From the IMG/VR virus record IMGVR_UViG_3300037189_010305, positions 1 to 29,208 of that record: a stretch of DNA of 29,208 bases; one strand, 5' to 3'. This document shows, one piece after another, positions 1-29,208 of the stretch (positions are counted from its first letter, which is position 1; every line of letters starts with the position of its first letter). Origin of the DNA: a virus. Position numbers and translations under genes: made by a program. The notes beneath the pieces are model-generated. The model saw only the letters and a list, made by a program, of their open reading frames with translations. It searched no databases and was not told where the DNA came from.

Positions 1-1
1 C

Positions 2-199
2 GTCGCCGACATGGGCCGGATCTCGGTGGTACGCGCCGTGCTTTGGGCCGGGCTTCTGCATCACCACAAGATGACGGTGGAAGATGCGGGCGATGTCATG
101 CACGAGGCGGGTGCTGCCGCCGCGGCGCAGGCTATCAACGCATCGCTGTCGCAGGCGTTCCCGCAGCCGGCCGCTGGGGCTTCAAGAAAAAACAGGTAG
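2..199 (+). CDS. Tail assembly chaperone G-type protein (GTA gp10-like), 3' part
   Basis: The first 65 codons in view are the C-terminal part of a gene that begins outside the window. The stretch around VLWAGLLHHH is typical of the gene transfer agent gp10 / DUF3168-neighbour tail proteins of alphaproteobacteria, which occupy the position of lambda gpG directly before the tape measure gene. In lambda the G and GT proteins bind the tape measure and help tail tube assembly without staying in the virion. The zero-frame product stops at TAG 197-199, six bases after a slippery heptamer, which fits the G role (unshifted short product). The family call rests on a short segment and on position. Confidence 0.7.
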   Translation, partial: VADMGRISVVRAVLWAGLLHHHKMTVEDAGDVMHEAGAAAAAQAINASLSQAFPQPAAGASRKNR

Positions 200-537
200 G
201 GCCAGATCCGCGCACCGACTGGGCCGAGCTGCACTTGCAATGGGTGTCGCTGGGGTTCGACGCGCAGCGGTTCTGGCAGATCACGCCGAAAGAGTTCGAC
301 CGCGAGATGCGCGGAGCCCGGAAGCGGCTCGAGCGCGAGGCGGACGAGCGCATGTCTCTGGCCTGGCACATCGTGGCGCTGGACCGGACCAAAAAGCTGC
401 CGAAGCTTGAGACGTTGCTGATCAGCGGCAAGTCTCCGCGCGGCAAGGCTCAGACGCCTGAAGAACACGTCGTCGCCATAAAAACCATCTTCCTCGCCTT
501 CGGTGGCGACCCAGCGGAGTTGAAGACGATCCAATGA
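2..537 (+). CDS. G-T fusion tail chaperone made by -1 frameshift (partial)
   Basis: A second open frame, -1 to the G frame, continues from the heptamer at 187-193 to a TGA at 535-537 and adds about 114 residues. It is rich in charged residues and has a conserved-looking stretch around LAWHIVALDRTKKLPKLETLL seen in phage T-domain chaperones. No good independent start exists: the first in-frame ATG after the shift (307) has no ribosome binding site and would remove the first third. The likely product is therefore a GT fusion that binds the tape measure protein. The TGA overlaps the ATG of the tape measure gene (ATGA at 534-537), which couples their translation. The frameshift is inferred from arrangement and heptamer, not measured. 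Confidence 0.75.
   Translation, partial: RRHGPDLGGTRRALGRASASPQDDGGRCGRCHARGGCCRRGAGYQRIAVAGVPAAGRWGFKKKQVGPDPRTDWAELHLQWVSLGFDAQRFWQITPKEFDREMRGARKRLEREADERMSLAWHIVALDRTKKLPKLETLLISGKSPRGKAQTPEEHVVAIKTIFLAFGGDPAELKTIQ
187..193 (+). promoter_or_regulatory. Programmed -1 frameshift slippery site A_AAA_AAC
   Basis: In the zero frame of the G gene the codons AAA (188-190) and AAC (191-193) are preceded by A187. This is the canonical X_XXY_YYZ form, so both tRNAs can re-pair after slipping back one base. The zero frame stops at 197-199, and the -1 frame is open to 537. A GGGG tract lies about 8 bases upstream and could act as a Shine-Dalgarno-like stimulator. I see no convincing downstream hairpin. 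Confidence 0.75.
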
Positions 538-2168
538 GCCAAGCGCAGATCGGCAGCCTCAACGTCAAGCTGGGAATTGACACCGCTCAATTCGCCAATG
601 GCGTGAAGCAGGCGCAGGGCTCTCTGGCGGGCCTGTCGAACTCGCTGAAGGGCTTGGCCGTGGGCGCGGCCGCCACCGCTGGCGCTGCCCTCGCTGGCCT
701 GTCGCTGGCCATTGGCCGCTCGCTGACGCGCATGGACGATCTGGGCAAGGCAGCCCAGAAGATCGGCATTCCGGTCGATGAGCTTTCAAAGCTGGAATAC
801 GCGGCAAAGCTGTCAGACGTTTCGCTCGATAGCCTGACGACGACACTGGCGCGGTTTTCGCGGCAGCTCTCCGAGATCTCGGCGGGCGGCGAGAACGACG
901 CGGGTGCGGCTCTCCGTGCCATCGGCGTCAGCGCCACGGATGCCCATGGCCAGCTTCGCCCTACGGCGGCCATCATCGAGGACGTGGCGGAACAGTTCGC
1001 TACCATGCGCGATGGCGCGAACAAGACGGCAATTGCCATTGCCCTTTTCGGCAGGTCCGGCGCGGACATGATCCCGCTGCTGAACGGTGGCCGCGAGGCG
1101 ATCCGCGGTGCGGGCGAGGAACTGCAGCGGTTGGGTGGCGTCGTGACGCCCGAGGCGGCGAAGCAGGCAGAAGATTTCAACGACAACCTGACCCGACTGC
1201 AGACTGCGTTTGACGGGCTGATCCAGGAGGCGATTGGCCCGATCATTCCGAAGCTGGTGGAACTCACCGAAAAGCTGATTGAGTTGGTCAAGACCGGACC
1301 ATCGATTGCCGAGTGGTTTGAATGGTTGCAGCCGCTCTGGGATGCAATCGGCAAGACAATCGCATCGACGCGCCGGGAGATCGAACTGATCACCCAGGCG
1401 CTGCGTAGCCTTGGCCTAATCGACCCGGCACCGCTTGAGATCACGATTGCCGGCGGCGATCTGCCAGTCGAGACAGCAAAGAAGCTCGTTGAAGCGCCCG
1501 CTCTTAGCCAGACGAAGGATGAAAAAATCATCCCGCCCGGCACGCTGGAGGACATCTACCGCGCGGGCGAAGCCGTTTCGGCACTAGAAGAGGCATTCAA
1601 AACCGCCACACCGGAAGCTGGCCTGTTCTCGGACAGCCTGCTGATGATCGGCGACACGATCCAGAGCAGCCTGTCCAATGCGCTGTCTGGCCTGATCTCC
1701 GGCACCATGAGCGTGAAAGAGGCGTTCGCCTCGATGGCGCAGGACATCCTTGCCACCCTGGCGGACCTTGCGGCGGAACTGGCAGTGAACGCGGCGTTCA
1801 AGCTGCTGATCGGCTCGCTGGGCGGCGGGGGTGGTGCCGGCTTGAACCTCGGCGGCATGGTCTTCGGCGGCATCTATGGCGACGGCGGGCACCTCGGCTC
1901 CGGCAAATGGGGCATCGCTGGCGAACGCGGCCCGGAGATCATCCACGGCCCGGCCAATATCACGCCGATGGACAAGCTCGGCGGCGGGTCCATGAACGTG
2001 ACCGTCAACAACTACGCGGGCGCGGATGTGAGGACGCGGCAAGGCGCTGACGGCGGCCTGCAGATCGACATCGTCAAGGCCGAGATCGCCAAGGACCTGG
2101 CGCGCGGCGGAAACATCCTGTCGCAAGCGGTCGAGCGCGGTTACGGGCTCAGAAGGGCGGGGCGCTGA
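534..2168 (+). CDS. Tail tape measure protein
   Basis: This 544-residue protein sets tail length and leads DNA into the cell in siphoviruses. It starts with a short beta-type N-terminus, then an Ala/Gly/Leu-rich helical segment (about residues 40-65), long alpha-helical stretches, a second Ala/Leu-rich segment (about 390-430) and a Gly-rich C-terminal region with the GERGPEII and VTVNNYAG-like motifs found at the ends of lambda-family tape measures. It is short for the family; at roughly 1.5 angstrom per residue it suggests a tail near 80 nm. It lies directly after the frameshifted chaperone and before the DUF1833 and NlpC/P60 genes, the usual order. Its stop overlaps the next start (2166-2170). 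Confidence 0.88.
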   Translation: MSQAQIGSLNVKLGIDTAQFANGVKQAQGSLAGLSNSLKGLAVGAAATAGAALAGLSLAIGRSLTRMDDLGKAAQKIGIPVDELSKLEYAAKLSDVSLDSLTTTLARFSRQLSEISAGGENDAGAALRAIGVSATDAHGQLRPTAAIIEDVAEQFATMRDGANKTAIAIALFGRSGADMIPLLNGGREAIRGAGEELQRLGGVVTPEAAKQAEDFNDNLTRLQTAFDGLIQEAIGPIIPKLVELTEKLIELVKTGPSIAEWFEWLQPLWDAIGKTIASTRREIELITQALRSLGLIDPAPLEITIAGGDLPVETAKKLVEAPALSQTKDEKIIPPGTLEDIYRAGEAVSALEEAFKTATPEAGLFSDSLLMIGDTIQSSLSNALSGLISGTMSVKEAFASMAQDILATLADLAAELAVNAAFKLLIGSLGGGGGAGLNLGGMVFGGIYGDGGHLGSGKWGIAGERGPEIIHGPANITPMDKLGGGSMNVTVNNYAGADVRTRQGADGGLQIDIVKAEIAKDLARGGNILSQAVERGYGLRRAGR

Positions 2169-2668
2169 TGGCGATCTCCGCAGCCCTGAAGGAAATCTAC
2201 GCCTCGGCACCCGCAACCCAGCGGTTCATCGAGACGCTGGCGTTCACCCACAGCCTGTTCCCGGCGCCCTACTACGTCACCAATGACAACGTGGCATGGG
2301 AATTCCTGCTGGAGAGCGGCCAGCTGGTGACGTTCCGGCCCATGCCGTTCAAGATCGTGCTGCCGACGCTCGACGGGCAGGGACAGCAGGACATGGCACT
2401 GACCATCGCCAACATCGGGCGCGACCTTATCGACCCGCTCGAGGCGGCGATCGCGCTGCCCAGCGAGCCGATCCGGTGCGTCTACCGGGTCTACCTCGAC
2501 ACGCCCTCGACCTCGCCGCAGAACACGCCGCCGCTGTCCCTCATCATCACCAATGTCCAGGTGACGCGCGAGGCGGTGTCGGCCACGGCCACCCGGACGG
2601 ACGTCCTCAACCGGGCGTTTCCCTTCACCTTCTACAAGTTCAGCGACTTCCCGGGGCTCCGCCGATGA
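2168..2668 (+). CDS. DUF1833 family minor tail protein
   Basis: This 166-residue protein has the features of DUF1833 phage proteins: an N-terminal KEIYASAPA segment, then alternating beta-strand sequence with IRCVYRVYLDTP and a closing NRAFPFTFYKFSDFPGLR segment. In related phages it sits between the tape measure and the NlpC/P60 gene and corresponds in position to lambda gpL-type tip proteins. It probably forms part of the tail tip; no enzymatic motif is visible. Start and stop overlap both neighbours by a few bases, so it belongs to one translationally coupled block. Confidence 0.75.
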   Translation: MAISAALKEIYASAPATQRFIETLAFTHSLFPAPYYVTNDNVAWEFLLESGQLVTFRPMPFKIVLPTLDGQGQQDMALTIANIGRDLIDPLEAAIALPSEPIRCVYRVYLDTPSTSPQNTPPLSLIITNVQVTREAVSATATRTDVLNRAFPFTFYKFSDFPGLRR

Positions 2669-3060
2669 ACCTCGATCACTTCATCGGCCTGCCATACCGG
2701 GAAGGGGCGAGGGGCCCGGACGCATTCGACTGCTACGGCATCGTGGCGGCTGTCTTGCAGGCCGCCCGCGGAGTTTCCCTGCCGGACTGGTATCAGGGGA
2801 CGCCCGGCCACCAAGGGGCCTCACGCGCCATTTCTGCGGCGCTGGCGGGCGAGATTGACGGCGGGCGCACCGAACGGGTGGATGTGCCGGCGGACTATGA
2901 CATCGCCATCGTGGGCAGCACCCGCCGCCCGCACCATGTCGGCGTCTTCGTGTCCGGCGGCGTGCTGCACGCCTCGCGGGCCTTCGGATCGGCATGGCAC
3001 CCGCTGTCCCGGTTCCGGCTGATGTACCCTCACACGGAGTTCTGGCGATGGCATCGCTAG
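2665..3060 (+). CDS. NlpC/P60 family tail-associated peptidase
   Basis: This 131-residue protein has the NlpC/P60 arrangement: FDCYG with the probable catalytic Cys near residue 23, and HHVGVFV with the probable catalytic His near residue 90. The family cleaves peptidoglycan peptide stems, and in lambda-like phages (gpK) it sits at the tail tip for local wall opening during DNA entry. The start ATG at 2665 overlaps the previous stop as ATGA. A longer reading in the same frame from 2296 lies inside the DUF1833 gene and is not needed. Confidence 0.85.
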   Translation: MNLDHFIGLPYREGARGPDAFDCYGIVAAVLQAARGVSLPDWYQGTPGHQGASRAISAALAGEIDGGRTERVDVPADYDIAIVGSTRRPHHVGVFVSGGVLHASRAFGSAWHPLSRFRLMYPHTEFWRWHR

Positions 3061-5321
3061 TCCTCCTCCGCAACCCGCTTTCGCCCCATACGCGGGAAAT
3101 CTTCCCGCTGGCCACCGGCACGCCGGTGATCGACTGGCTGCAAGCCGAGCATCCGAAGGGCTTCGGCATGCCCGTCAGGTTCTATGTCAACGGCGATGAG
3201 AAGCCGCTGGACGATCTCGACTATGCAGTGAAGGAAGACGACGTTGCGGTGATTGCCCTGATGCCAGCCGAGCCGATCTCGCTCTCCGCGCTGGCGATCA
3301 ACCTTGCGATCTCGCTTGCCATCGCGGGCGCATCCTTCGCCCTCAACTATTTCTTCGCGCCGAAGACGGAACAGGGCAACCGCTCTCCGGTTTCCGTCTT
3401 TGATGTCGCCTCAGAGCAGAACGCCGCGCGCATCGGTGAGCCGATCCCGGTGGTCTATGGCACGGTGCTGACGACCCCTGATTATGTGTCTCAGCCCTAC
3501 AGTTTCTTCAGCTGGTCGCAGTCGAGCCTGAACAGCCAGCTTTACAACGGCGTCCAGTATCTGGACCTGATGATGTGCGTCGGCCATGGCGATATCGACA
3601 TCGACGACGTCTTTGTCGGGGACACAGACGCCTCGACCATCGAAGGCGGGGTTGTGACGTGGCGGGCGTTCACTCCGTCGCAGCATCAGTCCGACCTGGG
3701 CGTGATCGCGGCGGCCATGGGAGGCGGGTTCCATGAGAACGTCATTTCGTCGGCGGAAGTCGGAAATCAGGAGTTCCTGACGACCGACGACGCCGCCGGA
3801 CCTTTCACGGTCGGAAAGGCGGGGCAGGCCGGAAGCAAGCTCCAGATCGACATCATATTTCCGGGCGGCCAGTTCAACCCCGACAGCTCTGGCGACGTTC
3901 TCGGCCGCACCACCGAGTTCGACGTCACATATCAGGAAGTCAATGACAGTGACGTTCTGACCGGCAGCGCCACGACCGTACGGATCAAGACCAGCACCTC
4001 GTCTTCCACCTCAGTGACCGGCCCGAACATCACCAGCGTGACGACGTCCTCGGGATCTTCCAAAAACCGCACCGAGCTGACCTCTCCGATCCGCCGCTCC
4101 TACACGATCACGACGCCGCGGAGCGCGCGCTGGGCAGTAAAAATCCGGCGCGTGGATCCGGCGCCGAATGCCTCAAACGGCACCGACCGATTCATCTGGG
4201 CTGGCCTCAAGATGCTTGCGGACTACCCGTCGACCCCGGTCTACGGCAACGTGACGCTGCTGGCGGCGCGCATCAAGGCCAGCCAGGGGCTCGGCTCCAA
4301 TGCCTCGGTTCGCATCCGGTGCAAGGCAACGCGGCGCCTCGCCAGCCCCACGGGCGGTGCGCTGGCGCGGTCCACCAGTGCGGCGGACGCCTTCGCCGAC
4401 GTATTCGTCGATGCCACCTATGGCGCGGCCCGCCCGCGCACCGAACTCGACACGGCGACACTCACCACGCTCCGCGCCGAGTGGGCGTCCTACCAGTTCA
4501 ACCACGTCTTCCGCGCACCCGGCACCGTCTGGGAAGCCCTGCGCACCATCACCACGCCATTCGCCGCTGAGCCGCTGCCGCTGGGCGCGCTGATGTCGGT
4601 GGCGCAGGACGGCGTCAAGGCGGTGCGCTCGGCGCTGTTCACCGACGCCAACATCGTGGCCGGAAGCCTGACCATTGCCTACAGCTTCGACGAAGAGGGT
4701 GCGGCTGACGGCGTCGAAATCGAATACCTCGATCCGAAGGACTTCCGGGAAAGCTATGTCGTCTGGCCTTCGAACGCTCTCCGCCCCAATCGCTTCGCCC
4801 TGCCGGGCGTGACCGACGCGACACATGCCGCACAATACGCCCGCTTGACGTGGCAGCGCATCCAGCAGCAGCGCAAGCGCGTTACCTTCGACACTGAGCT
4901 CGAGGGCCTCATCCTGCAGATGGGCGACCGCATCGGCATCGCGCACAACGTGCCCAAGTGGGGAGACGGCGGCCTGGTAATCTCGGCTGCCGGCAACACC
5001 CTGACCGTTGATCACGATCTCGACTGGTCTGGCGGCACGAAGCAGATCCTGCTTCGCAAGCCCGACGGCAGCGTCACCGATCCGATCACGGTCAGCCGCG
5101 GCACGCGCGACAACAAGGTGGTTCTGCCGGGTGCGGCACCGACCGCGATCAACTACGACAACGACAACGAATACACGTCATTTGCCTTCGGCTCATCCAC
5201 GACGCTGGTGCGGGATTTCGTGGTGGTGGCCACCAGGCCCACAGGCGAGAACACCGTGACCGTCGAGGCCGTCAACTACGACGCCGGGATATTCACCGGC
5301 GCCATGAGTTTCCTGAGTTAG
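3048..5321 (+). CDS. TipJ-like tail tip attachment (host specificity) protein
   Basis: This 757-residue protein is the central tip or baseplate-hub protein, equivalent to lambda gpJ, that carries host contact. The N-terminal 80 residues look like the short gpI-type domain often fused to J in these phages. A hydrophobic segment (about residues 84-104) ends in NYFFAPK, which is characteristic of the family. The rest is mostly beta-rich hub sequence with a middle region typical of phage tip proteins (DAFADVFVDATYG, about 445-460). The ATG at 3048 is chosen because it overlaps the end of the NlpC/P60 gene and begins the homologous MASLVLLRNP region; the upstream ATG at 2994 would extend well into that gene. 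It is somewhat shorter than lambda J (about 1,130 residues). Confidence 0.85.
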   Translation: MASLVLLRNPLSPHTREIFPLATGTPVIDWLQAEHPKGFGMPVRFYVNGDEKPLDDLDYAVKEDDVAVIALMPAEPISLSALAINLAISLAIAGASFALNYFFAPKTEQGNRSPVSVFDVASEQNAARIGEPIPVVYGTVLTTPDYVSQPYSFFSWSQSSLNSQLYNGVQYLDLMMCVGHGDIDIDDVFVGDTDASTIEGGVVTWRAFTPSQHQSDLGVIAAAMGGGFHENVISSAEVGNQEFLTTDDAAGPFTVGKAGQAGSKLQIDIIFPGGQFNPDSSGDVLGRTTEFDVTYQEVNDSDVLTGSATTVRIKTSTSSSTSVTGPNITSVTTSSGSSKNRTELTSPIRRSYTITTPRSARWAVKIRRVDPAPNASNGTDRFIWAGLKMLADYPSTPVYGNVTLLAARIKASQGLGSNASVRIRCKATRRLASPTGGALARSTSAADAFADVFVDATYGAARPRTELDTATLTTLRAEWASYQFNHVFRAPGTVWEALRTITTPFAAEPLPLGALMSVAQDGVKAVRSALFTDANIVAGSLTIAYSFDEEGAADGVEIEYLDPKDFRESYVVWPSNALRPNRFALPGVTDATHAAQYARLTWQRIQQQRKRVTFDTELEGLILQMGDRIGIAHNVPKWGDGGLVISAAGNTLTVDHDLDWSGGTKQILLRKPDGSVTDPITVSRGTRDNKVVLPGAAPTAINYDNDNEYTSFAFGSSTTLVRDFVVVATRPTGENTVTVEAVNYDAGIFTGAMSFLS

Positions 5322-5323
5322 CC

Positions 5324-5719
5324 ATGCCCACGCAGTACCCTAGCAGCCTGCCGCAACCATTGGTCAGCGGGTTCGGTGCCGTGGTCGCATCCGGCGTGAT
5401 CCGCGACGGCTCCGACGTCCACCAGGAGCAGCGCCGCGTCTTTGACGCCATGCCGCACAGCTTCTCGCTGTCGTTCATCATGAGCCTCGCGGAGTGGGAC
5501 GCATGGGCACGGTGGATCGCTGACAACGGCCATAGGTGGTTCGAGATCGAGTTACCGACGATGTACGCGGGCAAGGCCGATCAGTTCAAGGCTCCGGTGC
5601 TGATCCGGCTGACGTCAAACGTGCCCGCCGCAACGGTCAGCGGCGAGCATGTGCAAGTGTCTGTTTCTGCCGAAATGGCCCCGTCCATGATCGACCAATA
5701 TCTGACGGGTGAGGCATGA
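5324..5719 (+). CDS. Minor tail protein, paralogue A
   Basis: This 131-residue protein begins two bases after the TipJ stop. It opens with YPSSLPQPLVSGF, has an aromatic-rich middle (WDAWARWIADNGHRWFEIELP) and ends in VQVSVSAEM. The same layout recurs in the next gene, so the two are tandem paralogues. They are probably small structural proteins of the tail tip. No enzyme motif is seen. Its end overlaps the next start by four bases (ATGA at 5716-5719). Confidence 0.65.
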   Translation: MPTQYPSSLPQPLVSGFGAVVASGVIRDGSDVHQEQRRVFDAMPHSFSLSFIMSLAEWDAWARWIADNGHRWFEIELPTMYAGKADQFKAPVLIRLTSNVPAATVSGEHVQVSVSAEMAPSMIDQYLTGEA

Positions 5720-6231
5720 CGCAGCTTTACCCGACCGGTCTGCCCACGGCGCTGGTGCAGGACTATCGCGTCGAGGTCTCCTACGGGGTTTCGGCGGTCA
5801 CGTTCGAGCGCGGCAACAGCCGCCAGCGCAAGGCGGTGACGACGCAGCGCCACCTCTTCGGCCTGAGCTTCGTGTTCACCGTGCCGGAACTCTGGACGTG
5901 GCAGTCCTGGGCCAACCGATACGGCTACGACTGGCACTACATGGACCTGATCAGCAGCTATTCCGGGGCCGCCCGGGCGATCCCGCATCTCGTCCGGTAT
6001 ATCGGTGACATCTCCTTCCAGACCGTGGACCTTGAGCATGTCCGGGTGTCGGTGCAGGCGGAGATGGATCTGAACACCCTGCCGCTGGGCGACATTGTGC
6101 CGAGCGGTGACTGGATCATAGGCGGCACGCCTGCCGCGCCGTCCAGCAGCAACAGCATTCAGGCGGGCACGCCCGCCGCACCTTCGACCGACTTCATTAT
6201 TGCCGGTTCGCCCGGCGTTCCCGCTGCATAG
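5716..6231 (+). CDS. Minor tail protein, paralogue B with repeat tail
   Basis: This 171-residue protein shares the YPxxLPxxLV opening, the W-rich centre and the VRVSVQAEM ending of the preceding gene. It then adds about 45 residues made of near repeats (WIIGGTPAAPS, IQAGTPAAPS, FIIAGSPGVPA). The repeats look like a flexible or trimer-linking extension that may dock the fibre encoded next. A structural role is inferred from position and paralogy; no catalytic motif is visible. Confidence 0.65.
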   Translation: MTQLYPTGLPTALVQDYRVEVSYGVSAVTFERGNSRQRKAVTTQRHLFGLSFVFTVPELWTWQSWANRYGYDWHYMDLISSYSGAARAIPHLVRYIGDISFQTVDLEHVRVSVQAEMDLNTLPLGDIVPSGDWIIGGTPAAPSSSNSIQAGTPAAPSTDFIIAGSPGVPAA

Positions 6232-6240
6232 GAGCAGACC

Positions 6241-7566
6241 TTGGCCGATACCTTTGCCAGAATGCGCCAGATCGTCGGCAGCACCGCCGATTGGGCCGCG
6301 AACAATATCGTTCTGGGCTCCGGCGAGATCGGCATCGAGCGCGTGTCCGGTTCCGACATTCGGATCAAGGTAGGCGACGGCGCGACGGCGTGGTCCGCGC
6401 TGCCCTATGCGTCGGCCTCGAGCACGACGATCAACACCGCGACACAGGCCGCCCTGGACGCCAAGCTGGCGCTGGCGGGCGGCACGATGACCGGGCTTCT
6501 GATCCTGTCCGGCGATCCGGCGGCGACTCTGGGAGCGGTCACAAAACAGTACGTTGATGCCATCAACAGCACGCTCTCGACCTCGATCAGCGGCAAGCTG
6601 AACACGTCTGGCGGTTCGCTCACTGGGTTCCTGACGCTCCACGCCGACCCGACTTCGGCATTGCACGCGGCTTCAAAACAGTATGTGGACACAGGCGACG
6701 CAGCCAAGGTCAACAAGGCGGGCGACACGATGTCGGGGTTTCTCACCCTGCACGCCAGCCCCACCGATGCGCTCCATGCAGCTACGAAGGACTACGTTGA
6801 CAGCGGTGCCTACCAGACGGCGGTCGGCGGGTCATCGACCTATGCCGGGAAGGTCGTCAGGACCAATTCGGCGGGCGTGATCGACAGCTCACTAGTCCCC
6901 GTAAATGCCTCCTATATCGGCACGGTCAACGTCACGCTGGCGTTTGGGCTGACCGGCTCATACACGGCGGGCGACTATTTCGCGGTGTCGGCCAGCGGCA
7001 CAGTCGAGGCGTCCTGGAATGACAAGATCAACGGTTCCCCCTCAACCGCAGGCGCGGGCCAGTTCCTAATTCGGAACGGCAACGGCAAATGGGATCTCGT
7101 CGGAGACACGACGTCATCGAGCGCCATCAGCGGCAAGCTCGACAAGGCTGGCGGCACAATGACGGGGTTCATCGCCCTGCACGCGGACCCGACCTCTGCC
7201 CTGCACGCGGTCACGAAGCAATATGCGGACCTGATGCTGCTGAAGTCAGGCGGTACGATGACGGGGCTGCTTACGCTGTCTGGCGCTCCGACCACCGGGC
7301 TGCACGCGGCGACCAAGACCTACGTTGACACAGGCGACGCGCTTGCGGCGCTAAAATCAGCCAACCTTTCAGACATGGCCTCTGCTTCAACCGCCCGCAC
7401 AAACCTCGGCGCGACGACTGTCGGCAATTCCCTCTTCACCGCTACTGATGCTGCGGCAGCCCGGACGGCGCTCGGGCTTGGAACGGCGTCCATTCGCAAC
7501 ATCGCCGTCGGAACCACCGCACCCGGCAGCCCGGCGACAAATGATCTCTGGGTGGACACAAACTAA
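6241..7566 (+). CDS. Tail fibre protein with phage tail repeats
   Basis: This 441-residue protein starts at TTG 6241, six bases after a GGAG ribosome binding site. The first 60 residues (RMRQIVGSTADW, IKVGDGATAW) match the N-terminal domain shared by many tail fibres and hyaluronidase-like phage proteins. Five copies of a repeat of about 30 residues with the pattern GGTMTG-LTL-P-ALHAATKQYVD follow. The C-terminus (NIAVGTTAPGSPATNDLWVDTN) is the common fibre end. The repeats are expected to form a beta-rich trimeric shaft. The protein probably reaches outwards to the cell surface, with receptor specificity in this gene or the following ones. Confidence 0.8.
   Translation: MADTFARMRQIVGSTADWAANNIVLGSGEIGIERVSGSDIRIKVGDGATAWSALPYASASSTTINTATQAALDAKLALAGGTMTGLLILSGDPAATLGAVTKQYVDAINSTLSTSISGKLNTSGGSLTGFLTLHADPTSALHAASKQYVDTGDAAKVNKAGDTMSGFLTLHASPTDALHAATKDYVDSGAYQTAVGGSSTYAGKVVRTNSAGVIDSSLVPVNASYIGTVNVTLAFGLTGSYTAGDYFAVSASGTVEASWNDKINGSPSTAGAGQFLIRNGNGKWDLVGDTTSSSAISGKLDKAGGTMTGFIALHADPTSALHAVTKQYADLMLLKSGGTMTGLLTLSGAPTTGLHAATKTYVDTGDALAALKSANLSDMASASTARTNLGATTVGNSLFTATDAAAARTALGLGTASIRNIAVGTTAPGSPATNDLWVDTN
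6478..7341 (+). repeat. Five coding repeats of the tail-fibre shaft
   Basis: Within the fibre gene the segment GG(T/S)(M/L)TG followed by LTL, a Pro, ALHA and TKQYVD occurs five times. Three copies are clustered at 6478-6810 and two at about 7150-7341, separated by an unrelated stretch of about 110 residues. The DNA copies are similar enough to allow recombination that changes shaft length. Confidence 0.75.
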
Positions 7567-8402
7567 TGGCGATTGAGTTCGTAGGAGGGGCCATAGCCGA
7601 GCGGTTGGCCACTGGCATATTCGATCCCAGCTTTGACATGCCGCTCGACTCCGGGCTGACAGGCGGCATTGCGTCTTCTGTTGAGGATGGAGACTATGTT
7701 GTTGCTGTGTTTGCGACGGGTTCCACGGCCGACAGAACGCTTTATATCGGAGACGGAACGGACCCCTACCCTTTGCTTGGCAGTGAACTTTATGCAAACG
7801 ACACACTCGACGTTAATCTTCGGGTTGGCGCGAAGTTCGTTGATGGAGACACAATTGTAGAATTTGGGCCAACTGGAAGCACATCTGATCCGGGCGTAAC
7901 AGCGCTTTATGTGTTTCGCGGGGTTGACCCAGTGACACCGCTCGATGTGTCCGTGGTCACGGCAACCGGGACAAATTCCGGGTTGGCAAATCCACCAGCC
8001 ATCACGCCAATCACATCAGGGGCATTCATTGTCGCATTGGGCGCCGGTCATCTGAGCGGGAATATAGGCAATCCGGCGAACTTTTCGTCATCTGATCTGA
8101 CGGACTTTTTCCAAGAGTATCACCCAGAAACCAACGATATCACCCTCGGCATCGGGCACAAGCCCGACTGGGTAAGCGGATCATTCAACCCGGCAGCCTT
8201 CACAAACTCACTTAGCGACAGCACAAGCTATTCGTGGGCAGCCATGACAATTGCGCTTCGCCCCGCAGTCGGCGGCAACATCAAGGTGTGGAACGGCACT
8301 GCCTGGGTGGCGAAGCCAGTGAAAGTCTGGAACGGCAGCGCATGGGTCGCGAAGCCGGTGAAACGCTGGAACGGCACCGCCTGGGTCACCACGACATATT
8401 GA
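7566..8402 (+). CDS. Putative fibre or receptor-binding protein with WNG(T/S)AW repeats
   Basis: This 278-residue protein starts at the ATG overlapping the previous stop (TAATG, 7564-7568). The first 235 residues are beta-rich, full of Gly, Thr and Asp, with no enzyme motif that I recognise. The end holds three 13-residue repeats (KVWNGTAWVAKPV type), a tryptophan-rich element common at phage fibre ends and probably involved in carbohydrate contact or trimer capping. The gene is visibly richer in A/T than its neighbours, as is common for exchangeable receptor-binding genes. Function is inferred from position and composition. Confidence 0.6.
   Translation: MAIEFVGGAIAERLATGIFDPSFDMPLDSGLTGGIASSVEDGDYVVAVFATGSTADRTLYIGDGTDPYPLLGSELYANDTLDVNLRVGAKFVDGDTIVEFGPTGSTSDPGVTALYVFRGVDPVTPLDVSVVTATGTNSGLANPPAITPITSGAFIVALGAGHLSGNIGNPANFSSSDLTDFFQEYHPETNDITLGIGHKPDWVSGSFNPAAFTNSLSDSTSYSWAAMTIALRPAVGGNIKVWNGTAWVAKPVKVWNGSAWVAKPVKRWNGTAWVTTTY
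8283..8399 (+). repeat. Three tandem 39-bp coding repeats (WNG(T/S)AW)
   Basis: Units 8283-8321, 8322-8360 and 8361-8399 encode KVWNGTAWVAKPV, KVWNGSAWVAKPV and KRWNGTAWVTTTY. The period is exactly 39 bp and the frame is kept, so unit gain or loss would preserve the reading frame. The stop follows directly at 8400. Confidence 0.85.
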
Positions 8403-8419
8403 GCGATTGAGAGGAACGG

Positions 8420-8791
8420 ATGTCCGCCATTCAGGAAACACCGAAAAAGAACTTCTATGTGCACCGCGGGGCCCCGGACCCGATCATCGTGCGCTTTCGC
8501 GCGGGCGGACCGGACGGCACGCTTGTCGTCTTCGACAACTCGCTCAAGTTCCAGTACGTCAACGCCAGCGGCACGGTGACGCTCGGCGTCGGCAGCGGCA
8601 TCACGCTCTCGGCGGACGAGACGATCGCCGATGCCCGCGCCACGATCCAGCTGTCCGTCGCGCAGAGCCGCCAGATCCCAAAGGGCGCGGTCACGAAATA
8701 CGAAATTCAGCGCACCGTGAGTGGGCGTGACGAGGTGTTCTTGATGGGCATGCTGATCGGTGCAGGCGGAGATAATCCCGATGCCGCGTGA
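8420..8791 (+). CDS. Small structural protein of unknown function, fibre region
   Basis: This 123-residue protein follows a GAGAGGAACGG ribosome binding region. It has an N-terminal [15 protein letters not shown] segment and alternating hydrophobic and Thr/Val-rich strands that suggest an immunoglobulin-like or baseplate-accessory beta fold. It ends with [22 protein letters not shown]. Such a gene often precedes the collagen-like fibre gene in phages of this type. I do not recognise a named family; a tail or fibre attachment role is inferred from position. It overlaps the next gene by 11 bases. Confidence 0.6.
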
Positions 8792-10853
8792 TGTGGTCGA
8801 GGTCATCGTACTGAATGACAGCACGGTCGAGGTGCTGACGGACGAGGTTGTGATTGTCGAGGTGATCGACGCAGGGCCGCAGGGCGCACAGGGGGCGCAA
8901 GGCATTCCGGGGCCGACCGGGCCTCAAGGAGCGCAAGGGCCGCAGGGGCCAGCCGGGGCTACGGGCAGTGCAGGGTCGCAAGGCCCGCAAGGTGATCCTG
9001 GCCCGACCGGGCCGCAGGGCGCAACGGGTGCCACAGGTCCGCAGGGGCCGACCGGGGCCACGGGTGTCGTTGCCGCTACTGCTCCTCTGACCTACGACTC
9101 AGGCACGCAGACGGTCAGCACCAGCATGGCCACGGCGCGGCTTCTCGGGCGCACGGCGGCGGGCGCTGGCGTGGCAGAGGAGATCAGCGTTGGATCTGGC
9201 CTGACGCTCTCAGGCGGGGAGCTGGCGGTTGCGGGCTTCCAGACCTTTGACAACGGCGCGAACCCGACCCGGCAGGCATTGATTCTTCAGGGCGGCAGCA
9301 ACATCACGGGCACCGCGCTGTCCACGGTTGCCATTACGGGCACGGCTGGGCAGTTTTCGTGCGCCGCGGCCTCCCTGATCGTTGGTTCGTTCGTCACGAT
9401 TTCCGGCACGCTCGGCGGCACGGGGTCAATCACGGGCTATGCGAACCCGACGACCTATCGAGTGAGCGTCACCAACGGCAGCACCACGTTCACGCTGGTG
9501 AATGCGCTGACGGGCGCGGCGCTGGTTACGACTGCGGGCACGCCGACTGGCCTGACCTACACCGTGACGGCTCCCGCTGCGGAGATCACGCAAGTCTGGA
9601 ACAACGCGAACGCGCGGTTTACGGCGCTGCGCCTCAACGTGACCGACACGGCGTCGAATGCTGAATCGCTGCTGCTCGATTTGCAGGTGAACGGGCTGAG
9701 CAGGTTTAACGTCAACAAATCCGGCGTTGTCGCGCTCAACGGCTCGACGAATGAGCAGATATGGAGCCCCGGCATATCCCGCGTTTCGATCAACGCGAAC
9801 GGAATAGTAACATTCTCGCTTGGTTCGGTCCTTGCAGCCCCTGCCTCACAAATTGGATGGCGATCCGGCACCGGGGCGACATTCGACCCGGACTTGATGT
9901 TGAGCCGCCGCGCCGCTGCAATCCTCCAGATTGGTGCCCCCGACACCTCGGCGTCCGCCACCGTCACGATCACGATTGCCGCTCCCGGCGTGGTGTCGTG
10001 GGTAGGCCACGGTCTGTCTGTCGGAACCCCCGTCATATTCACCACCACGGGCGCATTGCCCACGGGCATCACTGCCGACACGACGTATTACGCGATTATC
10101 GTGGACGCCAACTCGATCCGCCTCGCGACGAGTTTCGCCAACGCCCTCGCTGGCACGGCAATCACCACGACAGGAACGCAGAGCGGCACGCACACCGCCC
10201 GCCGGGGTGCCATCGCCCAGCAGTTCGGGCCGCAGGACACGCTGTCGGTTTCGTCCCGCCAGAATATCGACGGCGCGGACTTCATCATTCGCGGCTCGCG
10301 GTCCATCGGCAACAAGCCGGGTGGGTCTATTGTTTTCCAGGTTGCCGCAGCAGGCGCATCCGGCACCGCGCAGAATGCGTTGGCCACGGCCTTGACGATT
10401 GGGGGTGATGGTTCAGCCACGTTTAGCGGAGCAGTAACCACCAATACCCTCACAGCAAACACCACGTTTGTAGCGCTCGGCGGTTCTTTTGCTGTTACGT
10501 CGGGATTCAACACGCTGCTATGGAACGGCGGGTTGCTGGGGTGGGCGTCTGCCTCACTTGTAGGGCCAGCATCAACGCCGGATTTATCTCTCGCCCGCGA
10601 TGCCGCCAACACCCTCGCTCTGCGAAACGGAACGAACGCGCAGGAAAGCCGCATCTACGGGACATACACTGATGCCTCAAACTACCGCCGCGTGGCGACG
10701 GGAATGTCCACGGCAGGCGTTGGTTTCATCCGGCCAGAGGGCGAGGGCACAGGCGCGACTAGCAACGTAATCCACATCTCCGGCCTGCCCACAGCCAACC
10801 CCGGCGCTGGGATTTTGTGGAACGACGCCGGGACCGTGAAAGTAGGAACCTAG
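8781..10853 (+). CDS. Collagen-like repeat tail fibre protein
   Basis: This 690-residue protein starts at ATG 8781, nine bases after GCGGAG. A short N-terminal segment (about residues 1-30) is followed by some 60 residues of Gly-X-Y triplets ([16 protein letters not shown] and similar), which should form a collagen-like triple-helix stalk. Next come [14 protein letters not shown], typical of fibre shafts, and a long beta-rich region with two related Gly/Thr-rich blocks ([13 protein letters not shown]... and [14 protein letters not shown]...). These resemble repeated ubiquitin-like spacer domains found in phage fibres. The end ([13 protein letters not shown]) is a frequent fibre C-terminus. 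It is probably a side fibre or central tip fibre. Confidence 0.8.
8876..9064 (+). repeat. Collagen-like Gly-X-Y coding repeats
   Basis: About twenty consecutive Gly-X-Y triplets rich in Pro, Gln, Ala and Thr are encoded by GC-rich 9-bp-like repeats (GGGCCGCAGGGC variants). Such tracts in phage fibres trimerise and vary in length by slippage or recombination. Confidence 0.85.
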
Positions 10854-10862
10854 AGGATCATC

Positions 10863-11042
10863 ATGGACACCGTTACCGTTACATTCGACAACAACGATCT
10901 GCAGGCCCTGGGGGCGCTGCTGGACGCCGCCGTCAAGGCAACGGGTATGCAGGGGGCTAAAGCCGCAGTGCCGCTCTACGCCAAGCTCGAGCAGGCAGTG
11001 GCCGAGGCAAACGCCAAGAAGCAGGAGCAGGCCAATGGCTAG
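10863..11042 (+). CDS. Small acidic/helical protein of unknown function (59 aa)
   Basis: An ATG at 10863 follows a TAGAGGA ribosome binding region and gives 59 residues beginning MDTVTVTFDNNDLQALGALL. It has a short beta start and a helical, Ala/Lys-rich remainder. Its end overlaps the next start by eight bases, which supports translation. I do not recognise a family. Position between the fibre genes and the lysis cassette suggests a small accessory protein. Confidence 0.6.
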   Translation: MDTVTVTFDNNDLQALGALLDAAVKATGMQGAKAAVPLYAKLEQAVAEANAKKQEQANG

Positions 11043-11403
11043 GCTGTTTTTCGGCTTCCAATCCCCCGCAGGCGACCTTGATGTCGCAATGCAGATCGCG
11101 GAGACCGACGCGCCCCGCCTCATGGCCTACCTCATGGGCTCGTCCTACGGCAGCGTGTCCGAGAACGTGCAGAGCGAGGCACCCGACGCGGCTTGGCGAC
11201 CGGGCGAATCCGAGACCGAGGCAGACCGCCCGAGGATATCCACCCAGCAGTGGGTGACGCGGCCCGCGACGATGGAAGAGGCGGCGGAAAACTATGCCCG
11301 TGTGGTGCTGGCCCAGCTTCTCAATGAAACGGTAATGTGGGAGCGCGCGCAGGCCGCATCCGCAGCCGCCGCCGCCGTGCAGCCCATCAAGCCGATCGGC
11401 TAG
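11035..11403 (+). CDS. Protein of unknown function between fibre and lysis genes
   Basis: This 122-residue protein begins MARLFFGFQSPAG and continues with mostly helical, charged sequence, then an Ala-rich C-terminus (AQAASAAAAAVQPIKPIG). No known motif is visible. The start overlaps the previous gene. Its location suggests a small virion or assembly factor, such as a fibre chaperone, but nothing in the sequence proves it. Confidence 0.6.
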   Translation: MARLFFGFQSPAGDLDVAMQIAETDAPRLMAYLMGSSYGSVSENVQSEAPDAAWRPGESETEADRPRISTQQWVTRPATMEEAAENYARVVLAQLLNETVMWERAQAASAAAAAVQPIKPIG

Positions 11404-11458
11404 TCTTCGAGCGCCCGCCTTACGCGCAAGGTTTTATTCTCAGCTAAGGGGAACCAAC

Positions 11459-11749
11459 ATGATAAAAGTGCCGCCCGATCAGGAACAATGGCATCTGGAC
11501 AAAAAAGTCCCGATTTCCATCATCATCGCGCTGTTCGTGCAGACCGTCGTGTTCGTCTACGTCGGCACCACATGGAAAGCTGACACTGATTTTCGGCTCG
11601 CAGCCCTCGAAAAGTCCGACGACAGCCGCGACAACCACGAAAGCCGCCTGGTCATCATGGAGCAACAGTCGGCCTACATCCGGGCGGACCTTGCCGAGAT
11701 CAAGTCCCTGCTTCGCCGCCAGGTTCCCGATCAGCCTGTTCAGCCATAG
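11459..11749 (+). CDS. Small membrane protein with coiled coil, start of lysis cassette
   Basis: This 96-residue protein has a 56-base untranslated space before it and a GGGGAACC ribosome binding region. Residues about 17-37 (VPISIIIALFVQTVVFVYVG) form one transmembrane helix, and residues about 45-85 are a charged helical segment likely to be coiled coil. One N-terminal helix plus a coiled coil resembles inner-membrane spanin components, and also DUF2730-type phage proteins. It stands just upstream of the lysis genes. A role in membrane disruption or lysis timing is possible but unproven. Confidence 0.65.
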   Translation: MIKVPPDQEQWHLDKKVPISIIIALFVQTVVFVYVGTTWKADTDFRLAALEKSDDSRDNHESRLVIMEQQSAYIRADLAEIKSLLRRQVPDQPVQP

Positions 11750-11758
11750 GAGGTTCCG

Positions 11759-12072
11759 ATGTGCCGTCTTCTCCGCCTGGCCGCCATCGTGGCGGCCTTT
11801 GTGTTTCTGGTGCCTGTTCTCTCCGCCCTCGCGCTCAGCTTCTCATCGAGCCCGGCGTCCTCACCACGGAGGCTGACGGCTACCGCGTGCGCCTCACCCT
11901 CGAGCAATCCCGGCGCATCAACCGCTTCTCGAGCGCGCCCATCGACGCCCTTGTCGTGTGGGAGCGGGTGCAGCCGTCCGAGGACGGCAACTACCACATC
12001 TGCATCATGAGCAATCACCGGGCGAACGCGAGACAAGGTGTCTACTGCCTGTTCGCGCCGCCGAACTCCTGA
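11759..12072 (+). pseudogene. Secreted lysis-cassette protein split by an apparent frameshift
   Basis: A strong AGGAGG (11748-11753) precedes ATG 11759, which opens a clear signal peptide (MCRLLRLAAIVAAFVFLVPV, then LSALA). That frame becomes Ser/Ala/Pro-rich and stops at 12010. The -1 frame carries sensible protein (LIEPGVLTTEADGYRVRLTL to VYCLFAPPNS) ending at 12072, ten bases before the endolysin start. Joining them near 11846-11850 with a -1 shift gives a secreted protein of about 104 residues. A GTG at 11761 could start the second frame directly, but its first 30 residues would then be Arg/Pro-rich and signal-less. Either a base was lost or gained, or the assembly has an error, or the overlap is functional. 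I favour a frameshift in a small exported protein of unknown role. Confidence 0.5.
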
Positions 12073-12081
12073 GAGGACATC

Positions 12082-12810
12082 ATGACAGACTTCTTCGACG
12101 CCGTGCGCGCCCGCTTCGGCAACCTCGCACAGAACCAGGTGGAGGGCATCGAGACCCTGCTGACCGCCACCGAAGGATTGAGCATTCGTCATCGGGCCTA
12201 CATCCTCGCCACCGCCTGGCATGAGACGGGCCCGGCCGCCTCCAGCCTGCACATGACGCCGCGCCGGGAAATCTGGGGGCCGACAGCCGCCCAGAAGCGA
12301 TACGAGGGCCGCGTCGATCTCGGCAACACCCAGCCGGGCGACGGCAAGCGGTACATGGGCCGGGGCTATGTCCAGATCACCGGGCGGGCGAACTACCGCA
12401 AGGCATCGTCGCTGACTGGGCACGACCTTGTGGCCGAGCCGGATCTGGCTCTCCGGGCCGACATCGCCGCCCGGATCATCGTCCACGGCATGGTGCATGG
12501 CTGGTTCACCGGCAAAGGCATGGCAGACTTCGACAGTTATGTGAACATGCGCCGGGTGGTCAACGGCACGGACAGGGCCAGCCTCATCGCGGAATACGCC
12601 GAGAAGTTCGAGGAATGCCTCAAGCTGGCCCAGCCTAAGCCCGTGGCGCCCGTTCCACCTGCCCCGGCACCAATCCCGGCCTCGCCCGACATCGAGCCGC
12701 CAGCGGCCTCCGCTGCCCCTCCTGACGCGGGCCGGAACGTGGCGGCGATCGTCATCGGGGCCGTGGGCGCCCTTGTCGCGGCACTCGCCGCATGGATCAT
12801 TGGAGGCTGA
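12082..12810 (+). CDS. Endolysin, GH19/lysozyme-like, with C-terminal membrane helix
   Basis: This 242-residue protein carries the catalytic signature of phage chitinase-class (GH19-like) muramidases: TAWHETG with Glu48 as probable acid catalyst, and the conserved GRGYVQITGRANY segment at about residues 93-105. It should cut the glycan strands of peptidoglycan at the end of infection. After the enzyme domain (1 to about 180) come a Pro/Ala linker (about 183-216) and a C-terminal hydrophobic helix (about 219-241, AAIVIGAVGALVAALAAWII). The enzyme therefore seems membrane-anchored rather than freely soluble. Two holin-like genes follow at once. The ribosome binding site is GAGAGGAC before ATG 12082. 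Confidence 0.85.
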   Translation: MTDFFDAVRARFGNLAQNQVEGIETLLTATEGLSIRHRAYILATAWHETGPAASSLHMTPRREIWGPTAAQKRYEGRVDLGNTQPGDGKRYMGRGYVQITGRANYRKASSLTGHDLVAEPDLALRADIAARIIVHGMVHGWFTGKGMADFDSYVNMRRVVNGTDRASLIAEYAEKFEECLKLAQPKPVAPVPPAPAPIPASPDIEPPAASAAPPDAGRNVAAIVIGAVGALVAALAAWIIGG

Positions 12811-12811
12811 T

Positions 12812-13021
12812 ATGTCACTGGTTGAAAACTGGAAGCGCGCCTATCGCTGGTTCTCGGTGCAGGCCCTCGCCGTCCTCGCCCTGCTTCCCGTCGTTTGGCC
12901 GCAACTGCCGCCCCAGGTCACGGCGTGGGTGCCCGAGGAATGGCGGCCGTGGATCGTCGTCGTCATCGCCGTGGGCGGCATCGCCGGGCGGCTGATCGAC
13001 CAGCAGAAGCCCGCCGCGTGA
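12812..13021 (+). CDS. Putative class II holin (two transmembrane helices)
   Basis: This 69-residue protein follows a perfect GGAGG five bases before ATG 12812. It starts with NWKRAYRWFSVQ, typical of a family of small alphaproteobacterial phage membrane proteins next to endolysins. Two hydrophobic segments (about 16-32 and 45-60) are separated by a Pro-rich turn. Holins accumulate in the inner membrane and form lesions that time lysis. Size, topology and position after the endolysin support the call. Confidence 0.7.
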   Translation: MSLVENWKRAYRWFSVQALAVLALLPVVWPQLPPQVTAWVPEEWRPWIVVVIAVGGIAGRLIDQQKPAA

Positions 13022-13425
13022 TCCTCAAGAGTATCCTCGGCTGGCTGACCGGCGGCTTCGTGGACAAGATCCTCGACGGCTGGCAAGCCTACCTGAAAAA
13101 GGAGATCAGCGAAGCCGAGTTCGAGGCCCGCGTGAAGATCGCGGCGTCGGAAGCGGCGGCGAAGGTCGAAGCCTCATGGGCGCAGGCGGCGGCGGATACG
13201 GCCAGGGCCACCCACGACAGCCTCGGCAAGTCGGCCATCCTCCAGCGCGCATGGGCTTCGGTGCTGTTCCTGCAAATCACCGTGCTCGCATTCTACCAGG
13301 TGGGGGCGCCCGCCTTCCTGCTCATCACCGGAACGCCGTGGCCCGATCCCGGCGTGACGCTCGAATACGCCTATCTGCTTGTCGGGGCAATGATCGGGGT
13401 AGGCCCGCTGGTGATAAGGAAATGA
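13018..13425 (+). CDS. Holin-like membrane protein (GTA 3TM holin type)
   Basis: This 135-residue protein begins at GTG 13018, overlapping the preceding stop as GTGA. The first half is amphipathic and helical with an Ala/Glu-rich coiled segment (about 25-75). The second half holds two hydrophobic segments (about 83-106 and 112-131) after the motif LGKSAILQRAWASVLFLQ. The overall pattern resembles the 3TM holins of gene transfer agents (DUF3154 type). With the previous gene it forms a two-component holin region, or one of the two is an antiholin or pinholin. I cannot tell which from sequence. Confidence 0.6.
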   Translation: MILKSILGWLTGGFVDKILDGWQAYLKKEISEAEFEARVKIAASEAAAKVEASWAQAAADTARATHDSLGKSAILQRAWASVLFLQITVLAFYQVGAPAFLLITGTPWPDPGVTLEYAYLLVGAMIGVGPLVIRK

Positions 13426-13426
13426 C

Positions 13427-13666
13427 ATGCGCCGCATCCGGTTCACCCACAAGCGCAATCGCGGATGCTGGGGCAAGGCATACCTCAATGAGTTCCGAAT
13501 CGAACTCGACCCGGAGCTTGAGGGCAAGACCGAGATGGACATTGCCATCCACGAAGGGCTGCACATCCTCTTTCCGTGGGCATCCGAGGAAGACGTGAAC
13601 ACCGCAGGCACAACCTTGGCCGATCTCCTATGGCGGCTTGGCTACCGACGAAAGGACGATGACTGA
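13427..13666 (+). CDS. 79-residue protein with HEGLH (HExxH) zinc-site motif
   Basis: The small protein starts two bases after the previous stop. Residues 42-46 read HEGLH, the HExxH zinc-binding signature of metallopeptidases, and Glu54/Glu55 eight or nine residues later could supply the third ligand of a gluzincin-like site. It is close to the smallest size known for such folds (minigluzincins). The order of a beta segment, the HExxH helix and a second helix fits a minimal core. Proteolysis is not shown; the motif might be structural or regulatory. It is coupled by TGATG to the phosphoesterase gene. Confidence 0.6.
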   Translation: MRRIRFTHKRNRGCWGKAYLNEFRIELDPELEGKTEMDIAIHEGLHILFPWASEEDVNTAGTTLADLLWRLGYRRKDDD

Positions 13667-14898
13667 TGCCGGCACCTAAACTCTCTGACAAGGTATGCCG
13701 CGAGGCGCTAGATGCGCTGGTGAAGGCGCGCGGCGTGCGGAGGGATGCCGCAGACATCGTTGGCGTCCCGGTCAGCACATTCAAAAGCCGCATGGACGAG
13801 GCCATCAAGCGGTTCGGCAAGCCCGACATCCCGGATGCAGACCCGATCCAGGCCCGCCAGCAGAAGAACAACGCAGTCATTCAGCGCAAGCGCATTGAGG
13901 AACTGGAGCGCACGGCGGCGGCAGACCGCACCATCAGGGAAGCGGTCTTCGGCCTTTCCCAGCGCCCGCTCGAGCCCCCGAACTGGAATGCCCGCCCGTC
14001 GAAGGGCACGAAGCACCGGGAGGCCATCGTGCTGTTTCTTTCGGACGTTCACATGGGCGAAGTGGTCTCGCTCTCTGCCATGGGCGGGCGGAACTCCTAC
14101 AACATGAAGATCGCGGCGGCGCGGTTAGAAAGATATTTCCAGTCCGTCGTGAAGCTGGGCACCGAACACTGGACGGGACCCGCGCCCGATTCGATTTATC
14201 TTGTTCTCGGAGGCGACCTCGTTTCCGGCGAGATCCACGACGAGCTTGCGAAGACGAATGACCTTCAGGCGATCCCCGCCGTCCGCGTGCTTGCGGAGGC
14301 GCTGGCCGCTGGCCTCGACCTTCTCCGCAAGTCCTTTCCGGCCATCCCCATTCACGTCATCAGCGTGCCAGGCAACCACGGGCGCACCACCAAGAAGCCT
14401 GAGAGCAAGGCATTCGCCATCAACTCCTATGACACCCTCGTTGCGCTTCTCCTCGAATGGTGGGCGAACACCAAGGGCATCAAGGGCGTGACCTTCTCCG
14501 CTCCTCACACGGGCGATGCGCTGGTGACGATCCACGGCTGGAATGTCCTGTTCACTCACGGGGACCGCATCGGATCTCGGGGCGGCTCGGGCTTCGTGGG
14601 GCCGGCGGCCACCGCTGCGCGCGGAATGCAGAAGCTGGTGCAGGACTATCTTGCCGAAAGCCGGGTGATTGACCTGATTGTGATGGGCCACTTCCATACC
14701 GATTTGGAATTGGAGTACGGCATCGTCAACAATTCGCTTGTCGGCCCATCGGAGTATGCCCGCTCCGGGCGCATGAGGTCTCGCCCCGCCTCGCAGTGGA
14801 TGATTTCAATTCACCCGCAGTATGGGGTTGCCCGCCGCTGGAAAGTTCAAGTGGGCGTCCCATCCGAAGGCTCGATCTACGCAGGCCGCGCCGCGTGA
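13666..14898 (+). CDS. Calcineurin-like metallophosphoesterase with N-terminal HTH-like segment
   Basis: This 410-residue protein has all signature blocks of the calcineurin-like phosphoesterase fold: SDVHMGE (about residue 126), GGDLVSGE (about 181), GNHGR (about 235), THGDRIGS (about 296) and GHFH (about 341). The fold binds two metal ions and hydrolyses phosphodiesters or phosphomonoesters. The first 60 residues (ALDALVKARGVRRDAADIVG with VSTFKSRMDEAIKRFG) look like a helix-turn-helix, followed by a helical linker, which suggests DNA binding. An SbcD-like nuclease role or processing of DNA ends is possible. It is unusual to find this enzyme after the lysis genes in the late operon. Confidence 0.85.
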   Translation: MPAPKLSDKVCREALDALVKARGVRRDAADIVGVPVSTFKSRMDEAIKRFGKPDIPDADPIQARQQKNNAVIQRKRIEELERTAAADRTIREAVFGLSQRPLEPPNWNARPSKGTKHREAIVLFLSDVHMGEVVSLSAMGGRNSYNMKIAAARLERYFQSVVKLGTEHWTGPAPDSIYLVLGGDLVSGEIHDELAKTNDLQAIPAVRVLAEALAAGLDLLRKSFPAIPIHVISVPGNHGRTTKKPESKAFAINSYDTLVALLLEWWANTKGIKGVTFSAPHTGDALVTIHGWNVLFTHGDRIGSRGGSGFVGPAATAARGMQKLVQDYLAESRVIDLIVMGHFHTDLELEYGIVNNSLVGPSEYARSGRMRSRPASQWMISIHPQYGVARRWKVQVGVPSEGSIYAGRAA

Positions 14899-15272
14899 CC
14901 TCCCTGCCGTGCATGAGGCTGGTGATTGTTGAATCACCCTACGCCGCCACGCCCTATCTTACCCGTGATGCCCATCGCGAGTATCTGCGGCTAGCGATGG
15001 CCGATTGCATCCGGCGGGGAGAATCACCAATGGCAAGCCATCACTTGCTTCCCGAGATATTGCAAGACGCCCAGCCCCATGAAAGGGCGCTGGGGATCGC
15101 CATGGGGCTTGCATGGGGCCGCCATGCTGACCTTGTGGCGGTCTACAGTTGCATCGGAGTTTCCCCCGGCATGAAGACAGCCATTGCCGCTTACAAGGCC
15201 GCTGGGAAGCCTATCGAATGGCGGGGGCTGGATTATAGGGTGGTGATGAAGATCAGGGAGATGAGGGCATAG
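14895..15272 (+). CDS. DUF7768-like nucleotide-binding protein
   Basis: The sequence MRLVIVESPYAATPYLTRDA, then the (R)GESPMASHHLLPEIL and AWGRHADLVAVYSCIGVSPGM segments, match phage and bacterial proteins of the DUF7768 type, whose fold resembles nucleoside 2-deoxyribosyltransferases. A role in nucleotide metabolism or in protecting phage DNA is conceivable, but no activity is established. GTG 14895 overlaps the previous stop as GTGA, a coupling used repeatedly in this genome. ATG 14913 is the alternative and gives the homologous start with 118 residues. It is the last gene of the late operon before attP. Confidence 0.7.
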   Translation: MTSLPCMRLVIVESPYAATPYLTRDAHREYLRLAMADCIRRGESPMASHHLLPEILQDAQPHERALGIAMGLAWGRHADLVAVYSCIGVSPGMKTAIAAYKAAGKPIEWRGLDYRVVMKIREMRA

Positions 15273-15287
15273 GCGCAGGCCCGCTCG

Positions 15288-15536
15288 TCATGCGGAGGGA
15301 GGGGCGGGCATCGGCATCCAGTGGGTAGGGTTTATTGGGTATTCGTGAAAGTCTGACGGATAGCCCGGCGCCCAGTACCAGCCCTCTTCCATATAGTCTG
15401 GATCACCGTATTCTTCTTCACAGTACGCTGACGTTAAATAGAAAGCCGCAGTCGGAAAGCTACTGTCCGTCGGAACGCACACAAAAACGTTCGTTCCATC
15501 CTTGGGTGCCGTCTCAATTGGTTGCCATTCGCTCAT
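15288..15536 (-). CDS. DUF551 domain protein
   Basis: This 82-residue protein has the hallmarks of DUF551: MSEWQPIETAPKDGTNVFV at the start, an aromatic and acidic centre (GWYWAPGY), and THWMPMPAPP at the end. These small proteins are common accessory genes in phages, with no proven function. It is transcribed towards the end of the late operon, with only 15 bases between the two convergent stops. It lies on the left side of attP and so would sit at the opposite end from integrase in a prophage, a usual place for cargo genes. A promoter would lie in 15537-15600. A/T content is higher than in the tail genes. Confidence 0.75.
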   Translation of the reverse strand: MSEWQPIETAPKDGTNVFVCVPTDSSFPTAAFYLTSAYCEEEYGDPDYMEEGWYWAPGYPSDFHEYPINPTHWMPMPAPPSA

Positions 15537-15580
15537 CTTCTCTCTCCTGCTCCATAGGGGTGTGGGGTGTCCTGTTGCCA

Positions 15581-15600
15581 GCGACAGTTTGCGACAGTTT
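15581..15600 (+). repeat. Two integrase arm-site candidates (GCGACAGTTT x2), left arm
   Basis: GCGACAGTTT occurs twice in direct tandem (15581-15590, 15591-15600), about 85 bp left of the attP core. The same heptamer GCGACAG occurs twice in the same orientation to the right of the core (15787, 15798). Paired direct repeats on both sides of a core are the expected form of tyrosine-integrase arm-type sites. Confidence 0.6.
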
Positions 15601-15682
15601 GAACGTGAACAAACACGGAAAAAGGCGATCTATTCCTATTGATCAACCTAACGATTTCAAGAACTTGAGCGTTGCCAGTTAT

Positions 15683-15727
15683 CTGGGGGGTTAGGGGTCG
15701 CTGGTTCGAATCCAGTCGCTCCGACCA
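15683..15727 (+). other. attP core: 3' half of a tRNA-Pro(GGG)-like gene
   Basis: Reading back from CCA at 15725-15727: discriminator A15724, acceptor 3' strand CGCTCCG (15717-15723), T arm GCTGG-TTCGAAT-CCAGT (15700-15716), variable loop GGGTC, anticodon-stem 3' strand GTTAG (15690-15694) and loop CTGGGGG (15683-15689, anticodon GGG). Upstream of the loop the sequence no longer pairs (GTTAT opposite GTTAG) and no D arm or acceptor 5' strand is present, so this is a tRNA fragment. Integrases of this kind recombine in the anticodon loop and restore the host tRNA. Phage genes lie on both sides, so the site is attP. Confidence 0.8.
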
Positions 15728-15775
15728 CTTTAACCCTCCAAAATCAATGACTTGAGATTTCACCACCGGGAACCG

Positions 15776-16915
15776 TCAGGCTTTTCGCGACAGCTTGGCG
15801 ACAGATTGGCGGCCTCGCGCCAGCCGCGATTCGACCGTCCGGTGATGCCCGTAGACCTCCTCGATAGTCTTGGCGCTTGTGCCGATGTCCTCGCTGACCT
15901 CCCAGATCGACCGTCCTGCCCACAGCATCCATGTGATCGCCGTGTGCTTCAACGTGTGAGGCGTCACGTCGCGGTCCAGACCCGCCGCCTTCACCGTCGA
16001 GGCCCATGACTTGTAAAGATCGCCCACCGGCTGGCCGCGGTAGGTGATGGCGTGCGTCAGCCCAGCCGCCGCATCGCGCGCCGCCCAGCGCCGCGTGTGC
16101 CCCAGCAGCAGATCCGGCAGCACCATCGGCGGCCGGCGCTTCGACGTCTGGTCCTCGGCGAATCCCGCGCGGTAGAGGATCCCGCGCGTGGTGTCGATCC
16201 AGCCGTCCTGGCTGGCCCGCATCCAGCGGAGCCGCCGCATGGCATCATCACGGGTGCCGGTGTAGATGCCGATCAGGATGTAGCGGACCAAGTGCGGGAA
16301 CTTGAGCCGACGCGCAGCGCGGATCAGCCGTGCCGCCTCGTGGCGCTCCAGATACCGTTCGCGGGCCTTCGGGGCGTCCGGCTTCCAGATCACCGGCAGG
16401 GCGGGCAGCGGGCTCTCGCCGTGCCAGGCGGTGATGGCGCGGCCGAGGGTCTTCAGTTCGAGCCGGACCGTGCCGCTGCTGACCGCTTCCGCGCCCTTCC
16501 GCATGCCGCGGCGCCGGGGCATCGCCTTGCGGTGCTCCTCGTATTGCTCGCACACGCTGGTCCGCACGTCGGCCAGCGTCTTGGTCTCCCAGAAGGTCAG
16601 CAGATTGGCGATGTGGATCATCCTTGTGGCAGTGCCGCGCCTGACGGCTGGCGTGTTCTTGCGCTCGGCGGCCTTTTGCAGCGTCCTGGCGTAATAGGCC
16701 AGCACCTCGGCCACGGAGATCTGCGCGGCCTGTGCCTTGTAGGGCTCCGGGCCGTAGTTCTCGGCTATGTAGCGCGCGAGCTCCTGGCGGGCTTCTTCGT
16801 GACGGTCTGGAGGTAGACCAGTGCTGCGTTTCGTCTTTCCGTCACGGATGACGTAGACGGGGTCGCGGCCCTGTCTTTTCTCGATCCAGAGCCGGGGGCC
16901 TTTGTCTCGCTGCAT
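15776..16915 (-). CDS. int: Tyrosine recombinase integrase
   Basis: This 379-residue protein catalyses site-specific integration and excision between attP and the host tRNA. The N-terminus (GPRLWIEKR...VYVIRDGKTKRSTG) is the short arm-binding region of an alphaproteobacterial integrase group. A core-binding helical domain (about 65-165) and catalytic domain follow. Catalytic residues that I can place: Arg222 (TGTRDDA), Lys259 (SKRRPP), His320 with Lys323 in TPHTLKHTA, and Tyr355 in EEVYGHH. The second Arg of the classical RKHRH/W-Y set is Lys here. The gene reads towards attP, with its stop 49 bp from the core. It is the last gene of the early left operon, so its transcription is probably repressed by the operators at 19476-19515. 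Confidence 0.93.
   Translation of the reverse strand: MQRDKGPRLWIEKRQGRDPVYVIRDGKTKRSTGLPPDRHEEARQELARYIAENYGPEPYKAQAAQISVAEVLAYYARTLQKAAERKNTPAVRRGTATRMIHIANLLTFWETKTLADVRTSVCEQYEEHRKAMPRRRGMRKGAEAVSSGTVRLELKTLGRAITAWHGESPLPALPVIWKPDAPKARERYLERHEAARLIRAARRLKFPHLVRYILIGIYTGTRDDAMRRLRWMRASQDGWIDTTRGILYRAGFAEDQTSKRRPPMVLPDLLLGHTRRWAARDAAAGLTHAITYRGQPVGDLYKSWASTVKAAGLDRDVTPHTLKHTAITWMLWAGRSIWEVSEDIGTSAKTIEEVYGHHRTVESRLARGRQSVAKLSRKA
15787..15807 (+). repeat. Two integrase arm-site candidates (GCGACAGNTT), right arm
   Basis: GCGACAGCTT (15787-15796) and GCGACAGATT (15798-15807) lie inside the last codons of the integrase gene, 60-80 bp from the core. They match the left-arm copies at nine of ten positions. 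Spacing of 11 bp puts them on one face of the helix. Confidence 0.6.
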
Positions 16916-17064
16916 CGCTTCACCATTTCGTCGATGGCTTCGTCGCTGACATAGTGCCGGTTGGCGACCTTGATCAGCTCGAGCCTGCCCTTCCTCGCCT
17001 CGGAGCGGAGCGCCGAGACCGGGAAGCCGCGGATGGTTGCGCCTTTTTCGAGCCTGTGCAACAT
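16765..17064 (-). CDS. xis: Excisionase / HTH DNA-binding protein
   Basis: This 99-residue protein has a winged-helix-like N-terminal part (GATIRGFPVSALRSEARKG, RLELIKVANRHYVSDEAIDEM, residues about 7-46), the form of small excisionase or recombination directionality factors that recognise DNA next to attP. The second half is low in complexity and basic. Its last 151 bases overlap the start of the integrase gene in another frame, so the C-terminal 50 residues are encoded by integrase N-terminal codons. ATG 17064 is chosen because upstream sequence does not resemble the family. Confidence 0.7.
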   Translation of the reverse strand: MLHRLEKGATIRGFPVSALRSEARKGRLELIKVANRHYVSDEAIDEMVKRCSETKAPGSGSRKDRAATPSTSSVTERRNAALVYLQTVTKKPARSSRAT

Positions 17065-17081
17065 CGTTACATTTCCCCGTT

Positions 17082-17366
17082 CTACGCGCACCGATAGCGG
17101 CGCTTGCCGCTCTTGTTCTTGAACCAGATCACCCTCCGGCCGCCGCACCGCTGCTTCTTGGCGACGGTCTTCACCGGCGGCACGGGCGCCGCGGCTGCAG
17201 GCTCGTTCGGCTGCTGGGCCACCTTGAAGGGATTGGCGACTGGAGCCCGGATCACGACGGCGCAGGGCGTCTTGCTGGCCGTCGTCACCCGCAAGGCTTC
17301 CGAGTGGCCAACCTGCGACATGCAGGAGGCGCCCGTCAGGATCACGATGGCGAGAATGTTGGTCAT
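17082..17366 (-). CDS. Small exported basic protein of unknown function
   Basis: This 94-residue protein starts with a hydrophobic stretch (MTNILAIVILTGASC), a probable signal peptide or possible lipoprotein signal with Cys15. An Ala/Pro-rich linker (about 52-65) and a very basic, Cys-containing tail (KKQRCGGRRVIWFKNKSGKRRYRCA region) follow. Its ATG overlaps the HNH stop (17363-17366), so it is coupled to the operon. The two Cys of the tail could form a disulphide in the periplasm. I do not recognise a named family. A role at the envelope, for example exclusion of other phages, is only a guess. Confidence 0.55.
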   Translation of the reverse strand: MTNILAIVILTGASCMSQVGHSEALRVTTASKTPCAVVIRAPVANPFKVAQQPNEPAAAAPVPPVKTVAKKQRCGGRRVIWFKNKSGKRRYRCA

Positions 17367-18001
17367 CTATCTCTCCTCCGCCTTTCCCGCGCCGCGTGCT
17401 CGAGCTTCGCGATCGCCATGATCGCTGGCTTCAGATCGGACGGCGCCGTGTCGTAGTTCCGGCCGAAACGTCCGTTCAGCCGCGGCAGCAGCGCGCGCGG
17501 CACGGCCTCCCAGTTCGCCGGATCCGTGTTGCGCTTGTCGCCGTCCAGGCACTTGAGTGCCATGCCCTTCGGCAGCGGGCCGTTCAGCTCTTCCCAGCGG
17601 ATCAGGTGGACGGCCCGCCAGCGTGACTGCAGCGGCATGCCGTCGTGGATCTTGCGTTCGAGATAGCCATCCTTCGCCATCCGCTCGGTGCCGATCGGCT
17701 TGTAGAGCTTCACCGCAACGCCGCGCCGCTCTCCGGTCTTGAACCTGGTCGCCACGCTGTTCGGGTGGAAAGGCATGGGTTTGCCCTTGTTCCAGGACTC
17801 CATGCCCTTCTCGAACTGACCGGTGCGCCCGGTGAGCCAGCCGTTGCGCTTGCAGAGCGCGGCATAGTTCGACGGCGATACGTCGTTTCTGCCGAACAGT
17901 TGGCAGAACTCGGCGTGAGCCTCTCTCCGCAGGCGGTGCGCGTTGGCCTCGATCCACGCAAGCTCGGCACCGTTGTATTCGATGTGGCGGCTCCGGCTCA
18001 T
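17363..18001 (-). CDS. HNH endonuclease family protein
   Basis: This 212-residue protein has an N-terminal helical DNA-binding-like part (about 1-75) and a C-terminal HNH-type fold: AVHLIRWEELNGPLPKGMAL followed by LDGDKRNTDPANWEAV. The histidine (HLIRW), Asp/Asn block and final Asn fit phage HNH nucleases of the GPLPKGM type. The usual second metal-site His pair is replaced by KC, as in part of this family, so activity is uncertain. ATG 18001 overlaps the preceding gene's stop (ATGA). Longer readings upstream are Arg-rich shadows. In an early left operon such nucleases may be homing-type passengers. Confidence 0.75.
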   Translation of the reverse strand: MSRSRHIEYNGAELAWIEANAHRLRREAHAEFCQLFGRNDVSPSNYAALCKRNGWLTGRTGQFEKGMESWNKGKPMPFHPNSVATRFKTGERRGVAVKLYKPIGTERMAKDGYLERKIHDGMPLQSRWRAVHLIRWEELNGPLPKGMALKCLDGDKRNTDPANWEAVPRALLPRLNGRFGRNYDTAPSDLKPAIMAIAKLEHAARERRRRDR

Positions 18002-18237
18002 TGCTCTTTCATCTCGATCTGCATAAACGGCACCTTCACGAACCCGCCGTGATCGGCAGCGAGCTGCACCGCCTTCAGCTGCACCCCGGCATTCGCCACG
18101 ATGCAATCGGCGACCGCGACCACGGCCTGGGCGCGGGTGACTTCCTTCTCGATCTCCTCGGGCGTCAGGCTTTCGTCCGAGAGCCGCTCGAGCTGGGCGA
18201 ACAGATGGTCGTTGAGGTCGGTGAGCTTGTTCTTCAC
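17998..18237 (-). CDS. Small helical protein of unknown function (79 aa)
   Basis: GTG 18237 overlaps the upstream gene's stop as GTGA, and its own stop overlaps the HNH start. The sequence (KNKLTDLNDHLFAQLERLSDES, then TPEEIEKEVTRAQAVVAVADCIV) is typical of small phage proteins near regulatory genes, with two helices, an acidic first half and a hydrophobic Ala/Val-rich middle. No enzyme motif is visible. It may bind another protein; no role can be assigned. Confidence 0.65.
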   Translation of the reverse strand: MKNKLTDLNDHLFAQLERLSDESLTPEEIEKEVTRAQAVVAVADCIVANAGVQLKAVQLAADHGGFVKVPFMQIEMKEQ

Positions 18238-18437
18238 GGCGAGGGGCTTCCGTCCTTCGTCTCGTTGATCGCAGGCATGATGCGTTTCCTCACGCGCGGC
18301 GGAGGGTGATCGTGCGTGAAGCCGCCGTCGAACTCTTCCACTTCGGCGCCACGGCCAACCGCGAAAACCGCAGCCGCCATGAACCCGATGCATAGGCCGC
18401 AGAAAAAGATCACCGCGCCGTAGATCAATTCAGTCAT
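18234..18437 (-). CDS. Small single-pass membrane protein (67 aa)
   Basis: ATG 18437 opens with MTELIYGAVIFFCGLCIGFM, a transmembrane helix running to about residue 25. A short acidic and His/Pro-rich cytoplasmic or periplasmic tail (FDGGFTHDHPPPRVRKR) follows. The gene overlaps both neighbours (8 bases upstream, 4 downstream). Small early membrane proteins of temperate phages sometimes act in superinfection exclusion, but nothing here proves that. Confidence 0.6.
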   Translation of the reverse strand: MTELIYGAVIFFCGLCIGFMAAAVFAVGRGAEVEEFDGGFTHDHPPPRVRKRIMPAINETKDGSPSP

Positions 18438-18738
18438 TTGCTCTTGCCTCCTCAATGGCATCCACCAGCATCGCGCTGATCATCATCTCGATGGGAACTC
18501 CCTGCGCCTGAGCCTCTTCGTTGAGCCAGCGCACATGATCCTGAGACAGGTCGTAGACCTTCAAGACCGCCCGCTTCCGCCGGACGGCATATTCCGAGAC
18601 GTGCCGTTTCAGGCATTTCTGCACATTGGACGCGGTGCACCCGATCCGCCGCGCGATCTTCGATAGTGACCTCTCGCCGCCGCGCCACAGCGCGATGATG
18701 TCGTGCGCTCTGGTCTCCGACTTGAAATAGCGTTTCAC
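18430..18738 (-). CDS. HTH DNA-binding protein
   Basis: In this 102-residue protein, residues about 8-45 (AHDIIALWRGGERSLSKIARRIGCTASNVQKCLKRH region) form a clear helix-turn-helix like those of sigma-factor region 4 or Trp repressor-type proteins. The second half (LSQDHVRWLNEEAQAQGV and the following helix) looks like a ribbon- or helix-type dimer segment. It is probably a transcriptional regulator or a small DNA-binding accessory of the left operon. It is coupled by ATGA to the HD gene upstream. Confidence 0.7.
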   Translation of the reverse strand: MKRYFKSETRAHDIIALWRGGERSLSKIARRIGCTASNVQKCLKRHVSEYAVRRKRAVLKVYDLSQDHVRWLNEEAQAQGVPIEMMISAMLVDAIEEARAND

Positions 18739-19322
18739 TGAGCGTCCTCGATCAGGTCGGGCGGCGGCCCGATCTCGCGCTGCAGGCGCTCAAAGGTCGC
18801 GAGGAACATTTCCTCCGACTTGTCGGCGTTGCGCGGCTTGATGGCAAAAGGTGCAGCCTGGACGGACGTAGGGCAGGGGCCCTGCATCAGGTCGCGCCAT
18901 TCGGCGGCGAACACTGCCGCGTCGGCCGTCTTCACCCATGCGAGCGCGCCGAGGCTGGCGCTGTGCCAGACACGAAAGGCTTTCAAGATCGCGGCGTCCA
19001 GGCGGTCGGCGATGCTGAGAACTAGGTCCGTGCCCGCGTGGGCCATGATCACCTTGCGCAACGGCGTGGTGATATCGCCGATGTAGGCCTCATGGGCATC
19101 GTGCAGCAGCCCAAGCATCAGCATGGCGGGCGGCGCTTTCTTCATGGACATGAATCGCACCACGTTCAGCGAGTGGTCGGCGACGTTGAGCGGCAGCATG
19201 GTTGCACCGCAGAACCTGTTCAGGCGCGAGAGGGAACATGCGATGTCATGGATGTCGATCGTGGATGGATCCGGGTCCGAAAGAGACACGACTCGGCCGG
19301 AGCGCGCGGTGATGAAACTCAT
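18735..19322 (-). CDS. HD-domain phosphohydrolase (YfbR-like)
   Basis: This 195-residue protein has the HD superfamily residues: His50 (VADHS), His74-Asp75 and His77-Glu78 in LLHDAHEAYIGD, and Asp133 further on. The N-terminal FITARSGRVVSLSDPDPSTI with IHDIACSLSRLNRFCG is standard for phage-encoded HD hydrolases related to the 5'-deoxynucleotidase YfbR. These enzymes act on nucleotides, and phages may use them to adjust dNTP pools or to remove nucleotide signals. It is the second gene of the early left operon, and its ATG overlaps the upstream stop. Confidence 0.85.
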   Translation of the reverse strand: MSFITARSGRVVSLSDPDPSTIDIHDIACSLSRLNRFCGATMLPLNVADHSLNVVRFMSMKKAPPAMLMLGLLHDAHEAYIGDITTPLRKVIMAHAGTDLVLSIADRLDAAILKAFRVWHSASLGALAWVKTADAAVFAAEWRDLMQGPCPTSVQAAPFAIKPRNADKSEEMFLATFERLQREIGPPPDLIEDAQ

Positions 19323-19444
19323 GCCAGCACCAACAGCGCGTAGGCGACGGCGGCAATTGCCGTCAGCGCTGCAAGGCAGCCGAGATCGTCAGCAAGCGTT
19401 CCGGGGGTGGTGTTGAGCGCCTTTGCGCGGCGGGGGTGAAGCAC
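19319..19444 (-). CDS. 41-residue membrane peptide, first gene of left operon
   Basis: A GGAGG (complement of 19450-19454) lies five bases before GTG 19444. The reading ends in TGA overlapping the ATG of the HD gene. The peptide has a basic start (LHPRRAKAL) and one C-terminal transmembrane helix (LAALTAIAAVAYALLVLA). An in-frame ATG at 19456 is possible, but it lacks a ribosome binding site and would leave a leader of about ten bases after the promoter, so GTG is preferred. Function is unknown; translation may serve mainly to couple the next gene. Confidence 0.5.
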   Translation of the reverse strand: MLHPRRAKALNTTPGTLADDLGCLAALTAIAAVAYALLVLA

Positions 19445-19473
19445 GGGAGCCTCCATCGGGGTGATGGAGGAGG

Positions 19474-19502
19474 ACAATACGGAACGTATTAACTTATGTC
19501 AA
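19474..19502 (-). promoter_or_regulatory. Early left promoter (PL-like)
   Basis: On the minus strand TTGACA (complement of 19497-19502), 17 bases, then TATTGT (complement of 19474-19479). The -35 is perfect and the spacing ideal. Two operator palindromes overlap the -35 and -10 elements. It should drive the HD-to-integrase operon and be shut off by the repressor. Confidence 0.8.
19476..19490. promoter_or_regulatory. Left operator 1 (AATACG-GAA-CGTATT)
   Basis: This is a perfect 6+3+6 palindrome covering the -10 element and spacer of the left promoter. The same sequence occurs in the repressor/cro intergenic region, so it is a probable binding site for the repressor and Cro. Confidence 0.8.
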
Positions 19503-19515
19503 TACGAAACGTATC
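19501..19515. promoter_or_regulatory. Left operator 2 (AATACG-AAA-CGTATC)
   Basis: This palindrome has one mismatch, in the outermost position. Its centre is 25 bp from left operator 1, and it touches the -35 of the left promoter. The 25-bp spacing is the same as in the right operator region. Confidence 0.78.
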
Positions 19516-19876
19516 ATGGCGTAAGCCGGTTCAATGCCGCCTGCATATCCATAGAGGATTCTGAATTGTTGATCGGGGTAACCTTCTCGAAGGCGCTGCC
19601 GCCGTTGGACACCAGCACCAGATCGCCGACAACGCGTGTCTGGTGTTTCACCGGGATCACGGTAAACGTGGCCCGAACGTCAACCGTGGGATCGTAGGTT
19701 GTGCCCAGAAGCATGTTCGCCGTCTGCTTTGTGATCGTGTACTGCCGGTTCACCAGCTCGGTGAGCAGGGCAGACTGAACCCTGTCGGGTGGGGCATTGA
19801 AGGTGCGCTCGGCTTTCTGGCTTGGCGTGTTATGCTGCACCTGGGCCGCGCAGCCTAACGTGAGAAGCCCTAGACA
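19514..19876 (-). pseudogene. Lipoprotein-like gene lacking start and signal-peptide beginning
   Basis: The frame ending at 19514 reads, from just after an in-frame TGA, LGLLTLGCAAQV and then about 105 further residues of a mixed alpha/beta protein (DRVQSALLTELVNRQYTIT, TRVVGDLVLVSN). TLGC is a lipobox and the residues before it look like the end of a lipoprotein signal, yet no ATG, GTG or TTG lies between the TGA and the Cys. The only start is GTG 19840 after the lipobox, giving an unexported 108-residue product. It begins inside the 3' end of the repressor gene, so a recombination junction probably removed the 5' end. The position downstream of the repressor, as for lambda rex, suggests expression in lysogens. 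Confidence 0.6.
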
Positions 19877-20520
19877 TCACGCTTGTAGATAGCGATAACC
19901 CGGCCAAGAATGCTGACCTCGACCTCGCGGTTTCCGTCGTCCAGCCGCAGCGGCGTCTGCCAGCGGGGATCTGATGACTCTGGCCATAGTTGCCATCCCT
20001 TCTTGCTTTGCCGGGCGCGTTTCAAGGTGACTTCGTAGGTAGTGCCGCGTTGCCGCTTCACGACTAGCAGGTCTTCATCCTTGATCTCGGCCCCCATGTG
20101 TGACCAGTCGGCGACGATAACATAGTCCCCTGGTTGTGCAACCTTGTTCATTGACGTTCCGACAACCTTGAGCGCGTACTGGCGGCAATGCACCCAGCGG
20201 CTGTCTGGTGCAACGGGTATGTGCTCGAGAATTTCCTGGTCGCCATCGATTTCGAGCCATGATCCAGCCCGCACTTCGCCCACCACGGCGATCTGCGGCG
20301 GTTCGTTTGCGTGTTCCTGCCCTTTCCCGAACAGGAGCCATTCAGGCGATGTGTGGAAGAACCGGGCGTACCTGATGGCGTCTTGCTCATCAAAACTCCT
20401 GCTGCTGTTCTCATGGGACGTAAGAGTCGGGATTGCCATGTTCATGGCCCGTGCGGCCTCGGCGGCGGACTTGTAGCCGGCCTGTTCCCGGGCGCGCCGC
20501 AGTCTCTCGTGTTTTTCCAT
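19870..20520 (-). CDS. CI-like repressor with S24 (LexA-type) peptidase domain
   Basis: This 216-residue protein keeps the lysogenic state by binding operators and is inactivated by self-cleavage after DNA damage. The N-terminal HTH (AAEAARAMNMAIPTLTSHEN, residues about 19-38) binds DNA. The probable cleavage point is Ala85-Gly86 in VGEVRAGSW. The catalytic dyad is Ser123 in GTSMNKV and Lys155 in LLVVKRQ, as in LexA and lambda CI. ATG 20520 follows GGTGGGGA at the right distance; longer readings run into the operator region. It is transcribed away from cro and is probably autoregulated through the operators at 20544-20608. Confidence 0.9.
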   Translation of the reverse strand: MEKHERLRRAREQAGYKSAAEAARAMNMAIPTLTSHENSSRSFDEQDAIRYARFFHTSPEWLLFGKGQEHANEPPQIAVVGEVRAGSWLEIDGDQEILEHIPVAPDSRWVHCRQYALKVVGTSMNKVAQPGDYVIVADWSHMGAEIKDEDLLVVKRQRGTTYEVTLKRARQSKKGWQLWPESSDPRWQTPLRLDDGNREVEVSILGRVIAIYKRDV

Positions 20521-20541
20521 GTCCCCACCCTGCCGAGTGAC

Positions 20542-20570
20542 TGAATACGAAGGGTATTGACTGCAGCCAA
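20542..20570 (-). promoter_or_regulatory. Repressor promoter (PRM-like)
   Basis: On the minus strand TTGGCT (complement of 20565-20570), 17 bases, TATTCA (complement of 20542-20547), with the repressor ATG 22 bases further on. The element overlaps the opposite-strand cro promoter almost completely, so the two polymerases compete. It is covered by the first operator and part of the second. Confidence 0.6.
20544..20558. promoter_or_regulatory. Right operator 1 (AATACG-AAG-GGTATT)
   Basis: 6+3+6 palindrome with one mismatch at the innermost pair. It overlaps the -10 of the repressor promoter and the first base of the cro -35. Confidence 0.78.
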
Positions 20571-20585
20571 TACGTGTCGTATTGA
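20557..20585 (+). promoter_or_regulatory. Early right promoter (PR-like)
   Basis: TTGACT (20557-20562), 17 bases, TATTGA (20580-20585). It should drive cro and, past the terminator, the CII/GcrA/replication operon. Operator 20544-20558 reaches the -35 and operator 20569-20583 fills the spacer and -10. Confidence 0.78.
20569..20583. promoter_or_regulatory. Right operator 2 (AATACG-TGT-CGTATT)
   Basis: Perfect 6+3+6 palindrome, or 7+3+7 including the flanking C and G. It lies between the -35 and -10 of the cro promoter and abuts the repressor -35. Its centre is 25 bp from right operator 1. Confidence 0.82.
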
Positions 20586-20593
20586 TCTGGGGC

Positions 20594-20608
20594 AATACCA
20601 ACGAGAGC
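20594..20608. promoter_or_regulatory. Right operator 3, degenerate half site (AATACC)
   Basis: Only the left arm is recognisable. Its centre would fall at 20601, again 25 bp from the preceding operator, so a weak third site is plausible. It lies just upstream of the cro start. Confidence 0.45.
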
Positions 20609-20614
20609 GCGGTC

Positions 20615-20806
20615 ATGACGGGAGACGACATTCGCCAGATAAGGGCCGCTCGGGGCTGGTCCCAGCGACAGCTTGGCGAGCACCTCGGCATCGAGCAGGC
20701 GACCATTTCCCGGCTTGAGAATGGAGAATGGAAGCCTTCGCGGCCCGTTCTGCGCCTTCTCGAAATGCTGAAGGCTGCCGACAGCTCATCGCCCGAGGCC
20801 GCCTGA
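20615..20806 (+). CDS. Cro-like HTH regulator
   Basis: This 63-residue protein is almost entirely one XRE-type helix-turn-helix (IRQIRAARGWSQRQLGEHLG, then EQATISRLENGEWKPSRP). It diverges from the repressor across the operator region, which is the place and size of Cro. It probably shuts off the repressor and later the early promoters. ATG 20615 is 30 bases after the -10; the ribosome binding site is weak (GAGAG). The stop overlaps the next ATG (TGATG). Confidence 0.85.
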   Translation: MTGDDIRQIRAARGWSQRQLGEHLGIEQATISRLENGEWKPSRPVLRLLEMLKAADSSSPEAA

Positions 20807-21102
20807 TGGCGAGCTCACACATCAAGCTAACCATCGACACATCGACGTTTCGGGACGCGGTTTCAGCGCTTGAGCATGCGATTGAGCCGCGCAATCTGCC
20901 GGGCGATCTGTGCCTTGCCCTCGGAAAAATCGCCCTGCATCTCTTTGAAAATGGCCGGGCCGTCAAACTGCGTGCCGGTCCCGCACCCGGCACAAACGAA
21001 ATGACCGTCTTCATGGAGCCAAGCGAGGCTTTTCTCGGCCTGCTGTCCGCAATTCGGGCATGTAACGGTGAAGACGGCGGCTTCGGTGGTGGACATGGTT
21101 GA
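20806..21102 (+). CDS. Possible 98-residue protein downstream of cro
   Basis: ATG 20806 overlaps the cro stop as TGATG, which favours translation. The sequence (SSHIKLTIDTSTFRDAVSAL, FMEPSEAFLGLLSAI) is not obviously random, yet it lies almost wholly opposite a zinc-ribbon gene on the other strand that looks more like a real protein. Hand-counted third-position G+C is about 61 percent, lower than the opposite reading at about 73 percent. The end is low-complexity Gly. It may be real, or only the first 20 codons may derive from a once longer gene. Confidence 0.35.
   Translation: MASSHIKLTIDTSTFRDAVSALEHAIEPRNLPGDLCLALGKIALHLFENGRAVKLRAGPAPGTNEMTVFMEPSEAFLGLLSAIRACNGEDGGFGGGHG
20863..21096 (-). 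CDS. Zinc-ribbon protein (CPNCG...CAGCG)
   Basis: This 77-residue protein has two CxxC pairs, VTCPNCGQQ at about residues 12-18 and FVCAGCGTG at about 34-40. They are spaced as in the small phage and bacterial zinc-ribbon proteins that read CPHCG-x-x-T-K-WL...CAGCG. The C-terminal half is a charged helix (EGKAQIARQIARLNRMLKR). AAGAGA seven bases before ATG 21096 serves as ribosome binding site. It runs against the surrounding early right genes, towards cro, so it could be a lysogeny-expressed or antisense-acting gene. Function is unknown; DNA or RNA binding is possible. Confidence 0.65.
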   Translation of the reverse strand: MSTTEAAVFTVTCPNCGQQAEKSLAWLHEDGHFVCAGCGTGTQFDGPAIFKEMQGDFSEGKAQIARQIARLNRMLKR

Positions 21103-21227
21103 TCTCTTTTGTCTGCTGCCAGCGGGGCGGTGCTCGAACCGCCGTCCCGCATCCATCTCAACAGATTCGGCCCATGCACGAAACCCCGGCGCGGCGGGTC
21201 ATCCGCGCGTTTCCTCCCTGGAGACTG

Positions 21228-21259
21228 GGGCGGAGCCCAACAAGCTCCGCCCATTTTTT
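21228..21259 (+). terminator. Intrinsic terminator after the cro region (tR1-like)
   Basis: A nine-base-pair perfect stem (GGGCGGAGC at 21228-21236, GCTCCGCCC at 21244-21252) with a seven-base loop is followed by ATTTTTTC. The T run lies only on the plus-strand side, so it ends rightward transcripts from the cro promoter before the CII-like gene. The opposite strand has no T run after the stem. Confidence 0.88.
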
Positions 21260-21293
21260 CGATCATCGTCATCCTGAACTCCAAAACTACTCA

Positions 21294-21318
21294 CCGTGGT
21301 TCAGAGATAGCGCCACGG
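21294..21318. promoter_or_regulatory. Inverted repeat CCGTGG-N13-CCACGG upstream of the CII-like gene
   Basis: The six-base arms are perfect and sit 40-64 bases before ATG 21358. They may be a protein binding site or a weak hairpin in the leader RNA. I cannot identify a clear -35/-10 pair here. The remainder of 21097-21357 holds the terminator and no gene that I can support. Confidence 0.35.
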
Positions 21319-21357
21319 CCTCACCTCTTCACGGGAATTGATCATCAGGAAACTCCC

Positions 21358-21837
21358 ATGACACAACCAAGACCTCCCCTTGAACTGAAAGCCTTCTATC
21401 GGGACCTGGTGATTGCCTGCGGCGGGCCGAAGCGCGCCGCCGAGATCACGGGCGGTCAGGCGTCTCACATCTCTGAAGCGATGGCGGCCCACCATCTGGA
21501 CCGCTGGCCGCGCATCGATCAGGTCGCCCTTCTCGAGGCCGACTGCGGGCAGCCCATCGTCACGGCGGCGCTTGCCGACCGCAGCGGCTACTCCCTGAAC
21601 TCCGTGACCGCGTCCGACGCGAACATCTCGCCGCTGGCCCACCTGCACCGCATCGTGTCGGAGGTGCGCGACGTCGAGTGCGGCATCCTCCATGCCATGC
21701 AGGACGGCCAGCTGACGGCCGCCGAGCGCCGCGACACCCGCCGCCAGGTGCAGGAAGCGATCGCCGCGCTCAACGCGCTGTGCGCCGACCTCATCGACAC
21801 CGCTGCCGTCGCGCGCGTCGTGAAGCCGGGGGCGTGA
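21358..21837 (+). CDS. CII-like regulatory protein
   Basis: This 159-residue protein has an N-terminal HTH-like part (LKAFYRDLVIACGGPKRAAE, ITGGQASHISEAM) of the kind annotated in alphaproteobacterial phages as CII-type or YdaS-like regulators, followed by helical segments to the end. The position (after cro and its terminator, first gene of the replication operon) matches lambda cII. It may activate establishment of lysogeny, but that is inferred from place. AGGAA lies seven bases before ATG 21358. A longer reading from 21109 crosses the terminator and is rejected. Confidence 0.65.
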   Translation: MTQPRPPLELKAFYRDLVIACGGPKRAAEITGGQASHISEAMAAHHLDRWPRIDQVALLEADCGQPIVTAALADRSGYSLNSVTASDANISPLAHLHRIVSEVRDVECGILHAMQDGQLTAAERRDTRRQVQEAIAALNALCADLIDTAAVARVVKPGA

Positions 21838-21839
21838 TC

Positions 21840-22640
21840 ATGTCTCAGCGCTACGGCGAATGGACGGCGGAGCACGACCAACTGCTGCTGTCGCTGCTCG
21901 GGGAGAATCTTTCCTCTGCACAGATCGCGGCCCGCTTCGGCAAGTCGCGGAGCGCCATTTGCGGTCGCGTTTACCGGCTGCGCGACAAGGGCCAGATCGA
22001 CGCGCCATGCGCGCTGCAAGGCACCAAGGCGGTGTCGCTGCGCGTGGGAAAGCCGCGCAGCCCGGGCCTTGCGCATGTGCCGCTGATCAAGGCGCGGCTC
22101 GAGCAGGGCGCCACCGACCGCGAGATCGCCTCCGAGATCGGTATCCACGCCGAGGACGTGCGCTATGCCCGGCGCGTGTCCGGGTTGCCCGGCACGATCC
22201 GCCCTGCGGGGCTGCCGGCCAATGCCGAGGATGTGACCCGCCTGGTGGCTGAGGGCAAGAGCGACCCGCAGATCGCCGACGAGCTGTCGATCACTGTTTG
22301 GCAGGCCCGCAACACCCGCCGCCGACTGAAGCTCGGCGCACCCGCAGCGCCGCAGCAGCGGCCGATTAGCAACATGGTGGCGGGTGATTCCGGAAAGAAG
22401 GTCGAGCGCTGTTTTACCGAGGGCTTCATGGGGCAGGCCTCGCGCCTGGACCTGGTTGACATGCCGCGCTCGGGCGCGTGCCGGTTCCCGATCGACCAGC
22501 CCGACGGCGCTGTGCGCTACTGCGGCGACCATGCGGGCGATGGCGAGAGCTACTGCGCGGACCATGCCGCGCGCTGCTACACGTCAGCGGTGCCGAGGAA
22601 GCCCCTGCTGCGCAATCACCTTTCCGCAGGGAGACGCTGA
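21840..22640 (+). CDS. GcrA-family regulator with extra HTH segments
   Basis: Residues 7-52 (WTAEHDQLLLSLLGENLSSA, then QIAARFGKSRSAICGRVYRL) match the N-terminal DNA-binding domain of GcrA. Residues about 201-247 (SRLDLVDM, CRFPI, VRYCGDHA, YCADHA) match its C-terminal domain, with the Cys/His pattern of that region. GcrA is the alphaproteobacterial cell-cycle regulator that binds methylated GANTC sites and sigma-70 RNA polymerase. Here a segment of about 100 residues with two further HTH-like units (TDREIASEIGIHAEDVRYAR; SDPQIADELSITVWQARNTR) separates the two ends, so the protein is about 90 residues longer than host GcrA. It probably alters transcription of phage or host promoters. ATG 21840 lies just after the CII-like stop. 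Confidence 0.8.
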   Translation: MSQRYGEWTAEHDQLLLSLLGENLSSAQIAARFGKSRSAICGRVYRLRDKGQIDAPCALQGTKAVSLRVGKPRSPGLAHVPLIKARLEQGATDREIASEIGIHAEDVRYARRVSGLPGTIRPAGLPANAEDVTRLVAEGKSDPQIADELSITVWQARNTRRRLKLGAPAAPQQRPISNMVAGDSGKKVERCFTEGFMGQASRLDLVDMPRSGACRFPIDQPDGAVRYCGDHAGDGESYCADHAARCYTSAVPRKPLLRNHLSAGRR

Positions 22641-22834
22641 TGCCGACTATTCACGACAAGCTGAAGCTGGCCTTCGTGCACCAACACCCGGATGACGGGC
22701 TCATGCTAACCGTAACAACGCGGAACGATCAGAAGTTTGACATGGTCCTGTCGCCGCAGGCAACGGCGATGCTGCTGGGGCAGCTTGCCGAGGGCCTGAA
22801 GGATGTGCTCAGGCCAATGAAGGTGCTGCCATGA
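22640..22834 (+). CDS. Small protein of unknown function (64 aa)
   Basis: ATG 22640 overlaps the preceding stop (TGATG), and the end overlaps the next start (ATGA at 22831-22834). The sequence (KLKLAFVHQHPDDGLMLTVT, FDMVLSPQATAMLLGQLAEG) suggests beta strands followed by an amphipathic helix. I do not recognise a family. It is an early-operon protein of unknown role. Confidence 0.65.
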   Translation: MPTIHDKLKLAFVHQHPDDGLMLTVTTRNDQKFDMVLSPQATAMLLGQLAEGLKDVLRPMKVLP

Positions 22835-23652
22835 GCGCGCTGCGACCTCTTGCCAGGCCAGACGTTATCATTGCGCCTCCAAAAAGCGCGGGACGACCGC
22901 CGCGTCTCGACTTCCTGCCGCTCTCGAAGCTTCGCATTGATGACGTCTATCAGCGCCCGATCGAGCGTCGCGGCATCGCAACCATCGTCAGGATCTGCAA
23001 CGAGTTCGACTGGAACCGGTTTTCGCCGCTGATCGTGGCCCCGGTGCCGGGAACCGACGTGTTCGCGATCATCGACGGGCAGCACCGAGCGACCGCCGCT
23101 TTGCTGCTTGGGTACGAAAAGGTGCCCTGTGCCATCGTCGAGGCCCATGCGCGAGACCAGGCGGCGATCTTCACGGCGGTGAATGGCAACGTCACACCGG
23201 TTTCCATCCTGCAGCTGTTCAAGGCGGCCCGCGCGGCTGGCACGGAATGGGCCGTGACGCTCGACCAGGTCTGCACTGCGGCGGGCCTCACGCCGCTGGT
23301 CTATCCCAAGCCCAAGAGCGCCATCAAGCCGTTCGAAACGATGGCGATCGGCACGCTCCGCCGCAACATCGCGCGCTTTGGCGCCAAGCTGGTCACCACG
23401 GCGTTGAGCCAGGCTGCGCGGCAGCCTGGCGCGGGTGAGCCCGGGTTCTGGAACTCGTACGCCGTCGACGGTGCGGTCATGAACTTTCGCCCTGCCCAGC
23501 AGAGACCGTCTGCAGATGGTGCCGCAGCCGCGACGCCGATGGCCGAGCGCATCCGCGCGCTCAAGGGCAGGGGCTACACGCGCTTCGCCATCCAGGCGTC
23601 GCTTGGTGTGAAGCTGGCCGACATCGAGGACGCGCTGAGAGGGGAGCCCTGA
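22831..23652 (+). CDS. ParB/sulfiredoxin-fold protein (DUF6551-like)
   Basis: This 273-residue protein has the ParB N-terminal nuclease-like fold: a first segment LPLSKLRIDDVYQRPIER (about 30-47), WNRFSPLIVAPV, then IIDGQHRATAALLLGYEKVP with the GQHR catalytic-like motif at about residues 84-87. The rest is helical and ends in a small HTH-like portion (YTRFAIQASLGVKLADIEDAL). Phage proteins of this type are usually regulators or nicking-type accessory proteins near replication genes rather than partition proteins. No ParA partner is present. It is coupled to both neighbours by overlaps. Confidence 0.8.
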   Translation: MSALRPLARPDVIIAPPKSAGRPPRLDFLPLSKLRIDDVYQRPIERRGIATIVRICNEFDWNRFSPLIVAPVPGTDVFAIIDGQHRATAALLLGYEKVPCAIVEAHARDQAAIFTAVNGNVTPVSILQLFKAARAAGTEWAVTLDQVCTAAGLTPLVYPKPKSAIKPFETMAIGTLRRNIARFGAKLVTTALSQAARQPGAGEPGFWNSYAVDGAVMNFRPAQQRPSADGAAAATPMAERIRALKGRGYTRFAIQASLGVKLADIEDALRGEP

Positions 23653-24287
23653 TGGCGCAAAACACATCATCCGCGGTGATGCAGCAACGAGCGGAGCCGC
23701 ATGATTCGCTTGACGATTTCCCGACCCCACCGTGGGCTGCCCGCGCGCTCATGGAGCATGTCGTCAAGATACACAAGAGCGCCTCGCTATGGGAGCCCGC
23801 GGCGAACCGTGGGTTCCTTCTGCGCGGGCTTGCGGATTACTTCGGGTCGCGGCGGGCAAGCGACATCTTCGACTATGGGTTCGGGTTCGAGCGCTGCGAC
23901 TATCTGTTCGAGCCTAAGCCGGAAGGGGTTGATTTCATCATCACCAACCCGCCGTTTCGGCTAGCGCACTCGTTCATATGCAAGGCACTGCAAGAGGCAC
24001 GGATCGGGTGCGCGGTTTTGGTGCGCACGTCGTTTCTTGAAGGCGTCAACCGCTATGATTCCCTATGGAGCCGGACCCCGCCGACCTTTGTGGCGCAGTT
24101 CGCCGAGCGTGTGCCGATGGTAAAGGGGCGCTGCGACCCGAAGGCATCAACGGCGACCAGTTATTGCTGGATCGGCTGGATGCGCAATGTCGAGCGCATG
24201 CCGATGCTGTGGATCCCGCCGTGCCGGGCGAAGCTCGAGCAGCCTGGAGACTATGACCTCCCGCAGGTGGGTGCGTCATGCCGATAG
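23652..24287 (+). CDS. Adenine-specific DNA methyltransferase
   Basis: This 211-residue protein has the phage N6-adenine methyltransferase layout: DDFPTPPWAARAL at the start, the SAM-binding LWEPAANRGFLLRGL block (about 46-60), and the catalytic TNPPF (residues 98-102). The later SYCWIGW segment (about 170-176) is also shared by this group. It transfers a methyl group to adenine in DNA, for protection from restriction or for regulation. The recognition sequence cannot be read from the protein. Two genes upstream is a GcrA-like regulator, whose host relatives read adenine methylation. No restriction partner is present. Confidence 0.85.
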   Translation: MAQNTSSAVMQQRAEPHDSLDDFPTPPWAARALMEHVVKIHKSASLWEPAANRGFLLRGLADYFGSRRASDIFDYGFGFERCDYLFEPKPEGVDFIITNPPFRLAHSFICKALQEARIGCAVLVRTSFLEGVNRYDSLWSRTPPTFVAQFAERVPMVKGRCDPKASTATSYCWIGWMRNVERMPMLWIPPCRAKLEQPGDYDLPQVGASCR

Positions 24288-24493
24288 AGAAGCGCTGCAT
24301 CAGCACGGGTTGCGATCAGCATCCGATGTTTGGCATGGGCAGGCCATCCAACGGCCTGATGCGCTGGGCCTGCAGCGGCCACCGGCACATCATCTGGAAC
24401 GGCGCAGCCCAGGCGCCGGGAGAGGGTGGACCGGGTGAAGTACCACATCCGAATCCGCCCTCTCCACCTATGCGACAGGGGAGGTTGCTCTGA
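24278..24493 (+). CDS. Small Cys/His-containing protein (71 aa)
   Basis: The ATG lies in the last codons of the methyltransferase gene. The first 40 residues (EKRCISTGCDQHPMFGMGRP and MRWACSGHRHIIW) hold three Cys and several His that could bind zinc. The remainder is Gly/Pro-rich and probably unstructured. Its stop overlaps the next ATG (TGATG at 24491-24495). Function is unknown. Confidence 0.6.
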   Translation: MPIEKRCISTGCDQHPMFGMGRPSNGLMRWACSGHRHIIWNGAAQAPGEGGPGEVPHPNPPSPPMRQGRLL

Positions 24494-24768
24494 TGGTCCA
24501 TGCTGCAACCAGGACTGCCGACTATCAGGAGATCGTCGCGTGTCCCATCTTCCGCATGGCGTACGACGAGATCTGGCGGGGCGAGGGATCATCTGTAGAC
24601 CGCCGCTGGAGCGATGCCGAGCAGCTGTCCTATGAGCGCGGCCGGCAGTTCGGCATTTATGTACTGACCGAGGAAAAGCAGCGCGTGCCGTTGATGAAAG
24701 GCCCTCTCTGCCACCCGCGCGCATCGCTCCTGTTGATGATGGCCTTCATGTCGGGGGACGTGCTGTGA
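24493..24768 (+). CDS. Small protein of unknown function before primase (91 aa)
   Basis: The sequence (ADYQEIVACPIFRMAYDEIW, AEQLSYERGRQFGIYV) is helical and reads like a real small phage protein. The same type of protein with an RGRQFG motif precedes replication genes in other alphaproteobacterial phages. Its stop overlaps the primase start (GTGA at 24765-24768). No catalytic motif is seen. Confidence 0.65.
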   Translation: MVHAATRTADYQEIVACPIFRMAYDEIWRGEGSSVDRRWSDAEQLSYERGRQFGIYVLTEEKQRVPLMKGPLCHPRASLLLMMAFMSGDVL

Positions 24769-25973
24769 GCCATCGCGACCCGGCATTCGAGGAGTGGATC
24801 GAGGAGGCGCGCGGCATGCGGATCGAGCGCGCGCTGGACCTGGTCGCAGCCTCGCACGTGATCTCGCGCAAGACCCGATACGTCGGGCCGTGCCCCGGCT
24901 GCGGCGGCACCGACAGGTTCTCGCTGAACATCAAGAAGAACATCTTCTGGTGCCGCAAGAGTGCGGAGGGCGGTGATGCCATTGCCCTGGCGCGGCATGT
25001 TCATGGCTGCGAGTTCCTCGAGGCCGTCGAAATGCTGGCGGGGCGGCCCGCGCCAGGGCGCACGGTTTCCGAAGAGGAACGCCAGTCCCGTGCCAGGCGC
25101 GTGGCCGAGCTCGAGGCGAAGCGCAAGGCGGAGTCCGCGCGGATGGCGGCGGAGGAGAATGAATTCCGCCAGAAGGAGATCAGCCGGGCACGGAAGATCT
25201 GGAAGGAGGCCGGGCCGATCGACGGATCCATGGCCGAGCGATACCTGGCGCATCGCGGACTTCGCGCGCATCAGGGGGCGAAGCTGCGCGCGGCCTCCGA
25301 CCTTCCCTATTGGCACAACATCGATGGCGAGTGGAAGGTGATCCACTCCGGCCCTGCCATGGTGGCGGCGATCGTCGGCCGCAGCGGCGTGTTCCAGGGC
25401 TGCCATGTGACGTGGATCGAACCCGCTCTGGCCACCAAGTCCGGCAAGGCGGAGATCGTGCACCCGGTGACGGGCGAGCTGCTCGACGCAAAGAAGGTGC
25501 GGGGCTCGCAGAAGGGCGGGCACATCCACCTCGGCGGCCCGCCATTGCCCGTCGCCACGCGGCTGGTGGTGGGCGAGGGGATCGAGACGGTGCTTTCGGT
25601 TCAGTGCGTGGAGACGAGGGAGGGGCCCATGCCCTGGACGCTCTACTGGTCGAGCGTGAACCTCGGCAATCTCGGCGGGCGCAGTGCGGGCGCCGTGCCG
25701 CACCCGACTTTCACCCTGACCGATTCCCTTGGCCGCACCCGCGCCGTGCGCGTGCCGGGGCCGGACCCTGACTTTGCCGATGACGCCACGCTGGCGCCGC
25801 CGGACCATGTGGACAGCATCCTGCTGCTGGGAGATGGTGACAGCGACCGGCTTGCCACGCGCAACACGCTGCTGCGCTTTGCCAGGCGCTGGGCCATGCC
25901 GGGCCGCGTGATCCGCGCCGCCTGGGCGGATGAGGGCTGCGACTTCAACGACATGCTGCGAGGTGAAGCGTGA
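24765..25973 (+). CDS. DNA primase with zinc-binding and Toprim domains
   Basis: This 402-residue protein makes RNA primers for phage DNA synthesis. The N-terminal zinc region reads GPCPGCGGTDRFSLN and FWCRKSAEGGD (Cys43, Cys46, Cys63); the fourth Cys of the usual CxxC pair is Ser, as in part of this phage group. A charged helical linker (about 105-160) follows. The Toprim part has VVGEGIETVLS (Glu at about 270) and SILLLGDGDSD (about 353-361), the conserved acid residues for metal binding. It starts at GTG 24765 overlapping the previous stop, and its end overlaps the helicase GTG (25970). Primase plus helicase forms the replication core. Confidence 0.88.
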   Translation: MSHRDPAFEEWIEEARGMRIERALDLVAASHVISRKTRYVGPCPGCGGTDRFSLNIKKNIFWCRKSAEGGDAIALARHVHGCEFLEAVEMLAGRPAPGRTVSEEERQSRARRVAELEAKRKAESARMAAEENEFRQKEISRARKIWKEAGPIDGSMAERYLAHRGLRAHQGAKLRAASDLPYWHNIDGEWKVIHSGPAMVAAIVGRSGVFQGCHVTWIEPALATKSGKAEIVHPVTGELLDAKKVRGSQKGGHIHLGGPPLPVATRLVVGEGIETVLSVQCVETREGPMPWTLYWSSVNLGNLGGRSAGAVPHPTFTLTDSLGRTRAVRVPGPDPDFADDATLAPPDHVDSILLLGDGDSDRLATRNTLLRFARRWAMPGRVIRAAWADEGCDFNDMLRGEA

Positions 25974-27802
25974 GCGACCCCGAGGGAATCATCAAGGCGA
26001 TTGCGGACGCCGAGGAGCTTTCCTCCTCCGCCCATCAGCCTGAGGCAGCGGCTGCCGGTGGCCTGGAGCCTTCGGCTGGCGAATCGCCGCACGATGAGGC
26101 TGATGACCCCGGCGAGGTCTCGGCCGATGGCCTCAACATCAATTTCGACTTGCTGAAGGTCTGTGCCGCCGAGCCGCAGAACGATCTCGGCAACTCCCGC
26201 CGGCTGCGGCACCGCTATGGCACCGAGCTGATCCATGTGCAGAACGTAGGCTTCCATGCCTGGGACGGCCGGCGATGGGCCGAGGACGTCGACGGGCGGA
26301 AGACGAGGCCGTTCTGTCACACGACTGTCGAGGCCATCAAGTTCGAGCCGCTGGTGATCCTGCCCACCTCCGACGAGCAGGCGGAGATCGACAAGGCCGA
26401 GGATGCGATTACGCCGCTCGCGACAGCACGGCACCGGCTGGGCGAGCTGACATCGAAGGACGAGGAAGAGCGCCACCGGCTGCGGACCGAGATCGCAGCG
26501 CTCGAGGATGCCATCTCCCGCGGCCGCAAGGCGCAGGCGGCCGTGGCCGACCGAAGGGCCAGGCGGCGGCGATTCGCCGTGAGTTCCGGCAACTCCGGCA
26601 AGATCAGCGGCCTCCTGAACGAGACTGTCGCCTACATCTCCCGGCCTCTCGAGGATCTCGACAAGGACGCCCTCGCGCTCAACGTCTCGAACGGCACGCT
26701 GCGGTTCTCCGTCACCATGGTCGAGGATCTCGAATGCCCGGATCCCGACGTGAAGCGGCTGAAGCGCGTGGCGCATGTTCGCCTCGATGATCACAATCGC
26801 GACGACCTCATCACCAAGCTGGCCGACGTCGACTATCTGCCCAAGGCGCAGGCGCCGGTCTTCGAGGCATTCATCCGTGATGTCCTGCCGAACGAGGCCG
26901 TGCAGCATTTCGTGCAGCGCTACCTCGGCTATTGCCTCACCGCCCTGACCCGCGAGCAGGTCTTCGCACTGTTCCATGGCGAGGGCCGGAACGGCAAGTC
27001 GACGCTGGTCGATATCGTGGCAAAGATCCTTGCCGACTATTCGACCTCGGTGCCGATCTCGACGCTGGTCAATGACAGCCGCGGCGGCAAGGGCTCCGAG
27101 GCGACGCCTGACCTGGCCCGGCTGCCTGGCGCGCGCTTCGTGCGCACCGCGGAGCCGCGCGAGGGCCTCAGCTTTGACGAGAGCCTGATCAAGGGCCTCA
27201 CATCGGGCGAGCCCCTGCCGGTGCGCCGGCTGAACCAGGACTTCAACGACATCTATCCGACCTTCAAGCTGGCGATCTCGGTGAACCGCAAGCCGACCAT
27301 CCGCGGCAACGACGACGGCATCTGGCGGCGCGTGCTACTCGTGCCCTTCGACGTGCAGATCCCGATCGACAAGGTCGACAAGCAGCTCTCCGACAAGCTC
27401 TGGGCCGAGCGCTCAGGGATCCTCAACTGGCTGATCGCGGGCCTGACCGAATACCTCGAGCTCGGCGGCCTGAACCCTCCCGAGGAGGTCAGGGCCGCGA
27501 CGCAGGAGTATCGCGAGGAGAGCGATCTGATCGGCTCCTTCGTGCGCGCGGCCCTCGAGATCACCCGCGACGAGCTCGATCAGGTCGAGGCCGGGCGGCT
27601 CTATTCTGTCTTCGTCTCCTACTGCAAGCGGCAGGGCATCACGCCGATCAGCGGCACGACGTTCAACCGCCGCCTGCCAAAGGCCGCCGCGCAGTTCGGG
27701 TTCACCAAGGGCAAGTCTTCGATTTCCGTCTACTGCGGGTTGCGCGTCAGCGGCGAGTTCGCTGTCACCTCGCACACCCATGACGACAACATGGGAGGCT
27801 AG
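25970..27802 (+). CDS. SF3 / D5-type replicative helicase (phage P4-like)
   Basis: This 610-residue protein has an acidic, variable N-terminus (1-50), a D5-like N-terminal domain, a charged helical region (about 140-190) and the SF3 ATPase core: Walker A in FHGEGRNGKSTLVD (about 336-349), the following acid motif region (FVRTAEPREGLSFDESLIKG), and the sensor-type KLAISVNRKPTI with Asn (about 432-443). The C-terminus has a winged-helix-like part (YSVFVSYCKRQGITPIS). Such helicases load at an origin and unwind DNA with the primase. The start is GTG 25970 overlapping the primase stop. The last codons (NMGG, stop) are part of the first element of a repeat array that continues downstream. Confidence 0.88.
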   Translation: MSDPEGIIKAIADAEELSSSAHQPEAAAAGGLEPSAGESPHDEADDPGEVSADGLNINFDLLKVCAAEPQNDLGNSRRLRHRYGTELIHVQNVGFHAWDGRRWAEDVDGRKTRPFCHTTVEAIKFEPLVILPTSDEQAEIDKAEDAITPLATARHRLGELTSKDEEERHRLRTEIAALEDAISRGRKAQAAVADRRARRRRFAVSSGNSGKISGLLNETVAYISRPLEDLDKDALALNVSNGTLRFSVTMVEDLECPDPDVKRLKRVAHVRLDDHNRDDLITKLADVDYLPKAQAPVFEAFIRDVLPNEAVQHFVQRYLGYCLTALTREQVFALFHGEGRNGKSTLVDIVAKILADYSTSVPISTLVNDSRGGKGSEATPDLARLPGARFVRTAEPREGLSFDESLIKGLTSGEPLPVRRLNQDFNDIYPTFKLAISVNRKPTIRGNDDGIWRRVLLVPFDVQIPIDKVDKQLSDKLWAERSGILNWLIAGLTEYLELGGLNPPEEVRAATQEYREESDLIGSFVRAALEITRDELDQVEAGRLYSVFVSYCKRQGITPISGTTFNRRLPKAAAQFGFTKGKSSISVYCGLRVSGEFAVTSHTHDDNMGG

Positions 27803-27811
27803 GGAGGGTAG
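27791..27811 (+). repeat. Short repeat element, direct copy
   Basis: The GGGAGGCTAGGGAGGGTAG form spans the final codons and stop of the helicase gene. The inverted partner at 28098-28118 is identical in 20 of 21 positions. Confidence 0.85.
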
Positions 27812-27898
27812 ATGCGCCATACTCGGGGCTTGCCTCCCAAGGGGTGCGGGGAAAAGGCAAGGAAAATCAAGACCCGGCTTTCACGAATGGGAGGCTAG
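27812..27898 (+). CDS. Possible 28-residue basic peptide inside the repeat array
   Basis: ATG 27812 follows the GGGAGGGTAG of the first repeat, which offers a ribosome binding site, and the frame closes at the TAG of the long direct repeat. The peptide is basic (KGCGEKARKIKTRLSR) and ends in MGG, exactly as the helicase does, because both ends fall in the same repeat. Translation is uncertain. Confidence 0.25.
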   Translation: MRHTRGLPPKGCGEKARKIKTRLSRMGG

Positions 27899-27918
27899 GG
27901 AGCCTAGGGAGGGTAGAG
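27887..27918 (+). repeat. Long repeat element, direct copy
   Basis: This 32-bp element begins ATGGGAGGCTAGGGAG, then CC and TAGGGAGGGTAGAG. It matches the inverted copy at 27993-28024 at 30 of 32 positions, so the transcript could form a stem of about 30 bp with a 74-base loop. Confidence 0.85.
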
Positions 27919-27992
27919 TCGCGCGTTACACATAGAGAAGGAGTGCTGTGCCTGTGCCGAGACTGCCGTCGTATCTATTGAAAATCATTACA

Positions 27993-28024
27993 CTCTACCC
28001 TCCCTACACTCCCTAGCCTCCCAT
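27993..28024 (-). repeat. Long repeat element, inverted copy
   Basis: The minus strand reads ATGGGAGGCTAGGGAG, then TG and TAGGGAGGGTAGAG, differing from the direct copy only in two adjacent bases (TG for CC). It ends 25 bases before the start codon of the next gene and so lies in its leader. Confidence 0.85.
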
Positions 28025-28049
28025 AGGAAAAAAGATAGGAGATAAAACA

Positions 28050-28694
28050 ATGGCTTGTGAAACAGCTTTTATGGGAGGCAAGGCAAACGGCGGAAAGCTA
28101 CCCTCCCTAGCCTCCCACAAGCCCGATTTGAGGCGTGACATCACGGCTTGGGGCGCCCTGGTCTGGGCTTACGCCGATGAGATCGTGCTTGCGGCCTCAT
28201 CAATGGGTGGCTCGAACTTCCCGTCCCCTAGTCTGGCGATGAGCGGCCTCGGCCGGGAGCGGATAAGCGGCGGCCTGATCAATGGCTGGTATGAGCCGCA
28301 CCAGGATGCCCACACCATCAATGCGAAGCTGGCGGAATGGTTTGCTCACGATGGCTACGCTCTGTGCCAGGTCATGGCACATGCGGAGAGGCGCAAGCAG
28401 CTGCCGCGCGAGATCACCTTGCCGAGGGTGAAGGCGCTGCCTGTCTATGACCGGCAGGGCAATGTACTGATCGAGCGCCGCCGCGCGCACCGCAATGGCA
28501 GGGTCATCACCGAATATTGCGTGCTCGATTACGATGGCATCGATCACCGCGAGGCGGATCGCCGTGAGCAGGCTTGGCGCGACATGCACACGATGTTCCT
28601 CGCCTTCCTCGATGTGATGGAAGGCTTCGAGCTGAGCAAGTGGAAGGTCAAGGGCAGGGGCTTGACGAGCGTCTGCGAATCATTGACAAGGTAA
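28050..28694 (+). CDS. Early/late boundary protein of unknown function (214 aa)
   Basis: ATG 28050 follows TAGGAGA at a good distance. The first 30 residues contain two repeat elements of the array. The body (RRDITAWGALVWAYADEIVL, ERISGGLINGWYEPHQDAHT, AKLAEWFAHDGYALCQVMAHA, then YDRQGNVLIERRRAHRNG with a strand-rich end) is a mixed alpha/beta protein with no motif known to me. Genes in this place in lambdoid phages include late-gene activators and ArpU- or antiterminator-like proteins, so regulation of the packaging and structural genes is a possible role. That is inference only. Confidence 0.65.
   Translation: MACETAFMGGKANGGKLPSLASHKPDLRRDITAWGALVWAYADEIVLAASSMGGSNFPSPSLAMSGLGRERISGGLINGWYEPHQDAHTINAKLAEWFAHDGYALCQVMAHAERRKQLPREITLPRVKALPVYDRQGNVLIERRRAHRNGRVITEYCVLDYDGIDHREADRREQAWRDMHTMFLAFLDVMEGFELSKWKVKGRGLTSVCESLTR
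28098..28118 (-). repeat. Short repeat element, inverted copy
   Basis: The minus strand carries GGGAGGCTAGGGAGGGTAG inside codons 17-23 of the following gene (LPSLASH region). The element is therefore kept in both coding and non-coding sequence. Confidence 0.85.
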
Positions 28695-28767
28695 TCCATT
28701 GTTAGCGCCTTGCGCCTGTCAGCATAAACAGCTGGCGGGCGTTCTGCATTTCTGGGCATGGGTGTTG

Positions 28768-29172
28768 ATGCCGTTTGCGCCGAAGACGTTTCGTCCGACG
28801 TGGCTCCAGTCACACTCCGAGCTTCCGCGTTTTAGCAAGCACCAAACCGAGCGTCGTGGCTCGGCACGTGAGCGTGGCTATGACACGCAGTGGCAGAAAG
28901 CGCGCGCCGGGTACTTCAAGTCGCATCCGCTGTGCGTGTGCTGCCAGGCTCATGGCGTGGTGGTCGCGGCCTCGGTGCTCGATCACGTCGAACCGCACAA
29001 GGGTGATCGCGCGAAGTTCTGGGACAGTGCCAACTGGCAGGGCCTCTGCGACTGGTGCGACAAGAACCTGAAGCGCGTGGTCGAGAACCGCTGGCTCAAG
29101 GGCCGCGCCGCCGCTCACGAACTGCGCCTCGACCGCGTGACGCCAGGTTGGGAGCATCCGCGCGACCGGTAG
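28768..29172 (+). CDS. HNH endonuclease, packaging-associated
   Basis: In this 134-residue protein, Cys pairs in HPLCVCCQ and LCDWCDKN form a zinc site, and LDHVEPHKGD with NWQGLCDWC gives the HNH His and Asn residues. Proteins of this size and pattern lie next to the terminase small subunit in HK97-type cos phages and assist terminase in cutting genome ends. ATG 28768 begins the usual MPFAPKTFRP start; a TTG at 28699 would add 23 unrelated residues. Terminase genes are expected immediately to the right, outside the window. Confidence 0.8.
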   Translation: MPFAPKTFRPTWLQSHSELPRFSKHQTERRGSARERGYDTQWQKARAGYFKSHPLCVCCQAHGVVVAASVLDHVEPHKGDRAKFWDSANWQGLCDWCDKNLKRVVENRWLKGRAAAHELRLDRVTPGWEHPRDR

Positions 29173-29208
29173 GGGGGGTAAAATCTCTCCAACCTTTGCC
29201 CATGGGAC
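29173..29208. other. Region after HNH gene, possible cos-proximal sequence
   Basis: A G7 tract followed by TAAAATCTCT and a CCCATGGGAC end lies directly after the HNH stop. A G-run plus AAATCTCT is a pattern that I associate with the HNH-terminase junction of many phages, where packaging sites can lie. It is cut by the window edge, so this is only a pointer. Confidence 0.3.

Follow-up and report, generated by a model that had tools for sequence, protein, structure and literature searches.

What kind of regulatory region is built around the palindrome AATACG-N3-CGTATT in the virus record IMGVR_UViG_3300037189_010305, and which of the phage's proteins reads it? We analysed the entire IMG/VR virus record, 29,208 bases in length and referred to here as the window, and believe, with a probability of about 0.8, that this part of it (Table 1) serves a temperate, lambda-like phage as its immunity region, in which a repressor would act on palindromes at both OL and OR, the latter condensed to just two operators; a reading drawn from the DNA itself and from its comparison with related loci.

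Paired palindromes and the genes around them

The window contains four copies of the palindrome, two of them perfect and two with a single mismatch, arranged as two 25-bp pairs; one pair is located on the leftward early promoter, the other on the promoters of the repressor and Cro genes, such that the same type of operator is found at both OL and OR, as two palindromes each. Our scan recovers all four at the centres given in the preliminary description, and their frequency is far from random: elsewhere in the 29.2-kb record there is no further site with two or fewer mismatches, chance alone being expected to supply a mean of 0.005 sites with up to one mismatch and 0.22 with up to two (200 dinucleotide shuffles). 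With three mismatches permitted the motif ceases to be rare (5 matches against 3.7 expected), and the meaningful class is therefore that with one mismatch at most. A motif-agnostic scan for equal palindromes paired 20-29 bp apart likewise returned these two pairs only, with none of equal score in 60 shuffles. We also considered the palindromes as terminators; the one weak hairpin (20554-20573) is no better than those that shuffled sequences yield.

Table 1. Promoters, operators and genes of the region, in order along the window
Feature	Position	Strand	Sequence	Remarks
Deoxynucleoside monophosphatase-like (phrog_318)	18735-19322	-		first recognisable gene of the leftward operon
Leftward early promoter, PL	19474-19502	-	TTGACA-17-TATTGT	10/12 consensus matches
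OL operator at PL -10	19476-19490		AATACGGAACGTATT	perfect; centre 19483, -16 from inferred PL start
OL operator at PL -35	19501-19515		AATACGAAACGTATC	1 mismatch; centre 19508, -41 from inferred PL start
108-aa ORF between repressor and OL (lambda rex position)	19514-19840	-		no family match
Repressor (CI/LexA-like)	19870-20520	-		helix-turn-helix + Peptidase_S24
Putative repressor promoter, PRM	20542-20570	-	TTGGCT-17-TATTCA	inferred start 20535; weak -35
OR operator B	20544-20558		AATACGAAGGGTATT	1 mismatch; centre 20551; holds PR -35 and PRM -10
Lytic promoter, PR	20557-20585	+	TTGACT-17-TATTGA	inferred start 20592
OR operator A	20569-20583		AATACGTGTCGTATT	perfect; centre 20576; holds PR -10 and start of PRM -35
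Claimed third (half) site	20594-20608	+	AATACCAACGAGAGC	probably chance
Cro-position XRE helix-turn-helix protein (HTH_31)	20615-20806	+		63 aa
CII-like activator (PF06892, phrog_101)	21376-21837	+		

The left and right promoters, PL and PR, are as originally described, hexamers, strands and 17-base spacers included. Each operator pair is laid out upon them in the same manner, with one operator ending in the -35 element (TTGAC) and its partner in the -10 (TATTnn); because these elements form the operator ends, the centre-to-centre distance equals the sigma-70 spacer plus 8. The 25-bp spacing is ordinary promoter geometry (spacer 17 + 8) and no separate property. In L005, a second phage contig found via the paired operator pattern, the spacing is 24 and the spacer 16 bases, and in the relatives introduced below the spacings run to 24 (17 cases), 25 (10) and 26 (1) among 28 distinct ORs, and to 24 (14), 25 (10), 26 (2) and 23 (1) among 27 OLs. 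Of the 'constant 25 bp' that had been claimed, we retain that both pairs in the window have this spacing; the constancy falls away (two pairs in the window; 23-26 bp in relatives), and with it the idea of a special 25-bp phase, as the spacing tracks the promoter spacer. A weaker, rightward promoter-like site (TTAACT-17-TATCAT) is also found at OL (19489-19517, plus strand), aimed at the repressor operon from its 3' side.

The repressor matches Peptidase_S24 (E 5e-11), HTH_31/HTH_3 and phrog_4 'transcriptional repressor' (E 5e-20), and its AlphaFold2 model (mean pLDDT 89.4) has phage 186 CI, LexA and lambda CI as its top PDB matches. All 22 of 22 aligned repressors share Gly86, Ser123 and Lys167, and Ala85 is nearly invariant among them; following established knowledge of S24 repressors, we take Ala85-Gly86 to be the cleavage site and assign Ser123 and Lys167 their usual roles. 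Sequence and model together predict a self-cleaving repressor of the S24/LexA type with an N-terminal helix-turn-helix. Divergent cro-like and CII-like genes lie on the opposite strand to the repressor, and the leftward operon starts beyond OL. The open frame of the ORF at the rex position runs on upstream to about 19870 through the lipobox-like LLTLGCAAQ; by eye, this extension has no usual start codon before the stop. The whole window repressor found no relative when searched against viral contigs, nor did the window Cro protein, as query, find a phage match.

Relatives and the probable reader of the operators

Relatives were retrieved by repressor sequence alone, and the presence of operators was therefore not selected for. 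An operator pair of the form RATACN5GTATY is found upstream of the repressor in 31 of the 55 loci examined, 28 of them distinct (three duplicates being removed before counting), with an OL pair also present in 27 of the 28; related phages do, then, bear the same paired operators. For clarity, L034-L036 and L043 are the same contigs as L019, L016, L018 and L005, and L059, L063 and L081 the same as L048, L051 and L047, the OR of L051 being counted through L063; L012, L014, L015, L017, L049 and L050 are uncounted, there being no repressor of the window's family in the stretch examined. Pattern matches L006-L009 and L013, with neither a paired site nor a repressor of this family, were set aside as chance, and a search with a second helix alignment (A2) brought no additional loci. 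In the genome collection searched, the paired pattern occurs in 8 places, with both OL and OR alongside a repressor in L010 (Jiella avicenniae) and L011 (Sphingomonas liriopis); within the two orders to which these belong (396 and 397 genomes searched) it is found in none of the 791 genomes besides those two. Relatives of the L018 helix among phage records (5 records) are phages of Synechococcus, Microcystis, Caulobacter and Rhizobium. On the basis of the relatives' named hosts and the Jiella avicenniae and Sphingomonas liriopis loci, the host is probably alphaproteobacterial.

The helices of pair-bearing loci read TLTSH, TYTSH, [T/A]YTHH, AYAHH, [A/G]YRHH or TYRAH. The 24 loci without the pair mostly have other helices (e.g. 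TYIQHEN, TYKSHEN, NVYKAHES), and several of them carry palindrome pairs of another kind, similarly spaced, of which some clearly exceed what shuffles yield and others do not. Repressors with other helices are found in L026-L033, L038, L040, L042, L044-L046 and L077-L080; some of the palindrome pairs in such loci, identified partly by eye, are of the TGCA-, GGTAC- or ACACG-type, again at similar spacing. Loci of this sort are material for a wider helix-to-operator code.

Within the 28 distinct loci, Arg at helix residue 34 is accompanied by an outer G in the operator in 19 of 19 cases, and Thr or Ala in 0 of 9 (outer G counting as present when one or more of the three half-sites scored has it); as most Arg34 loci belong to a single group of relatives, these counts exaggerate how many independent events they represent. 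Nor can residue 34 by itself account for specificity, because there are loci that deviate: in L020 (TYAHH) and L076 (AYRHH) the helix matches but the repressor has no operator pair beside it, and in L026, L028 and L029 Arg34 follows Thr-Tyr, yet the operator is of a different type.

At the Cro position, the window, L010 and L021 encode an XRE protein and most other loci a YdaS-like protein with a VRQWRNRG motif; of two such proteins scanned, one gave a PF15943 match, and that a weak one. The proteins found there in L005 (8497-8703), L018 and L019 are unrelated to that of the window, in loci where the operators are the same.

Since the operator covaries with the recognition helix of the repressor, the repressor is very probably what reads the palindromes; and since the operators remain constant while the type of Cro switches, the operator follows the repressor helix and not Cro, whose binding to the palindromes is unsupported by these comparisons. 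The palindromes do flank the Cro gene and sit on its promoter, as they might if Cro, or another phage protein, were their reader in place of the repressor; we nevertheless consider this highly improbable, as the operator sequence tracks the repressor's recognition helix even where Cro is swapped for an unrelated fold, and as L005 keeps the window's operators and recognition helix with a different type of Cro and a different C-terminal domain in its repressor. The L005 repressor (7970-8425, minus strand) has no S24 domain and no Pfam match at all, and its induction must therefore differ.

A two-operator OR and how it would work

The preliminary description placed a third, degenerate half site at OR, centred on 20601. 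This did not survive closer inspection: 5 of 6 bases match in one half and almost none in the other, an equally good match is found at the right distance in ~2% of control positions, and it recurs in 2 of the 28 ORs; we therefore reject it as a conserved operator. A search of both sides of the 28 ORs finds a good third site on the repressor side in five (L034-L036, L067 and L052; two or fewer mismatches, 24 bp from operator B, a match seen in ~0.2% of controls), hence such a site is not general; as these sites lie on the repressor side, some relatives do appear to have a three-site OR, in the orientation of lambda. Their existence, and the fact that three sites can be drawn in 25-bp steps, lend something to the suggestion that the window itself has a lambda-type OR of three operators, the third being the half site at 20601, and that CI and Cro read the sites in opposite orders. 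This is nonetheless unlikely, given that the third site of the relatives is on the repressor side and that of the window on the Cro side, as a single, unconserved half, and given that relatives sharing these operators have, in place of this Cro, a YdaS-like protein unrelated to it. Our reading remains that the OR of the window has two full sites; of the 'complete lambda-like switch with its own operator' first proposed, anatomy and comparison uphold a switch with its own OL/OR operator, whereas its OR has two operators, not the three of lambda.

The two OR sites differ in sequence. In operator B the half on the TTGAC side reads AATACC in place of AATACG, as it does in 24 of the 28 ORs (the remaining 4 being without an AATACC half), with C found in the equivalent half of OL in 2 of 27; after clustering of helices at 70% identity, the counts become 11 of 15 ORs versus 2 of 14 OLs (Fisher p 0.0025). 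L010, L011 and L021 were found via an operator pattern that fixed GTATTGAC but not CC; with these and the window removed, 20 of 24 ORs still have the CC half, against 1 of 24 OLs. The asymmetry was noticed before it was tested, as an unlogged prediction, and in 15 distinct ORs seen later it holds for 14, their OLs giving 0 of 15. As the change is kept with either kind of Cro, we read it as one that weakens operator B for the repressor.

To compare positions, promoter starts were set at 7 bases after the -10 in lambda and the window alike, with lambda operator positions taken from the lambda record. Under this rule OR1 and OR2 of lambda lie at -17 and -41 of PR, and OR2 and OR3 at -42 and -19 of PRM; in the window, operator A lies at -16 of PR and -41 of PRM, and operator B at -41 of PR and -16 of PRM. 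Operator A thereby takes the position of OR1 (relative to PR) and OR2 (relative to PRM), and B those of OR2 and OR3; with its centre 41 bases before the start inferred for PRM, A supplies an operator close to -42, a location that would allow activation by CI. PRM itself is deduced from poor hexamers (TTGGCT, TATTCA), and over the 28 ORs the mean number of -35 consensus matches is 4.9 of 6 for PR and 3.0 of 6 for PRM; a good -35 in the one and a poor -35 in the other are what would be expected if PRM needs help from repressor at -41.

We envisage that dimers of the S24 repressor would occupy the two OL and two OR palindromes, turning off both PL and PR and keeping the prophage silent until DNA damage causes LexA-type self-cleavage of the repressor, and with it induction. 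Operator A would block the -10 of PR and, from its location at -41 of the weak PRM—the activating position of lambda CI—could also stimulate synthesis of the repressor; operator B, lying over the PRM -10 and weakened by its conserved base change, we infer to fill second, after A, and so to limit that synthesis.

Because operator A overlaps PR and also touches PRM, CI might do no more than shut off the two promoters. Binding of the repressor to either site of OR would then block both together, its level being set through negative autoregulation and CII-driven transcription with no activation of PRM; the inferred starts of PR and PRM are 57 bp apart and have the same 25-bp core in common, such that RNA polymerase and CI would be in competition throughout; PRM has a poor -35, and a CII-like protein is encoded. 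We regard such a purely repressive switch as a serious if somewhat doubtful possibility: the place of A, at -41 of PRM, is that of the activating site in lambda, and an OR-specific weakening of B makes sense mainly if A fills alone. The window repressor does not evidently keep the acidic patch through which lambda CI activates; from alignment by eye, we take its Arg24 to stand at the position of lambda Asp38.

Known switches and the meaning of a condensed OR

The lambda-like features that we tested were all found save for three OR operators, and the system with A as an activating site would appear to work like lambda's switch. Common to both (lambda cI, cro, OL and OR) are the gene order, a repressor of the S24/LexA-type, one operator type at OL and OR, operators spaced by 23-25 bp and located at -41/-42 and -16 to -19 of the promoters, and a PR -35 that overlaps an operator end. 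Lambda differs in having three OR operators to the window's two, an unrelated operator sequence and PR and PRM starts that are 83 bp rather than 57 bp apart; and for the window there is no evidence of Cro reading the same sites.

CP-933P PaaR2/YdaS/YdaT is a lambdoid immunity region with a CI analogue and with YdaS as Cro analogue, in which equally spaced palindromes lie over PRM and PR, and in which PaaR2 represses PR at low level, with activation of PRM possible (PMC8630535). The YdaS Cro analogue is a point of likeness to most of our relatives, with their YdaS-like proteins in the Cro position, whereas the four 18-bp repeats (consensus GTTTAGTAA) of the CP-933P intergenic region mark a different operator, used by a different repressor (PMC8630535). 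The CI-MOR systems of TP901-1 and S. aureus phage 13 resemble the window in their compact cI region, divergent promoters and few CI operators, and differ in that their three operators, OR, OL and OD, stand separately and not as pairs at promoter spacing, and in having a CI-MOR partner (PMC8516035). Synechococcus phage Ssp-JY40 (PP438430; host as annotated) has the same type of switch, with the repressor helix GYRHHEN and paired GATAC/AATAC operators at both OL and OR; it differs in its YdaS-like Cro and GATACG-type operators, and the stretch of its record that we examined carries no operator annotation. Our search of the open-licence literature, which covered the operator sequence, the immunity regions and operators of phages, and those relatives that have names, found no description of this operator.

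We would put at about even odds that these loci represent a widespread, undescribed class of switch, with a condensed two-operator OR whose operators serve double duty on overlapping, opposed promoters, a filling order set by one conserved base change, and a helix code (Arg34 to outer G) that predicts immunity groups. For uncultured temperate phages the operators are seldom known; in these loci, many related records let helix and operator be read side by side, and groups of superinfection immunity could be predicted from sequence (repressor helix plus operator). If the two-operator reading is true, the region would offer a simpler, natural version of the lambda switch, with which to test the number of operators needed for stability.

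Follow-up and report, generated by a model that had tools for sequence, protein, structure and literature searches.

A phage-borne GcrA-family protein with two inserted helix-turn-helix units, a possible sigma-70 cofactor with a changed aim

The stretch of DNA analysed here, the window, comprises the 29,208 bp of virus record IMGVR_UViG_3300037189_010305. Besides the genes discussed below, it carries genes for a tape measure protein, tail and tail fibres as well as for an endolysin and an integrase; it is a temperate phage. Its helicase has its best relatives, at 35-42% identity, in phages of Aurantimonas, Rhizobium and Rhodobacter, so that the host is probably an alphaproteobacterium. Rfam and tRNA scans returned no matches.

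The gene of interest is an open reading frame of 266 amino acids on the plus strand, running from an ATG at 21840 to a stop at 22640. It belongs to a rightward block that opens with a CII-like activator gene (21358..21837; phrog_101, E 8.3e-15; PF06892, E 7.4e-7), whose stop lies 2 bp ahead of its start. Its own stop overlaps by one base with a small gene (22640..22834) without a match in family searches. There follow, all on the same strand, a ParB-like gene (22831..23652; phrog_1033, E 1.7e-19), a DNA methyltransferase gene (23652..24287; phrog_799, E 1.5e-47; no Pfam hit) with an NPPF motif in its translation, a primase gene (24765..25973; phrog_510, E 5e-67) and a D5-type primase-helicase gene (25970..27802; phrog_1156, E 6.4e-116; PF08706). 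The original prediction had placed a GcrA-like regulator at precisely 21840-22640, as the second gene of a right early operon, and both details agree with our gene map, in which the block follows the repressor region. From its position, the gene would be expressed early.

Upstream, a strong intrinsic terminator (21228..21252, plus strand), formed by a 9-pair stem with 8 GC pairs and a subsequent T run, lies between the block and a Cro-like HTH gene (20606..20806, plus strand; PF13560, E 5.8e-13). The latter forms a cassette with a CI-like S24 repressor gene (19870..20520, minus strand; PF00717, E 4.9e-11). The stretch that separates the Cro-like gene from the terminator encodes, on the minus strand (20863-21096) and opposing the rightward genes, a zinc-ribbon-like small protein. 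Further to the left, a minus-strand ORF of 131 amino acids (17998-18393) that overlaps an HNH gene matches phrog_2044, 'RNA polymerase beta subunit' (E 1e-23).

Both ends of the protein had been assigned to GcrA, an unusual activator that works in association with sigma-70 and is guided by the methylation of DNA. Failure of profile or structure searches to place the ends in this family had been named as grounds for dropping the assignment; these searches were run and placed both ends there. Pfam PF07750 matches with 61.7 bits (cut-off 26.9; E 1.3e-16) from residue 7 to 250, covering profile positions 2-148 of 155, as expected for a member of the broad family. A PDB sequence search likewise has GcrA as its best match (7ye1_G, E 5.9e-5), with hits to the N-terminal and the C-terminal end. 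Profiles of the DNA-binding domain (DBD) and the sigma-interacting domain (SID) made from bacterial GcrAs alone match two separate pieces of the protein, residues 8-47 (E 1e-6) and 212-254 (E 3e-10), respectively.

The N-terminal domain, a W-HTH of the GcrA type (residues 5-54 approximately, 21852..22001), was modelled by AlphaFold from 36 sequences together with the rest of the protein. For 44 of its residues, the distance to 5yiv_A, the GcrA DBD on methylated DNA, is 0.9 A, at a sequence identity of 39% (Z 6.7); since other helix-turn-helix (HTH) proteins reach similar Z values, the family call at this end rests on the sequence evidence. The C-terminal domain (residues 201-250 approximately, 22440..22589) is modelled with a pLDDT of 85-94 and resembles 5yix_B, from the solved complex of GcrA with sigma domain 2, to which 47 residues can be fitted at 2.3 A (Z 6.2; Foldseek probability 1.00). 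All four positions of its Cys/His signature (C, CG, YC..H) are retained as C214, C228, C239 and H242. With the whole model, Foldseek found no match in the PDB at E <= 0.001, and at a pTM of 0.35 the model leaves the relative placing of the domains unfixed.

The identity of the protein parts is near certain. The protein is nevertheless no canonical orthologue: it scores 36.5 bits against the NCBIfam equivalog NF050816, whose cut-off is 280, and carries two HTHs between DBD and SID, where canonical proteins have a linker without further domains. Caulobacter crescentus GcrA (PF07750; 5yiv, 5yix, 7ye1) shows the same order of W-HTH and sigma-interacting domain and the same Cys/His signature, with an unstructured linker, residues 46-107, connecting the two domains (PMC7403470). 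It is shorter (173 versus 266 amino acids), having this linker where the window protein has its two HTHs, and differs at two further points taken up below, a recognition-helix Asn that is Ser in the window protein and a Trp of the CRWP motif that is Phe.

The two inserted units, three HTHs in all, had been predicted as well and are borne out by profile and model. The first, HTH 2 (residues 78-118 approximately, 22071..22193), consists of helices 80-88, 93-100 and 104-114 with a pLDDT of 91-96. The second, HTH 3 (residues 128-168 approximately, 22221..22343), is matched by Pfam HTH_23 at 134-168 and consists of helices 129-137, 143-149 and 153-165; its pLDDT in the whole model, about 67, is below its value when residues 70-176 are folded alone, where both three-helix HTHs recur at about 84-91. 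The gap between the DBD and SID profile matches amounts to 164 amino acids, versus 18-94 (median 63) in 74 of the 75 other viral GcrAs, namely those with both domain matches.

A duplication of the GcrA DBD as the source of the middle HTHs was considered and ruled out by comparison of the units. HTH 2 scores at z 5.5 against HTH 3, but either of them reaches only z of about 1.3-2.2 against the N-terminal HTH 1, while still higher scores link HTH 3 to the second unit of the phage protein L003 (z 15.0) and HTH 2 to a unit of the viral-contig protein L175 (z 8.2). L003, a phage protein of 199 amino acids, contains two HTHs whose order matches that of the inserted pair, to which it aligns co-linearly at 37% over 92-165; it is, unlike the window protein, without a sigma-interacting domain. 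Given this likeness to the L003 units and not clearly to HTH 1, the middle has the appearance of a double HTH from a phage set inside a GcrA. A 'transposase' of Synechococcus phage Yong-M3-232 (140 amino acids, 35%) combines a W-HTH with an HTH and also has no sigma-interacting domain. In structure comparison, the middle pair reached its best Z, 6.5, with single HTHs, and no specific double-HTH relative stood out. L175 (1482-2462) itself encodes 326 amino acids with five consecutive HTH repeats.

GcrA-family proteins are known from phages, among them phiCbK gp222, proteins of CcrRogue, DMCA, Ssp-JY42 and ct2G2228, and Pam5 gp57. Published accounts cover phiCbK-like phages (PMC3556154), Atu_ph08 gp5 (PMC6630229), Pam5, with a suggested role in the lysis-lysogeny switch (PMC9382816), S. 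meliloti prophages (PMC12429752) and a coral-associated phage (PMC11309003), and a tblastn search with host GcrA matched 39 phage records. For comparison, we assembled 99 GcrAs, i.e., 75 viral-contig, 16 host and 7 phage-record proteins and the window protein; the viral scan had found 84 loci, 80 of which were kept, yielding the 75 distinct proteins. Extra HTHs occur in four of the 99 and in none of the 16 host proteins. Besides the window protein with two, these are BAJUN_00520 of Brevundimonas phage vB_BgoS-Bajun, with tandem W-HTHs, and the viral-contig proteins L129 and L143, with the additional unit before and after the DBD, respectively. Each of these three has one extra HTH, which matches the GcrA DBD profile itself, whereas the two of the window protein are of another type. 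In the set of seven phage-record proteins, to which Bajun belongs, two inserted HTHs did not occur; Atu_ph08 gp5 is known to us from the literature alone.

Among 50,697 phage records, tblastn with the window protein found no match at 0.01 and only weak partial ones at 10; from plasmids, a single weak match came up, which belongs to an ordinary GcrA. The genome_contigs search matched the middle segment alone, in an alphaproteobacterial MAG, and of 385 alphaproteobacterial genomes 73 matched, where the matches listed were all partial and many lay at ordinary GcrA sites. Viral scans with A4, A6, A7 and L143 revealed no further three-HTH GcrA besides that of the sister phage described below. The scan that gave the 75 proteins required the canonical recognition-helix pattern, so that proteins like ours would be missed by it. 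In the control genome of Sulfolobus acidocaldarius, outside the alphaproteobacteria, Pfam GcrA was also found above cut-off. No description of a GcrA with added HTHs was found in the parts of the literature searched, and the three-module build appears to be undescribed before. As a phage GcrA the window protein is ordinary; in its build it is unusual.

PF07750 has no match in five of the phages nearest by helicase (AmM-1, RR1-A, RcapNL, Pthi1 and Mae-JY02; 18 records scanned), which is why the gene seems to have been added to the block. It has a close counterpart in a sister phage, contig L002, where the cII-like/GcrA block is 99.4% identical. Six bases differ between the two GcrA-like genes, and five of these changes are synonymous, versus about 26% expected for random base changes; the chance of at least five in six is about 0.006, or about 0.02 counting transitions only. 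The sole amino-acid change among the 266 residues affects T193 in a disordered linker, and the C-terminal domains are identical. This excess of synonymous changes supports, modestly, that the protein is in use and under purifying selection in the two phages. A frame artefact or a chance ORF was ruled out, as ends and middle match independent families and the gene is conserved in the sister phage.

In contrast to the block, the repressor/Cro cassette is wholly different between the two: approximately 19435-20784 of the window is replaced by 2622-3945 of L002, with other CI-like and Cro-like genes, sharp borders and flanks of about 99% identity on both sides. To judge from their sequences, the two probably form a heteroimmune pair. 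Because the sister phage keeps the GcrA-like gene next to a different cassette, the protein is probably independent of the operators of the cassette, and the sites that it reads are probably located elsewhere than in the immunity region.

With slightly better than even confidence, we take the protein for a divergent GcrA-family member that is carried by a phage and serves as a sigma-70 cofactor with a changed aim. The profile and structure matches at both ends, the retained Cys/His positions, the two further HTHs, the synonymous changes between the two phages, the place in the cII-like/replication block and the cassette swap in L002 favour this reading. Against it stand the identity to host GcrAs of only 23-31%, the equivalog score far below its cut-off, the lack of a Foldseek match for the whole model, the pTM of 0.35 and the C-terminal motif, CRFPIDQPDG as compared to CRWPIGDP, in which Phe replaces the usual Trp, so that the sigma contact may be weak or different. 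Retention of both ends together with an altered sigma-binding motif would also suit an antagonist. Such a protein would take up sigma domain 2 or the sites of GcrA but not activate, and host GcrA transcription would be dampened as a result; or it would simply repress promoters of the phage, HTH repressors being common among phages. We consider such a function quite unlikely, given that the four Cys/His positions and the fold of the domain are all retained and that the gene adjoins an activator-like gene outside the repressor cassette.

A changed aim of the presumed cofactor is suggested by the added HTHs and by the recognition helix. There, the window protein has a Ser at a position that is Asn in all 16 host GcrAs. 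Six aligned phage-record proteins show Ser in three cases (phiCbK, CcrRogue, DMCA), Asn in two and Ala in one; of the aligned viral-contig GcrAs, 71 of 72 have Asn, although the pattern by which these were retrieved favoured Asn. The motif of GcrA activation is YGAKTCG (PMC7987155). It occurs nine times in the window, versus 28 +/- 5 expected from shuffles, and not once in the intergenic stretch preceding the cII-like/GcrA block. GANTC is strongly under-represented as well, with 34 sites versus 71 +/- 7 (third-order model) or 133 +/- 11 (first-order model), and of the seven intergenic sites, according to the gene list made for this analysis, not one falls into the interval from the terminator to the cII-like gene. 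Genomes of CcrM-bearing hosts are usually low in GANTC, and the scarcity by itself is therefore compatible with a GANTC role. Taken together, the scarcity of YGAKTCG, its absence before the block and the replacement of Asn by Ser in the recognition helix speak against a simple role of this kind. No target site of the protein was found, another point against the cofactor reading.

Alternatively, the protein could be a stand-in for host GcrA, driving methylated GANTC promoters and pushing the cell into replication, with the extra HTHs merely strengthening DNA binding. Such a role has been proposed by the phiCbK authors for the phiCbK homologue (PMC3556154), the modelled DBD differs by 0.9 A from the structure of GcrA with methylated DNA, and a tree of both GcrA domains groups the window protein with phiCbK and CcrRogue (support 0.84), then with Bajun and L160. 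This grouping is weak: the tree comprises 95 of the 99 proteins (L153, L154, L161 and Pam5 were dropped for weak domain match) and 99 columns, and the window protein sits on a long branch. We regard a stand-in as unlikely in view of the Ser, of the low identity to host GcrAs, and of two further HTHs of another type, for which a plain substitute has no need.

Pairing of phage GcrAs with adenine methyltransferases was not supported among the 75 viral GcrA loci, where the motif [DN]PP[YFW] occurs in nine of 435 neighbouring ORFs, at least one of which is probably not a methyltransferase. In the window, the methyltransferase gene is the third after the GcrA-like gene, and in Caulobacter phage DMCA an adenine methyltransferase gene is likewise the third after GcrA.

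Around the point where the D5-type helicase gene ends, at the far end of the block, lies a repeat cluster (27791-28117). It is composed of repeats of 20-33 nt in both orientations with tandem 9-bp units GGGAGGCTA, six matches of which lie in the cluster and two weak ones elsewhere, where about one is expected in the whole window. The cluster is a candidate for origin iterons. It could also be the site of the GcrA-like protein, were this mainly a DNA-binding protein of replication or genome organisation with the C-terminal domain as a leftover. The block shared with ParB-like, primase and helicase genes would suit such a protein, as would the clustering of the units beside the helicase gene and the finding that one of the weak matches to HTH 2 in structure comparison is a ParB chain. 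However, repeats of this type are usually the site of D5/P4-type helicases themselves, and the supposed leftover is well folded and identical in both phages, so that we consider this explanation very unlikely.

We therefore return to the sigma-70 cofactor, for which the following mechanism is a reasoned guess whose functional steps we infer throughout. The template is GcrA, which holds sigma domain 2 and helps promoter opening (PMC7403470). By sequence and model, the layout is a GcrA DBD, two HTH units on flexible joints and a GcrA sigma-interacting domain. The protein would be produced together with the CII-like protein and the replication block. Its C-terminal domain would grip sigma domain 2 of the host and aid promoter opening as in GcrA, while the three HTHs would jointly read a longer or different site. 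Polymerase may thereby be drawn preferentially to delayed-early or late promoters of the phage and perhaps to some of the host; a role in the host cell cycle is possible.

On a wider scale, and more tentatively, the SID of GcrA may be a portable polymerase handle that phages have repeatedly fused to different sets of HTHs, as in the window, Bajun, L129 and L143, giving rise to sigma-70 cofactors with new targets. Here, a three-HTH cofactor, possibly reading the marks of the methyltransferase from the same block, would send polymerase to phage promoters. This would point to early activators in phages of a sort distinct from CII, Q and phage sigma factors. How GcrA chooses few among thousands of methylated sites is described as still unclear (PMC7987155). 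If phages swap the DNA-reading part and keep the sigma handle, their proteins would constitute natural domain-swap experiments on this choice.

Follow-up and report, generated by a model that had tools for sequence, protein, structure and literature searches.

The window analysed here, a virus record of 29,208 bases that may itself be a fragment, carries a replication module in which a primase-like gene is followed by the gene for a D5-type SF3 helicase. Genes for a GcrA-like regulator (21678-22640) and a ParB-like protein (22831-23652) lie upstream of this module. Directly 3' of the helicase gene lies an array with an extent of about 320 bp, in which a 9-bp unit (consensus GGGAGGSTA) occurs 12 times, grouped into six blocks. 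The blocks follow the order two units (+), one (-), three (+), then three (-), one (+), two (-), and all share one axis at position 27955. The genes and blocks of the locus are the following:

24765-25973, plus strand: primase-like gene (DUF7146, weak zinc-ribbon and Toprim matches), in a replication module shared with the helicase
25970-27802, plus strand: D5-type SF3 helicase gene, 610 aa (D5_N, DUF5906 ATPase and Pox_D5 region; Pfam and PHROG matches); proposed initiator
27527-27754, plus strand: C-terminal winged-helix part of the helicase, residues 520-595 (AlphaFold model); proposed reader of the 9-bp units
27793-27810, plus strand: B1, two 9-bp units (GGGAGGCTA GGGAGGGTA); overlaps the helicase stop codon
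27830-27838, minus strand: B2, one unit (GGGAGGCAA), inverted
27889-27915, plus strand: B3, three tandem units
27916-27995, no strand: central spacer with the dyad axis at ~27955; sequence not conserved; A+T 50%
27996-28022, minus strand: B4, three tandem units; mirror of B3
28023-28072, no strand: A+T-rich stretch between B4 and B5; candidate unwinding element
28073-28081, plus strand: B5, one unit; mirror of B2
28099-28116, minus strand: B6, two units; mirror of B1

All six elements that an earlier note on this DNA had reported were found, and the pair midpoints that it gave (27954.5, 27955.5 and 27955.5) were correct on recomputation. The same note described the elements as built on GGGAGGC, but bare GGGAGGC is not enriched in the window (10 observed versus 8 expected) and was dropped as the array word for that reason, the tandem 9-bp unit being the right description. 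Allowing at most one mismatch, GGGAGGSTAG has 12 matches in the 29-kb window, every one of them inside the array, compared with an expectation of 2.67 ± 1.66 and with a count of 12 reached in none of 100 shuffles. The A+T content rises to 67% over positions 28025-28070, between B4 and B5, against a window mean of 36%. The array does begin immediately at the end of the SF3 helicase gene, as had been claimed, since B1 holds the helicase stop codon (TAG, 27800-27802) and is thus half coding. The further claim that the outer elements lie within coding sequence on both sides applies to this half of B1, but for B5 and B6 it requires that ORF 28050 begin at its ATG, a start that a good AGGAG at 28037-28041 supports. 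In relatives, the next ORF usually starts 3' of B6.

An exact search of IMG/VR for two tandem units returned 15 contigs, many with identical block order and distances. The layout is also built from a different unit in Pseudanabaena phage Pan4, Synechococcus phage Sc-Yong805-1, Paracoccus phage Pthi1, and Rhizobium phage RR1-A. Because the layout thus occurred with other units in phages carrying other helicases of the family, 160 D5-helicase loci were collected by helicase similarity only, with repeats disregarded, and scanned for a frame of 2-..-3 mirrored as 3-..-2 composed of any 9-bp unit (a first de novo repeat count had been abandoned, being swamped by GC-rich noise, and a geometry-aware detector was used instead). 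Shuffled sequences and the remaining DNA of the loci served as controls, and the score threshold of 63 is the best score obtained among 191 shuffled loci. Within 2.8 kb 3' of the helicase gene, the layout scored above 63 in 94 of the 160 loci and at least 66 in 73 of them. By comparison, the rest of the DNA of these loci, 1.27 Mb, gave three marginal matches above 63 (maximum 64) and not one at 66 or higher. The element order and distances that the earlier note had proposed to look for after D5-type helicases are kept in these relatives, with a median of 152 bp between the helicase stop codon and the inner block. The other 66 helicase loci fall below the threshold, and at least 14 of these low scorers retain central inverted triple 9-bp units that score above every control. 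The more distant D5 helicase genes of Firmicutes and actinobacterial phages (L029, L031-L034, L036-L038, and L040) are followed by other repeats or by none, and not by the six-block layout. Additionally, the array is absent from all three plasmids that encode a D5 helicase and have no terminase genes in the fetched stretch (L207-L209), and is present in two circular records with terminase genes (Tritonibacter and Phaeobacter).

The frame of the array is nearly constant among the phages that carry it. In 51 clean arrays, B1 and B3 are 94-99 bp apart, B4 and B6 are 94-98 bp apart, the axes of the inner and outer pairs lie within 2 bp of each other, and the central gap mostly measures 68-100 bp; this tightness arises partly by selection, because near-symmetry was the criterion by which the 51 arrays were chosen (arms no more than 3 bp off 97, axes no more than 2 bp apart). 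The single block is either inverted at an offset of 35-37, as in the window, or set in the same direction at an offset of 29-31. When the 51 arrays are aligned, an A+T-rich stretch is seen from ~+20 to +240 to the right of the axis, with values mostly of 40-60% versus 30-36%. The unit itself differs between phages (e.g., GGGAGGATA, GGGACGCTA, GGGCCTGAC, GGACAGCTA, and others), and its classes include GGGAGGMTA, GGGACGSTA, GGGCYTGAN, and GGACAGCTA. Most arrays have units that start with GGG, and most of the difference between phages resides in positions 4-7. A recent inverted duplication would be recognized by similar spacers in the two arms, but, as the earlier note had observed for the window, the arm spacers do not match: only the blocks make up the inverted repeats. 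The relatives keep block order and distances while spacers and unit sequence vary from phage to phage, which upholds the reading of the locus as a protein-binding or origin array and not as a recent inverted duplication.

Symmetry of this kind may also belong to a nucleic acid structure, such that the blocks would form an RNA hairpin, a terminator, another transcript structure, or a DNA cruciform. The region taken as RNA folds far better than shuffles (z = -8.8), which is expected of any inverted repeat, and thermodynamic folding of an inverted repeat cannot tell an RNA function from a DNA function. In 21 non-redundant arrays, a deviation from the array consensus recurs in the mirror partner in 32% of cases versus 11-16% expected, a mild excess of the kind that base pairing might produce. 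On the other side, mirror partners mismatch in 17% of columns and display no excess of G-U (79, versus 102 A-C). Perfectly complementary inner blocks occur in only one of the 21 non-redundant arrays and perfect outer blocks in two, and the distances are fixed to a few bases over about 300 bp, a constancy for which a loop has no need. Rfam yielded no family at the gathering score (the matches returned were microRNA models far below threshold and were dismissed), and the sole terminator-like site is on the minus strand, opposite in direction to the flanking genes. A structural role for the blocks is judged very unlikely. As a separate observation, units facing each other across the axis resemble one another more than units that do not (51 arrays; 21 non-redundant), which could reflect either a symmetric complex or copying from arm to arm. 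This likeness somewhat exceeds what independent binding sites would require, and to that extent counts against the origin reading.

If the blocks are bound by a protein, the helicase encoded next to them is a natural candidate. Its AlphaFold model (pLDDT 88) places a winged helix at residues 520-595, with helices at 520-528, 541-555, and 562-576 and wing strands at 587-593, and its relatives in the PDB are ASFV C962R, SaPI5 Rep (7ola), and poxvirus D5/E5, with SaPI5 Rep among the nearest solved structures. Divergence of the unit profiles correlates with that of the C-terminal domains once the helicase core is controlled for (partial Mantel r = 0.19, p = 0.001), but not with that of the cores once the C-terminal domain is controlled for (partial Mantel -0.04), these correlations being modest and drawn from sequences that are related rather than independent. 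The C-terminal domain accounts for 93 of 527 alignment columns and contains 13 of the 25 columns most associated with unit class. The most strongly associated residues include 545, 559, 566, 567, 580, 586, and 587, of which 566 and 567 lie on the modelled recognition helix and 586-587 on the wing. The unit follows neither the primase, the next ORF (two families), HNH, TerS, nor the phrog_9 TerL, and the association with the C-terminal domain stays significant against each of these. In the 24 loci with a phrog_15 terminase, the values for the helicase domain (0.12) and for TerL (0.13) are both weak. Unit identity is thus linked statistically to the C-terminal winged-helix domain and not to the core, and comparison of the sequences suggests that the array-binding protein is most likely the helicase itself.

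Operators and centromeres, too, typically consist of clustered symmetric sites, so that the array could instead serve another phage protein, such as a late regulator encoded by the next gene, the ParB-like protein encoded in the window at 22831-23652, or some other regulator. The next gene is a NusG-like antiterminator in some relatives, which would suit an operator, but across the loci at least three families without sequence link supply this gene (phrog_9306, one unnamed, and the NusG-like phrog_6386) while the array is unchanged. The product of the next gene is disfavoured as the reader of the array because of this turnover, and the independence of the unit from the next gene points the same way; we regard binding by any of these proteins as having very little probability. 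The position after the array (e.g., L076:7446-8105 and L056:7123-7785), whose occupants show no sequence link between families, may be a place for late regulators.

Since the array sits between replication and packaging genes, and in many loci upstream of HNH and terminase genes, a role as a DNA-packaging site (cos or a terminase-binding region) was also considered. The record of Rhodobacter phage RcapNL favors this role in that its ends, which carry an annotation as cohesive overhangs, map between B4 and B5; however, these ends consist of an identical 26-nt stretch at both ends of the record, which could be an assembly overlap. The site type does not go with the terminase type: the layout and the unit classes are common to 34 loci with a large terminase of phrog_9 and 31 loci with one of the unrelated phrog_15, with AGG units in 13 and 14 and CCT units in 5 and 4, respectively. 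The unit shows a weak association with the phrog_15 TerL and does not follow HNH, TerS, or the phrog_9 TerL. A packaging function is consequently judged very unlikely. In RcapNL (L024:6838-7129 and L201:1-140), the six blocks are complete across the junction of the record ends, and the left arm, at 108 bp, is longer by about one helical turn.

Several known systems bear comparison with this array. The alpha protein of phage P4, in which primase and helicase of the P4 family are fused, binds iterons via its C-terminal domain, and P4 replication needs two separate iteron sites, ori and crr. Unlike this arrangement, a single cluster is present in the 29-kb window, in a record that may be a fragment. 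In the Sfi21-type origin of Streptococcus thermophilus phages, repeats occupy a non-coding segment after the primase/helicase gene, and the present locus is similar in carrying repeats behind a gene that belongs to that broad primase/helicase family. No six-block mirror array comparable to the present one was found after the primase of S. thermophilus phage P7632. Closer parallels are offered by staphylococcal pathogenicity island and cassette helicases: in PMC7581432 (citing Ubeda et al. 2007), SaPI Rep is described as recognizing, via its C-terminal domain, iterons directly downstream of its gene, and the C-terminal domain of SCCmec Cch2 recognizes three 5-nt iterons directly downstream of its gene, a putative origin (PMC7581432). 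The window likewise has a gene for a D5/SF3-type helicase with short repeats directly downstream; as to recognition by the C-terminal domain, the observations here are a statistical association and a modelled winged helix. Because of this precedent, and of the relatedness of the helicase to SaPI5 Rep, the array fits an iteron origin of a D5-type initiator helicase. The array differs from the SaPI and SCCmec sites in its 9-bp units, its six blocks, its mirror of 2-1-3 as 3-1-2, its length of about 320 bp, and its fixed distances, with Cch2 using three 5-nt iterons, and the primase is here encoded by a gene of its own, whose DnaG-type matches (zinc-ribbon, Toprim) are weak.

Together, the data strongly suggest an origin function, and we consider it likely that the array is a phage replication origin, or at least the site at which the replicative helicase assembles. 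We infer that helicase binding, assembly of a double ring, unwinding, and the start of replication take place at the array. The D5-type SF3 helicase would bind each 9-bp unit via its C-terminal winged helix, and the mirrored layout of 2-1-3 and 3-1-2 would put protein on either side of the central spacer, where two oppositely oriented helicase rings could be assembled. The A+T-rich stretch on the right side would then be opened, and forks would depart in both directions with the neighbouring primase. A two-hexamer assembly has been proposed for helicases of the SaPI Rep/SCCmec Cch2 kind (PMC7581432). On balance, we favor the broader proposal that the array defines a widespread class of origins, mostly of alphaproteobacterial phages, that is set by geometry alone: two self-loading D5 helicase rings would be positioned by the frame of twelve 9-bp iterons, while the iteron word and its winged-helix reader change together and keep each origin private.

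The earlier note had presented the locus as an origin of a new type, and its interpretation as a whole is partly supported. The novelty lies in the six-block geometry and in how widely it occurs, while the kind of mechanism, a D5 helicase with iterons downstream of its gene, is already known from SaPI and SCCmec (PMC7581432). No description of the six-block geometry was found in the open-licence literature searched. How self-loading D5/SF3 helicases recognize and open origins is poorly understood in phages, SaPIs, and SCCmec, as it is for the related enzymes of pox and ASF viruses. The fixed frame, with matched changes of word and domain, allows direct tests of subunit number, subunit position, and the reading of bases by residues, and the array offers a means of predicting origins in phage and prophage genomes that encode a D5-type helicase of this kind.

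Two further observations concern the margins of the distribution. Some loci with more distant helicases (L035:4510-4536, L119, L115, and L099) have only central inverted triple blocks, separated by a shorter gap and built from units such as CTGACGGGT or TTGGAAGGA, which are perhaps a simpler form of the six-block frame. A contig titled Bacillus subtilis SK6B4 (L129) carries a helicase of the alphaproteobacterial phage type together with GGGGCGCTA units, possibly as a contamination of that assembly.
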